A DNA stretch of 64,000 bases from Thermococcus guaymasensis DSM 11113. GTDB lineage: Archaea > Methanobacteriota_B > Thermococci > Thermococcales > Thermococcaceae. The position numbers were made by a program, and so were the translations under genes. The notes beneath the pieces were generated by a model, which was not told the DNA's origin, made no database searches, and saw only the letters and a program-made list of their open reading frames with translations. This document shows, piece by piece, positions 1 through 64,000 of the stretch. The stretch is from contig NZ_CP007140.1 of NCBI RefSeq assembly GCF_000816105.1, positions 744,001 through 808,000 on the forward strand. The letters run 5' to 3'. How positions within the stretch are numbered: position 1 is the stretch's first letter; each line of letters opens with the position of its first letter.

Positions 1-329
1 ACTCCAAGCACGAAGGCAGTGGTTATGAGCAGGTAGCTCACGTAGTCCGTAAGCAGGCCGGTGTGGTCCGCTCTAAGGACGGTAAAGAACCTCTTGAGGG
101 CGTATGTGAGGCCCCACATGACATTCCTTCCGGTGAAGTTGCCCTCGAGGTGCTCAAAGCCAGGAATGACTTTGTCCGGGTCTTCACCGCTGATGAATAT
201 TTTAGTTCCGTCGCCGGTCTCCCTGGTGCCCATGCCGGACTTCTTGGCCCACTCGTTCAGCAGCCATGCTAGGATAAGACCGATGATAAAGATGAAGACG
301 AAATAGAGGGCGTCCCAGTAGCCAAACAT
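1..329 (-). CDS. mbhI: Membrane-bound hydrogenase subunit MbhI (partial)
   Basis: Small membrane subunit that in the Mbh respiratory complex bridges the MrpD-like antiporter module (MbhH) to the hydrogenase module. The reading frame opens with MFGYWDALYF and a hydrophobic helix, and is cut by the window edge after about 109 codons, close to the roughly 112 residues I recall for the family, so only the last few residues and stop are missing. It follows mbhH by one base (TGA then ATG), showing translational coupling. The hydrogenase subunits mbhJ-N should lie beyond position 1. Assignment rests on gene order and remembered sequence; an equivalent subunit of a related Mrp-linked complex is the alternative. 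Confidence 0.8.
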   Translation of the reverse strand, partial: MFGYWDALYFVFIFIIGLILAWLLNEWAKKSGMGTRETGDGTKIFISGEDPDKVIPGFEHLEGNFTGRNVMWGLTYALKRFFTVLRADHTGLLTDYVSYLLITTAFVLG

Positions 330-330
330 T

Positions 331-1926
331 TCACGCACCCCCTGCAAGGCTTATCAGGGCTTTTATGTACTCGAAATTGAACTGCTCCAGCATCCGGGCC
401 GCGGGTATCATTACCTTGTCGCTTATCTGCCACGGGAAGAGGCCCATGACGACTATTGCGAGCACGAGCAGGAACATTGGGAGCATCATTGAGGTCTCGG
501 GATCTTTTGCATTCGCTATCTTCTCGCTCGGTCTGCCGAAGAACGTGTAGAGCACCCTGACATAGGCGGCGGTACAGAAAGCCGTTCCGATTATGGCTAT
601 CGCACCGAGAACCGGGTTGTATATGGCCGAGCTCTCGTAGATGAGCCACTTGCTGGCGAAGCCGTTCAGCGGTGGGAGGCCGACTATCGCTGCCGCTCCG
701 ATGAGGAACGCGAATGTGGTCTTCGGCATGGTCTTTGCCAGTCCGCTCAGCTCGTTCAAGTTCCTCGTGCCAACCTCGTGAATTACCGCACCGGCAACAA
801 GGAAGAGGAGCGCCTTCATGAGCGCGTGGTTAACGGTGTGGTAGATCGCACCGGCGAGCGCAACCTCGCCAGTGTGGCTTCCATAAGCTGTTAAGCCTAT
901 TCCAAGGCCGAGGAGGATGTAGCCTATCTGGCCCACTGAAGAATAAGCTAAGAGCCTCTTCATGTCGGTCTGGATTACGGCCATTGCGTTCCCTATTATT
1001 AGCGTCAGGCATGCGAAGATTATGATGACCCACCCCACAGCACTCATGTTAATGTAGGGCTGGTGGTACACTTCGAGTATTTTGTTGCCCAGCGGGCTGT
1101 AGATGCTGAAGAGTATCCTCGCGAGCGCGTAGATTCCACCTACTTTGATGACCAGGCCTGAAAGCATAGCCGAGATGCTGCTGGGTGCCGCAGGGTGTGC
1201 ATCCGCCAACCACATATGAACAGGTGCAGCACCGCTCTTGAAGAGCAGTCCAGCTATGAAAAGTGCTAAAGCGACCTTTGCCGTAACGGTCGGGTTCTGC
1301 AGGAGTTTAATCGCCAGGTAACCCATCGTGAGGGTTCCGTACTGACCGTAGAGGAGCGCTATGCCGAGGAGGACAAACGAGCTGGCTATTGAACCGACGA
1401 ACATGTATTTTATGCCCGCTTCAATGCCCTCCCAGGTGTCGTTCCTGAAGGCGACGAGGGCGTAGCTGGCTATACTCATGATTTCGAGGAAGACGTAGAA
1501 GTTGAACAGGTCGCCGGTTATGGCTATGCCAAGCATTCCGAGCTCGAGGACGAGTATGAGCGTATAGTACTTGTCGAGGCCGGTGTCGTGCTTCATGTAG
1601 TCGATGGAGTAGATTACTGTCACAAACGACACAAAGGCCACGGTTAGTGCCATTATTGCGCTGAAGAGGTCAACCTCCCAGACTATCCTGATGGGGAAGT
1701 CAACCCCCTGGCCGAACGGCGTCTTTGCACCGAGGGTGTAGACTATGATTTCCTTGGTGTCCCAGACGTGGTAGAATAGGGCTGAGGCAACGACCAAGGT
1801 CGCACCGCTGATTATGACCGCCCATGCCTCCCTCGCCTTCTTCCCTGCGAGGCTAACTATAGGCATCGAGAACGCTCCGAAGAGCGGGATGATTATGAGG
1901 TAAGGGAGTATCGCTTCCGCGTTCAT
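331..1926 (-). CDS. mbhH: Mbh antiporter subunit MbhH (MrpD/NuoN-like)
   Basis: 531-residue polytopic membrane protein of the proton-conducting antiporter family (MrpD, NuoL/M/N). About 14 hydrophobic segments are visible, with the conserved polar residues of the family: a lysine in the AGLLFKSGAAPVHMWL block (residues about 220-240), the HPAAPSSISA stretch and the HTVNHALMKALLFL block around residue 355. It is the ion-translocating subunit that couples ferredoxin-driven H2 evolution to a gradient. The ATG overlaps the mbhG stop by 4 nt. Position between mbhG and mbhI matches the Thermococcales mbh order. Confidence 0.9.
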   Translation of the reverse strand: MNAEAILPYLIIIPLFGAFSMPIVSLAGKKAREAWAVIISGATLVVASALFYHVWDTKEIIVYTLGAKTPFGQGVDFPIRIVWEVDLFSAIMALTVAFVSFVTVIYSIDYMKHDTGLDKYYTLILVLELGMLGIAITGDLFNFYVFLEIMSIASYALVAFRNDTWEGIEAGIKYMFVGSIASSFVLLGIALLYGQYGTLTMGYLAIKLLQNPTVTAKVALALFIAGLLFKSGAAPVHMWLADAHPAAPSSISAMLSGLVIKVGGIYALARILFSIYSPLGNKILEVYHQPYINMSAVGWVIIIFACLTLIIGNAMAVIQTDMKRLLAYSSVGQIGYILLGLGIGLTAYGSHTGEVALAGAIYHTVNHALMKALLFLVAGAVIHEVGTRNLNELSGLAKTMPKTTFAFLIGAAAIVGLPPLNGFASKWLIYESSAIYNPVLGAIAIIGTAFCTAAYVRVLYTFFGRPSEKIANAKDPETSMMLPMFLLVLAIVVMGLFPWQISDKVMIPAARMLEQFNFEYIKALISLAGGA

Positions 1927-2282
1927 CCCCTCAACCTCCTGAGGGCTCTCACGTCAAGGGTTCCGTAGTGGCGGTAGGCGTTTATCACCAAAGCCACGGC
2001 CAGTGAGAGAACGCAGACACCGATGACTATGCTCGTGAGGACCAGAGCCTGCGGGAGCGGGCCGACCATCGGGTTCTTCAAGGTCTCGTAGCCGGTGTAA
2101 ATCGGCGCGGTCGGGACTTCATTCAGCTCCCTGCGGTAGCCGAGACTTATCAGGAGCAGGTGTATCCCCGAGTCGATGATGTCCATGGCAAGAACCAGCT
2201 TGATCAGGTTTCTCTTCGCGAGGAAGGCGTATATTCCGAGGACTATGAGCAGGAAGGCCGTTATGAACTGAAACTGGATCAT
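1923..2282 (-). CDS. mbhG: Mbh subunit MbhG (MrpC/NuoK-like)
   Basis: 119-residue protein with three predicted transmembrane helices, homologous to Mrp antiporter subunit C and complex I NuoK. The MDIIDSGIHLLLISLGY segment is the NuoK-like helix 2 region. I start it at 2282, where the ATG overlaps the TGA of mbhF and a GGAGGTGG ribosome site sits 5 nt upstream; an in-frame codon three residues earlier lacks such a site. Part of the Na+/H+ antiporter module of Mbh. Confidence 0.88.
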   Translation of the reverse strand: MIQFQFITAFLLIVLGIYAFLAKRNLIKLVLAMDIIDSGIHLLLISLGYRRELNEVPTAPIYTGYETLKNPMVGPLPQALVLTSIVIGVCVLSLAVALVINAYRHYGTLDVRALRRLRG

Positions 2283-2737
2283 GACTTCCACCTCCTGTAC
2301 ATGGCTATGGCAACTAGAGCGCTCACGAGACCCGTGAAGACCTTAAGGCCAACGGCGAGGTTCATTATGGGTAGAAATCCAGCTGAGAGAAGCGTCCCGG
2401 GCTTTCCGTTGAGTATAGGCCCGTTGTGCCATAGTGTGTTGTAGAAGAACGCCGTGCCTATGCCGAGCATCGCAGCACCGAGGAAGGCTAGACCGCCAAG
2501 TCCCTCAAGGGCCGAGTAGAGGTGCTTGTTGTAGTGCTTCCTCATCTCGTTGAGGCCGAATGCCACGAGGAAGAGCACTCCGGCTCCCGCTATCGTGGCC
2601 CCTCCCTGGAAGCCACCTCCTGGGGTGAGGTGCCCGTGGGCCACTATGTAGGTTCCAAAGATGCCTATGAGCGGGATTATTGCCCTCGCCGAGGTCTTCA
2701 CGATCAGTCCCATGTCGGTGCCGCACCTCGGTCTCAT
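2279..2737 (-). CDS. mbhF: Mbh subunit MbhF (MrpB-like)
   Basis: 152-residue MrpB-domain membrane protein with about four helices. The HGHLTPGGGFQGGA signature near residues 35-48 is diagnostic of the MrpB/MnhB family. The ATG at 2737 overlaps the mbhE stop; a second ATG at 2713 (starting MGLIVKTSARA) would give a 144-residue product and cannot be excluded, because the first eight residues (MRPRCGTD) look unlike a membrane protein N-terminus. Confidence 0.88.
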   Translation of the reverse strand: MRPRCGTDMGLIVKTSARAIIPLIGIFGTYIVAHGHLTPGGGFQGGATIAGAGVLFLVAFGLNEMRKHYNKHLYSALEGLGGLAFLGAAMLGIGTAFFYNTLWHNGPILNGKPGTLLSAGFLPIMNLAVGLKVFTGLVSALVAIAMYRRWKS

Positions 2738-3030
2738 TGCTCATCCCCCCTCCAGGGCCTCGTGAGGGCCACCGCACCGGCTATGGCCGTGAACAGAACG
2801 GTCGCCTCTCCAATCGTATCGTAGCCACGGTAGTCGAACACTATATCGGTGACAATGTTCGTACCGCCGACCTCTTCCACACCGTGGGTGATGTAGTAGT
2901 CATCGGTGTAGCGCAGGTTCTTCCAGTCGTCTCCGCCCGGGCCGAACTTGAGGCCGTAGTCGGGGTTTGCAACGTAGAGAAGCACCCCGAGGATGAAGAG
3001 CAGTGAAAGGTAAGCTATCGTTCTCTTCAT
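2734..3030 (-). CDS. mbhE: Mbh subunit MbhE
   Basis: 98-residue membrane protein with two hydrophobic helices and a hydrophilic loop containing YDTIGEATVLFTAIAGAVAL, the segment homologous to the C-terminal end of MrpA (DUF4040 neighbour). Start placed at 3030 (MKRTIAYLSLLF) because a GGAGGTGG site sits just upstream and the ATG overlaps the mbhD stop. In the Mbh complex MbhD and MbhE together replace the C-terminal part of MrpA. Confidence 0.82.
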   Translation of the reverse strand: MKRTIAYLSLLFILGVLLYVANPDYGLKFGPGGDDWKNLRYTDDYYITHGVEEVGGTNIVTDIVFDYRGYDTIGEATVLFTAIAGAVALTRPWRGDEQ

Positions 3031-3290
3031 CGTTCCACCTCCCATCTCTCGGTCTTCGCTATGCCGTAAACCACAAGAGCGGTAACGATGCCAGCTCCGA
3101 CTGCTGCCTCTGCTATCGCAACGTCAGGCGCGTGGAGCATGTAAAACTCCAGGCTGAGAAGCAGACTCATAGCGGTAGAAGACAGGGCTGCCGCGAGAAG
3201 GTCTCTGAATCTAATCGTGAGGTAGGCCGTGATTAGAACGCCTATGAGGATGATTGCCTGAATTGCCATGTCAAGGGTGAGGGCGTTCAT
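3027..3290 (-). CDS. mbhD: Mbh subunit MbhD (DUF4040, MrpA C-terminal-like)
   Basis: 87-residue protein with three hydrophobic helices and the HAPDVAIAEAAVGAG motif typical of the DUF4040/MrpA C-terminal domain. It overlaps both neighbours by 4 nt (ATGA), so it belongs to the same translationally coupled antiporter block. Function follows from the known architecture of Thermococcales Mbh and Mrp complexes. Confidence 0.85.
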   Translation of the reverse strand: MNALTLDMAIQAIILIGVLITAYLTIRFRDLLAAALSSTAMSLLLSLEFYMLHAPDVAIAEAAVGAGIVTALVVYGIAKTERWEVER

Positions 3291-3658
3291 TCCTTACCAC
3301 CTCCGAGCTTCTCCTCGTAGGCATCAACAACGGCCTTGACCGGCTTGTAACCGCTCAGGTGCGCGGCCTTTGCTATGGCGTGCGCTCCGACCGGGTTCGT
3401 GAGAAGGAGCGCTATTAAAGCTACGAAGCTGTGAAGGGTCATCTGGAGGTACTTTGCATCACCCGTGACGTGGAGCTGGTAGAGGGCGTGGGCCGCAACC
3501 GCGAAAACGGCGAATATCGTTCCGAAGGTCGTGCACTTGGTCGCGCCGTGAAGCCTCGTGTAAACGTCAGGGAAGCGGTGGAGGGCTATGCTCCCGAGGA
3601 GGTTGAAGGTGATGTTTATCGCGAGGAAGGCGTAAATCAGGTAGTTAACCCAGCTCAT
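3287..3658 (-). CDS. mbhC: Mbh subunit MbhC (MrpG-like)
   Basis: 123-residue MrpG/MnhG family membrane protein. The family motif around residues 25-45 (ALHRFPDVYTRLHGATKCTT) is plainly present, followed by two more helices and LLTNPVGAHAIAKAAH. The ATG overlaps the mbhB stop. It is one of the small structural subunits of the sodium/proton antiporter module. Confidence 0.9.
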   Translation of the reverse strand: MSWVNYLIYAFLAINITFNLLGSIALHRFPDVYTRLHGATKCTTFGTIFAVFAVAAHALYQLHVTGDAKYLQMTLHSFVALIALLLTNPVGAHAIAKAAHLSGYKPVKAVVDAYEEKLGGGKE

Positions 3659-3918
3659 TCCAATCCCCCCTGGAGGTATCTCGCGATTATGAGCGTCCCG
3701 ATGTAGCTGAGGAGCGCGTAGACTATCGCGATGTCGATGTAAATCGTCCTGTCGTATGCGGCTCCTAAGAGAACCATTGCCGCGACGACGAGCGTGTTGA
3801 GTGTGTCAACCCCGACGACCCTGTCCGGGACGCTTGGCCCAAGGAGAACCCTGAGTATAGCTAAGAACGCCGCAACCGAGATTATCAGCGCCGAGTAAAA
3901 AAAGACTGGCTCAATCAT
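3655..3918 (-). CDS. mbhB: Mbh subunit MbhB (MrpF-like)
   Basis: 87-residue MrpF family protein with three helices and the motif VLLGPSVPDRVVGVDTLN. I start it at 3918, where the ATG overlaps the mbhA TGA and a GGAGG sits upstream; the longer frame adds seven residues read from inside mbhA and is less likely. Structural subunit of the antiporter module. Confidence 0.9.
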   Translation of the reverse strand: MIEPVFFYSALIISVAAFLAILRVLLGPSVPDRVVGVDTLNTLVVAAMVLLGAAYDRTIYIDIAIVYALLSYIGTLIIARYLQGGLE

Positions 3919-4412
3919 TTTCCCAGCCTCCTGGCCCACTTTTCGAACGGACCTGCAACTGGCTCAGAGCTCTTCGGGTGTGGGTCTTTGACGTTTATCC
4001 AGTGGACGTAGAGGGCCTTTTCATCCGGACAAGCATCTATGGTGAGCGTTCCCGGCGTCAGGGTTATTGAGTTGCTCATGATGGTGTACTGGGCGTCGTT
4101 TTCAAGGTCGACTGGGACGCGCACTATTCCTGGGTTTATTCTGCCGGTTATGACACGGTAGGCAACGTCGAGGTTTGCCTTGGTCATTCCCCAGAATAGG
4201 ACAGGGGCGTAGGCAATCCCTTCAAGCCATTTGATCGGGTTGAGGAAGCGGATCGATTTCTCCCCAACGACGTCTTTTGTTGCGTATCCGATTATTCCAG
4301 CGAATATCAGGCCCGCTATGAGTTCCTGCGTGCTCCAGAGTAGTCCGTTAGTTCCGGCCGTTAGAACGAGCCAGAGGACGTAGGCGAAGACGAACGCGAC
4401 TATGAAGGGCAA
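3915..4412 (-). CDS. mbhA: Mbh subunit MbhA (MrpE-like), first gene of the mbh operon
   Basis: 165-residue MrpE family protein: two N-terminal helices, then a soluble domain with NSITLTPGTLTIDA, the family hallmark. The start codon is TTG at 4412, chosen because a strong GGAGGTGG site lies 5 nt upstream and no ATG is suitably placed; the identical spacing and TTG usage recur at frhA. It heads a run of nine genes with 1-4 nt overlaps, so the mbh genes here must be made as one transcript. Confidence 0.9.
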   Translation of the reverse strand: MPFIVAFVFAYVLWLVLTAGTNGLLWSTQELIAGLIFAGIIGYATKDVVGEKSIRFLNPIKWLEGIAYAPVLFWGMTKANLDVAYRVITGRINPGIVRVPVDLENDAQYTIMSNSITLTPGTLTIDACPDEKALYVHWINVKDPHPKSSEPVAGPFEKWARRLGK

Positions 4413-4465
4413 GCTACCACCTCCGCATTAACGCTTTTGTTTACCCTCGATTGAGACTTCTCAAC

Positions 4466-4492
4466 TCGACTTAAAACGGTTTTCCAAAGCTC
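4466..4492 (-). promoter_or_regulatory. Predicted mbh operon promoter
   Basis: Reading leftwards, a purine-rich BRE (GGAAAA) is followed by a TTTTAA TATA-like element about 60 nt before the TTG of mbhA, giving a predicted leader of roughly 35 nt. SurR regulates mbh in Pyrococcus furiosus, but I could not find a clean GTT-N3-AAC-N5-GTT site here by eye. Confidence 0.5.
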
Positions 4493-4557
4493 AGTTTGGC
4501 AAAAAAAGGTAGGAAACCTCTCGTTGTAAACCAAAAGTTAAAGAAAGGCTCAGAGAG

Positions 4558-5388
4558 TCAGAACAGCTGTGCCATGTTCCTCTGCGCCCTAGCGACCTTT
4601 TCCCTAGCCCTCTTCAGGACATCTCCGAGGACGTGAACACCGTCGCGGAGCTCTATGTAGCCCTCCTTTTCCGCTCCTTTTACGAGTTCCTCTCCGCGGG
4701 CATTTCTCGTTATCAGTACCGTCCATCCGGGCTCGCTCTCAACGAATCCAGCAGAGACGTCGCTCCAGAGTCCCACGTAGTCGGTGCACACAAGGCAACC
4801 CGTCTGGAGGTAGGAGTAGGCCTCCTTCAGCGGTATCGCGAGAACCGTGTCGTCGTGGTGAACCTCCAGGAACTCCCTTCCCAGGCGGATGTCCTTTATG
4901 TCCTCCGCCCTAACGCCATAGCGGACGCGAAGGTAATTTAGGAAGGCCTCGAACGCGAAGGTACCCATGCAGAACAGGCTGATTATGTACTTAATCCTGT
5001 TGCCGAAGTCCGTCTCAAGGATTGGAAAGTCCCTCATCTGGCCGAAGAACTGGGCCTGACAGGGCAGGCAGACTATCGCGACTTCCTTGAGGTCCTCCTC
5101 CTCAATCTTCGCCTTTATCCTGGCTGCAAAGGGGACAATGCTCCAGCTGTTGCCTGCAGCTTCGAGCAGTTCCTCCCTGTTGCGCGCGACAACGGCTTTG
5201 CCCTCGAACCCCTTCACCCTTTTTGAAGTGACAACTCCATCGACGAGTCCCTTATCGAGGGCGTAGCAGAGGAGCGCCGTTACCGCTCCACCGCTCGCGA
5301 CCTTCCTCCTGAGTATCTCCTCGTCCTTCGCCCGGGCAAGGTAAACACCGCGAAACTGCCCGAGAAGGTTTTCACCGATTGGCATCAT
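4558..5388 (-). CDS. frhB: FrhB-like flavoprotein subunit of frhAGB hydrogenase
   Basis: 276-residue protein of the coenzyme F420 hydrogenase/dehydrogenase beta subunit family. Visible are the N-terminal KVASGGAVTALLCYAL block, the LPCQAQFFGQMRDFP motif (around residue 108) and the CMGTFAFEAFL and GCLVCTDYVG cysteine motifs for an iron-sulfur cluster. In methanogens FrhB holds FAD and reduces F420; Thermococcus homologues are reported to pass electrons to other partners such as thioredoxin reductase. The ATG overlaps the frhG stop (ATGA), so the three frh genes are co-translated. Confidence 0.85.
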   Translation of the reverse strand: MMPIGENLLGQFRGVYLARAKDEEILRRKVASGGAVTALLCYALDKGLVDGVVTSKRVKGFEGKAVVARNREELLEAAGNSWSIVPFAARIKAKIEEEDLKEVAIVCLPCQAQFFGQMRDFPILETDFGNRIKYIISLFCMGTFAFEAFLNYLRVRYGVRAEDIKDIRLGREFLEVHHDDTVLAIPLKEAYSYLQTGCLVCTDYVGLWSDVSAGFVESEPGWTVLITRNARGEELVKGAEKEGYIELRDGVHVLGDVLKRAREKVARAQRNMAQLF

Positions 5389-6065
5389 GGCTTTTCACCC
5401 CCAAGGCACATTAACTGGGACGCACGCGGACAGCGGATGTAACAGGTTCCGCAACGGATACACCTCTCCTGGATCAGGGTCGGTCTTTTATCCACAAGCT
5501 TTATCGCGCCGGTTGGGCACGAAAGCTCGCAGGCACCACAGCCTATGCACAGGCCCGTGAGAACTACGTCGTCGATGAGGTCAAATCCGCTCAGCTTCTT
5601 TAAGCCAGCGGTTACCTTGAACAGCCTGAGCCTCGACTCGTTCCCCGCCATGAAGAACTTGAAGAAGGACTGGAGCATCTGCGGTGTTGGGGGACAGCCC
5701 GGGATGGAGTAGTCAACTGGTATCACGCTGTTTATCGGCTGGAAGTTCCTGTGGTCGGGCCTCGGCTCCTGGCCCCCGCGGGCGAAGCGCAGTATTCCGC
5801 CGAGTGCTGCGCACGAACCAAAGGCGACAACGACCCTGGCCTTCTCCCTTATCTCCTTCAGCTCTTCGAGAACCCTCGGTTCGTTCATGCAGGCTCCACC
5901 TGTTATCAGAGCTACGTCGTATTCGTCGTACTTGGGAGGGCCGTCGCGGAGGTAGGAAATGTCGAGCTCTATGTCCTTCATCAGCTTTGGATACGCCCTG
6001 ATTATGCTGACGTTGCACCCCTCACACCCGGCAAAATCCACGTGAAGAACCTTGAGCTTCTCCAT
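5385..6065 (-). CDS. frhG: FrhG-like small subunit of frhAGB hydrogenase
   Basis: About 226 residues. The N-terminal part is a NiFe-hydrogenase small subunit: FAGCEGC near residue 10, GACMNEPRVLEEL, and PGCPPTPQML for the proximal [4Fe-4S] cluster. The C-terminal part is a 2x[4Fe-4S] ferredoxin (CIGCGACELSCPTG and CIRCGTCYIRCP), which would wire the cluster chain to FrhB. Start set at 6065 (MEKLKVLHV) because GAGGTGATG lies just upstream and the frhA stop is 5 nt away; the longer frame to 6110 runs back into frhA. Confidence 0.88.
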   Translation of the reverse strand: MEKLKVLHVDFAGCEGCNVSIIRAYPKLMKDIELDISYLRDGPPKYDEYDVALITGGACMNEPRVLEELKEIREKARVVVAFGSCAALGGILRFARGGQEPRPDHRNFQPINSVIPVDYSIPGCPPTPQMLQSFFKFFMAGNESRLRLFKVTAGLKKLSGFDLIDDVVLTGLCIGCGACELSCPTGAIKLVDKRPTLIQERCIRCGTCYIRCPRASQLMCLGGEKP

Positions 6066-6070
6066 GAGCA

Positions 6071-7243
6071 TCACCTCAACCTCACGACGTGGGTCGTGCA
6101 GGGTATGCACGGGTCGTAGAGCCTCATAACTGCCTCAGCGGCTTTAACGCTCAGACCCTTCGCCATCTCCTCCATGACCGGGATGTTGAACATGGTTGGA
6201 ACTACTATCCTTGACTTCAGAACCCTTCCCTCCTCCCCGAGCTCGACGTAGTGGATGAGCGTCCCCCTCGGGGCTTCGTAGACTCCAACGCCCTTCCCCG
6301 GCCTGAACGTTATGTTTCCGGCCCTGAAGGGCTCCTCCATTCTTATCTCATCCAGGATTTCGCCGAGCCTCTGGATGGCCAGCCTCGTGTCCTCTATTCT
6401 CGCGAGGTGCAGGCCGTAGAGGGACTCGTCCCTGAACTCGCGGTACGTAACCATCCTCGCCCTCGGTCCCGTCTCAACCTTCTCGCCGCTGTAGAACGAG
6501 ACGAGCGTCGTTGATTCCCTAGCGGCCTCCTCCTTCCGGAATTCGTAGTAGGGAACGCTTGAGACCTTTTCCCACTCGATGTTGTACCTGTCCCCGTAGA
6601 AGAAGCCGCTCGCGAGGTACTTGAAGGGCCTTTTGGCCTCTCTAAGCTCATCCGCAATCTCGGTCTGGATATCCTCATCAATTAAAAGCTCCTCAGCGGC
6701 CTCCCAGCTTGCGGCGAGGTCTTTGAACCTCGCCTTCAGGTTGTTGAAGACGCTCCACTTTGGAACGGAGAGCATGCCACCTATCGTCAGGTTCGGTGGA
6801 TGTGTCGCAGCGCCACCGAGCTTTAGCAGGTAGTCGCTGATCTTCGCGTGGAAGTCCATGAGCTTGAAGAGCACCTCGTCCCTCTTTTCCTCCTTAATCA
6901 GGTCGCCCGCGACCATCAGGAAGAGCAGTGCGTGGCTCTGGGCCCTGTTTATCAGGCCGAGGGCTTCCCGCATGAGCCTTCCGTTCCTCGGGGGGGCAAT
7001 GCCTATGGCGTGCTCTATGGCCTCGCTCGCCGCTATGCCGTGGGAGGCGTGGCAGAGACCGCATATCCTCATAACAGCCTCGACCGCAAAGAGGGGGTTC
7101 TTTCCGACCACCATCTTCTCGAAACCCCTCACCGGAGCCGTCGCTATGAAGAGGGCATCTTGAACGGTTCCGTCTTCCTCGTACAGGATGAGCTTGGCCT
7201 CACCTGCAATCCTGCAAACCTTGTCGAGGGTTACCTCGCCCAA
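6071..7243 (-). CDS. frhA: FrhA-like NiFe-hydrogenase large subunit
   Basis: 390-residue catalytic subunit. Both nickel-binding pairs are intact: RICGLCHASHG near residue 60 and DPCIPCTTH at the extreme C-terminus, with only VVRLR following, so there is little or no C-terminal peptide for a maturation protease to remove. The frame could open at GTG 7252, but that codon lies inside the GGAGGTG ribosome site; TTG at 7243 is exactly 5 nt downstream of it, the same arrangement as mbhA. First gene of the frhAGB operon, with a SurR-type site upstream. Confidence 0.87.
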   Translation of the reverse strand: MGEVTLDKVCRIAGEAKLILYEEDGTVQDALFIATAPVRGFEKMVVGKNPLFAVEAVMRICGLCHASHGIAASEAIEHAIGIAPPRNGRLMREALGLINRAQSHALLFLMVAGDLIKEEKRDEVLFKLMDFHAKISDYLLKLGGAATHPPNLTIGGMLSVPKWSVFNNLKARFKDLAASWEAAEELLIDEDIQTEIADELREAKRPFKYLASGFFYGDRYNIEWEKVSSVPYYEFRKEEAARESTTLVSFYSGEKVETGPRARMVTYREFRDESLYGLHLARIEDTRLAIQRLGEILDEIRMEEPFRAGNITFRPGKGVGVYEAPRGTLIHYVELGEEGRVLKSRIVVPTMFNIPVMEEMAKGLSVKAAEAVMRLYDPCIPCTTHVVRLR

Positions 7244-7287
7244 AGCCTTCACCTCCGCTTTTCACTCCATTTTTGAGTTCGAAACGC

Positions 7288-7323
7288 ACGATAAAAGCGT
7301 TTTTTGAACTAAAGGTTTAGAAC
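7288..7323 (-). promoter_or_regulatory. frhA promoter with SurR-type operator
   Basis: On the minus strand, positions 7323 to 7307 read GTT-CTA-AAC-CTTTA-GTT, an exact match to the GTT-N3-AAC-N5-GTT consensus described for SurR, the sulfur-responsive regulator of Thermococcales. A TTTTATC TATA element follows at about 7297-7290. A SurR site just upstream of BRE/TATA is the arrangement found at SurR-activated hydrogenase promoters. Confidence 0.72.
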
Positions 7324-7375
7324 GGGATATGATATTGCCTGTTGAAGAAAAAAGAATAGCGAGGGCAGAGCTTTA

Positions 7376-8473
7376 TCACTCCTCTATGATGACCACGGGC
7401 TTTATCAGGTCTTTGGGCTTGTCCTTCATCAGGTAGAGGGCTTCTGGTATCTTATCGAATCCCTTGAACTTGTGGGTTATGAGCCTTGACGGGTCAACCC
7501 TGCCGTACTTGATGAGGTCAAGCAGGCGCTCCATCCTCAGGCGTCCGCCTGGGCAGAGCCCTCCCTTGATGGTCTTGTGGGCCATTCCCTGGCCCCACTC
7601 AATCCTCGGGATCGGGAGGTAGTCACCGCTGCCGAAGTAGTTGATGTTGGCCACCGTTCCTCCGGGCTTGACTATCTTCACCGCGGTCTTCATTACGTCA
7701 ACGTTTCCGCCGGCGATTATCACCGAATCAACACCCTCTCCACCGGTCAGCTCCAGGATCCTTCCGGCGATGTCCGGGTGCTCCCTGCGGTTGACTATGT
7801 CGGTGGCTCCGTAGTACTTAGCGGCCTCAACGCACACCGGCCTGCTGCCGACCGCGATGATCCTTCCGGCACCGAGCAGTCTTGCCCCGGCAACCGCCAT
7901 CAGGCCGACCGGTCCAATTCCAATGACGGCGACTGTTCCTCCGAGCGGAATGTCGGCGAGCTCGGCGCCGTGGAATCCCGTGGTCATCATGTCGGTGGCC
8001 ATGACAGCGACTTCCGGCTTGATTTCGTCCGGAAGGTGTGCCAGGTTCATGTCAGCGTCGTTGACGTGGAAGTATTCTGCAAACACACCGTCCTTACCGC
8101 CCTCCTTGAGGGGGTTGCTGAACTTCCATCCGGCGAGCATTCCACCGGAGTGCTGGTGGTAGCCCCTCTGAACGTCAAGGGTCCTCCAGTCGGGAGTTAT
8201 TGCCGGGACAACAACCCTGTCCCCGGGCTTGAAGTCCTTGACGTGGCTTCCGACCTCGACTACCTCTCCGACTGCTTCGTGACCCAGTATGCGCGGGAAC
8301 TCACACATCTCCCTGGGAAACGCTGCCTCAAAGACCGTGTGGATGTCCGAGGTGCATGGGGCGACTGCAATGGGCTTGACGATTGCATCGTACGGCCCGG
8401 GCTTCGGCCTCTCCTTCTCAATCCACTCGGCCTTGCCGAAGTCCACCATTGCGAAACCTCTCATCTTGCTCAT
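7376..8473 (-). CDS. adh: NADP-dependent zinc secondary alcohol dehydrogenase
   Basis: 365-residue medium-chain dehydrogenase. It interconverts secondary alcohols and ketones with NADP(H). From memory it is nearly co-linear with the Thermoanaerobacter brockii enzyme: catalytic zinc ligands C40, H65, E66 (LGHEAVGE) and the Asp of TDMMTTGFHG; GIGPVGLMAVAGA for dinucleotide binding; GSRP after the second beta strand, the T. brockii NADP-preference element; RGYHQHSGGMLAGWKFSN shared verbatim. There is no structural-zinc cysteine quartet. A similar zinc ADH is known from Thermococcus guaymasensis. The ATG has a GGAGGTG site 8 nt upstream. The gene stands alone and is a likely horizontal acquisition from thermophilic Firmicutes. 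Confidence 0.92.
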   Translation of the reverse strand: MSKMRGFAMVDFGKAEWIEKERPKPGPYDAIVKPIAVAPCTSDIHTVFEAAFPREMCEFPRILGHEAVGEVVEVGSHVKDFKPGDRVVVPAITPDWRTLDVQRGYHQHSGGMLAGWKFSNPLKEGGKDGVFAEYFHVNDADMNLAHLPDEIKPEVAVMATDMMTTGFHGAELADIPLGGTVAVIGIGPVGLMAVAGARLLGAGRIIAVGSRPVCVEAAKYYGATDIVNRREHPDIAGRILELTGGEGVDSVIIAGGNVDVMKTAVKIVKPGGTVANINYFGSGDYLPIPRIEWGQGMAHKTIKGGLCPGGRLRMERLLDLIKYGRVDPSRLITHKFKGFDKIPEALYLMKDKPKDLIKPVVIIEE

Positions 8474-8518
8474 TTTTGTACACCTCCACAGATGTGTTCA
8501 TTCACAGGTATCTCAGAC

Positions 8519-8541
8519 AGGATAAAAGCCTTTCCACAACC
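8519..8541 (-). promoter_or_regulatory. Predicted adh promoter
   Basis: Leftward BRE/TATA (GGAAAGG then CTTTTATC) about 50 nt before the adh ATG; the implied start leaves a leader of about 25 nt containing the GGAGGTG site. Confidence 0.55.
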
Positions 8542-8828
8542 AGAAATGCATAACCAGCGGTTTCTAACGATACGTTCCATAAAATTTCTGCTGTTTAACT
8601 AATAAGGTAAAACAAAAGCGTAAAAATATTACGGAAATTAAGGGACATAAGTTTGTTTTCTTTTTTATTAAATTAAAGCAGATTAATTTAACAGAAATGC
8701 CCCTCCAGATGTGCTTGAAAGCATATGTCAAAGCCTATGAAATTTAAAAAGGGAGCAGTGTGAAAGGTCTAAAGCATCCTTATTTCTACCAAATCCTTTT
8801 TCTGTACACTTGACTTTCCATTACCTGG

Positions 8829-8877
8829 GTTAAAAAGCGTTTTTTGAACCGCTTTTACTGAACCAAAGGTGTTCAAC
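8829..8877 (-). promoter_or_regulatory. Promoter-like block resembling the frhA control region
   Basis: Within the 509-nt gap between adh and nadE. On the minus strand, 8877-8861 reads GTT-GAA-CAC-CTTTG-GTT, one mismatch from the SurR consensus, followed by a GCTTTTTAAC TATA-like element near 8840-8830. The words AAAAGCG(T)6GAAC and GAAC-N-AAAGGT are shared with the frhA promoter. No gene starts nearby on that strand; adh begins about 360 nt further on. The rest of the gap is AT-rich and shows no coding potential. Confidence 0.4.
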
Positions 8878-8982
8878 GAAGCGTTTGAGATTCTTCTTCA
8901 GCTACCGACTTCCTGATCAGGAGGAAATAAATTGTTTAAAGTCCGCCGAGGTATGAATGCATATGAACCTTGGGTGATAAAA

Positions 8983-9747
8983 ATGAGGAAACTGGACTAC
9001 CATGAGGCAATCAAAAAGCTGGTTTCCTTTATCAGAGAAAAAACGGAGAAAACAGGGACCAACGGCGTTGTTATTGGGATAAGCGGCGGCATAGACAGCG
9101 CCACGACAGCCTACTTGGCGGCCAAAGCCCTTGGGAGGGAAAAGGTGCTGGGCCTGATAATGCCATACTACAACAACCAAGACGTTGACGATGCAAGGCT
9201 CGTCTGCTCCTCCCTCGGGATTGAGTGTAGGGAGATAAACATAAAGCCGATCGTTGACACTATGGTTTCTCAACTCGGCTTCCAGCCGGACAAGAAGAGC
9301 CTCGGCAACATAATGTCCCGGACGAGGATGGTCATCCTCTACGCCCACGCCAACGCAATGAACCGTCTCGTCCTTGGGACGGGCAACAGGAGTGAGTTTC
9401 TGACGGGCTATTTTACGAAGTGGGGCGACGGGGCGAGCGATTATGCTCCTCTCATAAACCTCTACAAGACCGAGGTATGGGAGATTGCCAAGCTCCTAGG
9501 CGTTCCGAAAAGGATAATCGAGAAGAAGCCGACAGCAGGTCTCTGGGAAGGACAGACTGATGAAGATGAGCTCGGTATAAGCTACCGCCTCCTTGACGAG
9601 ATACTCTGGCGTCTCGTTGATCTCAAAATGGAGAAGGAAAGGATAGCAGAGGAGCTTGGAATTTCTATTGAAAGGGTGCAGTATGTAGAAGCCCTCGTGA
9701 AGAGGAGCGAGCACAAGCGCCGTTTGCCTCCCGGGCCGGAGTTTTAG
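8983..9747 (+). CDS. nadE: NH3-dependent NAD+ synthetase
   Basis: 254-residue N-type ATP pyrophosphatase that amidates deamido-NAD using ammonia in the last step of NAD synthesis. The PP-loop [14 protein letters not shown] is at residues about 30-43; [20 protein letters not shown] and [17 protein letters not shown] are family signatures. The open frame can be extended to a TTG at 8932, but the first residue conserved in archaeal NadE is MRKLDY, and the ATG at 8983 has a GGGTGAT site 6 nt upstream with a TTTAAA box near 8935. Confidence 0.93.
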
Positions 9748-9783
9748 GCGTCCCACGCTCTTAATTTTTGAGGCCAAATGCAA

Positions 9784-9871
9784 ACCTTTATATAGTCTCC
9801 CGGTAACTCACATTGGGACTCTTCTCGGAGTCTTTCGAGGGAGCCCCCAATACTGAAAGTTGGTGTTGGAT
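9784..9871 (+). promoter_or_regulatory. Promoter and structured leader of the TRAM gene
   Basis: TATA box TTTATATAG at 9787-9795 predicts a start near 9813-9818. The resulting leader can fold: GACTC (9817-9821) pairs with GAGTC (9828-9832), and ATTGGG (9812-9817) can pair with CCCAAT (9846-9851), an arrangement that shares one base and may be alternative. Most leaders in this window are unstructured and under 40 nt, so this one stands out. Confidence 0.5.
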
Positions 9872-10087
9872 ATGTATGGAGATAGATTTGGTGGATACGG
9901 AAACGAAGCCCCGGTCAAGGTTGGGGAGCGCTACAGGGTTAAGATCGAGAGCCTCGGCAAGGGCGGCGATGGCATTGCCAAGATAAAGGGGTTCGTTATC
10001 TTCGTCCCGAACACCCAGGTTGGAGACGAGGTTGAGATCGTTATAAACTCCGTTAAGAGGAAGTTTGCCTTCGCTCAGGTTATCTGA
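9872..10087 (+). CDS. Single TRAM-domain RNA-binding protein
   Basis: 71 residues, essentially one TRAM beta-barrel: [31 protein letters not shown] and VGDEVEIVI are the conserved strands. Stand-alone TRAM proteins of archaea bind RNA and have been proposed to act as cold-shock-like RNA chaperones. ATG 9872 ([10 protein letters not shown]) is preferred over the upstream TTG 9860 because the MYGDRFGG start is what I remember in other Thermococcales. Preceded by a structured leader, which would suit autoregulation by an RNA-binding protein. Confidence 0.88.
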
Positions 10088-10182
10088 AGGTTCAAGCTCA
10101 CATCTCACGCCCGCAAGGGCTTTTTCAATACTTTTTTGATAAAACTTTTTAGACCGCTTGAGAACTCCTACCGGTGGTTACC

Positions 10183-10449
10183 ATGAAGGTCACGGTGAGG
10201 TACTTCGCCCGCTACCGCTCCCTCGTTGGAAAGGGTGAGGAGGAAGTCGAGCTCCCCGAAGGAGCGACCGTCATGGATCTTATCGAGAAAATAAAAAAGA
10301 TGCACCCAGTTCTCAGGAACGAAGTCTTTGCCGAGGACGATGACCTTGCCGACGTCAACGTTTCTAGGAACGGCCGCTACGTGAGATTTGACGAAATACT
10401 AAAAGAAGGAGACGTGGTTGCAATATTCCCCCCGGTGAGTGGGGGCTGA
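10183..10449 (+). CDS. MoaD/ThiS-family sulfur carrier protein
   Basis: 88-residue ubiquitin-fold protein ending in Gly-Gly (PPVSGG), the residue pair that is adenylated and thiocarboxylated. It supplies sulfur for molybdopterin/tungstopterin synthesis or tRNA thiolation. The core VTVRYFARYRSLVGKGEEEV and GDVVAIFPPVSGG fit MoaD best. Start ATG 10183 has GGTGG 5 nt upstream; a GTG three codons earlier lies inside that site. Tungstopterin supply matters here because the window encodes a tungsten enzyme (gor). Confidence 0.85.
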   Translation: MKVTVRYFARYRSLVGKGEEEVELPEGATVMDLIEKIKKMHPVLRNEVFAEDDDLADVNVSRNGRYVRFDEILKEGDVVAIFPPVSGG

Positions 10450-11673
10450 TCACTTTCTCCTTCTTACGATCATGAGGGCCCACAGGGAGAGCAGGGTGAT
10501 CAGTCCTGGGCCGCAGAGCGCTTTTATACTGGAGGTGGAGGAAGTTGAAGGGCTATTTTGGTCATTATTTCCCTCCAGATGTGTTCCAGCGCTTGTTCCA
10601 GTGCTTTCGGTTCCATTGGTCAGCCCTACTGAACTTTCTGCGCTACCGTTGCTCCCTCCAACGTCCCAGTAGCCGCACCCTGTAAAGCGAACGAGTACCG
10701 GATCCTTGCTCTCATCGTAGGGTATCCAGGCGTAGCCACCGTTCTTTGTCTCATACCAGCCGATGTGGGAGTTCCAGCCGGCGTTGCCCCATTCAGCGAC
10801 CTTTGCTATATCCTCGATATCCTCTTTGGTGAGGCCCTTAACAACTCCCTTCTCGACGAGCCCTTCGAGAACTCTTTTCACGACATCGGGGGCACTAACT
10901 TCGGAGGTGTTGTAGGCCGGCCCCTCCTGGGAACGCGAGTAGAGCTCAAAGTTTATGCAGTTTACCCCAGTGGCGTTTAAGAGCTCTTTAACGGCCTCTC
11001 CAAGTTCCTCAGGATCCGGGGCTTCCCCTACTATCTTCGCAGGGCCGGCGCGTATAACTTTTGAGGGATCCACTCCATGGCTCTTCAGGCAATTCTCAAA
11101 CTCCGGGTTCGGCTTCCACGAGCAGGTGCCGTTCACGCAGCCGCAGCTCGTGAGCCGGAAGCACTCGTACCACAGAGGGTAGACGCAGGGGGTTACTATC
11201 TTTTCGACCTCCCCTTTCCTGCCACACACCTCCCCGGAGCAGCCGCCGGTTGCACAGTCCGAGTCAGAGGTACACTCTCTCCCTGAGTGCAAGATCTTAA
11301 AGGTCGCATTCCCGCGCCTGAGCTCGCTCTCATTGATGACCCACCCCAGATCCCTGAGCTTTTCAATGGCTTTAGAAGTGATGACAAAGGCCCCAGAGTA
11401 AGTCCAGTACGCCCCCAGATGCCTAACAGTTGGTATCTCAACTCTAACATGGAGGCCCCTGCTTCCGTTCCACACCTTAAGCACAAAGGTCTTCCCGTCG
11501 ACCTCTATCTCATGAGGAATCTCGATTGAAAGGTTGTACTCAAGGCCGGGTTTGTTCAGGAGAACTTCGACGGAATACAGGTCAGATGGGCTGAAGCAGG
11601 CCCCCACTGGCCGGGCTGGCAGCATTGAGAGGGTGAAAGTAATGATTACCAGCAGAGCATATGCTCGTCTCGT
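10450..11673 (-). CDS. Secreted eight-cysteine-cluster protein with CGP-CTERM anchor
   Basis: Extracellular protein with a C-terminal sorting signal: CGPGLITLLSLWALMIVRRRK is a CGP-CTERM tail (Cys-Gly-Pro, one helix, basic end) preceded by a Ser/Thr-rich linker. Residues about 140-200 hold a cysteine cluster (CTSDSDCATGGCSGEVC and a second group). The annotatable ATG is at 11625, but the 16 codons before it encode an ideal signal peptide (basic RR, then AYALLVIITFTLSML) that begins with ACG at 11673, 4 nt after GGTGGTGG. I therefore extend the gene to 11673: either an ACG start, or a start codon lost by one T-to-C change. Without this extension the protein has no signal peptide. Molecular role unknown. 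Confidence 0.72.
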   Translation of the reverse strand, partial: TRRAYALLVIITFTLSMLPARPVGACFSPSDLYSVEVLLNKPGLEYNLSIEIPHEIEVDGKTFVLKVWNGSRGLHVRVEIPTVRHLGAYWTYSGAFVITSKAIEKLRDLGWVINESELRRGNATFKILHSGRECTSDSDCATGGCSGEVCGRKGEVEKIVTPCVYPLWYECFRLTSCGCVNGTCSWKPNPEFENCLKSHGVDPSKVIRAGPAKIVGEAPDPEELGEAVKELLNATGVNCINFELYSRSQEGPAYNTSEVSAPDVVKRVLEGLVEKGVVKGLTKEDIEDIAKVAEWGNAGWNSHIGWYETKNGGYAWIPYDESKDPVLVRFTGCGYWDVGGSNGSAESSVGLTNGTESTGTSAGTHLEGNNDQNSPSTSSTSSIKALCGPGLITLLSLWALMIVRRRK

Positions 11674-11754
11674 ACTCCACCACCGTTAATACATTGGGCG
11701 TCATTTTATTTAAGCCCCGCGACGGCTTCAATCCAGCTTGAAGTGTAGCTTCAA

Positions 11755-11800
11755 AACGGTTATAAGAAGGGGCACGAGAGTACCACCCGAGGTGATTGAG
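11755..11800 (+). promoter_or_regulatory. eno promoter with possible degenerate TGM site
   Basis: GTTATAAG at about 11758-11765 is the TATA box. TACCAC-N5-GTGATT at 11781-11797 resembles the TGM operator (TATCAC-N5-GTGATA) with two mismatches, but half of it is also the ribosome binding site, so it may be chance. Confidence 0.4.
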
Positions 11801-13093
11801 ATGGAGAACCCGTTTGAGATTACTGCAGTTGTGGCGAGGGAGATACTCGACAGCAGGGGAAACCCAACGGTTGAGGTCGAGGTCTACACGCCGGTGAGCA
11901 TGGGTAGGGCTGCTGTTCCAAGTGGAGCCTCAACCGGAACCCACGAGGCCCTTGAGCTCCGCGACGGCGGAAGCCGCTACCATGGAAAGGGCGTTAAGAG
12001 GGCAGTTGAGAACGTCAACAAGATAATAGCCCCGGAGATCATCGGAATGGACGTCACATGGCAGAGGGACATCGACACCCTCATGCTTGAGCTCGACGGC
12101 ACCGAGAACAAGAGCAACCTCGGTGCCAACGCCATACTCGGCGTTTCTCTGGCCGTTGCCAAAGCGGCCGCCAACGCGCTCGGACTTCCGCTCTACCAGT
12201 ACATCGGCGGAACCAACGCCTACGTCATGCCAGTCCCGATGAGCAACGTCATCAACGGCGGTGTCCACGCCGGCAACGAGCTCGACTTCCAGGAGTTCAT
12301 GATAATGCCAGTTGGAGCGAAGAGCTTCCGCGAGGGGATAATGTGGGTCTCCGAGACCTACCACACCCTAAAGAAGGTCATCGCCGAGAAGTACGGCAAG
12401 AACGCCGTTAACGTCGGCGACGAAGGTGGCTTTGCCCCGCCGATGAAGGAAGTTACCGAGCCCCTCGACGTCCTCATCCAGGCCATTGAGGAGGCCGGCT
12501 ACAAGCCCGGCGACGAGATTGCCTTTGCCCTCGACGCCGCTTCCAGCGAGTTCTACGACGAGGCTAAGGGCAAGTACGTCGTCAGCGGAAAGGAGTACGA
12601 CCGCGGGGAGCTCCTAGAGCTCTACAGGGAGCTTGTGAGCAAGTACCCGATAGTCTCCATCGAAGACCCGTTCCAGGAGGAGGACTGGGAAGGCTTCGTC
12701 ATGATAACTAAGGAACTTGGAAAGAAGATACAGATAGTCGGCGACGACCTATTTGTCACCAACCCGAAGAGGATAAGGAAGGGCATCGAGATGGGCGCGG
12801 CAAACGCTCTCCTCCTCAAGGTCAACCAGATCGGAACGCTCAGCGAGGCCATCGATGCCGCTTACACGGCCTTCAGGGCCGGCTACGGCGTCGTCGTCTC
12901 CCACCGCTCCGGAGAGACCGAGGACGCCACCATCGCAGACCTCGCCGTAGCCCTCAACGCCGGCCAGATAAAGACCGGTGCTCCGGCCAGGAGCGACAGG
13001 AACGCCAAGTACAACCAGCTCATAAGGATCGAGGAGGAGCTTGAGGGCATAGCCGTCTATCCGGGCAAGAAGTTCCGCAACCCGTTCCTCTGA
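11801..13093 (+). CDS. eno: Enolase
   Basis: 430-residue phosphopyruvate hydratase of glycolysis and gluconeogenesis. Visible are the N-terminal [17 protein letters not shown], the substrate loop [16 protein letters not shown], metal ligands in [24 protein letters not shown] and GDDLFVTNP, the catalytic lysine in LLKVNQIGT and the SHRSGETED loop. Length matches other archaeal enolases. The frame is open back to 11738, but ATG 11801 ([10 protein letters not shown]) follows GAGGTGATTGAG and a TATA box at the right distance, so I start there. Confidence 0.96.
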
Positions 13094-13099
13094 CCGGGC

Positions 13100-13594
13100 T
13101 TAGGCTTCCTCTCTCCCTTTCTCCTTTGCTTCAAGCATCTCCCTGAGGACCCTTCTCTTTGCGTCCAGTATATCGCAGACCCTGTCGAGGATCTTAAGGT
13201 ATTCCTCTATGGCATCCTTTGTGAGCTCCCGCCCGTAGCCAAGCTCCTCCAGTTTTTTCCTCAGCGCCTCGTGGTACTGGACGGCCATGTAGAGGGATTG
13301 GAGCGCCAGTTCGTTTGCCTTCCTGAGGTATTTCCACCCCTTTTCGGTGAGGGTGTACTTGATGAGCTTTCGCTTTCCATGATACTCCTCCCTCGGCTCT
13401 AAAAGACCTTCTTCGACCATTTTGCTTAGTATGGTGTAAATGTTACCGTGGCTCGGCTTCCATGTACCATGGGTTATCTTCTCGATCTCCTTGAGGATTT
13501 CGTACCCATGAGCCTCGCCCTTGAACCCGACTATAACGAGTATCAGGTGCCTGATGGGAGCGAGGAACATGTTCCGCGTGGAACGCTCGGGCAT
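13100..13594 (-). CDS. PadR-family transcriptional regulator
   Basis: 164 residues: an N-terminal winged helix typical of PadR (APIRHLILVIVGFKGEAHGYEILKEIEK, then HGNIYTILSKMVEEGLL and a KRKLIKYTLTEKG wing, about residues 11-85) and a C-terminal coiled-coil dimerisation region. PadR proteins usually repress adjacent transport or detoxification genes and release DNA on binding a small molecule. It diverges from the RND/MMPL transporter with a 109-nt shared control region holding an inverted repeat, so it very likely controls both itself and the transporter. Confidence 0.88.
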   Translation of the reverse strand: MPERSTRNMFLAPIRHLILVIVGFKGEAHGYEILKEIEKITHGTWKPSHGNIYTILSKMVEEGLLEPREEYHGKRKLIKYTLTEKGWKYLRKANELALQSLYMAVQYHEALRKKLEELGYGRELTKDAIEEYLKILDRVCDILDAKRRVLREMLEAKEKGREEA

Positions 13595-13605
13595 AACACT
13601 CCCCC

Positions 13606-13655
13606 AAAAGATTTATAAGGTATGTCCGATTTAAACATATCGCTGGATATGTCTC
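13606..13655 (+). promoter_or_regulatory. Divergent padR/transporter control region with palindrome
   Basis: ACATATC-GCTG-GATATGT at 13635-13652 is a perfect 7-bp inverted repeat; a further half-like word GGTATGTC lies at 13619-13626. The leftward padR TATA (TTATAAATC, about 13608-13617) and a possible rightward TATA (TTTAAA, 13630-13635) flank or overlap it, so one bound repressor dimer could close both promoters. Confidence 0.6.
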
Positions 13656-13703
13656 TTCAAGAGGAATTACGCTCATCCCCTTAAAAGGTTTGAGGTGGTG
13701 GCA

Positions 13704-16700
13704 ATGGCCTGGAACGAGTGGATAGCAAAACACCCAAAAACGGTGCTGGCAATTTGGGTGGTGCTCATCCTTATTCTAGCACCGTTCGCGGCAAAAATTA
13801 GTGAGCTCACCGACTACAGCACAGAGCAGATGGTATCCCACAAAATAGAATCCATCAAAGTCCAAGATATCATAAGCGAAGAGTTCGCTGAGGCGCAGAA
13901 CAAGAACATGACGTACCTGATAATAACGAACATCAGCGTTAACGACGAAAACGCGAGGAACGCCTACTACGCGTTTAAGAACCGCGTCGAAGGAAGATAC
14001 GCCACGAACGTGACCTCTTACTATGACGCCCTCGACATGCTCTGGGACATGGACTACAACCTCACGCTTAACATCACGCAGATGACTGCAAACATCACGG
14101 GGCTCCTGTACAAAACCGTAACCGGCAGCGAGGAGGGCTTTGAGGGGGTGCTCAACCTCACGTACTACCTCAAAAACACGACAGAAATGACCAAAAACAG
14201 CCTTGTAGGGGCCGCCCAGGGTTACCTCACACTCAAGAATAACCTGACATCCCTCTGGAACCAGATGATCCTTCTCCGGGACGCCCTCAACCAGACGGAT
14301 TCTGCCTACGTCGCGCTCCACAGAAATCTTACCTCGACAAGCGAGATGCTCAAAGGCCTCAATTCAACTCTCGCCGCAATGAATGAGGGCCTCTATACTC
14401 TAAACGCCACATACGGCCCGACCTACGCGGGCGTGATCGGCGTTCACAAGGTTCTCCTCCAGATCGGCGCCTACGACAGGGGCAACATCACCCCACAGGA
14501 GGCCCAGACAATAGCTTCCCAGAGGGGAACAACACCTGAGTTAGTCTACGCAGTCTTTAATGCCGTCTATCCTGTTTACGCACAGGGTGGAAGCCTTGCA
14601 GTAACAGATACTCTCCTTGCAAACGTGACAAAGGCTATAGTTCTCACCGGAACCCCGGACGAACAGAAATTCCTCGTTGAAGCTTATGGAACCGGTTTCT
14701 ACTTCGGCGTTGAGGCTTTTGATGAAAAGGCCGGCAGTCCCTACGCCCTCCAGAACATGGATGCATCTCAGCTGATGACAACGATCTCCGAAATAGCTTC
14801 TCAGACCCTTCTCAGCCTGCCCGATATCATAGCCCAGAGCAACCAGACGGTAAGCGTGCCTGGATTTGGAACCCTCGATGCCCAGACGTTTGCCTCAATA
14901 GTTGAGACAGCAGAGTCTTTGGGCCCAAACCCGGCCCCTGATGCGGTTGAAAACGCAACCGTTCAGATTGCCCTTGCACTTATGACAAACATGCCAGAGA
15001 ACCCGCTTGCGGGCGTTGAAAACCCCGAAGAGGTCTTGAAGACTCTCCTTGTGGAGGGGCCCACTCCCGAGCTTGAGACCGAACTCCTGATCTCAGGGAT
15101 GGCGGGCATGGTTAACGATACCGCCGGCCAGCTCGTCCCACTTCTCGTCCAGACGGTAATGACGTACGACCCAACGGCGGAGGGAGTGCTCTCAAAGGAC
15201 ACCAGTATCCTCCAAGACGCCACCCTTAACGTTGTTGAGCAGATGCTAAGCGGCACGGGGTTTGAACTCGACAAAAACGTCCTCAAGGCGATCTACGAAA
15301 GCAACGGAGACGAGACAGTGCTTGAAGGCCTTGCCAAGAAGCTCCTTAAGGTGGGCATTGTTGAGCAGCTTGGAAGTTCTGTCCCGGACGCAGAGAAGAT
15401 AGCGGAGAAAATCGTGGAGGTCGTCGCGGAGGATCCGGAGGGAATAATAAGCGGTGAAAGGCTCGAAGAAGCAACAATAAAGGTAATCGAGAGCATGAGC
15501 GAAGGCATGGCCCCAGAAGGCGTTGAGCTCAACGTTTCCGAAATAGTGAAGAAACTCTACGAGGGCGCCGACCCGAAGACCGTAGCCGAGGACCTCTTCC
15601 TCAAGGGTGCGGAGGAGCAGATGAACCAGATGAACACCACCGCGATCCCGGAGGAGTTCAAGGGAGTCTTCATGAACCTCACAAGGGCAGTAGTTGAGAA
15701 CTACCCGCTGAGCGATAAGGAGATCGAAAACCTGGTGAAGGAGACGGTCCTCTCTATGATATCGAGCTATGCAAAGAGCAACCCCTACGGAGTCGAGTTG
15801 AAGTTCAACGAGACCCTTCTCGCGGATATAGCATTCCACTTCAAGGACAACCCGAATGTGATAACCAGAGAGGACGTTAAGCCCCTCGCAGAGGAGCTCT
15901 GGCCGGTTGTCAAGGAGAAAGCCGGAACCTACCTCGACATGCTCAAGAGCGAGGACAACACGACGATCTTGATAACTTTCGTGCCCTTCGGGGAGCCCGG
16001 CCCAGAGACGGACAAATACATCTACAAGGCACAGAACGCCACGAAGGTCAAGGAGATAGCCCTTGAGGAGTTCAGGAAGTACTTCCCTGATGCGTCTGGA
16101 GCCCTCGGAGGAACCCCCGTTGAGTCGCATGAGATGACCGAGTACGGCAAGAAGGACAACCAGAGAACCAGCAGGGCGAGCACCCTCGGAGCCCTCCTCG
16201 TGCTGTTCATCCTCATGGGTGGGGCTCTGCTTGCAACGCTCCTGCCCTTCACGGGCGTCGCAACCTCAGCGCTCACAGCGTTAGGAATAGCGTACCTGCT
16301 CACGAAGGGTGGACTCCTCAACATCGGAAGCTGGGCCCAGATGCTCACCATAACGACCGCCCTTGGCCTTGGAATTGACTACTCGACCTATTACGTCCAC
16401 CGTTTCAAGGAGTACATAGCCGAGGGCTACGACCACGAGAAGGCCGTCGCAGAGGCCCTCAAGAGGGCCAAGGACGCCGTCCTGGCGAGCGCATTCACGG
16501 ACATCATAGCCTTCGCGAGCTTCGTCCTTGCCTGGGAGTTCCCGATATTCCAGCAGATAGGGATTATAATCCCACTGGCGGTTATAGCAGTGCTCCTCGC
16601 CAGCCTGACGCTCATCCCGGCAATAACGGCCCTCATAGGCGACAAGCCGATATTCTGGTGGCCGAGGCACATAAAGCACGTTGAAACACTCGACGTCCAC

Positions 16701-17822
16701 GAGAGGAGCAGAATAGCCGAGTGGGTCGTCAAGCACGCCAAGGTCGTCCTGCTCATAGGCCTCCTGATAGCGGTTCCGGCAACGTACACTTTCTTCACGT
16801 TCGAGGGAACCCACGACATGAGCCTCTTCCTCCCGGAGGGAAGCGAGACATTAACATTCATGCAGCTGAGCCAGGAGAAGCTTGGAGCGGCCATAACATC
16901 GCCGAACTACGTCATAATCGACCTCGGCCATAACATAACGGACGATGACCTCAAAGTGATAGACGAGATAACCGCCCACATAACGACTATGGAAGGCGTC
17001 AAGGCTGTATACTCCCCAACCAGGCCCTACGGCGACCCAGTGAGCAACCTGACGCTGTCTGCAGTAAAGGAGCTCGGAGGGGAGAGGTTCATTTCAAGCA
17101 AGGGCGACAAGGTGATGATACAGATAGACCCGGTTTATAGGCCAACCGATGATAGGGCCAAGGATCTCGTCAAGGCTCTGAGGAGCTACATGGCGGAGCT
17201 TGAGAAGGAGGGCAAGATCAAGGAAGGACTCGTCGGCGGAGGAGCGGCGCTCTCGATGGATCTCACCAGCAGAATCAACGACATATTCTGGCACAGGATA
17301 ATCCCAGTAGCTCTAGTGCTGATGTTCCTATCGCTCATACCGACGCTCAAGGGACTGCCGGCGGTCGTCTCGACGATGATGACAATATTCTTAGGCGTCA
17401 TGACGAGCATCTGGGTCTCAACGTGGCTCTTCGGCAATGTCTTCAACAAAGAGGTCATGTGGTTCCTGCCGCTCCTAGTATTCGTCGTGCTAATGGGAGT
17501 CGGCATTGACTACAACAGTTTCTACCTCGTCAAGGCCAGGGACGAGTTCGAGAGAAGGTCACCGAAGGATGCCCTCGTCGTGGCAGCAGGAACGATGGAC
17601 ACCCTCGTCATAGGGCTTGCAATAGTTCTAGCGAGCACCTACGGTGCGCTGATGCTCAGCAGCACGTGGGGAATGAGGGAGATAGGCTTTGCGTTGGCCG
17701 CTGGAGTCCTGCTGACGGCAACAATGGCGGTGTACTTCATAGGCCCGGCCTTCATGAGTCTCTTCGGCGAAAAGGCCTGGTGGCCGCTGTTCAAGAATCA
17801 CAAAGAGGCCAAGAAGGATTGA
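13704..17822 (+). CDS. RND/MMPL-family membrane transporter
   Basis: 1372 residues. One N-terminal helix (about 12-32) is followed by an unusually large extracytoplasmic domain (to about residue 820) rich in NxT/NxS sequons, then a five-helix block, a second outside domain and a final helix block. Each helix block has the family's GxGxDYxxY-like motif: GLGIDYSTYYVHRFKE and GVGIDYNSFYLVKARDE, whose Asp residues carry protons in this family. Substrate unknown; lipids, hydrophobic compounds or drugs are typical. The usual family size is about 700-1100, the excess lying in the first loop. ATG 13704 follows GAGGTGGTG. Likely controlled by the divergent PadR. Confidence 0.87.
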   Translation: MAWNEWIAKHPKTVLAIWVVLILILAPFAAKISELTDYSTEQMVSHKIESIKVQDIISEEFAEAQNKNMTYLIITNISVNDENARNAYYAFKNRVEGRYATNVTSYYDALDMLWDMDYNLTLNITQMTANITGLLYKTVTGSEEGFEGVLNLTYYLKNTTEMTKNSLVGAAQGYLTLKNNLTSLWNQMILLRDALNQTDSAYVALHRNLTSTSEMLKGLNSTLAAMNEGLYTLNATYGPTYAGVIGVHKVLLQIGAYDRGNITPQEAQTIASQRGTTPELVYAVFNAVYPVYAQGGSLAVTDTLLANVTKAIVLTGTPDEQKFLVEAYGTGFYFGVEAFDEKAGSPYALQNMDASQLMTTISEIASQTLLSLPDIIAQSNQTVSVPGFGTLDAQTFASIVETAESLGPNPAPDAVENATVQIALALMTNMPENPLAGVENPEEVLKTLLVEGPTPELETELLISGMAGMVNDTAGQLVPLLVQTVMTYDPTAEGVLSKDTSILQDATLNVVEQMLSGTGFELDKNVLKAIYESNGDETVLEGLAKKLLKVGIVEQLGSSVPDAEKIAEKIVEVVAEDPEGIISGERLEEATIKVIESMSEGMAPEGVELNVSEIVKKLYEGADPKTVAEDLFLKGAEEQMNQMNTTAIPEEFKGVFMNLTRAVVENYPLSDKEIENLVKETVLSMISSYAKSNPYGVELKFNETLLADIAFHFKDNPNVITREDVKPLAEELWPVVKEKAGTYLDMLKSEDNTTILITFVPFGEPGPETDKYIYKAQNATKVKEIALEEFRKYFPDASGALGGTPVESHEMTEYGKKDNQRTSRASTLGALLVLFILMGGALLATLLPFTGVATSALTALGIAYLLTKGGLLNIGSWAQMLTITTALGLGIDYSTYYVHRFKEYIAEGYDHEKAVAEALKRAKDAVLASAFTDIIAFASFVLAWEFPIFQQIGIIIPLAVIAVLLASLTLIPAITALIGDKPIFWWPRHIKHVETLDVHERSRIAEWVVKHAKVVLLIGLLIAVPATYTFFTFEGTHDMSLFLPEGSETLTFMQLSQEKLGAAITSPNYVIIDLGHNITDDDLKVIDEITAHITTMEGVKAVYSPTRPYGDPVSNLTLSAVKELGGERFISSKGDKVMIQIDPVYRPTDDRAKDLVKALRSYMAELEKEGKIKEGLVGGGAALSMDLTSRINDIFWHRIIPVALVLMFLSLIPTLKGLPAVVSTMMTIFLGVMTSIWVSTWLFGNVFNKEVMWFLPLLVFVVLMGVGIDYNSFYLVKARDEFERRSPKDALVVAAGTMDTLVIGLAIVLASTYGALMLSSTWGMREIGFALAAGVLLTATMAVYFIGPAFMSLFGEKAWWPLFKNHKEAKKD

Positions 17823-17919
17823 CCCTTTCCCATTTTTGTTCCGGAAGGGTTTTAGCCTCTTTTCACTTTTCTCCATTGACGTCCCATTCAGAAAGGCAAC
17901 CAATGAAGGGGGCAAAACT

Positions 17920-18001
17920 ACAACCCCTAAGTTCTGTAGGGTGATTGAAATGGAAGTAGAAAAAAAGAAAAAACTGAAGATATACATACCGGGCCTCAAA
18001 T
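17920..18001 (+). repeat. Upstream copy of duplicated radical SAM gene 5' end
   Basis: The segment from about 17920 (CAACCCC... GGTGATTGAAATGGAAGTAG ...) to about 18008 is repeated at about 18151-18235, directly oriented, covering ribosome site, ATG and the first 20 codons. This copy keeps a run of seven A after GTAG and reads MEVEKKKKLKIYIPG before leaving the gene sequence; the downstream copy has six A. Confidence 0.8.
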
Positions 18002-18010
18002 TTCCCTCGC

Positions 18011-18150
18011 AGGACCGGGGGGTTTCACCCCCCACGTCCTTGCTAACCCCCTCCCCCCGAAGGTGGGGTTTCGCCCCACATAGAGGGGGAAACTACGTTT
18101 CCCAGACCCTTCCTTCTTTTTTAAACACCGGAAGGGGCTCCGCCCCCTGC
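18011..18150 (+). repeat. Hairpin-array insert (four perfect stem-loops)
   Basis: Lies between the two copies of the radical SAM gene start. Perfect stems: GGGGGG/CCCCCC with loop TTTCA (18017-18033), GTGGGG/CCCCAC with loop TTTCG (18063-18079), GGGAAAC/GTTTCCC with loop TAC (18087-18103), GGGGC/GCCCC with loop TCC (18034-18046 of the next hundred, i.e. 18134-18146). No protein-like coding signal. The first loop and stem core GGGGTTTCACCCC recurs in the 58-kb array. Confidence 0.75.
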
Positions 18151-18177
18151 AACCCCCGGCTCTGAAAGGTGATTGAA

Positions 18178-19019
18178 ATGGAAGTAGAAAAAAGAAAAAA
18201 CTGAAGATATACATCCCCGGAATCAAGTTTCCCTCCGTCTCGCTCACAGGGAGTTACTGCTTCCTGAACTGTGCCCACTGCGGGAGGCACTACCTTGAGG
18301 GCATGAAGAAGCCCAAGAAGAGGGAACTCCTTGACTTCTGCCTCAACCTAGAGCGCTCCGGAGGTTTAGGCTGTCTGCTGAGCGGGGGAATGGACTCCCG
18401 TCTTAAGGTGCCTATTGACAAGTACGCGGACGAGCTGAGGAAGATTAAGGAGAAGACCCGCCTCAAGCTCAACGCCCACGTCGGTTTCATAGACGAGAGC
18501 GATTTGGAGTGGCTGAAGTACGTTGATGTCGTTTCTCTCGACTTTGTTGGCGATGATGACGTCATAAGGCGCGTTTACAGGATAGACAAGACCGTTGATG
18601 ACTACCTGAGGATAATCGAGCTCCTGACCGAAAACGGAATCCGCGTGGCGCCCCACATAACGATAGGCCTCGACTTCGGGAGAATCCACTGGGAGTATCG
18701 GGCTATTGACCTCCTCGTCCAGTACCCGATAGACGTCCTCGTCTTAGATGTTCTCATCCCGACGAAGGGGACGGAGATGGAGAGGGTTCCAAAGCCTGAT
18801 GTTGAGGAGAGCCTTGAAATAGTGAAGTACGCGCGTGAGCGCTTTAACGGGGAGATAAGCATAGGCTGTATGCGTCCCACAGGACAGTGGCGGGTTGAGT
18901 TCGATAAAGGGGCGGTCTTAGCGGGCGTTGACAGGCTGACGAACCCGCCAAGGAAGGTCATCGAGTGGGCGAAGAGCGTGAGAGAAGTGGAGATAATCTA
19001 CGAGTGCTGCGTTATGTGA
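18178..19019 (+). pseudogene. Radical SAM protein (biotin-synthase-like), frameshifted at its start
   Basis: A radical SAM enzyme of about 280 residues (similar to uncharacterised BioB-like COG1856 proteins). The cluster motif SYCFLNCAHCGRHY (C-x3-C-x2-C) is followed by CLLSGGMDSRL (glycine-rich SAM contact) and a TIM-barrel pattern. ATG 18178 has a good ribosome site, but after GTAG there are six A instead of the seven in the upstream copy, so translation stops at codon 9. The long frame carrying the CxxxCxxC motif has no ATG/GTG/TTG before 18303, and a product from 18303 would lack the cluster motif. It is either broken, rescued by slippage on the A-runs, or a sequencing error. Confidence 0.75.
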
Positions 19020-19207
19020 GTCTTCCTCATAGTATAGGGCTTCTGTGAGAGAGGCCCAAGACATCCGGGTTTTGAGTCCCCACAATGCACAACGAAACAG
19101 CCCAACCTCACCGGCATACTCATCGTCCAGCGCGGCAAAAACTGATGAAGGAGAACGAGACGTGAAAAAGAGATGAGCGCGAAAACTCCCGCTGGAGGGA
19201 ATGGAAG
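19020..19207. other. Non-coding gap
   Basis: 188 nt between convergent genes. A weak TGATGA ... AGATGAG arrangement near 19142-19175 recalls a box C/D RNA but the D boxes are not canonical. No promoter or clear terminator seen. Confidence 0.4.
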
Positions 19208-20365
19208 CTAGGAAGGTGCGTAGTCCTTCATCTCCACGAGTTCGGCGAGCCTCTTGTTACTCCCCAAAACCCTGAGGAATTCAAGGTACGTCTCCTTTAC
19301 GCGCTTAACCGATGAGACGCGGACCCATTCGTCCGATGAATGCCAGTTACCTCCAATGGGCCCAAACACGATTGTTGGAACCCCCAAATAAGTTCCGAAG
19401 TAGTTGAAATCGCCGACGCTCCTTCCGTAAGTTTTCTCGGGAGTTCTTCCCCAGAGAACGGAGTAAACCAGCGAGAGAATCGAAACAAACCTGTTGTTCT
19501 CCCTGACAAGGTAGGGGAGCATCTCGGGGGTGGGGCGGGGGAATTTGGATATCTCCAGCTCCCCCCTCACCTTAACCCTCTCCGCGGCCTTTCTGAGCTC
19601 TCTAACGACCCTCTCCCAGTCCTCGCCGATTACGACGTGCCTGTCGACTATCGCTTCGGCCTCCTCAGGAACGCTCAGCCCGTCCGCCTCGCCGTGAACG
19701 TACAGGGTGCAGTAAGAGCCCGAACCCAGCCTAGGGTGCTTTCTCGTTTTTATCCTCGGAATGAAGGCGAGGAGCTTCGAAAGTTCTTCTATCGCGTTTA
19801 TACCATCCTGGGGACGGGCAGCATGGGCCTTCTTCCCCCTGACCTTCAACCGGATCACGTACCTGCCCCGAGCACCGAGCATCAGGTTCTCCCCGGTTGG
19901 TTCGGCTAGGAGAACGAGGTTCGCGTCCCTGAGCTTGCCCTCCTCGATGAGCTTCCAAGCGCCCCGGGAATAGCCCTCCTCGTCGACGACCGCTGTGAAG
20001 AGCACCGTAGGCCTTTTCCTCCGTGGGAGGTATGAGACCTCAATGAAGGCTGCCATAAGCGCGGCGAGACCGCCCTTCATGTCAGCACTTCCCAGACCGT
20101 AGAAACGATCGCCGTCGAGTTCGCCCCACGGGTTTCTCGTCCAGCCTGAGCCGATGCTGACGGTATCCATGTGACCGTTAAGAACAACGGTGAGCCTCTT
20201 CCCCTTGATCCGTGATATAACGTTGCTACCAAAACCTTCGACCTCTTGATACTCCACCTGGAGCCCATACTCCTCAAGAAACGAACCAATGAAGTTCGAA
20301 ATTTTATCTTCCTCTCCAAAATGAGAAGGTATTGATACAAGTTTTTTCAATAGTTCTATCTCCAT
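19208..20365 (-). CDS. M20-family metallopeptidase (ArgE/DapE/acetyl-lysine deacetylase-like)
   Basis: 385-residue zinc aminoacylase/carboxypeptidase-type enzyme. Metal and catalytic motifs are in order: NGHMDTV (H, D) near residue 73, GLGSADMKGG bridging Asp, VDEEGYSRG catalytic Glu plus ligand Glu, AEPT, and a C-terminal GGNWHSSDEWV His. The lid domain begins with GRYVIRLKVRGKKAHAARP. Start at 20365 (MEIELLKKLV) has a GGTGAG site; the frame extends 26 codons into the promoter region, where a GTATTTAAACG TATA box sits. Substrate not determinable; it is monocistronic. Confidence 0.88.
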   Translation of the reverse strand: MEIELLKKLVSIPSHFGEEDKISNFIGSFLEEYGLQVEYQEVEGFGSNVISRIKGKRLTVVLNGHMDTVSIGSGWTRNPWGELDGDRFYGLGSADMKGGLAALMAAFIEVSYLPRRKRPTVLFTAVVDEEGYSRGAWKLIEEGKLRDANLVLLAEPTGENLMLGARGRYVIRLKVRGKKAHAARPQDGINAIEELSKLLAFIPRIKTRKHPRLGSGSYCTLYVHGEADGLSVPEEAEAIVDRHVVIGEDWERVVRELRKAAERVKVRGELEISKFPRPTPEMLPYLVRENNRFVSILSLVYSVLWGRTPEKTYGRSVGDFNYFGTYLGVPTIVFGPIGGNWHSSDEWVRVSSVKRVKETYLEFLRVLGSNKRLAELVEMKDYAPS

Positions 20366-20393
20366 ACCACTCACCAATACAAAAAATGGAACC

Positions 20394-20416
20394 AAACGTT
20401 TAAATACTTTTCTAAT
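20394..20416 (-). promoter_or_regulatory. Predicted M20 peptidase promoter
   Basis: Leftward BRE/TATA GAAAAGTATTTAAACG about 35-50 nt before ATG 20365. The stretch 20417-20560 beyond it is AT-rich and shows no gene. Confidence 0.55.
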
Positions 20417-20560
20417 TATTGGGCCCTTTGTTTTGGAGACCATACAACCAGAACTGAATAAAATAAAGAAAATTTCAAACTGGCATCAACATGCAATATA
20501 AAATACAACAACATCCAAAGAACTTAGGAATTTCTACAAGAAATTAAAAGCATTTTAATG

Positions 20561-21604
20561 CTACCCGGCCAGATAAACCGTTAAAATTAAGTCGGCACCC
20601 TCCCTAGACAAGTCGAGCCAGAAGGCCCCCGCCTCTCCGAGTCTTTCACTGAACTCTCCCTGTGTTTCTATTTGATCGAGTATATAACCAGCCATTTTCT
20701 CCCGAGTGACGGGCAGGTAGTAGTCAGCATAGCCCGGAAAGACACCCCGCCAGAGTGACGCCCAGCGATAGCGCTCGGACACGCCCTCCTCGGCAATCTT
20801 CGGCAGTAGAGGGTCAGGACTGAGACGGTATCTCTCCTTAAAGGACGTCAGGAGCGTATCACTTAGGTAGCTGAGGTCTTCTTCAGTCATGTTATAGTCC
20901 TGTGCCAGAAAATCGCGCCGTTCGAGCTCGCTGTACCTCTCCATAACGATTCTGCCCCCTCTCCAGGAGAGCACATAGACGGTGGCGCGGGATATGTGGG
21001 CGGGATCTTCAACGTAGAGCGCCCAGTGGCGGTAGTAGGCCCCAAAGTCCATAAGGGGCGGGTGCTGATCCGCAACGAGGTATCGGCCGTTTACAGATAC
21101 GGCAGCGGTCAGATGACCAACGTCTGAATCATTGAACTCTATCGAGAGAACGTAAACCGGGGAGTAGTTCATAACCAGGAGAAGCCCTGCGGTCAGTAGT
21201 GCGTAATCGCCGCATATTCCCCTGCCCCGGGAGATGAACTCTGAGGGCGGTATGAACATCGGTTCAGTTCTGTTGCGATCATAACTGAGGTGCTCGTCCT
21301 CCCAGGTAAGAACGTTCCATGCGGAGCTCACGGCGTCCTCTCCCTTGAGGGCAACGGAGATGTTCCTGAGCACGGAAAGCTCGTGGGGGTCGTTGAGGTA
21401 GCGTTCAAAGCTTTCGGTTATGAGGTAATCCTCAGCGCGGGATGCAACTCGATCCCGAAGCCCCTCAAACTCATCAAGAACCGAGCGTGGGAGGTACTTC
21501 CTGGTTAGGGCGCCGTCGTTCAGGGAAACATCAAGGGTAACCCCGAGGAGAAGCAGTACTAAAACCCATGATAGAAGCCGCATAGCCTTTGATATTACCC
21601 CCAT
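20561..21604 (-). CDS. Secreted or membrane-anchored transglutaminase-like protein
   Basis: 347 residues with an N-terminal hydrophobic helix (RLLSWVLVLLLLGVTL), then a transglutaminase-like papain fold: catalytic Cys in GRGICGDYALL, His in VGHLTAAVSV and Asp in LVADQHPPL, in the correct order and spacing. It probably acts outside the membrane as a thiol peptidase or amidase. Start at 21604 (GGTG 6 nt upstream). Its start lies only about 22 nt after the 3' end of tRNA-Tyr on the same strand, leaving no room for its own promoter outside the tRNA gene, so the two are probably one transcript. Confidence 0.82.
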   Translation of the reverse strand: MGVISKAMRLLSWVLVLLLLGVTLDVSLNDGALTRKYLPRSVLDEFEGLRDRVASRAEDYLITESFERYLNDPHELSVLRNISVALKGEDAVSSAWNVLTWEDEHLSYDRNRTEPMFIPPSEFISRGRGICGDYALLTAGLLLVMNYSPVYVLSIEFNDSDVGHLTAAVSVNGRYLVADQHPPLMDFGAYYRHWALYVEDPAHISRATVYVLSWRGGRIVMERYSELERRDFLAQDYNMTEEDLSYLSDTLLTSFKERYRLSPDPLLPKIAEEGVSERYRWASLWRGVFPGYADYYLPVTREKMAGYILDQIETQGEFSERLGEAGAFWLDLSREGADLILTVYLAG

Positions 21605-21625
21605 CGAGAACACCGAGAATTCTGG

Positions 21626-21703
21626 TGGTCCCGCGGCCCGGATTTGAACCGGGGACCTGCGGATCTACAGTCCGCCGCCACTCCCAGGCTAGGCTACCGC
21701 GGG
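21626..21703 (-). tRNA. tRNA-Tyr (GTA)
   Basis: Full cloverleaf on the minus strand: acceptor CCCGCGG/CCGCGGG with the archaeal C1-G72 pair typical of tRNA-Tyr, anticodon stem GCGGA/TCCGC with loop CTGTAGA (anticodon GTA), T arm CCCGG/CCGGG with TTCAAAT, discriminator A and an encoded CCA at 21626-21628. No intron. Confidence 0.96.
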
Positions 21704-21741
21704 ACCCTACAGTCAGCCCGATCCATTATCGCCAGGGCAGG

Positions 21742-21760
21742 TTTATAAATTTTTCCCTCC
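21742..21760. promoter_or_regulatory. Shared divergent TATA region
   Basis: GGTTTATAAATTTTTCCC can serve as a TATA box in both directions: leftward (AATTTATAAACC) for tRNA-Tyr and rightward (GTTTATAAATT) for the zinc-ribbon gene at 21781, with very short leaders each way. Confidence 0.55.
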
Positions 21761-21780
21761 AAACACCGGTGGTGGAGAAA

Positions 21781-22350
21781 ATGCAGGAGCCAATAACGGT
21801 TGCAGTTCCCCTCGCGAAGAGGATGATGGACGTCATGGTCACGGAAAAGCGCCTCCCCAGCGGGGACGATGTCAGGAGATTCCTGAAGGAGCTCGGCCTT
21901 GAGGAGCTCTACACCGGAAGAGGCATAGCTCTCTTCAGGAGCAGGGACGTTGTAGCACTTCTGTTCCCGAGGGAGGGCTTAATCGTTGACGTAATCCCCG
22001 CGAGCGGGGAGGTAAGCGACGCGCTTGAAGTCATAGCGTACCACGACAGAAAGCTCAACTCGCTAATCCTTGAGATACTGCCCGCGAACGATTTGGAGTA
22101 CGAGGGCAACATCGGCCTCGAGCCCGTGATAGTGAACCTCGAAACCGGCGAGCTCGAGAGCACTCCAGTCCTGGGCGACTTCGAAGAGGATAAGGACGGC
22201 TTCTACCTTGTTATAGACAGGGAAACCTTCGAGCGCTGGAAGGAAAACGGAAACCTTGGCACGTGCCCCCTCTGTGGAGGAGAACTCGCGTGGCGCGGAA
22301 AGAAGGCGGTCTGCCTGGACTGCGGTTACGGGGTTAAGGTCAAAGATTAA
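21781..22350 (+). CDS. Conserved zinc-ribbon protein of unknown function
   Basis: 189 residues. The N-terminal 160 residues are a mixed alpha/beta domain I do not recognise (starts with MQEPITVAVPLAKRMMD); the C-terminus is a compact zinc ribbon CPLCGGELAWRGKKAVCLDCG. The frame is open far upstream through the tRNA, but only ATG 21781 has a ribosome site (GGTGGTGGAG) and a promoter in place. Probably Thermococcales-specific. Confidence 0.8.
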   Translation: MQEPITVAVPLAKRMMDVMVTEKRLPSGDDVRRFLKELGLEELYTGRGIALFRSRDVVALLFPREGLIVDVIPASGEVSDALEVIAYHDRKLNSLILEILPANDLEYEGNIGLEPVIVNLETGELESTPVLGDFEEDKDGFYLVIDRETFERWKENGNLGTCPLCGGELAWRGKKAVCLDCGYGVKVKD

Positions 22351-22383
22351 GTACTATGCCAACGAAGAATACACGGTGAGAGC

Positions 22384-22524
22384 ATGATAGTCAAGTTCGA
22401 GGTATATTTCGATGGTGAGTACTGGTGTGCAAGGGGCATAGACGATGATATCTTCACCCAGGGAAAGACCCTCGACGAACTAATGGAGAACATAAGGGAA
22501 GCTGTTGAAGTGCACTTTTCTTGA
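22384..22524 (+). CDS. Orphan HicB-like small protein
   Basis: 46 residues: MIVKFEVYFDGEYWCARGID, then FTQGKTLDELMENIREAVEVHF. This is the beta-beta-beta-alpha HicB/DUF1902-type fold whose helix begins with the TLDELMENIREAV consensus. GGTGAG lies 5 nt upstream of the ATG. HicB antitoxins normally sit next to a HicA toxin; none is visible here, the next gene being an aldolase 12 nt downstream, so it may be a solitary regulator or the remnant of a pair. Confidence 0.75.
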   Translation: MIVKFEVYFDGEYWCARGIDDDIFTQGKTLDELMENIREAVEVHFS

Positions 22525-22536
22525 GAGGTGATTTCC

Positions 22537-23094
22537 ATGAGCCGAATAGCAAAACGCCAGCTCGTCCTCTACTCGCGAAAGGCCCACGAGCGCGGTCTGA
22601 CTGCTGCTTTCGGCGGGAACCTGAGCGTCCGCGTTGGAGAGTTGGTCTTTATCAAAGCAACTGGGGCGGTTATGGACGAGATGACCGAAGAGCAGGTGGC
22701 CGTGATAGACCTCAATGGGGAGCAGCTCTCCGACGTTAGACCCTCCTCGGAATACAGGCTCCACCTCGCGGTTTACAGGGCGAGACCCGACGTCAAAGCG
22801 ATAGCGCACCTCCACCCGCCCTACTCGATAGTCGCCTCGACCCTACTTGAGGGAGAACTGCCGATAATAACGCCCGAGGCCGAGATATACCTGAAGAGGA
22901 TTCCGATTGCGCCGTTCCGCCCGGCAGGCACGGAAGAGCTGGCGGAAGTGACTGCGGAGGCATTGAAAAAAACGGACGCGGTTCTGATGGCAAAGCACGG
23001 GATTGTGACGGTCGGCAGAAGCCTGAGGGAAGCGTTCTACAAGGCGGAGCTCGTAGAAGAGAGCGCAAAGCTCTGGTACTTAAGCAGGAAATGA
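22537..23094 (+). CDS. Class II aldolase/adducin family protein (fuculose-phosphate aldolase-like)
   Basis: 185-residue zinc aldolase. The catalytic Glu is in SSEYRLHLAVY (about residue 70), the zinc histidines are in AHLHPPYS and AKHGIVTVG, matching the E73/H92/H94/H155 pattern of FucA. Archaeal homologues act in F420 or deoxyribose/lactaldehyde metabolism; substrate here unknown. ATG 22537 follows GAGGTGATTTCC. It probably shares a transcript with the two genes upstream, given the short gaps. Confidence 0.85.
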   Translation: MSRIAKRQLVLYSRKAHERGLTAAFGGNLSVRVGELVFIKATGAVMDEMTEEQVAVIDLNGEQLSDVRPSSEYRLHLAVYRARPDVKAIAHLHPPYSIVASTLLEGELPIITPEAEIYLKRIPIAPFRPAGTEELAEVTAEALKKTDAVLMAKHGIVTVGRSLREAFYKAELVEESAKLWYLSRK

Positions 23095-23112
23095 GCGGGA
23101 AAAATCAAAGGC

Positions 23113-23364
23113 TCACTTGACCTGCTCGAGGGCACCGAGAACCTCCCATATGATGGTCCTCGTGTGCATGGGCATGTTCGGATCCTCGCTTATCTCCTCA
23201 AGGATCGCTATTGCATCTGCCGCCCTAACGGCGGGCTCCTTGCTTTCATCGAGGAGAACCTCTATTGCCTGCTCGGCCGCCCTCCTAATGTTCCTGGGAA
23301 CAACGGTGTCCTGAACAACCTGCTCCTTGAGAACCTGCACAATCTGCTGAATCAGGTCGCTCAT
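23113..23364 (-). CDS. UPF0147 family protein
   Basis: 83-residue all-helical acidic protein of a family conserved in many Archaea. Recognisable blocks are [20 protein letters not shown] and [18 protein letters not shown]. Function unknown. The ATG has a GGGGGTGAGAG site. It is convergent with the aldolase gene. Confidence 0.9.
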
Positions 23365-23399
23365 TCTCTCACCCCCTTCGTGTTATCCTAAAAAATTGT

Positions 23400-23703
23400 T
23401 ACTAAAATCTCCCCGGCTTATCTTAAGCTTTCCTAACTAAAAAGCTTTTCGGTTTCCAAAGAGCCTTCTAGTATTCAGAACCTTTCCCTGTGAGAATCCC
23501 CTGGTAATGTGATCGATCTTCTTTGTCTCCAGCAACATACCACAATCCTGATAAGAACTCCAAGACGGCAGAATTTCTGAAGAACATATCCAGCGTACGT
23601 TTCAAACTCAATGAAACTACTGCTAAACGTAATTTAAAGAAAAAGGGTTATATACTTCCTTTTTGTAACAGATAGATGCCCGTCATGGGCAGGAGGGAAT
23701 ACT
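23400..23703. other. Intergenic region with gntP promoter
   Basis: AT-rich gap of about 340 nt between divergent genes. A rightward BRE/TATA AAAGGGTTATATACTT at about 23642-23658 lies 45 nt before gntP. The remainder shows no coding potential or repeat. Confidence 0.55.
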
Positions 23704-25053
23704 ATGATCCCGGGATCTGCTCTGTTGTTGCTGTTGGCAATAGCCGTGGGGTTGATTATATTATTTACAGGAAAGTACAGGGTGCACGCATTTTTGGTTC
23801 TGCTGGCGGCAGCGTACTTTGTAGGAATATTCTCGGGCCTCGGACTTACAGAGACAGTTGATGCAATCGCAACTGGCTTTGGTGGAACGCTGAAGTCCAT
23901 CGGAATAGTCATTGCCGCGGGTACAATAATCGGCTACATCCTGGAGAAGTCCGGAGGAGCAATAGCCATGGCAGACGCCGTTCTAAAAATCGTTGGAAAG
24001 GACAGGGTCCCCCACGCAATGAGCATAATCGGTTACATCGTCTCGATTCCGGTGTTCTGTGACTCTGGATTCGTAATTCTATCACCGCTTAACAAGGCCC
24101 TAACAAAGAGGGCAGGACTATCAATGGCCGTAACTGCAGTCGCGTTAAGTACCGGACTCTATGCAACCCACACACTTGTCCCCCCGACACCGGGACCAAT
24201 TGCCGCCGCTGCCAATGTGGATGCAGACCTCGGACTGGTCATCCTGCTGGGAATTATAGCATCGATTCCCGCTGCTCTTGCCGGTTTGTACTATGCCCTT
24301 AAAGTCGGCAGTAAGATACACATTGAGCCGGATATAGAAGAATCCTATGAGGACTTAATCAAGAAATACGGAAAGCTCCCACCTGCAAAATGGGCCTTCG
24401 CTCCTTTGATAGTCCCGATAATTCTGATAGTGCTGAAGTCAATAGCGGACTTTCCATCCCACCCGTTTGGTACAGGCACAGCGAAGGAGTTCTTCGACTT
24501 CATCGGACACCCAATAACCGCCCTCCTCATCGGAGTCCTGCTCTCGTTCAAGCTCGTTGACAAGCTCGATGAGCACGTTTATGGACCATCCGGATGGGTC
24601 GGGGAAGGACTGAAGAATGCAGCCATTATCATCCTGATAACGGGTGCAGGAGGCTCATTTGGATACGTTCTCAGACAGACTGGAATCGGGGACTACATAG
24701 GAACAACACTCTCATCATACCACCTCGGCCTGCTGCTCCCGTTCATAATAGCCGCGCTCCTGAAAACCGCTCAGGGCTCTTCAACGGTTGCCATTATAAC
24801 TACCTCTGCACTGCTGGCCCCCATGCTGGATTCCCTGGGACTCGCTTCATCCTACGGAAAGGCGTTGACAGTCCTTGCGATTGGCGCAGGCTCGATGGTC
24901 GTAAGCCACGCGAACGACAGCTACTTCTGGGTTGTCACACAGTTCTCAAACATGGACGTTACTCAGGGATACAAGCTTCAGACCGTGGCAACATTCGTCG
25001 AGGGTATCGTAGCAGCAGTAGTAATCCTGATAATGGGCGCTATTTTGCTCTGA
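23704..25053 (+). CDS. GntP-family organic acid permease
   Basis: 449-residue secondary transporter with about 12-14 hydrophobic helices; the family motifs VFCDSGFVILSPL, THTLVPPTPGPIAAA and AQGSSTVAIITTSA are clear. GntP proteins take up gluconate, other sugar acids or glycerate by proton symport. The gene is followed after 48 nt by a glycerate kinase, which points to D-glycerate (or a sugar acid degraded to it) as substrate. This substrate is inferred from context. Confidence 0.9.
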   Translation: MIPGSALLLLLAIAVGLIILFTGKYRVHAFLVLLAAAYFVGIFSGLGLTETVDAIATGFGGTLKSIGIVIAAGTIIGYILEKSGGAIAMADAVLKIVGKDRVPHAMSIIGYIVSIPVFCDSGFVILSPLNKALTKRAGLSMAVTAVALSTGLYATHTLVPPTPGPIAAAANVDADLGLVILLGIIASIPAALAGLYYALKVGSKIHIEPDIEESYEDLIKKYGKLPPAKWAFAPLIVPIILIVLKSIADFPSHPFGTGTAKEFFDFIGHPITALLIGVLLSFKLVDKLDEHVYGPSGWVGEGLKNAAIIILITGAGGSFGYVLRQTGIGDYIGTTLSSYHLGLLLPFIIAALLKTAQGSSTVAIITTSALLAPMLDSLGLASSYGKALTVLAIGAGSMVVSHANDSYFWVVTQFSNMDVTQGYKLQTVATFVEGIVAAVVILIMGAILL

Positions 25054-25101
25054 GCCCAAAGCCTTTTCTTCTTTTTTTCAAAATTCCGTGTGGTGATGAA
25101 C

Positions 25102-26445
25102 ATGAAGACCAATAGGGACGAACTTCTAAGCTATGGGGACGTTAAAGCTAAAGAGATAGCCCTAACCCTCATGGAAGAAGCAATAAGAAGTGCTGATCCA
25201 TATGATGCCACCAAGAGATTTCTAAAAGTTGAGGGCAACAAGCTCGTTGTTAAAGGGAATGAATTCCAAATAAAAGGGAAGATCTACGTTTTGGCCTTTG
25301 GAAAAGCCGCATGTTCAATGGCTAAAGCCGTCGAGGAAATTCTGGGTGAGAAGATTGCCGAAGGCATAGCGGTCACAAAATACGGCTATTCATTGCCACT
25401 GAAAAGGATCAAAGTTATCGAGGCAGGGCATCCAATCCCGGACGAGAACTCAATGAGGGGGGCACAGCTTGGAGTCGAACTCGCAAAGAAAGTCAGCGAA
25501 GAAGACATACTCCTGGTTCTCATCTCTGGTGGAGGAAGCGCCCTCTTCATGCTCCCCGAAGACGGGGTAAGCTTTGAAGATAAAATGAGGACAAACGAGC
25601 TCCTCCTGAAGAGCGGAGCCAAGATTTACGAGATCAACACCGTGAGAAAGCACATCTCGAAGGTCAAGGGTGGAAAGCTGGCAAAGCTTGTTAAGGGGAC
25701 CCTAATAAGCCTGATTCTGTCAGACGTTGTTGGTGACCCCCTCGAAGCCATAGCCTCAGGCCCAACTGTAAAAGACCCCACGACGTTCCGGGATGCGTAT
25801 AAAATACTGAAGCTCTACAACATCTGGGATAAGCTCCCAGAGAGTGTAAGGAGACAGGTAGAGCTTGGCCTTGAGGGAAAAGTCGAGGAAACGCTCAAAG
25901 AAGACCTTCCCAACGTCCACAACTTCCTCATAGCGAGCAATTCTCTGGCCTGCGAGGCCGCGGGGAGGAAGGCAGAAGAGCTTGGACTCAGGGGGCACAT
26001 TTTAACAACGACTCTAGAGGGTGAAGCCAGAGAAGCCGCCATCGCCCTGGGCTCGATAATCGAGGAGATCTACAATCGCGGCAGGCCCTTTGAGAGGCCC
26101 TGTGTTCTAATAGCCGGTGGAGAAACGACTGTAACGATAGAAGGGGAAGCGGGTCTCGGGGGACCGAATCAGGAGTTTGCTTTAAGCATTACCAGGAAAA
26201 TAGCTGGTCTTAGGGGAGTTGCCGTTCTGGCAATGGACACTGATGGAACGGACGGCCCAACCGATGCGGCAGGAGGCCTCGTTGACAGCCACACTCTGGA
26301 AGTCCTTGGTGAGGAAGGCATCGATGTGGAGGAGTTCCTCAGGGGGCACAACGCCTACGAGGCCCTAAAGAAGGCAAAGGCCCTGCTGGTAACAGGGCCA
26401 ACAAGGACGAACGTCAACTCCATAATCGTTGCCGTCATTCTTTGA
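25102..26445 (+). CDS. Glycerate 2-kinase (MOFRL family)
   Basis: 447-residue GCK-type kinase that converts D-glycerate to 2-phosphoglycerate with ATP, feeding the lower glycolytic pathway (enolase is also in this window). Motifs: VLAFGKAACSMA near residue 60, LISGGGSALFMLPEDG, SDVVGDPLEAIASGPTV and the C-terminal MOFRL-domain TDGTDGPTDAAGG. Start at 25102 has GGTGAT 4 nt upstream; an in-frame ATG two codons earlier overlaps that site. Forms a two-gene operon with the GntP permease. Confidence 0.9.
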   Translation: MKTNRDELLSYGDVKAKEIALTLMEEAIRSADPYDATKRFLKVEGNKLVVKGNEFQIKGKIYVLAFGKAACSMAKAVEEILGEKIAEGIAVTKYGYSLPLKRIKVIEAGHPIPDENSMRGAQLGVELAKKVSEEDILLVLISGGGSALFMLPEDGVSFEDKMRTNELLLKSGAKIYEINTVRKHISKVKGGKLAKLVKGTLISLILSDVVGDPLEAIASGPTVKDPTTFRDAYKILKLYNIWDKLPESVRRQVELGLEGKVEETLKEDLPNVHNFLIASNSLACEAAGRKAEELGLRGHILTTTLEGEAREAAIALGSIIEEIYNRGRPFERPCVLIAGGETTVTIEGEAGLGGPNQEFALSITRKIAGLRGVAVLAMDTDGTDGPTDAAGGLVDSHTLEVLGEEGIDVEEFLRGHNAYEALKKAKALLVTGPTRTNVNSIIVAVIL

Positions 26446-26493
26446 TATTTTGGGCTCTTTTCAATCCCTTTTGAGATTTCCCCCCATGAAATT

Positions 26494-27033
26494 TCAATAT
26501 TCAACTCCCTTCCTCGCGAGGATACCCCTCTGGTAGGGGTGCTTTACCTCCCTCATCTCCGTAACGTAGTCGGCCAGCTCGAAGAGCTCCTCCGGGCAGT
26601 ATCTGCCCGTGAGGACGAGCTCTGCGTTTGGTGCCTTGTTCCTGATGAGCTCTTTGACGTCTTCAACATCGAGCATCTTGAAGCCGAGGGCAACGCAAAT
26701 TTCATCGAGGATTACCAGATCCCACTCGCCGCTTGAGACGACTTCCTTTGCCCTCGCCAAAGCTTTTCTAGCCGCTTCGATGTCCTCCTCCGTTGGCTTT
26801 CCGTGAACGAACTTCGGCAGGCCAAAGGACTCTATGACCGCACCGCACTCCGCTATCTTCTTCTGCTCGCCGTACACTCCTCCCGCTTTCATGAACTGGA
26901 TGATTATCACCCTTCCGCCTGAGCCGAGCATCCTGACGGCCAGACCGAAGGCCGCTGTCGTCTTCCCCTTCCCGTTCCCGGTGTAGATGTGAACAAGCCC
27001 AAGTTTTTCCTTCCAAGCCACTACCATCACCAT
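26494..27033 (-). CDS. Cob(I)yrinic acid a,c-diamide adenosyltransferase (CobA/BtuR type)
   Basis: 179 residues, P-loop GNGKGKTTAAFGLA near residue 20, IIQFMKAGG, VILDEICVALGF and LVLTGRYCPEELFELADYVTEM, all diagnostic of CobO/BtuR. It transfers the adenosyl group of ATP to the cobalt of corrinoids, here probably in cobamide salvage. ATG 27033 has GGAGGA 6 nt upstream; ATG 27027 is possible. No other corrinoid gene is nearby. Confidence 0.9.
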   Translation of the reverse strand: MVMVVAWKEKLGLVHIYTGNGKGKTTAAFGLAVRMLGSGGRVIIIQFMKAGGVYGEQKKIAECGAVIESFGLPKFVHGKPTEEDIEAARKALARAKEVVSSGEWDLVILDEICVALGFKMLDVEDVKELIRNKAPNAELVLTGRYCPEELFELADYVTEMREVKHPYQRGILARKGVEY

Positions 27034-28444
27034 GGACAAATCCTCCAACTCTTTAAAAAACCCTCGAAATCGTTAAAAATTTGGAAGGCCAATTTTACAT
27101 TTTTCTTTTGAAAGCCTCGCCATTCACGGCGGGGATGTAATAAACTACTCAACGCCTTTCAATCAGGAAAGCAAAACTATGTTAAAGCCTAAACTTCACA
27201 CCATACCTTGAAATGAAGCGAACAGTAACAGTAAAACTCCAGCCCTCAAAAGAACAAGCAAAAATCCTCTTCAAGTTAGCCGACACTGGAGCCAAAGCCT
27301 GGAACCGAGTAAACTACCTGAGAAGACAACAATTCTTCAAAGAGCAAATCGTGGACTTTAACAGCACAGAGAAAACCATTTATGAGGAGTTTAAACGGGA
27401 AATTGGCTCTGCCACAGTCCAGCAAATAGCGAGGAAAAACGCCGAAGCTTGGAGGAGTTTCTTTTCCCTCCTTCGGAAAAAGCGGAACGGGGAACTCCCA
27501 TCTTGGCTTAAGCCAAAACCACCAAACTATCTCAAAGAAGGCTGGCAGAGAAAACCCTTAATCGTCCTCAGGAACGACCAATACAAAATTGAGGGCAATA
27601 AACTAATCCTCAAAGGCCTTGGGAAATTCAAACGCCTTGAAATTCAATTCAAGGGAAGAATCCACTTAAAGGGGAAGCAAGGACGCTTAGAAATCACTTA
27701 TGACGAAGTAAAGCGGAAGTGGTATGCTCACGTCAACCTTACAGTCGAGGAAAAACTTGAAGGCGAAGAATGGGTGAGCATTCCAAGAACGCCAAAAGGA
27801 AGCCTCTCGGCGGGAATAGACCTTGGAGTGAACAATTTGATGGCTGTTTACGTGGAAAATGGAGAAAGCTTCCTAGTGAACGGAAGACCGCTGAAGAGCA
27901 TTGACTTTTACTGGAGAAGAAAAATCGCTGAGTATCAGTCAAAACTTAACAAATCTGGAGCTAAGACGAGCAGAAAGCTAAGGAGAATGCACGGGAAGGC
28001 TAAGCTTCAAGCGAGACACTACATTAATACCGCAGTCAGGCAAACTGTTAGGAAACTCTACGATTTGGGAGTTTCAAGAATTGTGGTTGGCTACCCAAAG
28101 GGAATTGCCAGAAACTCAGATAAGGGTAAAAAGCAGAATTTCCTCCTCTCCCACGTTTGGCGGTTTAATTACGTGATTAAACGCTTGACGGAAGTTGCGG
28201 AAGAGTATGGTATTCGAGTCGTGGTTGTGAATGAGGCTTTCACTTCCAAGCTTTGCCCCGTTTGCGGGAAGCCTCATGAAGGGGCTCGCTTTGTTCGTGG
28301 TTTGTTTAAGTGTCCCGCGACGGGGCTTGTTTTTAACGCGGACTTAGTTGGAGCGTTTAATATTTTGAAGAAAGCTGTAAAAACCATAACCCCGAATTTG
28401 GGTGGTTTGTACGCCCAAGGGAGGGGTAATTGGCCTGAGATCGG

Positions 28445-28569
<125 letters not shown>

Positions 28570-28571
28570 AC

Positions 28572-29414
28572 ATGGCAATGATACGCTCCCTGTGGGTATT
28601 TCATTAGGATCTAATAGTCCTACTGCTCTCCCTTGGAATAGTCGCGCTACTTCTCTCAATAGGGAAGAACACGAAAAAGAACCTCGGGAGCAGATACTTC
28701 ATTCTGAGCTTCAACGCTCTCGTGGCTTCATTTATTTTAGTGGGTATCGCCGAGTTCATTGGCATTCTCCTGAGAACAGATGTACTCTGGGGAAATGAAG
28801 CGATGATGGACATTAGATCAGTGATCTTGACTCTCGGGGCTCTGCTCCTCTTCGTATCCTCTGTAATGGTGTACCTACCCTTTTCCCGCAACGAGTACAC
28901 GATAGTTCCAGTTCCAATAGTTACTGAACCCATGAACCCTTCAATCTACGGAGCTTACTGGGGAAGCGGAAGCGAGTCCTCAAGGGCATTCCTAAAGCTC
29001 GTAAAAAGTCTTCGCCTTCCGGCTATAGTGCTGAGCAGGGATCCACCGGAGGTTTTTCGTTCCAAGCTTGGCCTGAAGCTCGTCCCAGTCGTCTGGATAT
29101 CCAAGGTAAACCACGAGGATGCAGTTGATCCAAGGAGGCTTCCATACCTCCTCGACCGAATGCTCAACTTCCTGCAATCCACCGAGACTGACAAGGTCAT
29201 TTACATTGACTGCCTGGAGTACCTAATGCTCGAAAACGGGAACGAGGCTATCCCCAAGTTCGTGACGAAGCTCAAGGATCTAGCGTCCCTGCACAGGGGG
29301 ATAGTGATAATCAACCTCGAAAAGAGCGCCATCGACGAGAAAACGTACCACGTACTTGCCTCCGAGCTCAGACCCGTTGAAGAGCTTGAGAAGATGCTTT
29401 CCGAAGGGCACTAA
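28572..29414 (+). pseudogene. DUF835-domain membrane protein with in-frame TAG near its start
   Basis: A membrane helix region followed by a cytoplasmic DUF835 domain (VPIVTEPMNPSIYGAYWGSG ... VIYIDCLEYLMLENG). ATGs at 28572 and 28578 are in frame with the body, but codon 12 from the first is TAG (28605-28607). After it the frame continues without interruption (DLIVLLLSLGIVALLLSIGK...), clearly the original first helix. No start codon is available until GTG 28722, which would give 230 residues lacking the first helix. The TnpB right end supplies the GGAGG before the ATG. Either an inactivated gene or one with a shortened product. Confidence 0.7.
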
Positions 29415-29552
29415 CGAGGGGAGAACACACTCAATGACCTAAAGTTCAAATGCAAAATCCCAGCAAAATAACCACTCAAAACGTATGCCAACTTTGATGA
29501 AACCTCACACAACTAAAGTGGTCTCGCTAGAGTTTTGTCAAAAGCGTTGTTC

Positions 29553-29630
29553 TGGGGCCGGGGCCGGGATTTGAACCCGGGCTAGGGGATCCACAGTCCC
29601 CTGTGCTGACCAGGCTACACCACCCCGGCC
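29553..29630 (-). tRNA. tRNA-His (GTG)
   Basis: Minus-strand cloverleaf with acceptor GCCGGGG/CCCCGGC, an encoded G at position -1 opposite discriminator C73 (histidine identity pair), anticodon loop CTGTGGA (GTG), T arm GCCCGGG-type stem with TTCAAAT, and encoded CCA at 29553-29555. A TATA box TTTATAAATC lies upstream at about 29652-29661. Confidence 0.95.
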
Positions 29631-29771
29631 ACGTCCAGCTTAAGCTTTCGGGTTAGATTTATAAAGTTTTCGTCAGATGCCGGGAGAGAAGCCATCATAT
29701 TCCATCTTACCTCCAAAATGAGATTTGGAAACTATTAAACTACAAACAAACGGCATCTGGGAGGTTGTATC

Positions 29772-30410
29772 ATGAAAGCGAAACGTGAAGCCCTTGTGAG
29801 CCTTTTCACAGCCATGAGGGAGGGCAAGGTTGACGAGGACATAATAGACCTTCTCCTGCTCATCAACTCGATCAGGGGAGTCTACACCACCAGCTCGTGC
29901 TCCGGGAGGATAGGCATCATAGAGGAGCCGGCCCTCAGTGCTAAGCCCCTCAGCAGGTGGCTGATCAAGGTTCACCGCGAGATGGAGTTTGAAGAAGCGA
30001 AGAGGGCCCTTGAAAAGGCCAAGGAAGGCTTGATATTCTTGAAGAGCCAGCCCCCGATTTTTCACGTTGTCGCTGAGGACCTTGAAAGGGCCAAAAAGCT
30101 CCACGAACTCGGCCTAGCCTCCGGTTTTAAGTACACTACGTTCAAGGTCATCTCAAAGCGCTATCTCGTCGAGATAAACGCGACCGAATACCTCACCGCA
30201 CCTCTCGGAAAGGATGGAAAAGTCCTCGTCAGCGACGACTACCTGCGTTTCGCCCTCGAAATCGGCAACTCGATGTTGCGGAGGAGCAAGGGTAGGCTTC
30301 CGAGGCTGATGAAGAACTTTGAAAAACTCAGGGAGGAGCTCGGGGAGGACGGGCTGTTCTACGAGCTGGCCCGTGCGCACAAAATAGACGAGAAATGGGA
30401 GCTGCCCTAG
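29772..30410 (+). CDS. taw3: tRNA wybutosine-synthesis methyltransferase Taw3
   Basis: 212-residue TYW3 family protein, which methylates N4 of the wyosine precursor at position 37 of tRNA-Phe using SAM. Family blocks: YTTSSCSGRIGIIEEP near residue 38, FKSQ-like FLKSQPPIFHV around 98, LGLASGFKYTTFKVISKRYLVEINATEYL. ATG 29772 follows GGGAGGTTGTATC. Convergent with lplA, stops 1 nt apart. Confidence 0.93.
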   Translation: MKAKREALVSLFTAMREGKVDEDIIDLLLLINSIRGVYTTSSCSGRIGIIEEPALSAKPLSRWLIKVHREMEFEEAKRALEKAKEGLIFLKSQPPIFHVVAEDLERAKKLHELGLASGFKYTTFKVISKRYLVEINATEYLTAPLGKDGKVLVSDDYLRFALEIGNSMLRRSKGRLPRLMKNFEKLREELGEDGLFYELARAHKIDEKWELP

Positions 30411-30411
30411 C

Positions 30412-31164
30412 TCACCTCATCTCGTTCCATTCTTTGTTACCGTACCGTTCCTCCACCAGTTCCTCCGCGAGTTCGAGCTCGTAGTCTGTGAGCTCGCCCT
30501 CCTCAAGCTCGAATGCGTTGAAAAAGCTCTCCTTTAAAAGCTCGTAGGCCTCCCAGCGGTTCAGCTTTATTCCCTCGCGCTCAAGGGTTGTGACGCGCTC
30601 CCAGATGCTCGAAACGCCCTTGTCAGCAAGCTTTGCCTTCGAAACGCGGAGAACTTTACCAAGCACGTCAACGCGCGTCGCGTACATGAAGGTGCCGTGC
30701 TGGAGTATTACTCCCTTCCTCCTCGTCTGTGCCGAACCGCTTATCTTCTTCCCGTTGGCTACGATGTCGTTCAGGCCGGAAAAGCCTGCCGCAAGACCGA
30801 GCTCTTTCAGGGCATCAACGAGAGGGCCAGCCAGGTAGCGGTAGCTGCTCTCAACGTTCCTCAGCGCAGGGTGCAGGTCTTCACCCACAACAACGGAGTA
30901 GGTTATCTCACCAAACTCGTCGTGGAACACCGCACCGCCACCGGTAATCCTGCGGACAACGGGGATGCCGAGGCGCCTGGCTTCCTCAAGGTTGACGTCG
31001 TGGATGACGCTCTGGAACCTGCCAATCGTCACGGAGCTCGGTGAAAAGGTGTACAGCCTGACGGTGTCGGGGGCTTTCCCCTCTATCCTGGCGCGCATTA
31101 TGGCCTCGTCTATAGCCATCTGGACTTCCGGCCTTGCAACGATGAGCGGGATAAAGCGCATCAT
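30412..31164 (-). CDS. lplA: Lipoate-protein ligase A family protein
   Basis: 250-residue BPL/LPL catalytic domain. Signature RRITGGGAVFHDEFGEITYSVV (residues about 74-95), SVTIGRFQSV and the catalytic Lys in NDIVANGKKISGSAQTRRKG are present. It activates lipoate (or octanoate) and attaches it to lipoyl-domain proteins; archaeal LplA often needs a separate C-terminal partner (LplB), which I do not see here. Two tandem ATGs (31164, 31161) are possible starts. Confidence 0.88.
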   Translation of the reverse strand: MMRFIPLIVARPEVQMAIDEAIMRARIEGKAPDTVRLYTFSPSSVTIGRFQSVIHDVNLEEARRLGIPVVRRITGGGAVFHDEFGEITYSVVVGEDLHPALRNVESSYRYLAGPLVDALKELGLAAGFSGLNDIVANGKKISGSAQTRRKGVILQHGTFMYATRVDVLGKVLRVSKAKLADKGVSSIWERVTTLEREGIKLNRWEAYELLKESFFNAFELEEGELTDYELELAEELVEERYGNKEWNEMR

Positions 31165-31204
31165 TCAAACCACCAGAGTTAAAAGGTTCAACGAGTTTTT
31201 AAGC

Positions 31205-31268
31205 CCAGCGATGATGACGCCCAAGCCCTTCCGAGGGGACGATGAGGAGAGCGGTCACCACTGAGCAA
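31205..31268 (+). ncRNA. Box C/D sRNA (predicted)
   Basis: Box C ATGATGA at 31211-31217, D'-like CCGA at 31231-31234, C'-like GATGAGG at 31241-31247 and box D CTGA at 31261-31264, with guide-length spacers of about 13 nt between C and D' and between C' and D. Short GC/GC flanks could close the terminal stem. A TTAAAA box near 31178 is at the right distance. D'/C' are degenerate, as is common. Targets not assigned. Confidence 0.68.
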
Positions 31269-31405
31269 GCTCTGCTCGTGCGAAGCCCGCCAAGAATTTT
31301 TTCCTTTATAGGACAATGGATGGGAGCCACGTTGCAATAAGGTAGTCTCGTCCGGCAGAGTTGCACTAAACTTTATAAGCCTCTTCTCAGCTCTTCATAA
31401 CGGGC

Positions 31406-31481
31406 AGCCCCGTGGTGTAGCGGCCAAGCATGCGGGACTTTGGATCCCGCGACCCGGGTTCGAATCCCGGCGGGGCTACCA
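31406..31481 (+). tRNA. tRNA-Gln (TTG)
   Basis: Cloverleaf with acceptor AGCCCCG/CGGGGCT, anticodon loop CTTTGGA (anticodon TTG), T arm CCCGG/CCGGG containing GTTCGAAT, and encoded CCA at 31479-31481. TATA box CTTTATAAG at about 31371-31379. Confidence 0.95.
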
Positions 31482-31632
31482 TACAGCCCTGCAATTTCTC
31501 TAAACACCGACCCATAGCTCCGGTAATTCCATTTCTGAAGGAGTACCATTCTTTTGTCTTCTTTTGATACTCAAATCAGAACTCTTGGCTGGCTGTGGGT
31601 TTAACCTTTTATATTTGAGATCTTATTCATAA

Positions 31633-32166
<534 letters not shown>

Positions 32167-32294
32167 TTAAGCTGGCCAGCAGGCTAGATTGCCTTTCAAT
32201 TTTTTCGTTCCAACAACTTTTTCCAAAATTTCATATAGAGGATTGTTTCAAGGATTGCATTCTACAAGGCATGGAGAAGTGGAGAAGTGTTGAA

Positions 32295-32434
32295 TGGTGG
32301 GGGCGCGGGGATTTGAACCCCGGTCCGCGGGTTTCTCCGGGTCAGAGCTCCAAAGGCTCATCCCCAATCAGCAAACCCGCAAGTCCTCATACCTCTGGAG
32401 CCCGCGATGATGGACCAGGCTACACCACGCCCCC
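32295..32434 (-). tRNA. tRNA-Trp (CCA) with intron
   Basis: Minus strand. Exon 1 is 32434-32395, ending CTCCAG (anticodon CCA, position 37 G); exon 2 is 32332-32295, starting ACCCGC and ending with encoded CCA. Acceptor GGGGGCG/CGCCCCC, anticodon stem GCGGG/CCCGC, T stem CGGGG/CCCCG. The 62-nt intron sits at the canonical 37/38 site and is itself a box C/D RNA, as in other euryarchaeal tRNA-Trp genes. Exon-intron borders could shift by a nucleotide. Confidence 0.94.
32333..32394 (-). ncRNA. Intron-encoded box C/D guide RNA of tRNA-Trp
   Basis: Within the intron (5'-3' on minus): box C ATGAGGA, guide CTTGCGGGTTTG, D' CTGA, C' GGATGAG, guide CCTTTGGAGCT, box D CTGA. Counting five nucleotides upstream of D places the modified residue at C34 of the anticodon, and from D' at C39, the two positions reported for this RNA in Haloferax. 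Both guides pair better with the unspliced precursor. Confidence 0.88.
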
Positions 32435-32527
32435 GTCCGACACAACCTTAACAGCCCGGGGTTTATAAACTTTGCTCCCGGAAATTTTATTAACATCAGT
32501 GTACATAAATATTCTGGGGTGATCACT

Positions 32528-32764
32528 ATGGAAGAGCCAATTGTTATTGGAAAGGACAAGTTCAAGATTGGAGAGGACGAGACAGCCAAGAGGGAGCTCC
32601 GCGTCGTTAGGGTCCACGACGACGTCATACAGGTTCAGGAGGAAGTTCACGGTATCATCGCCCTCGTCGGCGCAAGCTCAAGCGTCAACATCAGAAAGGA
32701 GGAGCTTAAGAACCTTATAAAGGTGGTGGGAGAAAAGTTCGGCTGGACAGACATCTGCGAGTGA
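32528..32764 (+). CDS. Small conserved hypothetical protein
   Basis: 78 residues, alpha/beta, acidic: MEEPIVIGKDKFKIGEDE, then strands VHDDVIQVQEEVHGIIALVG and a C-terminal helix ELKNLIKVVGEKFGW. No domain recognised. ATG 32528 follows GGGGTGATCACT. A TATA-like ATAAATATT lies near 32505. Monocistronic; likely Thermococcales-specific. Confidence 0.72.
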   Translation: MEEPIVIGKDKFKIGEDETAKRELRVVRVHDDVIQVQEEVHGIIALVGASSSVNIRKEELKNLIKVVGEKFGWTDICE

Positions 32765-32821
32765 GTCCCTTTCGTTTGCTCCCGCACCCTTAGACCCCTC
32801 GAATTTTGACGCCTTTTTGTG

Positions 32822-32855
32822 TATCATCGACGGTGATATTAACGTTTTATAAGCA
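32822..32855 (+). promoter_or_regulatory. TGM operator upstream of the fbp TATA box
   Basis: TATCAT-CGACG-GTGATA at 32822-32838 matches the Thermococcales glycolytic motif TATCAC-N5-GTGATA with one mismatch; the TATA box TTTTATAAG follows at about 32845-32853. TGM is the site of Tgr/TrmBL1; a position upstream of BRE/TATA is associated with activation of gluconeogenic genes, which fits fbp. Confidence 0.75.
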
Positions 32856-32886
32856 TAAAAGTGGTTAAAGCTATCGGTGGTTGCCA

Positions 32887-34014
32887 ATGGCAGTTGGAGA
32901 CAAGATAACGATTAGTGTAATTAAGGCAGACATCGGCGGCTGGCCGGGCCATTCAAGGGTTCACCCCCAACTCGTCGAGACCGCCGAGGAGGTTCTCGCC
33001 AAGGCCCAGGAGGAGGGTACCCTAATAGACTTCTACGTCGCCACCTGCGGCGACGACCTTCAGCTCATCATGACTCACAAGAAGGGCGTTGACAGCTCCG
33101 AGATACACGGCCTCGCATGGAGGACCTTCGAGGAGGCCACCAAGGTCGCAAAGGAGCTTGGCCTCTACGGAGCCGGTCAGGACCTCCTCAAAGATGCATT
33201 CAGCGGAAACGTCCGCGGAATGGGCCCGGGCGTTGCCGAGATGGAGATAACGCTGAGGAAGAGCGAGCCGGTGGTAACCTTCCACATGGACAAGACCGAG
33301 CCTGGCGCGTTTAACCTCCCGATATTCAGGATGTTCGCCGACCCGTTCAACACCGCTGGCCTCGTCATAGACCCCAAGATGCACATGGGCTTCCGCTTTG
33401 AGGTCTGGGACATACTCAAGCACAAGAGGGTTATCCTCAGCACCCCAGAGGAGCTCTACGATCTCCTCGCCCTCATAGGAGCTAAGAGCCGCTACGTAAT
33501 CAAGCGCGTCTTCCCGAAGGAGGGCCACCCAATTCCAAAGGACGAGCCGGTAGCTGTTGTAAGCACAGAGAAGCTCTACGAGATTGCAGGGGAATACGTC
33601 GGCAAGGACGATCCGGTTGCGATAGTTAGGGCCCAGAGCGGGCTCCCTGCCCTCGGAGAAGTCCTTGAGCCCTTCGCCTTCCCGCACCTCGTCAGCGGCT
33701 GGATGAGGGGAAGCCACAACGGCCCGATAATGCCCGTCCCGATGCACCAGGCCAACCCGACAAGGTTCGACGGCCCGCCGAGGGTTGTCGCTCTCGGCTG
33801 GCAGATCAGCCCAGAAGGAAAGCTCGTCGGCCCGGTTGACCTCTTCGACGACCCGGCCTTTGACTACGCCAGGCAGAAGGCCCTTGAGATTACGGATTAC
33901 ATGCGCAGACACGGCCCGTTCGAGCCCCACAGGCTCCCGCTCGAGGAAATGGAGTACACCACCCTGCCCGGCGTGCTGAAGAGGCTTGAGGAGCGCTTTG
34001 AGGACATCGAGTGA
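32887..34014 (+). CDS. fbp: Class V fructose-1,6-bisphosphate aldolase/phosphatase
   Basis: 375-residue archaeal bifunctional FBPase, the gluconeogenic enzyme that condenses triose phosphates and dephosphorylates FBP to F6P. N-terminus MAVGDKITISVIKADIGGWPGHSRVHP carries the metal-binding Asp/His set; YGAGQDLLKDAFSGNVRGMGPGVAEMEI and FADPFNTAGLVIDP are hallmark blocks. Length equals that of the T. kodakarensis enzyme. ATG 32887 is preceded by GGTGGTTGCC; a TTG two codons earlier overlaps it. Confidence 0.96.
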   Translation: MAVGDKITISVIKADIGGWPGHSRVHPQLVETAEEVLAKAQEEGTLIDFYVATCGDDLQLIMTHKKGVDSSEIHGLAWRTFEEATKVAKELGLYGAGQDLLKDAFSGNVRGMGPGVAEMEITLRKSEPVVTFHMDKTEPGAFNLPIFRMFADPFNTAGLVIDPKMHMGFRFEVWDILKHKRVILSTPEELYDLLALIGAKSRYVIKRVFPKEGHPIPKDEPVAVVSTEKLYEIAGEYVGKDDPVAIVRAQSGLPALGEVLEPFAFPHLVSGWMRGSHNGPIMPVPMHQANPTRFDGPPRVVALGWQISPEGKLVGPVDLFDDPAFDYARQKALEITDYMRRHGPFEPHRLPLEEMEYTTLPGVLKRLEERFEDIE

Positions 34015-34117
34015 TTCCTTTCTCTCTTTCTCGGTTTTGCCAGTTCTGGAGCGCTATTGTGGCCAGAATTGCTAAAAGTTTTTATAATTTTCCGCCCAAA
34101 TATCTTGCTGGAATAAT

Positions 34118-34165
34118 CGGAAGCCTTAAATATTCTTCATTAAACAGCTAACACCCGGAGTGATA
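34118..34165 (+). promoter_or_regulatory. gor promoter with TGM operator downstream of TATA
   Basis: CCTTAAATATT (about 34124-34134) is a TATA candidate; TAACAC-CCGGA-GTGATA at 34149-34165 is one mismatch from the TGM consensus. Here the motif is downstream of the TATA box, the placement linked to repression of glycolytic genes by Tgr when sugars are absent. The fbp-gor gap also holds TTCTGG/CCAGAA (about 34045-34070), a possible fbp terminator. Confidence 0.7.
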
Positions 34166-34181
34166 CAAAGGGGTGAGGCGT

Positions 34182-36140
34182 ATGAAGTTCACAGTTCTCA
34201 GGATCAACCTGGACGAAAAAAAAGTAGAGAACGAAGAGCTTGAGAAGGACGGAGTGTACGGCATTATCGACTACGGTATCGAGCTCCACGAAAGTCTTGA
34301 GACCCACTCCATCGACCCCTACGACCCCAAGAACGTCGTCGTAATGGGCATGGGGCCGTTTTCGGGATCAACTTTGCCCGGCGCCCACAGGCTCATGTTC
34401 TTCTTCCGCTCGCCACTCTACGGAACGCTGTTCCCCTCTGCAATGGGTGGAGCAGCCTACGCCTTCAAGAACGTCGGCGTTGACTTCGTGACCTTCGAGG
34501 GCAAGGCCGAGAAGCCCGTCGTGGTTCTCCTCTACAACGACGGCGAGAACATTAAAGTTGAGCTCCATGAGATTGAACTGGACAAGGTCATCGGGATATG
34601 GAGGAACTACAAGGGTGAGGAGGGCGTTTATGCGCTCACCCAGTACCTCATAGACACCTTCGGGGAGCGCTTTGACTTTGAGTACAGGATAGCGGTCGTC
34701 GGTCCCGCCGCGCTGAACACCAACTACGGTGCGATATTCTCCCAGGCCCTCAGAAAGGGAGAGAGGCTCGTTGGCAGCGAGGACTGGGCCGCGAGGGGCG
34801 GTTCGGGAAGCGTTCTGCTCAGGGCGCACAACGTTATAGGAATAATCTTTGGCGGAAAGCCGAGGAAGAGGAAATTCCCGGGCGAGGACATCTCGAACTT
34901 CAGGACGGCGAAAGACATAGTCGAAGGTGTCCACAAGAAGCCCTACAACGAGATCATAGCCGAGAAGACCACCAAGTACCGCTTCAACCCCAAGCTCAAC
35001 ACCGGCGGAACCTTCGGCGGAAACTATCCCGCCGAGGGCGACTTCGTCCCGATACTCAACTGGCAGATGCCCTACATCCCGAAGGAGGAGCGCATAAGGA
35101 TTCACGAGAACATAATGAAGCACTACTGGGAGCCCTTCAACGAGGAGGCCATAAAGCCCAAGAACTGGACGACCTGCGGTGAGCCCTGTCCGGTCGTCTG
35201 TAAGAAGTACCGCCGCGGCCACCACGTCGAGTACGAGCCCTACGAGGCCAACGGCCCGCTCAGCGGAAGCATCAGCCTCCGCGCCAGCGACATAAGCGTC
35301 CACGCCGTTGATGCGATGGGCTTCGACGCCATTGAGTTCGGTGGAACTGCGGCGTGGGTTCTCGAACTTGTCCACCGCGGTCTGCTCAAGCCTGAGGAAG
35401 TCGGCATAAGCGGAAAGCCCGAGTTCACCAAGGAAGCACTCATCGAGCGCCCGGTAGAGGCCAGCGAGGTCAACGCGAAGCTCGTAGCCGAGCTGGCCCA
35501 CCGCGTCGCCTTCGCCGAGAACGAGATAGCGAAGATAATCGGCCTCGGCAAGAGGAAGGCGAGCGTAATCTTCGACGAGAAGTTCAAGGACAGGCTGAGC
35601 TACGGCGAGAGCTTCAAGGACTACGCGGTCTTCACCCCGCTCGGCGAGGACGGCGAGATTACGCCGACGATGTACTGGGCGATAGGCAACTACATACCGC
35701 TCCCGATTCAGGGAAGATACTGGACGTTCTACCAGTTCGGCGTCTTCCTTGAGCCTGAGGAGCTCGCCCAGAAGATAATAGCCAGCGCCCTCTGGGAGTT
35801 CTGGTACGACAACGTCGGCTGGTGCCGCTTCCACAGGGGATGGATGAAACCAGTGCTCAAGGCGCTCTTCATGGACGCCTATGGAATAAACATCGATATG
35901 GAGGAGCACGCTAAAAGGCAGATAAAGAGGCTCATCGAGTACGCGAGGAAGGCCGGTTATGTCCCGGTCTTCTGGGACTCAATGAGGGTCATAGACCTCG
36001 TTGCAGCGGGCAGTGAGGAGTTCGGAAATGAAAAGTGGGCCGAGAAGTTCAGGGTCGACAAAGTCGGAACGGCGAAGGAGTATTTGAGCAGGGTCTTAGA
36101 GGCTTACAGCGAGATTCTTGGAGTCGAGTGGAGGTTATAA
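34182..36140 (+). CDS. gor: Glyceraldehyde-3-phosphate:ferredoxin oxidoreductase
   Basis: 652-residue tungstopterin enzyme of the AOR family. It oxidises GAP directly to 3-phosphoglycerate, reducing ferredoxin, in the modified Embden-Meyerhof pathway. N-terminus MKFTVLRINLDEKKVENEEL and MGPFSGSTLPGAHRLMFFFRSPLYGTLFPSAMGG are GAPOR-specific as I remember it; the cluster cysteines are in TCGEPCPVVCKK (about residue 330). ATG 34182 follows GGGGTGAGGCGT. Electrons made here would be used by the Mbh complex encoded at the left end of the window. Confidence 0.94.
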   Translation: MKFTVLRINLDEKKVENEELEKDGVYGIIDYGIELHESLETHSIDPYDPKNVVVMGMGPFSGSTLPGAHRLMFFFRSPLYGTLFPSAMGGAAYAFKNVGVDFVTFEGKAEKPVVVLLYNDGENIKVELHEIELDKVIGIWRNYKGEEGVYALTQYLIDTFGERFDFEYRIAVVGPAALNTNYGAIFSQALRKGERLVGSEDWAARGGSGSVLLRAHNVIGIIFGGKPRKRKFPGEDISNFRTAKDIVEGVHKKPYNEIIAEKTTKYRFNPKLNTGGTFGGNYPAEGDFVPILNWQMPYIPKEERIRIHENIMKHYWEPFNEEAIKPKNWTTCGEPCPVVCKKYRRGHHVEYEPYEANGPLSGSISLRASDISVHAVDAMGFDAIEFGGTAAWVLELVHRGLLKPEEVGISGKPEFTKEALIERPVEASEVNAKLVAELAHRVAFAENEIAKIIGLGKRKASVIFDEKFKDRLSYGESFKDYAVFTPLGEDGEITPTMYWAIGNYIPLPIQGRYWTFYQFGVFLEPEELAQKIIASALWEFWYDNVGWCRFHRGWMKPVLKALFMDAYGINIDMEEHAKRQIKRLIEYARKAGYVPVFWDSMRVIDLVAAGSEEFGNEKWAEKFRVDKVGTAKEYLSRVLEAYSEILGVEWRL

Positions 36141-36163
36141 AGAAAAAAGAATCTTTCATTTCT

Positions 36164-36781
36164 TCACCTTTCCTTGTACACCGCAATTGCTAAGACTCCG
36201 ACACCAAGTATTACAAGAAGATAGACGAAGCTCATTGACGGTACTGCCCCACCCGTTTTCTGAGGCCTCTCACTAAACAGGCTAAATTTTTCTACCTGCA
36301 AAGTGGCGTTCATCATTTTAGACGTTGTCCTGACCATCAAGTAATGAACGGGTTCAATTTTTGTGGGCGTTTCAAAGGATCTAATCATGTTTCCGTTTTT
36401 CAGGGTTATCTTTCTATCAGTCAATATGAGGGTAATGTTCCTACCCCTTTCCCACTCGCCCAGAAAGAGGGTCTCTGACGGGAAAAACGCATAAACACTT
36501 CCGTTGAGATCAAAGTAAAGTGTCACTATTGGGGCGAGAGAGGGATAGTCGCCGCCAATTGGAGACACAAGGATCCCTGGGCCCCTAATGAATGTTACGT
36601 TGGCTGTACTGATGTTCAGTATCCTGATCACCATAGCCTCTCCCGACGTTAGGTTGAACTGTGTCCAGTTCTCGTCTATCATAGCTTTTATGGTAACATT
36701 GGTGTTATTCTCGCAGAGCCCGTAGCTTGACGTCATTAGCACCAATAACAAAACCAACCCGGCTAAGCTTTTTCTGTCCAT
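36164..36781 (-). CDS. Signal-peptide and C-terminally anchored protein, unknown
   Basis: 205 residues: signal sequence (LAGLVLLLVLMTSSYGLC), a predicted extracellular beta-rich domain with several NxT/NxS sequons (residues about 25-170), then a membrane helix (SFVYLLVILGVGVLAIAVY) and basic end. No family recognised. Its ATG lies inside the end of the preceding gene (19-nt overlap), so it is the last gene of a three-gene unit. Base composition is AT-richer than flanking core genes. Confidence 0.72.
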   Translation of the reverse strand: MDRKSLAGLVLLLVLMTSSYGLCENNTNVTIKAMIDENWTQFNLTSGEAMVIRILNISTANVTFIRGPGILVSPIGGDYPSLAPIVTLYFDLNGSVYAFFPSETLFLGEWERGRNITLILTDRKITLKNGNMIRSFETPTKIEPVHYLMVRTTSKMMNATLQVEKFSLFSERPQKTGGAVPSMSFVYLLVILGVGVLAIAVYKER

Positions 36782-37194
36782 TCTTTATCCCCTCCAACCC
36801 TAGCCTTAACACCATAAAGAACGAGAAGCCCAAGGAGTGCGGGCGCTGAGATGATTACAGTGGGGACGTATGAACCTGAACTAATTGTGGAAACGATGGT
36901 AAAGGCAAAAAGTCCCGCCGCAAACGTTTTCAGGGTTTCCACACTTTCAACACCGACTGCCGCGTACATTAGGGGAGCTAAAAGAGCGAACATGAGGTAA
37001 AACGATGTTATGTCATTAACAATGTAAACTATCCTAAGGGACAGCAGGGAGAGAACAAAGACAAAAGACGCTATCTTTTTTCTGGGCGTTGGTGGGACTA
37101 TAAGTGAAACTAACATCCCGGCTAAACCAAGGGCCAGAAGTAATGACCCCCTTGCAAACCCGGTTAAAATAGCAAAAAGTATATAAAAAAGCAC
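36763..37194 (-). CDS. Small polytopic membrane protein, unknown
   Basis: About 143 residues with four to five hydrophobic helices (FYILFAILTGFARGSLLLALGL, IASFVFVLSLLSL, LMFALLAPLMYAAVG, TVIISAPALLGLLVLYG). Start chosen at GTG 37194 because GGGGTGAT lies 4 nt upstream and the previous stop is at 37200; longer versions would overlap the upstream gene by 100 nt with a hydrophilic, unrelated N-terminus. Middle gene of the cassette. Confidence 0.68.
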   Translation of the reverse strand: MLFYILFAILTGFARGSLLLALGLAGMLVSLIVPPTPRKKIASFVFVLSLLSLRIVYIVNDITSFYLMFALLAPLMYAAVGVESVETLKTFAAGLFAFTIVSTISSGSYVPTVIISAPALLGLLVLYGVKARVGGDKEWTEKA

Positions 37195-37199
37195 TGAAA

Positions 37200-37988
37200 T
37201 CACCCCTTTTGAACTCCAGCTAAGCTCTGAGTTTCTGGACTTACTTTTATCATTTCGGGAAGGCCTTGTATGTTTCGTATGTTTCTGTTGTAGGTGCAAA
37301 TCTGGTGCTTAAGCTCGTTGACTTTGTAGTATGTGGAATATTTCTTAGGGAGGTAGCTCATCCCTATCACTGCGTAGTCTGAGGCGATCTTTCTGAACAC
37401 TACTAGGTACAGCTTGTACCATTCCCCATAAGCGTATGCTGCAGTAAAAACGTTCGAACTTTGAGGCACCCTGAAACCGGTGGCAAACTCTGCGTAGTCA
37501 TCGAATACAAACCACCAGCCTACAAAAGAAGGCTTAATTCCACTAACTTCCCAAACAAAGTGATGAGCCCAGTCGTTTTTCTCCCAGTATGATACAAACG
37601 TTCTGGGTATCTGAACATCGAAGCCAATACCTTCATAGCTGAATGAGACTGAATGCTGTGTAAACTTCGTTCCGCTTGTGGGCACGTGACTTGCAGGAAC
37701 TTCAGCGGCACTGCTTGGGAGAACTGCGACGTCAACATAAATGTACATTGGACCTACCCATCCACTGTTTCTATATTTTGCGTCTTCTGTAGTAATCTTA
37801 ACTGCATAATAATCATAGTTTGGATCTAGTTCTCCCGTGTCCTTGTAAAGGGCACCACTTAACTTCATTACCCTATTCTCTCCATACGAATAGTCGCTAC
37901 TGACTATCTCATGGGATGCTGAGACTGCTGGCGTTACTAAAACAATGGCCAAGCCCAACAGTACCGCAAATAAAGGCTTCCACCGCAT
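37200..37988 (-). CDS. Secreted protein of unknown function
   Basis: 262 residues with a clear signal peptide (RWKPLFAVLLGLAIVLVTPAVSA cut before SHE, written here in two parts: basic RWK, then the helix FAVLLGLAIVLV). The mature part is aromatic-rich (many Tyr/Trp) and beta-like, with DYAEFATGFRVPQSSNVFTA. No family recognised. ATG 37988 is preceded by GGGAGATG; the ATG three codons earlier is too close to that site. First gene of the cassette; a TATA box GATTTATAAAG is at about 38035-38045. Confidence 0.72.
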   Translation of the reverse strand: MRWKPLFAVLLGLAIVLVTPAVSASHEIVSSDYSYGENRVMKLSGALYKDTGELDPNYDYYAVKITTEDAKYRNSGWVGPMYIYVDVAVLPSSAAEVPASHVPTSGTKFTQHSVSFSYEGIGFDVQIPRTFVSYWEKNDWAHHFVWEVSGIKPSFVGWWFVFDDYAEFATGFRVPQSSNVFTAAYAYGEWYKLYLVVFRKIASDYAVIGMSYLPKKYSTYYKVNELKHQICTYNRNIRNIQGLPEMIKVSPETQSLAGVQKG

Positions 37989-38219
37989 GAGGTTCATCTC
38001 CCTTAAGTTTTGCAGTATTATCTATGCAATTAATCTTTATAAATCTTTCCTTTTACTATAAGTAAATATTTCTTCTTTTTTTTCGAGTATAAATTCGTTC
38101 CAATGTGGGTTTTTCTATTAGAACTGACTCGCAAAAGAAGCCAGAGTAAAAGAGTTGCATAGTCATGCAACAGCCAAACCCTTTATAATATCCATCCCGA
38201 CATCTTCTTGGGTGATATA

Positions 38220-39482
38220 ATGAGGGCTGTGGTCATAGGCTCTGGAATCGGAGGCCTTCTGACGGCTTCATTTCTCGCTAAAAACGGCTATGAGGTTACG
38301 GTTCTCGAAAAGTCCCCGAGAATCGGCGGCCGCTTCACAAATTTGAACTACAAGGGCTTCGGCCTCTCGACCGGTGCCTTCCACATGCTCCCGCACGGCG
38401 AGGACGGCCCACTGGCTCATCTCCTCAATCTCCTCGGCGCGGATGTTCAAATCGTGAACTCCCAGCCAAAGGGCATGATTTTCTACAACAGAAAAACCTT
38501 CCCCTACAAGGAAGGATGGAAGTATCTAAGTTTCCGAGAGAAAGCCAGAGCCATGAAGCTGCTGGCCGACATTAAGAGAAACAAGCTCCCAGCTGGAGAA
38601 GAGGCCGAAATGAGCGGGCGCGAATGGATTCGGGAAAAGATAGGTGACAACGAGTTCGTTGACCTCTTCATCAAAAGCTTCCTCGGCTGGGCCGACAGCG
38701 TTCTGGACGTTCCGGCTCTGGAGCTTGCCAAGGAAATCAAGGCCACCCTGAAGTGGGGCGGGCCCGGATTGATTAAGGGCGGCTGTAAGGCCCTGACCGG
38801 AGAGCTCGCGAGGATAGTAACGGAAAACGGCGGGAAGATACTCACGAGAAAGAAGGCAGTTGAGATTGATGCCGACTCAAAGAAAGTAGTCACGGCCGGC
38901 GGTGAAGAGTTCCCCTACGACGTGCTGATTTCAAACGTCGGCATAAAGGAAACCGTCGAGCTGATCGGCAGGGACAACTTCGACCGCGATTACCTGAAGA
39001 GGGTGGACTCCCTCAGGCCCAGCGAGGGGATAAAGTACAACGTCGCCCTGAAAGGTAACCAGAGGATAGGCAACACCGTCGTCTTCACCCTCGACACCGA
39101 GAGGATAAACGGTTACAACGAGCCTTCATCGCTCAGTCCCGAGCTGGCTAAAGAGGGCTACACCCTGATAATGCTCCACCACGCTTTGCAGGGCAGGAAC
39201 GTCAGGGCCGAGCGGAGGAAGGGGATAGAGGACATCTACAGAATCTTTCCGAACCTTGACGAGGAAGGAGAAATCCTGCTGATACAGACCTACCTCGACG
39301 GAAATCCAGTGAACAGGGTTGCGAGCGGTCAGGTCGTCGAAGACTTTCCGATAAGAGATGTTTACGTCGTCGGCGACGCCTACAAGCTCCCCGGCGGGAT
39401 AGAGGTTGAGGGGATAGCGCTAGGCGTGATGAGGACGCTTGAGAAACTCGGTCTTGGAAGCTTTTCTGGATGGTATTTGTGA
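38220..39482 (+). CDS. FAD-dependent oxidoreductase (phytoene desaturase/amine oxidase-like)
   Basis: 420 residues. N-terminal Rossmann FAD site VVIGSGIGGLLTASFLAKNGYEV and the following LEKSPRIGGRFTNL (GG-R motif), plus the C-terminal VYVVGDAYKLPGGIEVEGIA FAD contact, identify the COG1233 group. Related enzymes desaturate or reduce isoprenoids, for example in archaeal lipid metabolism; substrate here is unknown. ATG 38220 has GGTGAT 3 nt upstream, with TTTATAATA at about 38183 as TATA. Confidence 0.85.
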   Translation: MRAVVIGSGIGGLLTASFLAKNGYEVTVLEKSPRIGGRFTNLNYKGFGLSTGAFHMLPHGEDGPLAHLLNLLGADVQIVNSQPKGMIFYNRKTFPYKEGWKYLSFREKARAMKLLADIKRNKLPAGEEAEMSGREWIREKIGDNEFVDLFIKSFLGWADSVLDVPALELAKEIKATLKWGGPGLIKGGCKALTGELARIVTENGGKILTRKKAVEIDADSKKVVTAGGEEFPYDVLISNVGIKETVELIGRDNFDRDYLKRVDSLRPSEGIKYNVALKGNQRIGNTVVFTLDTERINGYNEPSSLSPELAKEGYTLIMLHHALQGRNVRAERRKGIEDIYRIFPNLDEEGEILLIQTYLDGNPVNRVASGQVVEDFPIRDVYVVGDAYKLPGGIEVEGIALGVMRTLEKLGLGSFSGWYL

Positions 39483-39624
39483 ATGAAAGCACTTCACCCG
39501 TTTTTCTTTACGTTCGTAAATTAAGTTTCACGTGCGTCGAACCTTTTTCAAGTGAACATCGTTGGCACCTAACGAACGTTTTTATTCTCAGACCCGGAAT
39601 TATTCATCAATGGAGGTGGATGCT

Positions 39625-40569
39625 GTGAAGAGAGTTGTCATAGCACTTGGCGGTAATGCAATCCTTCAGAGAGGTCAAAAGGGAACCTACGAGGAGCAGA
39701 TGGAGAACGTGAGGAGAACTGCCAAACAGATAGCCGATATAATCGAGAAGGGTTATGAGGTCGTCATTACCCACGGAAACGGCCCGCAGGTCGGTGCTTT
39801 ACTCCTCCACATGGACGCTGGCCAGCAGGTTCACGGCATACCAGCCCAGCCCATGGACGTTGCCGGGGCAATGACACAGGGGCAGATAGGCTACATGATT
39901 CAGCAGGCGCTGATCAACGAGCTCCGCGCTCGTGGAATAGAACGGCCTGTGGCAACGATAGTGACCCAGACGATTGTGGACAAGAACGACCCCGCTTTCC
40001 AGCATCCTAGCAAGCCGGTCGGGCCCTTCTACGACGAAGAAACAGCGAAGAGGCTCGCTAAGGAGAAGGGCTGGGTGGTCATCGAGGACGCAGGAAGGGG
40101 CTGGAGGCGCGTCGTGCCGAGTCCCGACCCCAAAGGGCATGTCGAAGCTCCAGTAATTCAAGATCTCGTCGAGAAGGGCTTCATAGTCATAGCCAGCGGC
40201 GGCGGTGGTGTTCCCGTCATCGAGGAGGACGGCCAGCTCAAGGGCGTCGAGGCCGTCATAGACAAGGACTTGGCGGGGGAGAGGCTGGCCGAGGAAGTGA
40301 ACGCGGACATCTTCATGATTCTCACCGACGTTAACGGCGCGGCCATAAACTTCGGGAAGCCCGACGAGAAGTGGCTCGAAAAGGTCACCGTCGAGGAGCT
40401 CAAGCGCTACTACGATGAGGGCCACTTCAAGAAAGGTAGCATGGGACCAAAGGTTCTCGCAGTGATCAGGTTCATTGAGTGGGGCGGCGAGAGGGCGATA
40501 ATAGCCTCGCTCGACAGAGCGGTTGAGGCCCTTGAGGGCAAGACGGGGACTCAGGTCGTTCGCCCCTGA
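39625..40569 (+). CDS. Carbamate kinase
   Basis: 314-residue amino-acid-kinase fold enzyme (ADP + carbamoyl phosphate to ATP, or carbamoyl phosphate synthesis from ammonia and CO2 as proposed for Pyrococcus). Motifs: [30 protein letters not shown], the PDPKGHVE loop, [11 protein letters not shown] and [13 protein letters not shown]. Start is GTG 39625: GGAGGTGG ends 6 nt before it, and the product length equals that of P. furiosus carbamate kinase. Upstream in-frame ATGs overlap the ribosome site. Confidence 0.93.
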
Positions 40570-40624
40570 TCTATATTTTCTATTGCCAACTATTTAGTCT
40601 ATATGGCTGTCTATACTCTACTGC

Positions 40625-40644
40625 GGCAAGATATTTATTTTGCC
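40625..40644 (+). promoter_or_regulatory. pit promoter with GGCAA/TTGCC palindrome around TATA
   Basis: GGCAA (40625-40629) and TTGCC (40640-40644) form an inverted repeat enclosing the GATATTTATT TATA element, 28 nt before the pit ATG. A dimeric regulator here would block TBP directly, so phosphate-responsive repression is plausible but unproven. Confidence 0.45.
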
Positions 40645-40671
40645 ATCTTTAGCTGACTCCGGTGGTGATTA

Positions 40672-41883
40672 ATGGATCCATGGCTATTGATAACAATAGT
40701 TCTTGGGTTCGCTATGGCCTGGGCAATAGGTGCGAACGACGCCGCTAACTCCATGAGCACGGCCGTCGGCGCTGGTGCGATAACTCCAAAGCAGGCGGTT
40801 GTGATAGCAGGGCTCCTTGAGTTTGCCGGGGCGTACTTCTTTGGAAAGAGCGTTACCGAGACGATACGGAAGGGCATCCTCGACCCCTCTATGATAACGG
40901 ACCCGAACGTCCTCGTTTACGGCTCCGTGGCAGCGCTCCTGGCCGCAACGATTTGGCTCATCATAGCCACCAAGTTCGGTCTGCCCGTCTCTACGACACA
41001 TTCAATAGTCGGTGGAATCGCCGGCTACGGTATCGCTTACGCCGGGACGAGCATCGTTAACTGGGGCAAGATGGCTCAGGTTGTCCTCAGCTGGGTTCTC
41101 TCGCCAATAGCCGGTGCCGTAATGGCGTACATTATATTCAAGATATTCACCAAGAGCATATTCGAAGCGAAAGACCCCATCAAGAGCGCTCGGATATGGT
41201 CGCCTTTCTGGATAGGGCTGGCGTTTGTTGTGATCGGTACAATGTTCTACCTCAAGGTTCTCCACGGGAATGACATCAAGACTGGAGTAATCATGTACGG
41301 TGTCCCCCTGGGTATAGTCGTGTTTGTGATAACCTACCTCCTGATAAAGCTCCGTTTCCTGAGCAGCGATCCCTTCATAGGGGTTGAGGCAATATTCAAG
41401 AAGGCGCAGGTGGTTACCTCCGCCTACGTCGCCCTCGCTCACGGTGCCAACGACGTCGCGAACGCCATAGGGCCAGTTGCGGCGGTCTACACCGTCGCGA
41501 CCATGGGGATGGCCGGAATGAAGGTGCCCGTTCCGCGGTGGATACTCGCGCTGGGTGGACTTGGAATAGCAGTTGGTGTTGCCACCTACGGTTATAAGGT
41601 CATGGAGACCGTTGGCAAAAAGATAACCGAGCTGACGAACACCCGCGGGTTCACTATAGACTTCTCAGCGGCCACCGTTGTCTTGGTCGCAAGTTGGCTC
41701 GGGCTCCCTATCTCGACAACACACACCGTCGTTGGAGCGGTCATAGGAATAGGCCTTGCGAGAGGAGTAAAGGCAATAAACAAGGACATCGTTAGGGACA
41801 TAATAATTTCGTGGTTCGTTACCGTCCCGGTCGCCGGGTTAATCAGCGCCGTCATATTCAAGGTCTTAATGCTCGTGGGGTGA
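40672..41883 (+). CDS. pit: PiT-family inorganic phosphate transporter
   Basis: 403-residue low-affinity phosphate permease, with about 10-12 helices and the duplicated PiT signatures GANDAANSMSTAVGAG (residue about 20) and AHGANDVANAIGPVAAV (about 255), each followed by a VSTTHSIVGG / ISTTHTVVGA motif. Symport ion (Na+ or H+) cannot be told. Followed 4 nt downstream by a DUF47 gene, the standard Pit accessory pair. Confidence 0.94.
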   Translation: MDPWLLITIVLGFAMAWAIGANDAANSMSTAVGAGAITPKQAVVIAGLLEFAGAYFFGKSVTETIRKGILDPSMITDPNVLVYGSVAALLAATIWLIIATKFGLPVSTTHSIVGGIAGYGIAYAGTSIVNWGKMAQVVLSWVLSPIAGAVMAYIIFKIFTKSIFEAKDPIKSARIWSPFWIGLAFVVIGTMFYLKVLHGNDIKTGVIMYGVPLGIVVFVITYLLIKLRFLSSDPFIGVEAIFKKAQVVTSAYVALAHGANDVANAIGPVAAVYTVATMGMAGMKVPVPRWILALGGLGIAVGVATYGYKVMETVGKKITELTNTRGFTIDFSAATVVLVASWLGLPISTTHTVVGAVIGIGLARGVKAINKDIVRDIIISWFVTVPVAGLISAVIFKVLMLVG

Positions 41884-41887
41884 TTGT

Positions 41888-42562
41888 ATGCAGGTGTGGA
41901 CTAAGCTCTTCGCGAAGAGTCCGTTCAAGCCCCTGATAAAGCACGCGGAAGTGGTCATCCAGACCGTTGAAACGCTTGAGAAGGCCCTCCAGGCCTGGCA
42001 CAATGGAAACACAGAGGAGATGGAGAGGCTTGCCGTCGAGGTGGACAGGCTTGAGGACGTCGCCGACAGGATAAAGGAGGAAATCCGCGATTCACTCAGC
42101 TCAAAGTTGATGATGGCGGTCGCGAGGGAGGATGTCCTCATATACCTCCACATGCAGGACAAGGTCGCTGATTCGGCCGAGGACACCGCCAAGTGGCTCC
42201 TCGTCAAGAAGTCTGTGGACGTTCCAGCGGAGATAAAGGACGTGATTCTCCAGATGGGGACTGAGAGCATCAAGGCGGCGAAGCTCGTTTACGAGGCAAT
42301 AGTGCAGATGGACAGGGTAATAGAGAGCGGTTTTGCAGAGAACGAAATAAAGAAGGAGTACGAGCTGATCCGTGCAATAGAGGACGTTGAGAGGAAAATT
42401 GATGGCCTAGACACGAAGCTGATGAAGCTCGTCTTCGAGAACTCGGACAAGCTTGACTGGGGAACGGGCTTCTGCATCCTGAACATAGCGAGAACGGTAA
42501 GCAACATCTCGGACAAGGCCAAAGATGCGGCGGAGAGGATAAGGCTGATGATGAACAAATGA
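41888..42562 (+). CDS. DUF47 PhoU-like Pit accessory protein
   Basis: 224-residue all-helical protein of the DUF47 (PhoU-like) family: LFAKSPFKPLIKHAEVV, MERLAVEVDRLEDVADRIKEEIRDSL (metal-binding E/D-rich helix) and ISDKAKDAAERIRLMMNK. DUF47 proteins regulate the adjacent Pit permease. ATG 41888 lies just after the pit stop, so expression is coupled. Confidence 0.9.
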   Translation: MQVWTKLFAKSPFKPLIKHAEVVIQTVETLEKALQAWHNGNTEEMERLAVEVDRLEDVADRIKEEIRDSLSSKLMMAVAREDVLIYLHMQDKVADSAEDTAKWLLVKKSVDVPAEIKDVILQMGTESIKAAKLVYEAIVQMDRVIESGFAENEIKKEYELIRAIEDVERKIDGLDTKLMKLVFENSDKLDWGTGFCILNIARTVSNISDKAKDAAERIRLMMNK

Positions 42563-42620
42563 GCTTTACTTTTGAAGTCTCTTTTTCTGGAAAATGCTCA
42601 GAGAAGAAAAGAAGAACAAA

Positions 42621-42848
42621 TCAAATTGCTATCATGGTCGAGGTCATCTGGATCTCCGGCATGCGCCTTATCTTTTCCGTTATGAACTGATCAAGCTCTT
42701 TTAGTGTATCGGTCTCAACCTTGACAACGAGGTCGTACTCGCCGTAAACAACGTAGGCCTCCTTGACTTCGGGCATGGCAAGAAGCTTCTCCATGACTTC
42801 CCTTTCCTTTCCAGCGGCCGTAACCATCAAAATAAAAGCCGTCACCAT
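42621..42848 (-). CDS. Stand-alone Lrp/AsnC ligand-binding (RAM) domain protein
   Basis: 75 residues comprising only the RAM fold of Lrp/AsnC regulators (VTAFILMVTAAGKEREVMEKLL, YVVYGEYDLVVKVETDTLKELDQF). No DNA-binding helix-turn-helix. Such small RAM proteins form ring-shaped oligomers that bind amino acids and may tune full-length Lrp regulators. ATG 42848 is preceded by a GGTGAT site (reverse of atcacc). Confidence 0.9.
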   Translation of the reverse strand: MVTAFILMVTAAGKEREVMEKLLAMPEVKEAYVVYGEYDLVVKVETDTLKELDQFITEKIRRMPEIQMTSTMIAI

Positions 42849-42902
42849 AGGCTATCACCAAAACTATTTTATTGAAGGGGGTATTTAAGGTTATCGAGAG
42901 CC

Positions 42903-43550
42903 ATGATGGAGCACCTGATACCGGAGCATATAAAGAATAAGCTCTTCAGGGAGCTTTCAAAGATGGGAATTGAAGACCTCCAGCCCTACTCCAAGGGCAC
43001 CACCAGCGTTGTTTTTCTTGGGAAGCTTGGGGAAAAGAGGGTAGTCGTCAAACTCCAGAGACCAGACTCTCCGCGGAACAACTTTGAGAGGGAGGCAAAA
43101 ATTCTAAAATCCATCGAGTCCTTCCGGATCACACCCCAGTTCCTCGCTCTGGGATCCGTGGAGGGTTTGAATTATCTAGTTCGCGAGTTCGCGGAGGGCG
43201 AGCCGATGCTCTACGCTGACATCGAAAAAAACCACATCTTCCAGATAGCCGAAAAAACAGCCCTCCTCGACAGGCTCGGCCTCGACCACGGCCAGATACA
43301 GGGCGGCAAGCACATCATAATCGGCGACCGCGTCTGGATCATAGACTTTGAAAAGGCCGGTTGGCGGAAGCCCAACAACCTGACGTCGGCTATGTCCATG
43401 CTGTTTATCGGCAGAAACGCGATATCAGAGAAGATTTACGAGAAGTTCAAACTTGACGAAGACTTTAGGAAGACTATGAAGAGGGCCCTCCAGCTGTATA
43501 AGAGGGAAGGAAAACTTTCAGCCGTGCTGGACGTTCTTTCTACTCTTTGA
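42903..43550 (+). CDS. Predicted RIO-like/COG2112 Ser/Thr protein kinase
   Basis: 215 residues. Kinase-like elements: glycine-poor loop PYSKGTTSVVFLGKL, ATP lysine in RVVVKLQRP, Glu in NFEREAKILKSIE, catalytic-loop equivalent LDHGQIQGGKHIII (HGQ in place of HRD) and metal-binding DFE in WIIDFEKAG. Compact atypical kinases of this group are widespread in Archaea; targets unknown. Its last 33 nt overlap the convergent gene. Confidence 0.8.
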   Translation: MMEHLIPEHIKNKLFRELSKMGIEDLQPYSKGTTSVVFLGKLGEKRVVVKLQRPDSPRNNFEREAKILKSIESFRITPQFLALGSVEGLNYLVREFAEGEPMLYADIEKNHIFQIAEKTALLDRLGLDHGQIQGGKHIIIGDRVWIIDFEKAGWRKPNNLTSAMSMLFIGRNAISEKIYEKFKLDEDFRKTMKRALQLYKREGKLSAVLDVLSTL

Positions 43551-43853
43551 CCTCCTGATCCTATCATGTATAACAGCTATTATGGGCACAACAACTGCGA
43601 GCGTTATAAGGCCAGCCCTGGGATCCCAGAAGTAATCAAAGCCAAGTATCACAGCCAGGGCTATTGCGATCATCACAAAGAGATCCCTGTCATAGAGCCT
43701 CGACTTCGCGAGGATATTCTGCTCGCGGGCGGTGTAGGCGAGGTAAACCGGTATTCCCACCGAAGCAAAGACAACTCCCCAGTAAGTCCTAAATAGGAGT
43801 GAAATCGCCAGTCCCACACTGAATATCACTGCCACGGCTGTCGTTTCCCTCAT
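43518..43853 (-). CDS. Small membrane protein, unknown
   Basis: 111 residues with three to four helices (AVAVIFSVGLAISLLF, GVVFASVGIPVYLAY, LFVMIAIALAVILGFDYF, LITLAVVVPIIAVIH) and a basic C-terminus RRSKSRK. Start at 43853 (MRETTAVAV), with GGTGAG 4-5 nt upstream. It overlaps the convergent kinase gene tail-to-tail by 33 nt. No domain recognised. Confidence 0.7.
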   Translation of the reverse strand: MRETTAVAVIFSVGLAISLLFRTYWGVVFASVGIPVYLAYTAREQNILAKSRLYDRDLFVMIAIALAVILGFDYFWDPRAGLITLAVVVPIIAVIHDRIRRSKSRKNVQHG

Positions 43854-43972
43854 CCATCTCACCTTCCTGCTTTTTACCGGAGGATCCTTTTAAAGGTTCC
43901 CCGGTCTTTTACTGCATACAGGAGTTAAGCTTATATACCCCAGTGTGTCTATTGAAACTCGGTGATAGCGTT

Positions 43973-45841
43973 ATGACCGGCATCGAATGGAACCACGAGA
44001 CCTTTTCTAAGTTCGCCTACCTGGGCGATCCGAGGATACGGGGGAACCTGATCGCATACACCCTGACGAAGGCCAACATGAAGGACAACAAGTACGAGAG
44101 CACTGTGGTTGTTGAAGACCTTGAAACGGGCTCAAGGCGCTTCATCGAGAACGCCTCAATGCCGAGGCTCTCCCCGGATGGCAAAAAGCTCGCATTTACC
44201 CGCTTTAACGAAGAGAAGAAGGAGACCGAGATATGGGTGGCCGATATCCAGACCCTGAGCGCCAAGAAAGTCCTCTCAACCAAAAACGTCCGCTCGATGC
44301 AGTGGAACGACGATTCGAGGAGACTCTTAGTTGTCGGCTTCAAGAGGAGGGACGATGAAGACTTCGTCTTCGACGACGACGTCCCGGTCTGGTTCGACAA
44401 TATGGGATTCTTTGATGGAGAGAAGACGACGTTCTGGGTTCTTGACACTGAGGCCGAGGAGATAATCGAGCAGTTCGAGAAGCCGAGGTTTTCGAGTGGC
44501 CTCTGGCACGGCGATGCGATAGTTGTAAACGTCCCGCACCGCGAGGGGAGCAAGCCTGCCCTGTTCAAGTTCTACGACATAATCCTCTGGAAAGACGGCG
44601 AAGAGGAGAAGCTCTTCGAGAGGGTCTCCTTCGAGGCGGTTGACTCCGACGGAAAGAGAATACTCCTCAGGGGCAAGAAAGAAAAGGGGTTCATCAGCGA
44701 GCACGACTGGCTGTACCTCTGGGACGGCGAGCTCAAGCCGGTCTACGAGGGCCCGCTCGACGTCTACGACGCGAAGCTCACCGACGGAAAAGTTTACTTC
44801 CTCACTCCAGATGCCGGTAGGGTGAACCTCTGGCTCTGGGACGGGAAGGCCGAGCGGGTTGTCACTGGCGACCACTGGATTTACGGGCTCGACGCCAGCG
44901 ATGGCAAAGCGTTGCTCCTCATCATGACCGCGACGAGGATAGGAGAACTCTACCTCTACGACGGCGAGCTGAAGCAGCTCACCGACTACAACGGGCCGAT
45001 ATTCGCCAAGCTCAAGACCTTCGAGCCAAGACACTTCCGCTTCAAGAGCAAAGACCTTGAGATAGACGGCTGGTACCTGAAGCCCGAGGTTAAGGATGAG
45101 AAGGCCCCGGTGATAGTCTTCGTCCACGGCGGGCCGAAGGGGATGTACGGCCACCGCTTCGTCTACGAGATGCAGCTTATGGCGAACAAGGGCTACTACG
45201 TCGTCTTCGTGAACCCGCGCGGTAGCGACGGCTACGACGAGGACTTCGCGCTCCGCGTCCTTGAAAGAACAGGTCTTGAGGATTTTGAGGACATAATGAA
45301 CGGCATCGAAGAGTTCTTCAGGCTCGAACCGCAGGCCGACAGGGAGCGCGTTGGAATAACCGGCATAAGCTACGGCGGCTTCATGACCAACTGGGCGCTC
45401 ACTCAGTCGGACCTCTTCAAGGCAGGAATAAGCGAGAACGGCATAAGCTACTGGCTCACCAGCTACGCCTTCTCGGACATAGGGCTCTGGTTCGATGTCG
45501 AGGTCATTGGAGCAAACCCGCTGGAGAACGAGAACTTCAGGAAGCTCAGCCCGCTGTTCTACGCGGGGAACGTAAAGGCCCCGATACTGCTCATCCACTC
45601 GCTTGAGGACTACCGCTGTCCGCTCGACCAGAGCCTTATGTTCTACAACGTGCTCAAGGACATGGGCAAGGAAGCTTACATTGCAATATTCAAGCGCGGC
45701 CCGCACGGCCACAGCGTCCGCGGAAGCCCCAGGCACAGGGCAAAGCGCTACAAGCTCTTTATAGAGTTCTTCGAGCGCAAACTCAAGAAGTACGAGGAGG
45801 GCTTTGAGGTAGAGAAGATCTTGAAGTCTGGAGGAGAGTGA
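43973..45841 (+). CDS. S9-family peptidase (acylaminoacyl-peptidase/prolyl oligopeptidase type)
   Basis: 622-residue serine peptidase: an N-terminal seven-bladed beta-propeller (residues about 1-360) followed by an alpha/beta hydrolase. The triad is visible as Ser in GITGISYGGFMTN (about residue 466), Asp in IHSLEDYRCPLDQ (about 546) and His in RGPHGHSVRG (about 578). Cytosolic (no signal peptide), in line with peptide degradation in a peptidolytic archaeon. ATG 43973 follows CGGTGATAGCGTT. Confidence 0.93.
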   Translation: MTGIEWNHETFSKFAYLGDPRIRGNLIAYTLTKANMKDNKYESTVVVEDLETGSRRFIENASMPRLSPDGKKLAFTRFNEEKKETEIWVADIQTLSAKKVLSTKNVRSMQWNDDSRRLLVVGFKRRDDEDFVFDDDVPVWFDNMGFFDGEKTTFWVLDTEAEEIIEQFEKPRFSSGLWHGDAIVVNVPHREGSKPALFKFYDIILWKDGEEEKLFERVSFEAVDSDGKRILLRGKKEKGFISEHDWLYLWDGELKPVYEGPLDVYDAKLTDGKVYFLTPDAGRVNLWLWDGKAERVVTGDHWIYGLDASDGKALLLIMTATRIGELYLYDGELKQLTDYNGPIFAKLKTFEPRHFRFKSKDLEIDGWYLKPEVKDEKAPVIVFVHGGPKGMYGHRFVYEMQLMANKGYYVVFVNPRGSDGYDEDFALRVLERTGLEDFEDIMNGIEEFFRLEPQADRERVGITGISYGGFMTNWALTQSDLFKAGISENGISYWLTSYAFSDIGLWFDVEVIGANPLENENFRKLSPLFYAGNVKAPILLIHSLEDYRCPLDQSLMFYNVLKDMGKEAYIAIFKRGPHGHSVRGSPRHRAKRYKLFIEFFERKLKKYEEGFEVEKILKSGGE

Positions 45842-45916
45842 GACTTTTCTGCTCTTTTCAACTTTCTTCAGAAAGAGCTATATACAGCTTCTTAAAACTT
45901 AGTAAGAGGTGACACT

Positions 45917-47413
45917 ATGGGAGGAAAATTCGCTTTAGTCCTACTTCTAGTCGGTTTGGTCGTTATTTCGGCCGGCTGTATCGGGGGTGGTGGAGAAAAT
46001 GGCAGCACTCAAACTCAAACGACATCCTCACCAACCCAGTCCTCCACCCAATTGACTAGCACAACTTCCTCAACAACATCCCACACCACGACGACCTCCA
46101 CGGCGATTACGACCACTACTTCCACATCGGCATATTCGATTCCTAAGGTGTCAATTGATGAGTTAGGGGACTACGTCGGAAAGAACGTCAGCGTTGAGGG
46201 CCTCCTCCTCGGCCTCTCCTATGACTCCGGAAACCACGTCTACGTTATTTCGGTCGGCGAAAACGGCACCAAAATCAACGTCACGGCAAAGCGTGAGCTT
46301 CTGTCAGTCATCAACCCAATTGATGTTGGAGTGGGTTCCACAATCCTCGTGACGGGGAAAGTTGAGTCTCCGGATCAGATTTCGGCAGGGAAAATCGAAT
46401 TGGTCGAGAAAGCAACGCCAAATATAGTTGAGATCAAGGATCTGTCCTCGGACATGGTTGGGATGATAGTGGTGGTTGAGGGTAACATCCTCAGCGTTAA
46501 GGAGATCGGTTCCAACTTGACACTTACGATAAGTGACGGTACCTGTGAGATTGAAGTCCGTATTTTAGGTTCCGTGGTTGATGGCCTTGACGAGAGCGCG
46601 AAAGCCCAGCTTAAGGAGGGACTTGGTGTTAAGGTTGGTGGTTACCTTGACGAACACAACGGAAAACTTGAAGTCATACCCTATATTCCGGAGGCCATTA
46701 TAGCTTACGGAGAGCCCCTTCAGACGACGACAACCACGACTACTACCACAACAACCTCTGAAGAAATGACAACCACTACCACAACTACTACGACCGCATC
46801 CTCAATTCCAACGACTACAACTACCACGACCACTACGACGGCCCCACCAACCCAGCCAGGGCCTCAATGGGTCACCGTGTCGGATCTTTCCTCAGCAAGC
46901 GGTGTGGTTCAGCTCAACGCCACTTGGCTCAAGCTCTACTACTCCAAGCCGAATTACCTTCTCGAAGTCTCCGACGACACCGGCAGAGCAAACCTCACCG
47001 TTGAGAGAACCTTGCTCCCGAATCCGATTGAAGCCGGAACCGGAAGCGTGCTCCATCTGGTCGTTAACGCTTCCTCCATGACTGTCCTTAACCTCTCCGT
47101 GGTCTCCCCGCAGCCCTCGCCGCTTCTCAGCACAGCCGACATAACATATGAGCTTATGGGAACCACCGTCGTCGTTGAGGGCACTGTTTCGAACTTCCAG
47201 ACGATCGGTTCAAACCTGAAGTTCCTCGTTGTTGATGATAGTGGAAGCATAACAATCTTCGTGCCAGCTTCTGTAGCCTCGAAGCTCCCCGAGGACGTTA
47301 GGTCAGGGCTTCAGGAAGGGGCCTCAGTGAAGATCAGCGGCTACGTCACGGAATATAGGGGAACCATTGAGGTCATACCCTACTCGGTTGAGGGCATCGA
47401 GGTTCTGACTTAA
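45917..47413 (+). CDS. Lipobox-containing surface protein with four OB-like modules
   Basis: 498 residues. Signal with lipobox-like VISAGC at residues about 18-23, then a Ser/Thr linker (about 30-72), an A-B pair of OB-like modules (about 75-275), a Thr-rich linker (about 272-315) and a second A'-B pair to the end. B modules share VVVEGxxxxxxxIGSNLxxxxxDDxGxIxVFV-type strands. The same modules make up the next gene product, so the two are paralogues. Thr/Ser linkers are typical O-glycosylated stalks. Ligand unknown; OB folds bind nucleic acid, glycans or protein. Confidence 0.8.
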   Translation: MGGKFALVLLLVGLVVISAGCIGGGGENGSTQTQTTSSPTQSSTQLTSTTSSTTSHTTTTSTAITTTTSTSAYSIPKVSIDELGDYVGKNVSVEGLLLGLSYDSGNHVYVISVGENGTKINVTAKRELLSVINPIDVGVGSTILVTGKVESPDQISAGKIELVEKATPNIVEIKDLSSDMVGMIVVVEGNILSVKEIGSNLTLTISDGTCEIEVRILGSVVDGLDESAKAQLKEGLGVKVGGYLDEHNGKLEVIPYIPEAIIAYGEPLQTTTTTTTTTTTSEEMTTTTTTTTTASSIPTTTTTTTTTTAPPTQPGPQWVTVSDLSSASGVVQLNATWLKLYYSKPNYLLEVSDDTGRANLTVERTLLPNPIEAGTGSVLHLVVNASSMTVLNLSVVSPQPSPLLSTADITYELMGTTVVVEGTVSNFQTIGSNLKFLVVDDSGSITIFVPASVASKLPEDVRSGLQEGASVKISGYVTEYRGTIEVIPYSVEGIEVLT

Positions 47414-47519
47414 TCTTTTCATTTTTCTTGTGGCCAATGCTATACACGAAAATGTTAAAAGTCCGACTCTTCTACCCTTATGCCACGCCATAAAACTCAG
47501 AGATAGGGGAGGTGTTAAT

Positions 47520-50500
47520 GTGGTCTCAAATAGCTCAAGGGGAAACGATAACTCCAAAGAGGAACAAAAAAGGCTTTACTATCACGGACTGAAGGAACAG
47601 AAGAAGATAGACGTTTCCAGGCTGAAGTATATCTCCCTCATAATAGCAGTTCTTGGAGTCGCTTTGATTCTCATAGCGGCCCAAGGTGCCCAGGCCCCTC
47701 TCATGAAAGTGAACGACGTCTATGGAAACTACCTCATGAACTACGCGGTCGTGAGGATAAACGGCACCGTCGTCACCGTCCCCTATGTCTCCCAGTCCGG
47801 CGGAAAGCTTACCGTTACTTTTACAGTCGACGATGGGACAGGTCAAATCGATGTCAGGGTGTACTCACCCCTCGCTGACGAGATGCTGGAGAAAGGTGTG
47901 ATACCCTTCCCCGGGGACAATGTGACAGCGGAAGTCCAGCTCCGCGTGAGAGAGACGTACACCTACTCAATGCTCCAGTACCTTGAAGGACTAAGGTTCA
48001 ACTCAAAGCTCTACTCCGAGAACCCACAGGTCGTCAAGTCCCTCACTACAGACATGGCGAACACATACGTAGCGGTTGAAGGCATCGTCACCGAGTTCTC
48101 AAACGTCAGTTCGGGATACCTGCTTACCGTGGACACGGGCGAGTCTGAGGTTACCGTCCTCGTGCCGAAGGTTCTCCTCGTCTTTAACGACTTCAATGTG
48201 AAGGTCGGCGACATGATATACGCTCCAGGAATAGTCTACCTTTACAAGGGCACCTCACCTGAGATAGTCGTCAGGAATCTCTCCCAGGTCTCGGTGACGC
48301 CAATTGAAGAAGCCCCGCTCGTCCAGATAAGCGAGGCGCACGGCTATCCGGGAATGGTTATGGCCGTTAAGGGCTCCCTCGCTGGCATAACCTACGAGAG
48401 CGGCCGCTACGTGGTGACCCTTACCGACGGTCAGAACTACCTTGACGCCGTTGTCCCGCGCGAGATTCTCGCAAACCTCGACCCGTTCAGAGTATCAAGC
48501 GAGAGCACCATTAAGGTTGCCGGAAAGATGGGAGACGACGGCAGGCTCGTTGCGGCTTACCTGGCTGTCGTCGAGCCCGTTGAGACCGAGTTCAGGCCCA
48601 TAGGAACCCTAACCTCAGACATGCTCGGCTCGATAGTCGCGGTCAGGGGCAACATTGCGGAAGTCGTCAGGATAGGATCTAACCTCAAGCTCGTCATTGA
48701 CGATGGAACAGGAAAGATTGACGTCTTCATTCCGTCAGCCACCCTCGCCGAGATTTCCAACGAGACAATGGACAAGCTCAAGGATGGCCTCGGTGTTGAG
48801 GTTGGTGGATACCTTGAGGAGTACCGCGGTGCACTTGAGGTCGTGGTCTACACAGGATCCGGTATAAGGGCCCTCGGAGAACCAGTTCCGCCTCAGACCA
48901 TAGAACTCCCGAAGGTCAATGCCTCCCAGCTCGCTGACTACAAGGGCCAGCTTGTTGAGTTCGTTGGCTCTTTGGAGAGCATAACATACGTCGACGGCAC
49001 CTACTACCTCACAGTTGACGGTGTCAAGGTCTCCCTTTCGAGGGATGCACTACTCAACCTCAACCCGATCGAAGCGGGCACCGGCAGCCAGGTCGTTGTG
49101 AAGGGTCTCGTGGTCAATGAGAGCCTTGTGAAAGGCGAGAACCTCACAGTTGAAGTGCCCGTGGCCCCGGTTCCGCTCAAGCCAGACGAGGTCACTACGG
49201 AGATGGAGGGTCAGCTCGTCGTGGTCGTCGGCAAGGTCACAGACGTGGCAAACCTCAGCGGCAACCTCAAGATAACCATAGGCAGTCTCCCGATCTTCGT
49301 TCCGAGAACGACCGCCAATGAACTGGCTTATGTCCCGGCCGAGGGCGACCTCGTGCAGGTTGGTGGATACGTTGAAATCTACCAGGGCGAGCCGGAGGTC
49401 GTTCTCTTCCACCCGCTCGCCGTTGAAAAGCTCCAGCAGAGCGGGCCCGTCGAGGGAACGGTCTCTGACCTGGAAACGGCCGTCGAGCCGCTCCTCCTGA
49501 CGGTCACCTGGGACTCAATTGCTTACCAGGGGCCCGACTACGCCCTAACCGTCAGCGATTCCACCGGAAGCACGACACTCCTCGCCGAGCGCTCGCTCCT
49601 CCTCAACCCGCTCGAAGCCGGAACGGGAAGCACCCTCAAGATAGTTGCTGACCCACTCTCCGGCAGGATAACCCAGCTTGAGGTCAGCAAGGCCAAACCC
49701 TCGCCACTTCTCAGCACGGGTGCCGTTGATCTCTCCATGAAGGGCAAAACAGTCGCTGTGAATGGAACCGTCGTGGACGTGGCAGTTATAGGAAGCAGTC
49801 TCAAGCTGAGAGTTGACGACGGAAGCGGTGAGATAACTGTCTTCATACCTGGCGGAGCCGACCTCAGCGTCGAGGAGGGCCAGAGCGTTCTCCTCGCGGG
49901 CTACGTTGACGAGTACAACGGTGAGGTAGAAATAGTCGTCTACGACCTCAACGCTGTCGTGGTGAGCGAGAAACCTTCAGGAGGAAGTGCCGAAACAAAC
50001 GAGGTAAAAGTCGCCGAGCTTTCAAGCGCTACCGGAGTCGTTAATCTCACAGTGGTATGGGACGGGCTTAGCTACAACAACGGCTACGTCATGAAAGTCC
50101 ACGACGACAGCGGAAGTGCAGAGCTCCCAGTTCCAAGGGAGCTCCTTCCAGACCCGAGGGAAGCTGGAAGCGGAAGCACCCTCAGGATAACCTACGACGC
50201 TGACGCCAAGAAGGTCGTCTCCATAACCGTTGTTGAGGCAGTCCCGGCGGAGGAGCTCAAGACCGGCAAGGTCACCCTTGACCTGCTCGGAAAGACCGTC
50301 GTTGTCGAGGGCACCGTTAAGGACGTCTATGTGGGCAGTTCCTTCATCAAGCTTACCGTAGACGACGGAAGCGGCGAGCTGGTGGTATTCATTCCGAAGA
50401 GCGTCGCTGGAGACATGAGCTTCGAGAAGGGCCAGACGGTCAGAGTAGCGGGCTACGTCTCGGAGTACAAGGGAACCGTTGAGGTCATTCCCTACAGGAC

Positions 50501-50522
50501 TGACTGCATTGAGGTGAGGTGA
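47520..50522 (+). CDS. Giant membrane-anchored protein with about ten tandem OB-like modules
   Basis: About 1000 residues. A short basic cytoplasmic N-terminus, one membrane helix (ISLIIAVLGVALILIAA, about residues 38-55), then about ten modules of 80-100 residues alternating two types. Repeated phrases include VVVEGTVKDV, DDGTGKIDVFIP, VGGYLEEYRGALEVV and NPIEAGTGS. Start at GTG 47520 is set by GGGGAGGTG 5 nt upstream; the frame extends 30 codons further without a ribosome site. Its stop overlaps the next ATG by 1 nt. An extended rod of OB folds on the cell surface is the likely structure; function unknown. Confidence 0.8.
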   Translation: MVSNSSRGNDNSKEEQKRLYYHGLKEQKKIDVSRLKYISLIIAVLGVALILIAAQGAQAPLMKVNDVYGNYLMNYAVVRINGTVVTVPYVSQSGGKLTVTFTVDDGTGQIDVRVYSPLADEMLEKGVIPFPGDNVTAEVQLRVRETYTYSMLQYLEGLRFNSKLYSENPQVVKSLTTDMANTYVAVEGIVTEFSNVSSGYLLTVDTGESEVTVLVPKVLLVFNDFNVKVGDMIYAPGIVYLYKGTSPEIVVRNLSQVSVTPIEEAPLVQISEAHGYPGMVMAVKGSLAGITYESGRYVVTLTDGQNYLDAVVPREILANLDPFRVSSESTIKVAGKMGDDGRLVAAYLAVVEPVETEFRPIGTLTSDMLGSIVAVRGNIAEVVRIGSNLKLVIDDGTGKIDVFIPSATLAEISNETMDKLKDGLGVEVGGYLEEYRGALEVVVYTGSGIRALGEPVPPQTIELPKVNASQLADYKGQLVEFVGSLESITYVDGTYYLTVDGVKVSLSRDALLNLNPIEAGTGSQVVVKGLVVNESLVKGENLTVEVPVAPVPLKPDEVTTEMEGQLVVVVGKVTDVANLSGNLKITIGSLPIFVPRTTANELAYVPAEGDLVQVGGYVEIYQGEPEVVLFHPLAVEKLQQSGPVEGTVSDLETAVEPLLLTVTWDSIAYQGPDYALTVSDSTGSTTLLAERSLLLNPLEAGTGSTLKIVADPLSGRITQLEVSKAKPSPLLSTGAVDLSMKGKTVAVNGTVVDVAVIGSSLKLRVDDGSGEITVFIPGGADLSVEEGQSVLLAGYVDEYNGEVEIVVYDLNAVVVSEKPSGGSAETNEVKVAELSSATGVVNLTVVWDGLSYNNGYVMKVHDDSGSAELPVPRELLPDPREAGSGSTLRITYDADAKKVVSITVVEAVPAEELKTGKVTLDLLGKTVVVEGTVKDVYVGSSFIKLTVDDGSGELVVFIPKSVAGDMSFEKGQTVRVAGYVSEYKGTVEVIPYRTDCIEVR

Positions 50523-51850
50523 TGGCCATGATCCCCCTCTCTGACCTTTTACTTTGGTCGTTCGCCGGAGTGCTGTTCGGATCATTAATCTCGTGGATTC
50601 CAGGGTTCCACATATTTAACATAATGGCCCTGCTCGTGGCGGTCTTCGGCGTCGGTGAGCTGATACCAGTGCAGGCCTTCCCGTTCTTCGCCATAGGGGC
50701 CATAGTGGCTTACGCCTACGTGAGCGCGATATCGAGCGTCTACTTCAGCGTCGCCGACGAGAGCGCGGTGTTCCTCCTCTTCCCGACCCAGCGCTACCTG
50801 CTCCTTGGCAGGGGGCATGAGGCAGTGCTCCTCTACCTCATCGGGGCAGTTGCCGGAACCCTCGTTCTCGTACTGGGCGCACTCTTCGTATTCCCGAAGG
50901 TACTGCCACCGATCTACCAGGCGACCAGCCCGTACATAACTTACTTCCTTGTGGCCATAGTGGTCTTCATGTTCATGAGCGAGTGGCCCAAGGAAGGCGA
51001 CCGCGGAAAAACACCCCTTCAGAGGCTCTGGCTGGCATGGAGACAGATACTCGGCGGAATTGCTGTTTTCCTCCTCTCTGGTATCCTCGGGTTTGCGGTA
51101 ATGAACACCAACCTCCTTCCGACGACGAGCGCCTACACCAGGCTTACGCCGATGTTCATAGGCTTCTTCGGGATGTCGTGGGTTCTCCTCAACATACTCT
51201 CCAATCCGCCGATGCTCCCGCAGAAGCTTGACGATAAAGTCGAGAGCAGTGTCTACAACACACTCAAGGCCACCTTCGGCGGTGCCCTTGGGGGAACTAT
51301 AGCCGCGGTCTACCCGATAATCACCGGAGGTATGGGTGCGCTGGTGGCAGGCCACATAACCAGCCAGCGCGGAGACGACGCTTTCATCATAAGCCAGGGA
51401 GTTAACAGGGTCATCTACTACGTCGGGGCCTTTACGCTCCTCTTCCTGCCGAACCTGAGGCTGACGAGGGGAGCGGCGGCCTGGCTTGTGAGCTCGGTCT
51501 ACACGCCGAAGAGCTACGCAGAATACCTAGCGGCAATAGGCGTTATACTGCTGAGCGCCGGGATAAGCTTCCTCTTCACCTACTACCTCTCCAAGCTGAT
51601 CGCCAGGAGCTTCACCGTCGTCCACATCAGAAAGCTCTCGTACATCGTGGCAGTAGTCCTCGTGGTGATCTCATACGTCCTCACCGGCCCCATGGGAGTG
51701 GTTGTGCTCTTTGTCTCAACGGCCATTGGAATGATGGCGGCTGCCTTCAACACGAGGAGGAGTTACTGCCTTGGCGGTCTCGTCCTGCCCGTGCTGATAA
51801 GCATGACAGGGCACACCGGCGAGGTTATGCACCTGCTCGGTCTGGGGTGA
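50522..51850 (+). CDS. TctA/DUF112-family membrane permease
   Basis: 442 residues, about 11-12 helices, related to the TctA large subunit of tripartite tricarboxylate transporters (archaeal COG1784): GSLISWIPGFHIFNIMALL near the start and GGALGGTIAAVYPIITGGMGA (around residue 250) are the two internal homologous motifs. Classical TTT systems need a periplasmic binding protein (TctC) and TctB; neither is present here, but the multi-OB protein immediately upstream could play the extracytoplasmic role. ATG overlaps the preceding TGA (TGATG). Confidence 0.83.
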   Translation: MAMIPLSDLLLWSFAGVLFGSLISWIPGFHIFNIMALLVAVFGVGELIPVQAFPFFAIGAIVAYAYVSAISSVYFSVADESAVFLLFPTQRYLLLGRGHEAVLLYLIGAVAGTLVLVLGALFVFPKVLPPIYQATSPYITYFLVAIVVFMFMSEWPKEGDRGKTPLQRLWLAWRQILGGIAVFLLSGILGFAVMNTNLLPTTSAYTRLTPMFIGFFGMSWVLLNILSNPPMLPQKLDDKVESSVYNTLKATFGGALGGTIAAVYPIITGGMGALVAGHITSQRGDDAFIISQGVNRVIYYVGAFTLLFLPNLRLTRGAAAWLVSSVYTPKSYAEYLAAIGVILLSAGISFLFTYYLSKLIARSFTVVHIRKLSYIVAVVLVVISYVLTGPMGVVVLFVSTAIGMMAAAFNTRRSYCLGGLVLPVLISMTGHTGEVMHLLGLG

Positions 51851-51856
51851 TGTAAA

Positions 51857-53260
51857 ATGAGAGGGTTTACCCACTACATTTCGGGCCTTGCCGTGGCGAC
51901 CTTCTTCCCCTCCCTGGTGGCAGACCTCAGGATGGGCATTCTCCTGCCGGTTATAGCGGCGGCCGCGGCCTACTTCCCTGATTTCATGGACTTTAAGTTC
52001 GGGAAGTTCTTCGCGAGGAGGGACTACGAGATAGACCCCGCCCCCTGGGACGAGAAGAAGCACTACGCGCCAAAGCTCGTTAAAATCGGCGAGCTGGGCG
52101 AGAAGAACCGCTACCAGTTCTTCGCCATCGAGGGGAAGGTCGAGGAGATACTAACGAGGGGCTCTGGGACAGTCACCTACACAATCCTCAACGAGAAAGG
52201 CGAGCAGAAGACCGTTGAGGAGGAGTACAACAGCATTGTTTTCGTTCTCAACGACGGGACTGGAAAGATAACGGTCGAGGCCGTTGGGGACGACTACAAG
52301 TTCTTTGAGGAGGAGTTCGGCCAGATCGAAGAAGGCAAGGAGATCCTCGTCTTCGGCTACGTGGACGTTGACGAGCTCAGCAACGAGCTGCGCTTCGTTG
52401 TCAGCGATGCCCCGCACCCGCAGGGCATAGCGGAGACGGTAGCGAGGGCCATCGAAGAAGCTTACCGTGAGGGCGAGAGGATAGTCAAGATCCACAACAT
52501 CCGCCTTCCGGGAGACGTTTACAGACAGTTCTTCGTCCACCTCGACCCGCCGAAGAGGGAAGTCCGCGTCGAGATGGGACCGATAGTGACCCCTGGAGGA
52601 GTTGCTATAACGGACAAGCCGCCGGAGTACAGGCGCTATGGAATAGCGAAGGTCAACGTGCCCTTCATCAAGACCTATCCCAAGCCCACTAGGATAGACT
52701 CCTTCTCCGGCCCGGAGATAGCGTTCAGAAAAGCTGAGTTCAAGGGCAAAACGGTCGTCAAGGACAGGTTCCTGCCCTGGCATCACGGCTTCAGCCACTC
52801 GCTCACGATGGGCGTTATAATAGGGGCCTTCGTCTACGCGATCTTCAAGCTCCTCGGCTACAGCCACGCGGGTGATCTGGCCCTGGCTTCAATGATAGGT
52901 CAGTGGCTCCACGTCTTCGAAGACCAGCTCGGATTCATGGGCAGCAATCTCTTTCCGCCCATCACTAAGGACGTCATCCCGGGCTTCAAGCTCGGTGAGA
53001 GCGGCAGCGGTTTGACCAACTTCTCGACGGCCTGGCTGATGATAGCCTTCATGATATGGAACTTCAACCGCTTCACTGATCCACGGCCAATCCCAATAAG
53101 CGACGCCAAGCTGCTCCTCCTGCTGATATGGCCGTCAATAATAGGCTTTGGAATCGCCATAGTGAGAAGCTTCAAGCTCAGAAGGGAAATAGCCGAGCTG
53201 ATGGACTACTACACAAACATTGAAGCCTTCGAAGAGCTTGAAGAAGTCGGAGGGATTTAA
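51857..53260 (+). CDS. Membrane-bound metal-dependent hydrolase (YdjM-like) with internal OB-like domain
   Basis: 467 residues. N-terminal THYISGLAVATFFPSL and YFPDFMDFKFGKFF, and later LPWHHGFSHSL and HVFEDQLG, supply the His/Asp set of the YdjM (pfam04307) membrane hydrolase family. Residues about 75-190 are an inserted soluble domain with VLNDGTGKITVEA and ILVFGYVDVDE, resembling the OB modules of the two upstream proteins. Three or more membrane helices follow. ATG 51857 comes 6 nt after the permease stop with GGGGTGATG upstream. Substrate unknown. Confidence 0.8.
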   Translation: MRGFTHYISGLAVATFFPSLVADLRMGILLPVIAAAAAYFPDFMDFKFGKFFARRDYEIDPAPWDEKKHYAPKLVKIGELGEKNRYQFFAIEGKVEEILTRGSGTVTYTILNEKGEQKTVEEEYNSIVFVLNDGTGKITVEAVGDDYKFFEEEFGQIEEGKEILVFGYVDVDELSNELRFVVSDAPHPQGIAETVARAIEEAYREGERIVKIHNIRLPGDVYRQFFVHLDPPKREVRVEMGPIVTPGGVAITDKPPEYRRYGIAKVNVPFIKTYPKPTRIDSFSGPEIAFRKAEFKGKTVVKDRFLPWHHGFSHSLTMGVIIGAFVYAIFKLLGYSHAGDLALASMIGQWLHVFEDQLGFMGSNLFPPITKDVIPGFKLGESGSGLTNFSTAWLMIAFMIWNFNRFTDPRPIPISDAKLLLLLIWPSIIGFGIAIVRSFKLRREIAELMDYYTNIEAFEELEEVGGI

Positions 53261-54117
53261 TCCCTTCTCTCCCTCTTTTCAGGTTTTCTCGCCACAACTC
53301 CAAGCGCTTCCTCGATCCTTTTAACCCCCACAAAGCCAGCCTTCCTCAACCGCTCCATGACACCCCTCTGGAGGTCTTTTCTGCGGTATTTCCTTCCGGG
53401 GTTGCCGACGTAATGGAAGAGCCTACCTCCGGGCTTCAGAACCCTGAAAAGCTCGCGGTAGAACTCCTCAGAGTATAGCTGGCCCGCCAAAGAGAAGCGC
53501 GGCGGGTCGTGGATTACAACGTCAAAGCTCCCGTCCTTGAACTTCTTCACGACCTCGAAGGCATCTCCCTGGATCACCTGGATTTTGCCGCCCGTGAACA
53601 GCTCCCTGCTCCAGGGGTTTATCCTCGCCAGCTCGATGACGTTGGGGTCTTTCTCGATGGTTATGACGTAGGCCCCGCGCTTTGAGGCCTCGATGGCGGT
53701 GTAGCCGAGCCCCATGCAGGTATCGAGGACGGTTTCCCCTTCCCTCGGCTTAACGGTGTTCACCTTGTTCCTCGTGTCCTGGAGGGGGTTTACCTCCTTC
53801 GTCCTGTGCATCCTGATGCCGTTTATCTCTATAGTCGGTGGAATCGTCGGAACGAGCTTGTAGAAGTGCTCTCCGGCTATTGCAGCCTTGTAGACTCCCC
53901 CGTCCTTCACGAAGTAGACGCTTCCCTCGTCTCGTGCAATCCTCCCGATGATTTCCCTCTCAACTCGCGTTCCATCGGGAAAGACGAACTCGTTGTCTTC
54001 CTGTTTTATTTCCCACGTTCTGTTGGTCTTCCTGAGGTCAAGGTTAACTCTGAGTGCACCTTTGGAAATAAGCAACAGCTTTGCTTCCCTTGATGTCAGA
54101 TAGTAAATCTCGTCCAT
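53257..54117 (-). CDS. Predicted archaeal SAM-dependent methyltransferase (COG2521-like)
   Basis: 286 residues. An N-terminal domain of about 120 residues precedes a Rossmann methyltransferase: motif I VLDTCMGLGYTAIEASKRG, acidic loop IEKDPNVIELA, and motif IV VVIHDPPRFSL, with FRVLKPGGRLFHYVGNPG. The DPPR motif is akin to RNA/DNA amino-methyltransferases. Start at 54117 (MDEIYYLT) behind GGTGGGTGTC. Converges on the hydrolase gene with a 4-nt overlap of stops. Confidence 0.85.
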   Translation of the reverse strand: MDEIYYLTSREAKLLLISKGALRVNLDLRKTNRTWEIKQEDNEFVFPDGTRVEREIIGRIARDEGSVYFVKDGGVYKAAIAGEHFYKLVPTIPPTIEINGIRMHRTKEVNPLQDTRNKVNTVKPREGETVLDTCMGLGYTAIEASKRGAYVITIEKDPNVIELARINPWSRELFTGGKIQVIQGDAFEVVKKFKDGSFDVVIHDPPRFSLAGQLYSEEFYRELFRVLKPGGRLFHYVGNPGRKYRRKDLQRGVMERLRKAGFVGVKRIEEALGVVARKPEKRERRD

Positions 54118-54190
54118 TTTGACACCCACCGGTGATTGATAAAAAGCCTTTAATACATTGCTGCAGTTAATCGGTTAATGGTGGTGTATT

Positions 54191-54901
54191 ATGCACATTA
54201 CAGAGGACAGGATATCGACAGGGGTACCGGGATTGGACGAGATTATTGAAGGTGGCCTGATCCCCGGAAAAGTTTACCTCATAACCGGACCCCCCGGAAG
54301 TGGAAAGACTACACTGGGTATGCATTTCCTCATCGAAGGGGCCAGGAAAAACGAGAAAGTTGCCTACGTTTCTTTAATCCAGGATCCAAATGAAGCCGTC
54401 AAGGACATGATGCGCTTTGACCCATCGATCCAAGCGTACATCGGCACGAAAAAGTTGCTGCTCTTTGACCTCGGCCCTATCCTTTGGAAGGAAATTGATC
54501 GCGTCCCAACATGGAGAAGTGTCCTAGTAAGAATAAGGGAAATAGCAGAGGAGGAAAACATCTCCCGCCTTGTTATAGACCCACTCACGGCGATAGAGTT
54601 CTCAGCGGAAAACCCAGTCGAGAAGAAGGCAGAGCTGGCGAAGTTCGTTCGTGGCCTTGAGGATCTGGGTGTTACAACCTATCTGATATCTGAAATGACG
54701 GAGCTCGACCACTACACCGAGGAGCACTACCTCGTCAGTGGCGTGATAATTCTCCACTACTTCCTGCTTGAAAAAAAGATGGTAAGGGCGATTCAGATAC
54801 TGAAAATGAGGAGGACAAAGCACGAAACGGGCCTCTTCCTTATGGAGTTCACTCACAAGGGCCTGGTCGTCCATAAGAGGAGTCCATTTGAGGGAGACTA
54901 A
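54191..54901 (+). CDS. KaiC-like RecA-superfamily ATPase
   Basis: 236-residue single KaiC domain: RISTGVPGLDEIIEGGLIPGKVYLITG, Walker A GPPGSGKTTLGMHFL (about residue 37), Walker B RLVIDPLTAIEF and the C-terminal HETGLFLMEFTHKGLVV. Single-domain KaiC-like ATPases are abundant in Thermococcales and often signal or transport related; role unknown. ATG 54191 follows GGTGGTGTATT. Divergent from the methyltransferase gene with about 70 nt between. Confidence 0.88.
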   Translation: MHITEDRISTGVPGLDEIIEGGLIPGKVYLITGPPGSGKTTLGMHFLIEGARKNEKVAYVSLIQDPNEAVKDMMRFDPSIQAYIGTKKLLLFDLGPILWKEIDRVPTWRSVLVRIREIAEEENISRLVIDPLTAIEFSAENPVEKKAELAKFVRGLEDLGVTTYLISEMTELDHYTEEHYLVSGVIILHYFLLEKKMVRAIQILKMRRTKHETGLFLMEFTHKGLVVHKRSPFEGD

Positions 54902-54935
54902 CCTCCCGCATCATGAGTTCGTGTACCATAAACTA

Positions 54936-55874
54936 TCACCCAACAACGTCTTCAAACACCCGCCGGAAGTTCCCAAAGGTTATCGCCTCAACCTCTTTCT
55001 CGCTGAATCTCTCCTGGAGAAGCTCGATCAAACGCGGTATCCCCGCCTCGTTCTCAAGGCCTTTCACGCTTTTTCCGCTCCACCCTTTGAGATAGTACAC
55101 AAAGTCAAAGCCTAGCCCAACATGTTTGTAGCCGACCAAGTCGACCATGTAGCCGATATGTTCAACGTACTTCTCGATGGTCGGCTTTTCTTTGTCAACG
55201 AAGCTTGGTATTGCAACAGCCCCGACAACGCCGTTTCTCTCTGCTATGGCCTTCAACTGCTCATCCGTTAGATTCCGCGGATTGTCACAAAGGGCCTTTG
55301 CGTTTGAGTGGGAAGCTATTACCGGAAACGATGTCACGTCCAAGGTGTCCCAGAAGCCGGCTTCGTTTATATGACTGAGGTCAATGAGTATACCAAGTTC
55401 CTCGGCCTTCCCAACTACCTCCACACCGAAGTTAGTGAGCCCACCGTTTGTCCTCTCGAATACGCCGTCCCCGATCTGGTTTCTCAAGCTCCATGTGAGC
55501 GTTAGGACTCTCAGTCCAAGATTGTAAAAAATCTCCAAGACATCGAGGCTCTCTATTGGCTCTCCACCTTCCATACCGACCCAGAGGGCCACTCTCCCTT
55601 CCCCTATTGCCCCCTTCATTCCTTCGACTGAAGTGACGATCTCAAGCCTCGAACTCTCGGCAACGTCGTTTTTCAGCCTCGCAATGGCCTCCAAAGCATA
55701 CCTGAGGGCAAGGGGCCTCTTATCGGTAGGGGTCCATACAGAGGCCACCCTTGCCTTCACGTAGTCGCCAAAGAATTCCTCGAAATGGGACTCAAGAACC
55801 CTGGTCTTCCCTTTCGCCCTTTCTTCCCAGACTAAAGTTGGGAGGTCGGAATGCGCATCGAAAATTCCCATCAT
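54936..55874 (-). CDS. M19-family membrane dipeptidase (renal dipeptidase-like)
   Basis: 312 residues, TIM-barrel zinc dipeptidase. Metal motifs in order: FDAHSDLPT (HxD), VGMEGGEPI (bridging Glu), DLSHINEAGF (His), VIASHSNAKAL (His) and GLGFDFVYY (Asp). No signal peptide, so cytosolic. It would hydrolyse dipeptides. The ATG overlaps the TGA of the upstream helical-repeat gene (ATGA), so the two are an operon; ATG 55871 is an alternative start. Confidence 0.92.
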   Translation of the reverse strand: MMGIFDAHSDLPTLVWEERAKGKTRVLESHFEEFFGDYVKARVASVWTPTDKRPLALRYALEAIARLKNDVAESSRLEIVTSVEGMKGAIGEGRVALWVGMEGGEPIESLDVLEIFYNLGLRVLTLTWSLRNQIGDGVFERTNGGLTNFGVEVVGKAEELGILIDLSHINEAGFWDTLDVTSFPVIASHSNAKALCDNPRNLTDEQLKAIAERNGVVGAVAIPSFVDKEKPTIEKYVEHIGYMVDLVGYKHVGLGFDFVYYLKGWSGKSVKGLENEAGIPRLIELLQERFSEKEVEAITFGNFRRVFEDVVG

Positions 55875-56959
55875 GGCTCCCACCCAACCTCTTTTTCTAT
55901 TTTTGCTATCTCCTCGAGGAGCCTAGCCCTGAGCATGGAATTTCCTATAAGCTTCGCAACTTCTCTTGCTTCCAAAAAGTCTTTTCTCTCAGCCAGCTTG
56001 AGGGAGATCGCGGCAAGAGCGTTGTCTCTTCCCTCTGGATCCTTTATCTCAATCGCAAACTTAAGGGCCTTTTCAAGTTCCCCCATGCCGCTGAGAATCG
56101 CCGCAGCCCGCTGGACGTTGGTTTCGGAGAGGCCTATCTTCTCGAACAGCTTGAAGGCTTCCTCCAGCACGTCCAAGTACTCGGGAACGCCTATCTGCTT
56201 CAGCCAGCTCGCAATTTCAAGCATGACTATGAACCTTTCCTGAGGATCCCTGTAACGCTTCTCCACCAGTTTAAGGGCGTAGTTGTATTTCCCCTCCAGA
56301 AGGGCCTCCCTGATCTCCGGAGAGCCATGATAATAGAGCGTCCTCGCCATTTTAAGCTTCTTCTCGACGTCCACCGCCCGGTGGCTTATCCTGAGTTTGT
56401 CAAATATGTCAAATGCCATCTCATAGAACCGTATTGCATCCCGCGACTCAAGACTGTCCCCTGCACTTTCAATTAGACTCCCTATCTCAGCTATAACGTC
56501 GAGCTTTGCCCGATAATCCATCTCCGCTGAAATAATGGCATCAAACGCTTCGTTAAACGTCTCCATGGCCTCATCTACGAAGCCCGTCAACGCCAGATTC
56601 TGGGCCAGGATAGCCATCGCTATTGCTCTCTCACCCTCGTTTTTTATCCTCGTAATCTCCTCCGCCGCCCGATCAAAGAGTTCAGCGGATTCATCCCCGT
56701 TTCCGATGCTGGCGTGGAACCGGGCGAGTTTGGAGTACAGATAGACCCTGTCAGAGGGATCTTTGACTTTCTTGAGTGATTTATGTATTTTCTCAAGAAT
56801 GTGCGGGATAATATCCTTTCGCCCGTCTTTTGCCTTAAACGCCACCTCGATAAGGGCATCTGTCCTCTCAAAAGGATCTCCTATCTCATCCGCAGCCTCC
56901 AGAGCTTCTTCGAAGAGCCCCTTGGAAGCAAGAACGAGCACATCATCGTACAAATCCAT
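55871..56959 (-). CDS. TPR-like helical repeat protein
   Basis: 362 residues made almost entirely of helix-turn-helix pairs (VLASKGLFEEALEAADEIGD, FIEVAFKAKD-like, LAGTGFVDEAMETFNEAF-like, ILSGMGELEKALKFAIEIKD), characteristic of TPR/alpha-solenoid scaffolds. No catalytic motif. Start at 56959 has a GTGATGA site; the open frame extends a further 76 codons into the divergent DUF531 gene, which is not credible. Paired in one operon with the M19 dipeptidase. Partner unknown. Confidence 0.78.
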   Translation of the reverse strand: MDLYDDVLVLASKGLFEEALEAADEIGDPFERTDALIEVAFKAKDGRKDIIPHILEKIHKSLKKVKDPSDRVYLYSKLARFHASIGNGDESAELFDRAAEEITRIKNEGERAIAMAILAQNLALTGFVDEAMETFNEAFDAIISAEMDYRAKLDVIAEIGSLIESAGDSLESRDAIRFYEMAFDIFDKLRISHRAVDVEKKLKMARTLYYHGSPEIREALLEGKYNYALKLVEKRYRDPQERFIVMLEIASWLKQIGVPEYLDVLEEAFKLFEKIGLSETNVQRAAAILSGMGELEKALKFAIEIKDPEGRDNALAAISLKLAERKDFLEAREVAKLIGNSMLRARLLEEIAKIEKEVGWEP

Positions 56960-56989
56960 ATTCATCACTATTGTCTTATATGCTCCGTA

Positions 56990-57006
56990 ACCGTTTATAA
57001 GGGTTC
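56990..57006. promoter_or_regulatory. Shared divergent TATA for helical-repeat and DUF531 genes
   Basis: CCGTTTATAAGGG can be read both ways (leftward CCCTTATAAACGG). Each gene start is about 30-35 nt away, so both transcripts would have minimal leaders and must compete for the same element. Confidence 0.5.
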
Positions 57007-57030
57007 CCGGAAACTGTTCACGGTGGTGAT

Positions 57031-57582
57031 ATGCTGACCCTTGCCCTATATAACACATACGACGCTCGAAAGCTCCACGAGGCCCATCTGAGGGCAATAG
57101 CGAGGGCCGGCCCGATAGCCCATGCTTTCGGCTTTCATCTCGCTTTAGTGGGGTTCCCGCTGAAGGGCAAGCCATTGGACGTCGCACAGGAGGTTTCCGC
57201 CCACACTACGATCGGAGAGGGCGGAACCTACCTTTTGGAGCTTGCCGAGAAAAACCGCTTCCACCTGCTGGACTTCCCAAAAAAGGGCTTTCCCGCCCAG
57301 TTTGGGACGGCTGTAGCAACCACTAGAAAACCTTTGGAAGAAAAGGAGATAACACCACTCGAACTCGCGGAAAGGGCCCTTTCCGGTGAGAGCTTCCTCC
57401 TCCTGGTCGGCCTCGGCAGGCACGGCCTTCCGAGAGAAATCTTTAAGTTGGCACGGTATCACATGGATATAACGGGCAAGCGGATAAGTCTTGAGACATG
57501 CACTGCGATAGGTGCAATCCCAGCTAAGATCACAACTCTAATGGAGGCGCTGAGATGGACGAAGGCTGGAAAAAAGACGTAG
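57031..57582 (+). CDS. DUF531 family protein
   Basis: 183-residue archaeal protein of unknown function (COG1531). Characteristic blocks: ALYNTYDARKLHEAHLRAIARAGPIAHAFGFHLALVGFP and LLVGLGRHGLPREIFKLARYHMDITGKRISLETCTAIGAIP; the late glycine-rich loop pattern resembles SPOUT-type RNA methyltransferases, which is inference. ATG 57031 follows GGTGGTGAT. Overlaps the signal peptidase gene by 28 nt. Confidence 0.85.
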   Translation: MLTLALYNTYDARKLHEAHLRAIARAGPIAHAFGFHLALVGFPLKGKPLDVAQEVSAHTTIGEGGTYLLELAEKNRFHLLDFPKKGFPAQFGTAVATTRKPLEEKEITPLELAERALSGESFLLLVGLGRHGLPREIFKLARYHMDITGKRISLETCTAIGAIPAKITTLMEALRWTKAGKKT

Positions 57583-58025
57583 CGTGGTTTTTTATCGCAA
57601 TCTTAATAGTCGCGGGGATTAACTATGGCCTTAAACTAGTTATGGGCACGGACTCACCCCTCGTTATTGTCATAAGCGGCTCGATGGAGCCCGTTTTCTA
57701 TAGGGGGGACGTTGTCCTGCTCAAGTCAGCGTCCCCGGAGGACATCCACGTGGGTGATGTCATTGTATACAATGCCCCCTCGTACAGTTATCCAATAATC
57801 CACAGGGTACGGGAGATAAAGACCGTCAATCTCGGGGGAAAACTTGAGAAGTGCTTCGTCACGTGGGGCGATAACAACCCGGTACCGGACTGGAGCGAAT
57901 ACCGGCTCTATCCAACTCCCTATGGCGGCGTTCCCTGCGTCCCCTACTACGCGGTGGAGGCCAAAGCGGTCATGGTTTTCCCCAAGATCGGCCTTATTCC
58001 CCTCTGGATCAGGGAGCACCTGTGA
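57555..58025 (+). CDS. Type I signal peptidase (archaeal, S26B)
   Basis: 156 residues: N-terminal membrane anchor (VAWFFIAILIVAGINYGLKLV), catalytic Ser in VISGSMEPVFYRGD (about residue 42), box C GDVIVYN and the archaeal/ER-type His in YPIIHRVREI instead of a lysine, then FVTWGDNNPVPD box E with aspartates. It removes signal peptides outside the membrane, for example from the secreted proteins at 10-11 kb and 36-38 kb. Starts within the DUF531 gene, so translation is coupled. Confidence 0.92.
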   Translation: MDEGWKKDVAWFFIAILIVAGINYGLKLVMGTDSPLVIVISGSMEPVFYRGDVVLLKSASPEDIHVGDVIVYNAPSYSYPIIHRVREIKTVNLGGKLEKCFVTWGDNNPVPDWSEYRLYPTPYGGVPCVPYYAVEAKAVMVFPKIGLIPLWIREHL

Positions 58026-58505
58026 TGAAGAGAGGGGGGCGTTTCTGCCCTCCCCTTACTCTCAAACCCCTGATGCGGGGTTTCACCCCACGTGGGAAAC
58101 TTTGCTGGGCAAAGTTTCATCAAAGCCGGCATGCCGTATTAGAACAGCAATTTTTCAAGGGGTTTGAAAGAAAATCCGTGCGGATTTTCAAGTGTGTTTC
58201 TTCCTGTTAGCGCCCTTCGGGCGCCTTCTTTGAGTAAAACACCTTCGAAACATTAGTCTGTCCAAACCAAAACCCGACCAAGAGCACCCATCTATCAAGG
58301 CATGCCACCCACTCACATCCCTTGACGCAGTAAGAACTTTTTGATCAAGCTTTACACAAGCAAAGCTTGCTGGGGATCTAACGCCCCCCCAGGATTTTGG
58401 TCGCGCAAAGCTTGATCGAGTTAGCGACCGCTTCTCAATTGTGCCCCTACAGCCAGAACCGATATCCATAAAAATTTGAAGTGACTTCTTTTGTTGGAGA
58501 TAATT
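58026..58505 (+). repeat. Non-coding hairpin array upstream of the defence operon
   Basis: A 480-nt gene-free stretch packed with perfect stem-loops: GGGG-TTTCA-CCCC (58077-58089), GAAACTTTGC-TGG-GCAAAGTTTC (58096-58118), the palindrome CGGCATGCCG (58127-58136), GAAAATCC-GTGC-GGATTTTC (58170-58189), GCGCCC-TTC-GGGCGC (58210-58224), and toward the end AAGCTTT/AAAGCTT words (58347-58370) and GGTCGC/GCGACC (about 58399-58428). A TATA-like CATAAAAATTTG at about 58468 may drive mazG. It shares the TTTCA-loop hairpin with the 18-kb insert. Confidence 0.7.
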
Positions 58506-58868
58506 ATGGCAACTATACATGAATTGACCTCAAAGATAGTTAAGTTTAGGGATGAAAGGGACTGGAATAAATATCACACCCCGCGAAATCTAGCAATATC
58601 TCTCGTGGTAGAACTTGGAGAACTCTTAGAACATTTCCAGTGGAAAAATGACGATGAAATATTGAAACTTGCTCAGAAGCCGGATAAGAGAGAAAAAATT
58701 GAAGAAGAGCTCGCTGATGTGGCTATATATCTGTTTCTGTTGGCAAATGAACTGAGTATTGACCTTGAAACAGCTATTTTAAACAAAATCAAGAAAAATG
58801 AAGAGAAATATCCCGTAGATTTAGTCAAGGGGAAATATGTAAAATACACGGAGTTGAGGAGAAAATGA
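58506..58868 (+). CDS. MazG-family nucleotide pyrophosphohydrolase
   Basis: 120-residue all-alpha NTP pyrophosphatase of the iMazG/dCTPP1 type. The metal site is the classical ExxE-(n)-ExxD pair: VVELGELLEHFQW (about residue 38) and EELADVAIYLFLL (about 68). Such enzymes hydrolyse (d)NTPs to (d)NMPs; single-domain versions often prefer modified or pyrimidine dNTPs. ATG 58506 follows TTGGAGATAATT. Its stop overlaps the next ATG (ATGA). Clearly AT-richer than the core genes, with AAA/ATA-rich codons. Confidence 0.87.
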   Translation: MATIHELTSKIVKFRDERDWNKYHTPRNLAISLVVELGELLEHFQWKNDDEILKLAQKPDKREKIEEELADVAIYLFLLANELSIDLETAILNKIKKNEEKYPVDLVKGKYVKYTELRRK

Positions 58869-60337
58869 CCGTGTGGATTGTAGCTGCCGCAGGACCATCT
58901 CCCACTGAACATTTAGAAAGGACTATAAAGAACCCTGTTCCATTTGAAGAGATTGAACAGAACATCTCCAATAAAGATGAGCTTCAAAAACTTGTAGAAG
59001 CAGCGGGGAAGGGCCCCTACTACCTTTGGGGTGCACTCCCCGGAAAGAACAATGAGAGCTACTGGCTCCGGATGTCCCGGGGGGACATCGCACTCTTTTA
59101 TGTGAAAGGCAAGAAATTTGGATATTGGACAAAAATACTACATAAACTGAGAGACAAGAGGTTGGCAAAATTCCTTTGGGGAACAGATAGTTACGGACAG
59201 ACATGGGAGCTGATATATTTCTTAGACAAGCCAAAGGAAATTAACTTAACCCTCCAAGAATTTAATTTAGAACATTGTTATAGTCTAAATTTTAAGCCTC
59301 AAGGTCTGACCCCCATAAGAGATGAAGCAATACAGAGAATTGAACTGAAATATGGGTCTTATGAGAGATTCCTAAAACGATATGAAATTCGTAGTAAGCC
59401 GGCATATGTTCAACTAGTCGAATCCCTTTATTCTAGAGAAATTAATATTGCCTTCCGCGAGATGCTACGGGGCAGGAATATTATTTTCTATGGGCCTCCT
59501 GGAAGTGGAAAGACTATTTTGGCTAAGATACTGGCCGAAAAATATTCCAGTTATGTAGGCGGTAACGGATATTTACTATATACCGTCCACAGCGGTACGG
59601 ATTTCTTTGATCTCGTGGCAAGGATAACCCCCCAAACAAATGATGAAGGAGTTTTGTACTATAAAAAAGAACCAAGATACCTGATACACGCTCTTATTGG
59701 AAAGAAAGTTTTGATATTAGATGAGATAAACAGGACTCAAATTGATACGGCACTCGGTATATTCTTCACCTATCTCGAAAAAGAGCACAGAATACAGGAT
59801 TTAGAAACCATAATGCACATTATTCAGGAGGAGAGCGGTATTACCATCCAGAAAGACGAGTTAAAAGATGCCCTGGAGTTTTTCAGGATTATAGGAACAT
59901 TAAATATCTACGACAAAACATTTCTGTTTAAACTTGGGGATGCTCTTAGACGGAGGTTTAGATTCATAGAAATAACAACGACTAAAGATGTCATCAAATA
60001 TTTGAGCCAAAACTTTAACGAATTCCTACAGGTCATTGGATACAACGCGTCGAACGAGATCAAATATGGGATTGCATGGGCTTTGTTCTCAATATTTTCA
60101 GAGATCAACAATATAAAGGAGCTCGGCATTGGAATACTGAAGGACCTGATATTGTTCTCAGAAAATTTCGAGAAACCCGAAGAGGCTATAGAAAACTCCG
60201 TAATAAGCATTATCCTGCCGTTCTTTGAAAATGACATTGGATTTAGAGAAGTATCCAAAGTACTCGAGAGACACGAGCTATATCGGGCCCAAAATGTTTT
60301 GGAGAGGCTGAATTATGCCTTCAAGGCGTTTGAATAG
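58865..60337 (+). CDS. McrB-like AAA+ GTPase with N-terminal PUA/EVE-like reader domain
   Basis: 490 residues. Residues about 1-150 look like an EVE/YTH (PUA superfamily) modified-base reader: WLRMSRGDIALFYVKGKKFG and WELIYFLDKPKEI. The motor has Walker A GPPGSGKTILAKIL (about 209), Walker B VLILDEINR (about 284) and the McrB signature region GTLNIYDKT (about 346) followed by DALRRRFRF arginines. The usual MNxxDRS reads LNIYDKT, a degenerate form. In McrBC systems McrB recognises modified DNA and its GTPase powers translocation. Overlaps both neighbours, so it is one operon; AT-rich. Confidence 0.88.
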   Translation: MTVWIVAAAGPSPTEHLERTIKNPVPFEEIEQNISNKDELQKLVEAAGKGPYYLWGALPGKNNESYWLRMSRGDIALFYVKGKKFGYWTKILHKLRDKRLAKFLWGTDSYGQTWELIYFLDKPKEINLTLQEFNLEHCYSLNFKPQGLTPIRDEAIQRIELKYGSYERFLKRYEIRSKPAYVQLVESLYSREINIAFREMLRGRNIIFYGPPGSGKTILAKILAEKYSSYVGGNGYLLYTVHSGTDFFDLVARITPQTNDEGVLYYKKEPRYLIHALIGKKVLILDEINRTQIDTALGIFFTYLEKEHRIQDLETIMHIIQEESGITIQKDELKDALEFFRIIGTLNIYDKTFLFKLGDALRRRFRFIEITTTKDVIKYLSQNFNEFLQVIGYNASNEIKYGIAWALFSIFSEINNIKELGIGILKDLILFSENFEKPEEAIENSVISIILPFFENDIGFREVSKVLERHELYRAQNVLERLNYAFKAFE

Positions 60338-61817
60338 CCCACATCCTATCTGGGACAATGACTACACCATCCCCTTGAAGTTGCTAGACGTAGTGAAGAT
60401 TAACGGAAAACCTTTGAAAGAGTTCGCCAAATCGAACAGGATAAAAATTGCAAACGAAGCAGTTACAATCTCACTCAGGGACTTATTTGGGACATTAATC
60501 ATAGAAAAGCCTCATGAAACTCGCAGTTTTCTTGTAATCCCCCATAAACTGTTCCCTCAAGAATGCAGTCCAGAGATAGGAAGTGAGTTCATTCGAAATC
60601 GAGTGCTTCAGGATATTGGGGATTTTATCTCATTCATTGTAAAAGAGGTCAGGGACATACAGGCACTTTACGTATTCAAAATTGTAATGAAAGAATATGA
60701 GAGGAGTGTTTACTTCCTCGTTGTGACTTTAGAACATTATTTGAAATTGCTAGAAGAGCAAGTTACGAGGCTCTTTCTGCGTGGACCAATTCACAAAGAA
60801 ACCTTAACAATGCCCTCACAATTCGGTTCTGGGGTTAAACACTCCAACTCTAGCCTAGTTTCACCATACCTGCTATTCAACAAGCGCTCTGTTACGTACG
60901 ATACTATGTTAAATAGGATGCTATTTCAGTCTTTTTACTACGTGGTTATTGAAAGTGAAATTTTAAAACATGTTCTAACTGATAAAGACTTGCTAAAAAG
61001 AGTCAATGCATTGCAAAGTCGTGCCTTAAAACTCATTGAAGGATATCACCTCTGGGAATTCTTTTGTGAAGCCCCCCAAAACCTAGTGTTAATTCAAGAA
61101 CGCCTTACTACACAGCAGAACCCCCATTATGCAGAAGTCTTCAGAGTCTACCGGGAGCTTGTAAAGATAGTATTTTCCAAGACGATTCTCAAAAACATCG
61201 AAGAGGGTATCCAATACCCATTATTAAACTTTGCAACGATTTATGAAACATGGGCAGTTTGGAGGATTATTAAAGGCCTCATAGAACGAGGTTTCAAAAT
61301 CTCAGATGAAGGGATAGTTCTAAATGACCAGGAAAAGTTCAACAGAAGGACTAAGGCAATATTTAGATTGGAACAGGGAGACTTAATAATAACGGTTGTT
61401 TGGGAGTTGAAATTTAAACCTGAAACAGACTCTCTTTACATGGGGAGCCTGATGAAGCTTATCAGATATGTTAATAAAATCCCAATCAAGCCAGATTTAG
61501 TGATTTTAGTTTCTAAGAAGGGGGATAACACTCCCAAAAAGGTTCTGTTAGGAGATGTAAAGTTTAGAATTGACAAGAATAACCGTCTTCCACCGCTAGA
61601 AACATTGTATAAAGTTCTAGGATATGTCGTTGACTTAGGAAATTTTGACCATTTTAAAGGAGCTTCTATTGAAGGAATGTTAATCTATCCTGGCAGAATT
61701 GAAATGCTCAAAATACCAATAATCAAGCCAGAAAAGGGCAAAGATGTGCTTTATGTAAATTTGTTGCCACTGAATAGTGAATCATTTGAAATCAACATTG
61801 TAAAGCTTCTTGAATAG
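60315..61817 (+). CDS. McrC-like PD-(D/E)xK nuclease subunit
   Basis: 500 residues, longer than E. coli McrC (about 348). The N-terminal part resembles the DUF2357-type beta domain; the C-terminal nuclease shows YETWAVWRI (conserved in McrC/DUF2357), KPDLVILVS for the metal Asp, LLGDVKFRI (about residue 412) for the D-x-K motif and ETLYKVLGYVVD. The catalytic set appears complete. ATG 60315 lies 23 nt inside mcrB. With McrB it should form the nuclease complex of a type IV restriction system. Confidence 0.82.
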   Translation: MPSRRLNSPHPIWDNDYTIPLKLLDVVKINGKPLKEFAKSNRIKIANEAVTISLRDLFGTLIIEKPHETRSFLVIPHKLFPQECSPEIGSEFIRNRVLQDIGDFISFIVKEVRDIQALYVFKIVMKEYERSVYFLVVTLEHYLKLLEEQVTRLFLRGPIHKETLTMPSQFGSGVKHSNSSLVSPYLLFNKRSVTYDTMLNRMLFQSFYYVVIESEILKHVLTDKDLLKRVNALQSRALKLIEGYHLWEFFCEAPQNLVLIQERLTTQQNPHYAEVFRVYRELVKIVFSKTILKNIEEGIQYPLLNFATIYETWAVWRIIKGLIERGFKISDEGIVLNDQEKFNRRTKAIFRLEQGDLIITVVWELKFKPETDSLYMGSLMKLIRYVNKIPIKPDLVILVSKKGDNTPKKVLLGDVKFRIDKNNRLPPLETLYKVLGYVVDLGNFDHFKGASIEGMLIYPGRIEMLKIPIIKPEKGKDVLYVNLLPLNSESFEINIVKLLE

Positions 61818-61844
61818 TGAGTATACCCACCCCCGCAAACCCCC

Positions 61845-62531
61845 TTAAAACGCAAACTCCTCCACTCTGAATTCGTCCAACACCCTCTCGAAGTCGTTCT
61901 CAGGAGCATAGACGAAGCCACATTTGGGACACTTCAAAACGCCGTTCTCCTCGCTCAGCGGGGAGAAACAGACCGGACAGCGGTACTCCTCGCGCCTCAG
62001 CGAGTCATAAACCTCATCCATCATGACGAGCAGGTTGAGCTCGCTCTCCCAGTCCTCGTGGAGCATGCCCCAGTAGGGGATCTCGATGGGGTAGAAGTCT
62101 TCAAGGATCAAGGCCCTAATCCCTATCCCCCTAACCCCCGGTGGAAGCTTACCGGCGGGTTCTATGCTGACAACATACTGGTCATAGAACTCTATGTTCT
62201 CGGCACGAACCGTCAGGCCCCTCGAAAGCCTTGAGCGGAGGGGGACGAGCTGGAGGAAAAGGTTTTCCCTCTCGACGTCCCAGCTCGCGCTTATTGAAAC
62301 GCCCTTCTTCGTGAAGAACTGGGTAATGTAACGGTCGTCTCTCTCCTCCCCCACCAAGGAGAACCCAAGCTTCCTCATTGCCCTTCCGAGAAAGTTCGGC
62401 CTGGGGAGCTTCTGGTAGTTAATCAGGTACTCCCCAATCCACCCCGCCAATGGCATGGAGTACCCTATGAAAGCCTGCCTCTCGACGCGCAGGTAGGCAA
62501 CGCTGGGAAGGAGCTTGAACTGGTCGAGCAT
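61845..62531 (-). CDS. Zinc-ribbon protein of unknown function
   Basis: 228 residues. The N-terminal 175 residues form an unrecognised alpha/beta domain (LDQFKLLPSVAYLRVERQAF, RALILEDFYPIEIPYWGML); the C-terminus has a zinc ribbon CPVCFSPL ... LKCPKCGFVY followed by an acidic helix. Start at ATG 62531; a TTG one codon earlier is possible. GC-rich like the core genome, so the transferred segment ends before this gene. It lies directly downstream of polC on the same strand. Confidence 0.75.
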   Translation of the reverse strand: MLDQFKLLPSVAYLRVERQAFIGYSMPLAGWIGEYLINYQKLPRPNFLGRAMRKLGFSLVGEERDDRYITQFFTKKGVSISASWDVERENLFLQLVPLRSRLSRGLTVRAENIEFYDQYVVSIEPAGKLPPGVRGIGIRALILEDFYPIEIPYWGMLHEDWESELNLLVMMDEVYDSLRREEYRCPVCFSPLSEENGVLKCPKCGFVYAPENDFERVLDEFRVEEFAF

Positions 62532-62573
62532 CAAAGAAAGAGCGACATAATGATATATATGATTAACGGAAAA

Positions 62574-64000
62574 TTAAGGGCCGAAAAACTTGTCGAGACT
62601 TATACCCTTTCTCTTCTTCTTGGCCTTCGCCTTCTCTTTCTTGACGTCCTTCGCAAGACTTTCAGAGGGCTTTTTCCCGGCCCGGACAGGTTTCTCTTTC
62701 TTCCCAGCGCTTATACCGGACTTCTTCGTCGTCCCATTCTTTCCATTAAAGCCATCGAGGTAGCCGTTCTTGCCGTTGGACGTGCCCGTGCGCTCCTTAA
62801 TCATCCTCTCGCAGACGTCCGCCGAGAAGCCGAGCAGAGTTCTCTGCTTTTCCGGCAAAACGGTCTCAAAGAGCGTCTTTATGTCCTTCTCCGTCAGGCA
62901 AATCCTCTGCCTCGTGTAGTCCTTGACGTTGTATCTTGTGACCAGCATCTTAGCCGTCGGGAGGTACTTTTCAACCGCACCCTTGCTCACCGTCAGGACT
63001 ATCTTGCCGCCGCACTTCGGACAGCGCCCGGTGAGCGGGGGCCTTCTGTATTTGGTGTTGCACTTCACACAGCGGAACTCCTGCCTCGTGAAGCTCCTCA
63101 GGTTGCCCCTCAGGTCGGGAATCAGGTGGGAGTTGAGTATGGTTTCCGCAACGTGGTGCTCGTCAACAGCCCTTATGCGCTCTGCCAGGGCCAACTGGCG
63201 CTCCACCTTCTCGACCATGTCACCGAGCTGTTTGTACAGGCTCATCTTCGGGCCGAGGCCGATGTCGTCCGTATCGTGGGTGAACTTTATGCCCTCGTAC
63301 ATCTCGGGCTTTCCGAGACGGTCTTCAACGCGCTCGATGAACTTAACCTCCTTCGGGGACTTCATCTCGTAGGTGGCTTTGTAAAATTCCAGCGGATAAT
63401 AGCGGACTACGTCCATGTTGTGGACCTCGCTGTCAACCTCGCGCGGGTCAAGCCTTGTCGTAACGACCAGCGGGGCGTCCATCTTACCGCCGCGTTTTTC
63501 GGGCAAATAGTAACGGGAAAAGTTCAATAATGCATCCATAAGTAACATTACACTATCCTCATCCCCGTCGCAGTTGCGTCTTTTAGCGGCATGGTAATAC
63601 GGGTGCGCATAGCCCACGAGAACGTCCGAGAAGCCGATTATTCTGCCGATGATTCCAGCTGAAGTGTGTGGAGCAAGGCCGATGACGAGGTGGCCGATCA
63701 AATCTTCCATCTTCTCCGCGTTGTAGAACCTCGGCAGGCCGTAGAACTTCTCAAGCAGGTCGTCAATGAAGCGCGCGACCTTGAGGAGGTATTTACCCGC
63801 CTCGTAGGACAGGATTATGTCCTGGACTTTCAGCTCGACTATCTGGTCGTCCCTTTCGAGGGGCTTGCCCTCGAAGTCATGCGTATACCCGAGTTCGCGA
63901 AGCTTTTCAACGCTGACCCCTATCTCCTTCGGCTTGAAGTGGGTTATCGGCGCATCGGTGGCGTCGAAGCGGATTGTGCCGTCCTTGAAAACGTAAACAT
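62574..64000 (-). CDS. polC: DNA polymerase D large subunit DP2 (partial, C-terminal part)
   Basis: The last roughly 475 codons of the catalytic subunit of the archaeal replicative polymerase D; the 5' part is beyond 64000. The catalytic motif [22 protein letters not shown] (given here split: KRRN then [11 protein letters not shown]) is present at 63570-63600. A zinc finger [10 protein letters not shown] ... CPKCGGK precedes a Lys-rich tail ending in SLDKFFGP, a PCNA-interacting peptide. The NCDGDED site, where several Pyrococcus DP2 genes carry an intein, is uninterrupted here. A Met at 63710 is internal, not a start. Confidence 0.95.

What the first reader, a model, noticed from the sequence alone, without database searches (positions are those of the whole stretch)
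45917..53260. OB-fold surface cassette: two multi-OB proteins, a TctA-like permease and a membrane hydrolase with an OB insert
Seen: the lipoprotein-like and giant proteins are paralogues of alternating OB-like modules; the last three genes are tightly coupled (1-nt overlap, 6-nt gap); the hydrolase carries the same DGTGKI strand motif in an inserted domain. Inference: an uncharacterised uptake or envelope machine in which the OB rod captures a polymer or solute outside, the permease moves it and the hydrolase processes it. The permease lacks the usual TctB/TctC partners.
Basis: partly seen in the sequence, partly recalled or inferred. Interest (0 to 1): 0.72.

Follow-up and report, generated by a model that had tools for sequence, protein, structure and literature searches.

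The report
Expanded archaeal OB–TctA uptake cassette
A block of three genes in Thermococcus makes a long outside rod of ten nucleic-acid-binding-type domains, a membrane pore and a membrane hydrolase; it is an enlarged version of a gene pair found across archaea that a methanogen needs to take up DNA, so it may be part of the still unknown archaeal DNA-import machinery.

Summary
Four genes at 45917-53260 encode two multi-OB proteins, a TctA-family permease and a YdjM-family membrane hydrolase with an OB-fold insert. Structure prediction gives ten OB modules in the giant (mean pLDDT 84) and an RPA/AspRS-type OB fold in the hydrolase insert (Z 13). The core is three genes (giant-tctA-ydjM) with their own conserved promoter; the OB lipoprotein is optional. 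In 61 Thermococcus genomes the core is all-or-none (30 with all three), at one site between an S9 peptidase and a methyltransferase. It was gained or lost as a block at least 8 times, and five genomes keep 3' scars. In Methanococcus maripaludis that pair (MMJJ_13020/13030, found here as L170) is essential for natural transformation (PMC10133366). Every Thermococcales genome with adequate data carries an ordinary copy elsewhere. The window cassette is thus an extra, expanded variant with a hydrolase added. Nucleic-acid import is the best reading (about 0.5), by homology only. Against it: its OB modules are acidic, its TctA is deeply diverged, and competent relatives lack it. New variant of a known kind.

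The parts
45917..47413 (+). optional OB-fold lipoprotein (498 aa): lipobox-like signal, Thr-rich linkers, two pairs of OB modules
   Evidence: PF01336 E 4.8e-17; absent or inverted in many cassettes, so not core
47445..47460 (+). BRE/TATA-like promoter CACGAAANNNTTAAAA of the three-gene core
   Evidence: present directly upstream of the giant in 16 of 16 loci compared; only match in the window, 0 expected by shuffling
47514..50522 (+). giant OB protein (about 1002 aa): conserved basic cytosolic tail with LYYHGL.EQKK, one TM helix (residues 37-57), ten extracellular OB-like modules
   Evidence: ORF as listed by the tool begins at 47430
50522..51850 (+). TctA-family permease (PF01970), archaeal PGxH motif; an in-frame GTG start lies at 50519
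51857..53260 (+). YdjM-family (PF04307) membrane hydrolase with a large insert; OB fold at protein residues 70-184, second domain at about 188-305
   Evidence: PF04307 48 bits versus cut-off 29
43943..45841 (+). left flank of the fixed site: S9 peptidase (not part of the cassette)
53257..54129 (-). right flank of the fixed site: methyltransferase, convergent, overlapping the ydjM 3' end (not part of the cassette)

Best explanation
The core operon (giant OB protein, TctA, YdjM hydrolase) is an expanded, accessory copy of the pan-archaeal 'single-TM OB protein + TctA' gene pair. It most likely moves nucleic acid across the membrane. The ten-module OB rod, anchored by one helix with its tail inside, captures the polymer outside. 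The TctA-family protein forms the passage. The membrane-embedded YdjM hydrolase, with its own RPA-like OB insert, handles or trims the strand. Shown here: gene content, folds, operon, block inheritance, fixed site, kinship of the layout with the Methanococcus transformation genes. Inferred: substrate, direction of transport, nuclease activity, sidedness of the hydrolase insert. I put kinship to the OB-TctA pair at about 0.85 and nucleic-acid transport by this particular copy at about 0.5.
For: Layout: outside Thermococcales, an OB protein lies directly upstream of tctA in 14 of 30 archaeal loci where a tctA ORF was called; OB hits among the other ORFs are few (odds ratio 54, Fisher p 2e-12, computed with a profile built from the partners). 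Nine of ten upstream partners in the domain-wide set hit PF01336 on their own. The same pair is in all well-assembled Thermococcales. Experimental link: L170 is the M. maripaludis JJ locus, because the transposon sites 1,193,041/088/089 and 1,194,079 of PMC10133366 fall inside its OB and tctA genes. Both deletions abolish transformation and are complemented, and the Methanoculleus tctA homologue is also essential. Homology: giant N-terminal anchor plus first OB versus the OB partners, hhalign E 2.5e-9 across the TM helix; PGxH motif (P[GA]xH) in 45 of 45 archaeal TctA proteins including cassette and MMJJ_13030. Folds: nearest solved structures are RPA, AspRS/AsnRS, HIN-200, CST, Teb1. No ComEC and no TctC in the genome.
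Against: The giant's ectodomain is acidic (-5.8 per 100 residues; the hydrolase OB insert is net -13), whereas the ordinary Thermococcales OB partner is basic (+2.5 to +4.9). MMJJ_13020 is also mildly acidic (-3.7), so charge alone does not decide. Cassette TctA sits on a very long stem (2.23) without firm placement and evolves far more slowly than the ordinary copy (79-95% identity versus 47-70%, the latter over a somewhat wider species set), which suggests a different job. Naturally competent P. furiosus belongs to a genus without the cassette (no genus other than g1 has it), so it cannot be the general competence transporter. No nuclease activity is known to me for YdjM proteins, and YdjM is not seen next to tctA outside Thermococcus. 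OB folds also bind oligosaccharides and proteins.
Confidence: 0.5

Rival explanations
1. A neofunctionalised OB-TctA machine that imports another ligand (oligosaccharide, peptide, metal complex or organic anion). The acidic OB rod binds it, TctA carries it, the YdjM hydrolase processes it. This is.
For: Acidic modules; long stem and strong conservation of cassette TctA; bacterial TctA proteins carry citrate (PMC10133366); OB folds are versatile.
Against: No solute-binding TctC in the genome; nearest folds are nucleic-acid binders; the only tested archaeal relatives act in DNA uptake.
Confidence: 0.3
2. An envelope or export machine rather than an importer: for example DNA or polymer release to vesicles, or anchoring of a surface polymer, with TctA and YdjM working on lipid-linked precursors.
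For: Thermococcales shed DNA-bearing vesicles (own knowledge, not tested here); YdjM is a membrane protein of unknown substrate; direction of transport is untested.
Against: The related pair in Methanococcus is required for import.
Confidence: 0.12
3. A defence or mobile-element cassette kept at a variable site.
For: Presence/absence at one fixed site with at least 8 changes; a different gene (an ATPase) sits at the same site in one genome.
Against: No PADLOC defence match of note; no relatives in viral contigs or plasmids; no integrase seen in the cassette loci read.
Confidence: 0.06

Closest known systems
MMJJ_13020 / MMJJ_13030 of Methanococcus maripaludis (OB-fold single-TM protein and TctA-like protein, essential for natural transformation; PMC10133366)
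   Same: Gene order, single-TM OB protein directly upstream of a TctA-family protein, PF01970 and PF01336 hits, PGxH motif, no TctC partner
   Different: Cassette rod has ten OB modules instead of one, lacks the C-terminal Ada-like cysteine region, is coupled to a YdjM hydrolase, is more acidic, and exists beside an ordinary copy; TctA orthology is not resolved
Ordinary Thermococcales OB-TctA pair (own genome about 1269015-1271305, L075)
   Same: Overlapping OB and tctA genes, one TM anchor
   Different: One copy per genome, basic OB ectodomain, no hydrolase; about 25% identity in TctA
Bacterial ComEC (OB + channel + nuclease)
   Same: The same three kinds of part: OB domain, polytopic channel, metal hydrolase (analogy only)
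   Different: Separate proteins, different channel and hydrolase families; PF03772 is absent from the genome
YdjM family (PF04307)
   Same: Scores over the family cut-off; His/Asp motifs invariant among orthologues
   Different: About 250-residue insert with an OB fold, found only in Thermococcus in the collections searched
Bacterial tripartite tricarboxylate transporter TctABC
   Same: TctA family protein
   Different: No TctC in the genome; OB partner instead

Membership tests
archaeal OB-TctA pair (MMJJ_13020/13030 type) | TctA-family protein with archaeal PGxH motif | tested here: met
   PF01970 E 2e-43; motif in 45/45 incl. cassette and MMJJ_13030
archaeal OB-TctA pair (MMJJ_13020/13030 type) | single-TM OB protein directly upstream in the same operon | tested here: met
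archaeal OB-TctA pair (MMJJ_13020/13030 type) | TctA orthologous to MMJJ_13030 | tested here: inconclusive
   same family, but cassette TctA on a 2.23 stem with weak placement
archaeal OB-TctA pair (MMJJ_13020/13030 type) | required for natural transformation | not testable with these tools
   shown for M. maripaludis (pair) and M. thermophilus (TctA) only; needs T. kodakarensis deletion
TctABC tripartite transporter | TctC binding protein | tested here: not met
   PF03401 absent, controls ring
TctABC tripartite transporter | TctB small membrane subunit | not tested
   no search made; no such gene seen in the operon
ComEC | Competence channel domain PF03772 | tested here: not met
   absent from the genome, controls ring
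YdjM (PF04307) | profile match over curated cut-off | tested here: met
   48.3 bits versus 29
YdjM (PF04307) | conserved His/Asp putative metal site | tested here: inconclusive
   H6, D42, D45, H309, H310, H314, H352, E355, D356 invariant in 11 orthologues, but the site is not modelled confidently
YdjM (PF04307) | hydrolase activity | not testable with these tools
   no assay
OB-fold proteins | five-strand OB barrel | tested here: met

The most novel reading that the evidence does not exclude
The operon is a three-protein archaeal counterpart of ComEC: an OB rod that receives DNA, a TctA-family channel and a YdjM-type membrane nuclease with an RPA-like OB insert that degrades or hands over one strand. 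It would be a second, swappable DNA-import system beside the ordinary OB-TctA pair.
Probability: 0.25. Interest if true: 0.85.

Novelty: new variant of a known kind. Interest (0 to 1): 0.62.

Why it matters
How archaea move DNA across the membrane during transformation is an open question: ComEC homologues have not been identified in naturally competent archaea, and a TctA-like protein was proposed as transporter in 2023. This work ties that proposal to a gene pair seen across archaea and shows that Thermococcus carries a second, much enlarged version with a hydrolase attached.

Tried and rejected
(1) Citrate-type TTT transporter: no TctC in the genome. (2) ComEC: absent. (3) Defence system: no PADLOC match of note. 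(4) Mobile or viral origin: no relatives of the hydrolase in IMG/VR or PLSDB; tctA in plasmids only as distant cyanobacterial proteins. (5) Recent duplication of the ordinary Thermococcales pair: not supported for TctA by the tree. (6) YdjM-TctA linkage elsewhere in archaea: none seen among the listed matches. (7) Relating the YdjM catalytic half to a known hydrolase fold: Foldseek/VIA rows covered only the OB insert (residues 70-184) and the TM half has low pLDDT, so nothing can be said. (8) PDB sequence search gave no relative of the giant and no convincing one for the hydrolase. (10) Net charge as a test of DNA binding: ambiguous, because MMJJ_13020 is mildly acidic too.

Full report
What is there. 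The window lies in a complete 1.92 Mb Thermococcus genome (genus from titles of near relatives). Genes at 45917-53260 are an OB-fold lipoprotein, a giant OB protein, a TctA-family permease and a YdjM-family membrane protein with a large insert. The giant's conserved part starts near 47514; an invariant BRE/TATA-like element CACGAAANNNTTAAAA precedes it in 16 of 16 loci, also where the lipoprotein gene lies upstream, and matches nowhere else in the window. So giant-tctA-ydjM looks like a three-gene operon with its own promoter.

OB modules. AlphaFold2 of the giant (mean pLDDT 84) shows one TM helix near residues 41-57 and ten OB-like units: 78-163, 185-262, 282-354, 374-453, 480-548, 568-639, 660-726, 746-817, 842-908, 928-1001 (unit boundaries are my reading of the strand list). 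Closest solved structures are AspRS/AsnRS anticodon-binding OB domains, HIN-200, CST, Teb1 and RPA. The hydrolase insert at residues 70-184 is an OB fold closest to Pyrococcus abyssi RPA (Foldseek 9e-7; VIA Z 13.1). The basic tail before the TM helix argues for tail inside, modules outside (positive-inside rule). The tail motif LYYHGL.EQKK is nearly invariant in eight orthologues.

Inheritance. Among 61 genomes of the genus, 30 carry close copies of all three core genes and none carries only one or two, apart from fragments. G061 has a ydjM fragment at a contig end. Five genomes (G068, G041, G054, G026, G020) hold 3' scars of ydjM with different end points, G041 with a piece of the OB lipoprotein attached. 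The cassette was always found between the S9 peptidase and the methyltransferase where both flanks were read; in many genomes without it the two flanks are 12-60 bp apart. On a tree of the S9 neighbour the presence/absence label needs 12 changes, and well-supported branches force at least 8; the neighbour's tree is only a proxy for the species tree. The lipoprotein is present, truncated, inverted or absent. The giant comes in a ten-module form and a shorter form of about 690 residues. No other genus of the family has the core.

The wider family. A second TctA (about 375 residues) occurs in nearly every Thermococcales genome, overlapping an upstream single-TM OB protein of about 390 residues. 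TctA occurs in 231 of 298 sampled archaeal genomes. In 20 divergent loci, ten have a protein with an N-terminal hydrophobic helix directly upstream of tctA, and nine of these ten hit the OB family PF01336; five Methanococcales loci show the same arrangement and six do not. OB proteins are strongly concentrated at this position, with the caveat that the profile used was built partly from these partners. The number of OB domains ranges from one (L132, L135, L142) through three (L125) to ten in the window.

Link to function. PMC10133366 reports that in M. maripaludis JJ the adjacent genes MMJJ_13020 (OB fold, one TM) and MMJJ_13030 (TctA-like) are essential for natural transformation, with complementation, and that a Methanoculleus thermophilus TctA homologue is essential as well; the authors propose the TctA-like protein as DNA transporter. 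The published transposon coordinates fall inside the OB and tctA genes of G307 (L170), which identifies that locus. Contig lengths identify G023 as T. kodakarensis KOD1 (2,088,737 bp) and G025 as T. onnurineus NA1 (1,847,607 bp) from my own knowledge; both carry the full core. T. kodakarensis is naturally competent.

How it may work. By analogy with ComEC, where an OB fold and a metal nuclease act together at the channel mouth (PMC12455585), the OB rod would collect the polymer, TctA would pass it, and YdjM would process it. Only the parts and their kinship are shown; substrate, direction and catalysis are inferred. Points against: the giant and lipoprotein ectodomains are acidic while the ordinary Thermococcales OB partner is basic; the ComEC OB fold binds DNA electrostatically (section heading); cassette TctA is deeply diverged yet strongly conserved within Thermococcus; and competence exists in relatives that lack it. 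I therefore hold nucleic-acid import at about 0.5 and a changed substrate at 0.3.

Verdict. A real, tightly co-inherited Thermococcus operon; a new variant of the archaeal OB-TctA pair, with a YdjM hydrolase bearing an OB insert that I found nowhere else.

Noticed in passing
own genome about 1269015-1271305 (L075:3516-5806): Ordinary Thermococcales OB-TctA pair, overlapping genes, near KaiC-like genes in most genomes; a candidate competence locus for the whole order.
   Followed up: partly
L188:2875-3939: In G043 (no cassette) the S9-methyltransferase gap holds a 354-aa ATPase gene instead, so this site takes different inserts; G054 has a 4.6-kb gap of other content.
   Followed up: no
L137:5472-6251: A metallo-beta-lactamase-fold hydrolase gene follows tctA directly on the same strand in one distant archaeon; perhaps another hydrolase partner of TctA.
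   Followed up: no
L170:3954-4562, L174:3624-4235: Methanococcal OB partners carry a C-terminal Cys/His region weakly resembling the Ada metal-binding domain, which the Thermococcus proteins lack.
   Followed up: no
G004, G006, G008: In three genomes of genus group g3 the ordinary OB partner matches only over about 235 residues but still abuts tctA: a shortened form, again showing variable OB number.
   Followed up: partly
L036:8137-8276: G072 has the cassette but its S9 peptidase neighbour is reduced to short fragments.
   Followed up: no

Follow-up and report, generated by a model that had tools for sequence, protein, structure and literature searches.

The window, by which we mean the whole 64,000-nucleotide stretch of DNA analyzed here from the heat-loving archaeon Thermococcus guaymasensis DSM 11113, carries a compact three-gene cassette. 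The open reading frame coordinates agree with the first-pass annotation, which had described overlapping mazG, mcrB, and mcrC genes: mazG and mcrB share 4 nucleotides (ATGA), and mcrB and mcrC share 23. The features of the locus are as follows.

58049 to 58250, no strand assigned: repeat element rich in hairpins, belonging to the recipient locus rather than to the cassette and also present in relatives
58454 to 61811, forward strand: region of DNA homology (blastn) shared by the cassettes of the window and G031, the swapped reader excepted
58459 to 58478, forward strand: BRE/TATA-like box CCGATATCCATAAAAATTTG, a putative promoter
58506 to 58868, forward strand: mazG, with an ATG at 58506 and an in-frame TTG at 58491
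58865 to 60337, forward strand: mcrB, encoding a reader domain joined to an AAA+ motor of the McrB type (matches to AAA_5, 6ut5, and E. coli McrB structures)
58865 to 59371, forward strand: EVE/YTH-superfamily reader, McrB residues 1 to 169 (AlphaFold2, Foldseek)
59474 to 60334, forward strand: AAA+ motor, with Walker A GPPGSGKT at 59492 to 59515 and the McrB signature N347-I-Y-D350 at 59903 to 59914
60315 to 61817, forward strand: mcrC, the nuclease subunit
61818 to 61842, no strand assigned: right edge of the inserted block, with homology to G027 (L108) resuming at 61842

The block had been described as richer in A and T than both flanks, and its composition bears this out: a cassette of 36 to 40% GC sits between flanks of 50 to 57% GC, with values for mazG, mcrB, and mcrC of 0.36, 0.40, and 0.38 for GC and of 0.38, 0.43, and 0.40 for GC3, compared with a GC3 of 0.68 for the signal peptidase gene and 0.77 for the gene at 61845. 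The cassette is neighbored by this signal peptidase gene and an unrelated small gene, and the loci flanking the cassette differ between the window genome and G031. Approximately 480 bp at the left of the span noted earlier, which started at 58026, are noncoding. A GGAG Shine-Dalgarno-like site is located at 58496 to 58499, and CGATAnnnATAAAA is kept at the equivalent site upstream of mazG in five of six operons, with a looser version in L133. None of the three operon genes encodes a methyltransferase, no Rfam family was found between 57000 and 62600, and PADLOC gave no match for MazG and generic or weak matches for the other operon proteins. At the edge of the window, the polD large-subunit gene had been suspected to be interrupted; this was rejected, as the genome contains the full 1,294-amino-acid open reading frame, which is cut only by the window.

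It had also been suggested that the AT-rich block was acquired behind a hairpin array. The array is real (fold z = -3.0 for 58026 to 58490), but it does not form part of the acquired block. The hairpin element is found downstream of the signal peptidase gene in G015, G005, G031, G014, and G034, including in relatives that lack the cassette at this site; the array is older sequence of the host locus. Partial copies are present elsewhere in the window genome.

The MazG protein matches the MazG-like family PF12643 (E = 4e-20) and the human and mouse DCTPP1 structures (E = 1e-27) and is thus predicted from its sequence to be a DCTPP1-like all-alpha dNTP pyrophosphatase. Residues E36, E39, E68, D71, W20, W46, and Y75 align with E63, E66, E95, D98, W47, W73, and Y102 of DCTPP1, and the four acidic residues, which make up the metal-binding ExxE ... 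ExxD motif, are invariant in MazG alignment A1. Seven of the eight DCTPP1 pocket residues named in PMC4491611 are kept; the eighth, the cytosine contact H38, is I11 in the window protein, and hence the base specificity may differ. Human DCTPP1 favors 5-methyl-dCTP, and its knockdown raised cellular 5-methyl-dCTP 2.8-fold and genomic methylation approximately 3-fold (PMC4491611). The McrBC-linked MazGs have a C-terminal KYTEL extension that is absent in all 34 stand-alone Thermococcaceae copies examined, and they form one lineage on the MazG tree (97/82 for the five thermococcal proteins and 86/69 with L133). A stand-alone MazG with approximately 60% identity occurs in many relatives and is missing from the window genome, while G031 and G055 hold both kinds.

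An EVE/YTH-like reader had been proposed for the McrB N terminus, with fold prediction set beforehand as the check. The AlphaFold2 model of residues 1 to 169 is confident (pLDDT, 94.4; pTM, 0.87), and its best Foldseek match is the reader of T. gammatolerans McrB (6p0f/6p0g; E = 1.3e-9; TM, 0.72), followed at an E value of ≤0.001 by EVE, ASCH, and YTH structures. Judged by this fold, McrB is predicted to carry an N-terminal modified-DNA reader, in which W55, W105, W114, and Y118, all invariant in reader alignment A7, are candidates for an aromatic cage around the modified base. A bromodomain identity was rejected for this reader family: Pfam matches were weak (6 of 16 proteins; best E value, 3.5e-4) and are contradicted by the confident EVE/YTH fold. 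The AAA+ domain starts within approximately 35 residues of the reader end and matches AAA_5 (E = 2e-13) and T. gammatolerans McrB 6ut5 (E = 1e-13), with the first stretch of the latter alignment covering residues 15 to 269 and thus including the reader. Both the Walker A motif (residues 210 to 217) and the NxxD signature mark it as an McrB motor. McrC was confirmed by sequence as the putative PD-(D/E)xK nuclease partner that had been assigned earlier: it matches PDDEXK_7 (E = 5e-5, just above the Pfam cutoff), and the motif residues P393-D394 and D414-V-K416 (61491 to 61562) are invariant in L133 and present in L033. An AlphaFold2 model of McrC from two sequences had a pLDDT of 42.7. McrC of this type (type A) is very rare, being found in 2 of 151 genomes, and a search of genome contigs with the McrC query returned nothing.

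Conservation of the gene order had also been set beforehand as a check, and the order is not peculiar to one strain. MazG lies upstream of McrBC in six operons, five in Thermococcaceae genomes and one on a Thermotogaceae metagenome-assembled contig with identical gene order and overlaps, and among these operons, the McrB motor and the reader each come in two types. Among 94 Thermococcaceae genomes, there are five McrBC-linked MazGs, all of which abut mcrB. The McrB proteins of the window and G031 share a motor that is 83% identical (residues 195 to 490), whereas their readers are unrelated, at 23% identity; the coupling with MazG survives swaps of the reader and of the motor. MazG was absent from T. 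gammatolerans-type McrBC, checked at the 8-kb locus in genome G015, which encodes the T. gammatolerans McrB, and from the neighborhood of haloarchaeal readers sharing the reader fold; both absences were counted against the role proposed below.

When the reader was used as the only query, reader-HNH nucleases of prophages, actinobacterial plasmids, and Bacillota chromosomes were found to have this MazG encoded immediately upstream, as at 12 of 13 assessable viral loci and at both of the Bacillota loci (from 348 sampled Bacillota genomes). The prophage and Bacillota versions consist of a MazG of approximately 110 to 130 amino acids and a reader-HNH protein of approximately 325 amino acids, and at further loci the neighbor of MazG is in one case (L148) a plain EVE protein and in two cases (L212 and L221) another HNH protein. 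Since MazG pairs with reader-HNH nucleases as well, the recurring unit is MazG with a modified-base reader nuclease, not solely with McrBC. Three changes of the reader-HNH label are required on the tree of MazG proteins, of which the starred branches force at least two, and this points to repeated recruitment. No reader was found in 398 Pseudomonadota genomes, no QGTK reader was found in viral contigs, and no relative of the reader-HNH proteins was matched in E. coli genomes. We found no publication tying MazG to McrB or EVE-domain readers. That MazG also adjoins related cutters of modified DNA in prophages and in unrelated bacteria suggests a partnership that is widespread and, to date, undescribed.

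Sequence, fold, or context supports a single promoter-like box, the mazG-mcrB-mcrC order, an EVE/YTH reader on an McrB motor, a PD-(D/E)xK McrC, and a recurrent coupling of MazG with reader nucleases. On this basis, we propose, at roughly even chances, that this is a type IV (modification-dependent) restriction cassette that moves horizontally and has its own nucleotide pool enzyme, with MazG clearing the matching modified dNTP. The reader would sense a modified base on invading DNA, McrBC would then cut that DNA, and MazG would turn the dNTP that bears this modification, most likely a dCTP modified at position 5, into the monophosphate, barring it from DNA synthesis. Modified nucleotides, whether released from the degraded invader or made by the virus, would thereby be kept from entering the host chromosome and exposing it to the system's own nuclease; the same activity could also starve the virus of its modified precursor. 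We place self-protection slightly above starvation. The nearest characterized reader, that of T. gammatolerans McrB, targets 6mA (PMC7680126), and as 6mA normally arises after replication rather than via the dNTP pool, the starvation idea is weakened. Self-protection explains the same data as a purge of viral dNTPs or abortive depletion. More tentatively, MazG may be a general second layer of defense at the nucleotide pool, recruited more than once, with a dNTP specificity that covaries with the partner reader and spares the host genome. If the proposal is correct, MazG answers a neglected question, namely, what keeps a cell that degrades modified DNA from reusing the released bases in its own chromosome and then cutting it, and joins precursor pool defense to DNA-level defense within one transcript.

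Other roles for MazG are conceivable. Among the bacterial loci fetched, MazG is most often partnered by SLFN-g3/DUF2075-like helicases (approximately 20 of 80 by reading, one Pfam confirmed), and as this pairing is even more frequent than that with reader nucleases, MazG may be a house-cleaning or NTP-signal-degrading accessory of many conflict systems, unrelated to modified bases; its listing by DefensePredictor among predicted, unvalidated defense domains (PMC13092281) was counted in the same direction. The repeated and specific pairing with EVE/YTH-class reader nucleases and the retention of MazG through reader and motor swaps make this unlikely. We regard it as quite unlikely that a MazG dCTPase or dNTPase starves the infected cell once triggered or licensed by McrB or nuclease engagement, even though DCTPP1-like enzymes act on canonical dCTP and, more weakly, on dATP, dTTP, and dUTP (PMC4491611) and ATGA translational coupling of mazG and mcrB would suit complex formation. 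MazG has no sensor or regulatory domain, its short C-terminal extension apart, and no connection between its activity and the recognition of a target is evident; moreover, close stand-alone and presumably housekeeping homologues in many Thermococcaceae suggest that constant activity is tolerated.

That a housekeeping mazG merely travels along, for instance, standing in for a lost genomic copy, would fit the missing stand-alone gene in the window genome. This is nevertheless highly unlikely, given that G031 and G055 have both kinds of MazG, that the linked proteins form a separate lineage with its own extension, and that unrelated bacteria show the same linkage with MazGs of other lineages. Defense genes cluster, and mazG and mcrBC could in principle be adjacent by chance within a defense island; however, this hardly credible explanation is already contradicted by recurrence, with six operons at different genomic sites sharing a constant order, overlapping or abutting genes, and a common promoter-like box.

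Several known systems resemble parts of this cassette. CoCoNuT systems (PMC11090510) are McrBC relatives, some with YTH-like domains, but have coiled-coil, cold shock, HEPN, and Hsp70 parts that were not seen in the window operon; membership was rejected, as the window McrB keeps NxxD, which a variant GTPase motif replaces in CoCoNuT systems, and no coiled-coil or RNA-related domain was found. LlaJI, an McrBC-type restriction-modification system, was rejected since the operon has no cognate methyltransferase. A figure legend of PMC7641849 notes MutT-family genes alongside SauUSI type IV restriction genes, so that, as in the window, a modification-dependent nuclease has a nucleotide pyrophosphohydrolase for a neighbor; this neighbor is a Nudix protein rather than a MazG, the reader and nuclease also differ, and no function is proposed there. 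DCTPP1 (RS21-C6), a dCTP and 5-methyl-dCTP pyrophosphatase, belongs to the same family as the window MazG and also shares its acidic catalytic residues and the KYT(D/E)L stretch at the C terminus but is a house-cleaning gene with H38, in contrast to a restriction operon gene with I11. T. gammatolerans McrBC (PDB 6ut5 and 6p0f/6p0g) likewise has a YTH/EVE-type reader on an McrB AAA+ motor, but this reader is only 18 to 19% identical to that of the window, the motif is the canonical MNTADRS rather than LNIYDKT, the McrC is of the PF10117 type rather than a divergent PDDEXK_7 type, and mazG is missing at the G015 locus. Finally, in EVE-HNH and YTH-like-HNH modification-dependent endonucleases (such as VcaM4I, PDB 6yex), the reader is of the same superfamily but acts through an HNH effector within one motor-free polypeptide, as opposed to McrB plus McrC in the window; MazG-linked forms of these enzymes occur in prophages and plasmids.

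The window (bases 744001-808000 of a 1.92-Mb genome; the relatives compared are Thermococcaceae) contains a mazG-mcrB-mcrC cassette with the following features.

58049-58250, hairpin-rich repeat element downstream of the signal peptidase gene (fold z of -3.0 for 58026-58490)
5' of mazG, BRE/TATA-like box CGATAnnnATAAAA, found in 5/6 of these operons and in a looser form in L133, a Thermotogaceae MAG contig
58506-58868, + strand, mazG ORF, with a 4-nt ATGA overlap with mcrB
58865-60337, + strand, mcrB ORF, with an AAA_5 motor
60315-61817, + strand, mcrC ORF, with a 23-nt overlap with mcrB

The cassette genes have a GC content of 0.36 to 0.40 and a GC3 of 0.38 to 0.43, compared with GC3 values of 0.68 and 0.77 for the neighboring genes. 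MazG matches the MazG-like family PF12643 (E value of 4e-20) and human/mouse DCTPP1 (E value of 1e-27), and the McrB motor contains GPPGSGKT and NIYD, the latter corresponding to the McrB NxxD signature. McrC is divergent, with a PDDEXK_7 match just above the cutoff and no sequence match found in the PDB; P393-D394 and D414-V-K416 are conserved among relatives.

The first-pass annotation had assigned an EVE/YTH-like fold to the McrB N terminus, and this was right, as residues 1 to 169 were modeled by AlphaFold2 from 16 sequences with a pLDDT of 94.4 and a pTM of 0.87, and the top Foldseek match in the PDB was the N-terminal domain of Thermococcus gammatolerans McrB (E value of 1.3e-9; TM score of 0.72). 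The next matches were EVE proteins (PH1033, THYN1 with 5-methylcytosine DNA, and VcaM4I), followed by ASCH and YTH domains. McrB also aligns with T. gammatolerans McrB at the sequence level, and the first segment of that alignment (residues 15 to 269) takes in this reader domain.

Linkage of MazG to mcrBC extends beyond this strain; the six operons are those of the window, L133, and the related genomes G031, G070, G055, and G083. MazG homologues occur in 70 of 151 related genomes. Five of them (window genome, G031, G070, G055, and G083) combine an identity of at least 65% with a KYTEL extension at the C terminus, and all five are encoded directly upstream of mcrB; the extension is absent from 34 other Thermococcaceae MazG copies. 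Type-A McrC is confined to the window genome and G031 among the 151 genomes. These two cassettes share 83% identity in the motor (residues 195 to 490), 79 to 80% in McrC, and 78% in MazG, with DNA homology from 58454 to 61811, the reader excepted: the G031 McrB N-domain is unrelated to the window reader (23%) and 39% identical to the G070 reader. This second reader ("QGTK"; alignment A2) matches PH1033 (E value of 2e-4); among 94 Thermococcaceae genomes, 4 gave strong matches to it, and each of these is MazG linked. Since the reader is swapped in G031 and the McrB proteins of G070 and G083 are of the canonical MNTADRS type, MazG is retained while reader and motor are exchanged. The G070 McrC belongs to PF10117 and is 66% identical to that of G055. 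L133, for which misbinning is possible, has a complete window-type operon, with identities of 70% for MazG, 64% for McrB along its whole length, and 47% for McrC; its genes likewise overlap by 4 nt and ~23 nt. As a control, among 35 PF10117-type McrC places in 101 relatives, only that of G055 was MazG linked, and MazG was absent from all 20 reread McrC loci, including that of G015 with T. gammatolerans McrB.

MazG also accompanies other reader nucleases. Viral contigs searched with MazG included prophages in which it precedes a 323- to 325-amino-acid protein joining a window-type reader to an HNH-like nuclease part (reader-HNH), and a reverse search with the reader alone placed MazG immediately upstream in 12 of 13 assessable viral loci (duplicates removed), a rate that, like the others here, holds within the searched reader clade and not across all readers. 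Reader alignment A5, the initial one, comprises MazG-linked members only and A6 mostly such members, so both are biased to relatives of linked forms. MazG stood beside both readers found in 348 sampled Bacillota genomes and beside none of the 27 reader matches in 247 Halobacteriota genomes. The gene 5' of reader-HNH is annotated as a "nucleotide pyrophosphohydrolase" on Streptomyces and Nocardiopsis plasmids and as a "MazG-like family protein" in Peribacillus. The latter is short (73 amino acids), and on a Streptomyces albidoflavus plasmid MazG is reduced to a 41-amino-acid remnant, which suggests that MazG can be lost from such pairs. Plasmid versions on L251, L249, and L248 have an intact reader-HNH gene and a truncated or broken MazG. 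Other HNH proteins are paired with MazG on L212 and L221. In the MazG tree, built on a short alignment (116 columns) with many forks unresolved, the McrBC-linked copies form one group (support of 86/69, or 97/82 without L133), and reader-HNH linkage requires three changes, at least two of them forced by well-supported branches.

Several further arrangements were observed. A Parcubacteria MazG overlaps a stand-alone EVE-domain protein by 4 nt (L148:6001-6803), a simpler MazG-reader pair, and on a Romboutsia contig (L139:6001-7567) MazG precedes a Pua-like/NOV_C (DUF3883-type) protein and an HNH-type ORF lies several kilobases upstream. By reading, an SLFN-g3/DUF2075-like helicase-type protein follows a DCTPP1-like MazG, frequently within a few bases, in ~20 of 80 genome loci (including L142, L152, L159, L177, L182, L187, L192, L201, L209, and L210); the L201 pair adjoins a divergent McrBC. 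The Archaeoglobus profundus pleomorphic provirus (L231; BK065154, 5908-9026) encodes a reader-McrB and a PD-(D/E)XK McrC without MazG, a type IV system carried by a virus.

The hairpin array, behind which the first-pass annotation had placed the acquired block, is common to relatives downstream of the signal peptidase gene and predates the insertion. The element is ~70 to 85% conserved in several Thermococcaceae genomes, has partial copies elsewhere in the window genome, and matched no Rfam family. In G027, the gene order is signal peptidase, lipoate ligase, tRNA, and 61845-type gene. The window has its lipoate ligase and tRNA-Gln genes inverted at 30415-31481, ~27 kb from the signal peptidase gene; the cassette therefore lies at one junction of a ~27-kb rearrangement. 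An opposite-orientation copy of the hairpin element lies near 29401-29503 and could have mediated the inversion. The G031 cassette occupies a different site, adjoining a cobalamin adenosyltransferase gene, and the G083 cassette has a gene for an SSV-type archaeal integrase (PF16795; E value of 5e-49) ~0.5 kb away. Downstream of the insertion (61845-64000 and L319) are a PolD large-subunit gene, a putative PolD small-subunit gene, and an Orc1/Cdc6-like ORF, the latter two judged from sequence; because of these genes, the cassette is near a probable replication origin region.

Our literature search returned no paper joining MazG with McrB and McrC or with "EVE domain," and papers naming MazG with McrBC or "modification-dependent" concerned other subjects by title and abstract. 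The DefensePredictor paper (PMC13092281) includes MazG among predicted, unvalidated defense domains and cites a 2015 comparative-genomic study, so an earlier mention of the pair is possible. We regard the MazG-linked cassette as a new form of type IV restriction, for which genomic context makes a strong case and for which we offer the mechanism as a proposal. MazG may remove modified deoxynucleoside triphosphates (dNTPs), which would spare the host from incorporating bases open to attack by its own reader nuclease and would deny a virus its modified precursors; both effects rest on the same chemistry. Abortive dNTP depletion by MazG is another possibility, although no sensor is evident in the protein. 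With regard to known systems, the corresponding domain in T. gammatolerans McrB targets 6mA (PMC7680126), but its identity to the window reader is only 18 to 19%. For removal of modified dNTPs, the comparison is with human DCTPP1, which prefers 5-methyl-dCTP; after its knockdown, 5-methyl-dCTP in cells rose 2.8-fold and global DNA methylation rose ~3-fold (PMC4491611). The DCTPP1 pocket residues H38, W47, E63, E66, W73, E95, D98, and Y102 (PMC4491611) align with I11, W20, E36, E39, W46, E68, D71, and Y75 of the window MazG, so that all are common to both proteins except H38.
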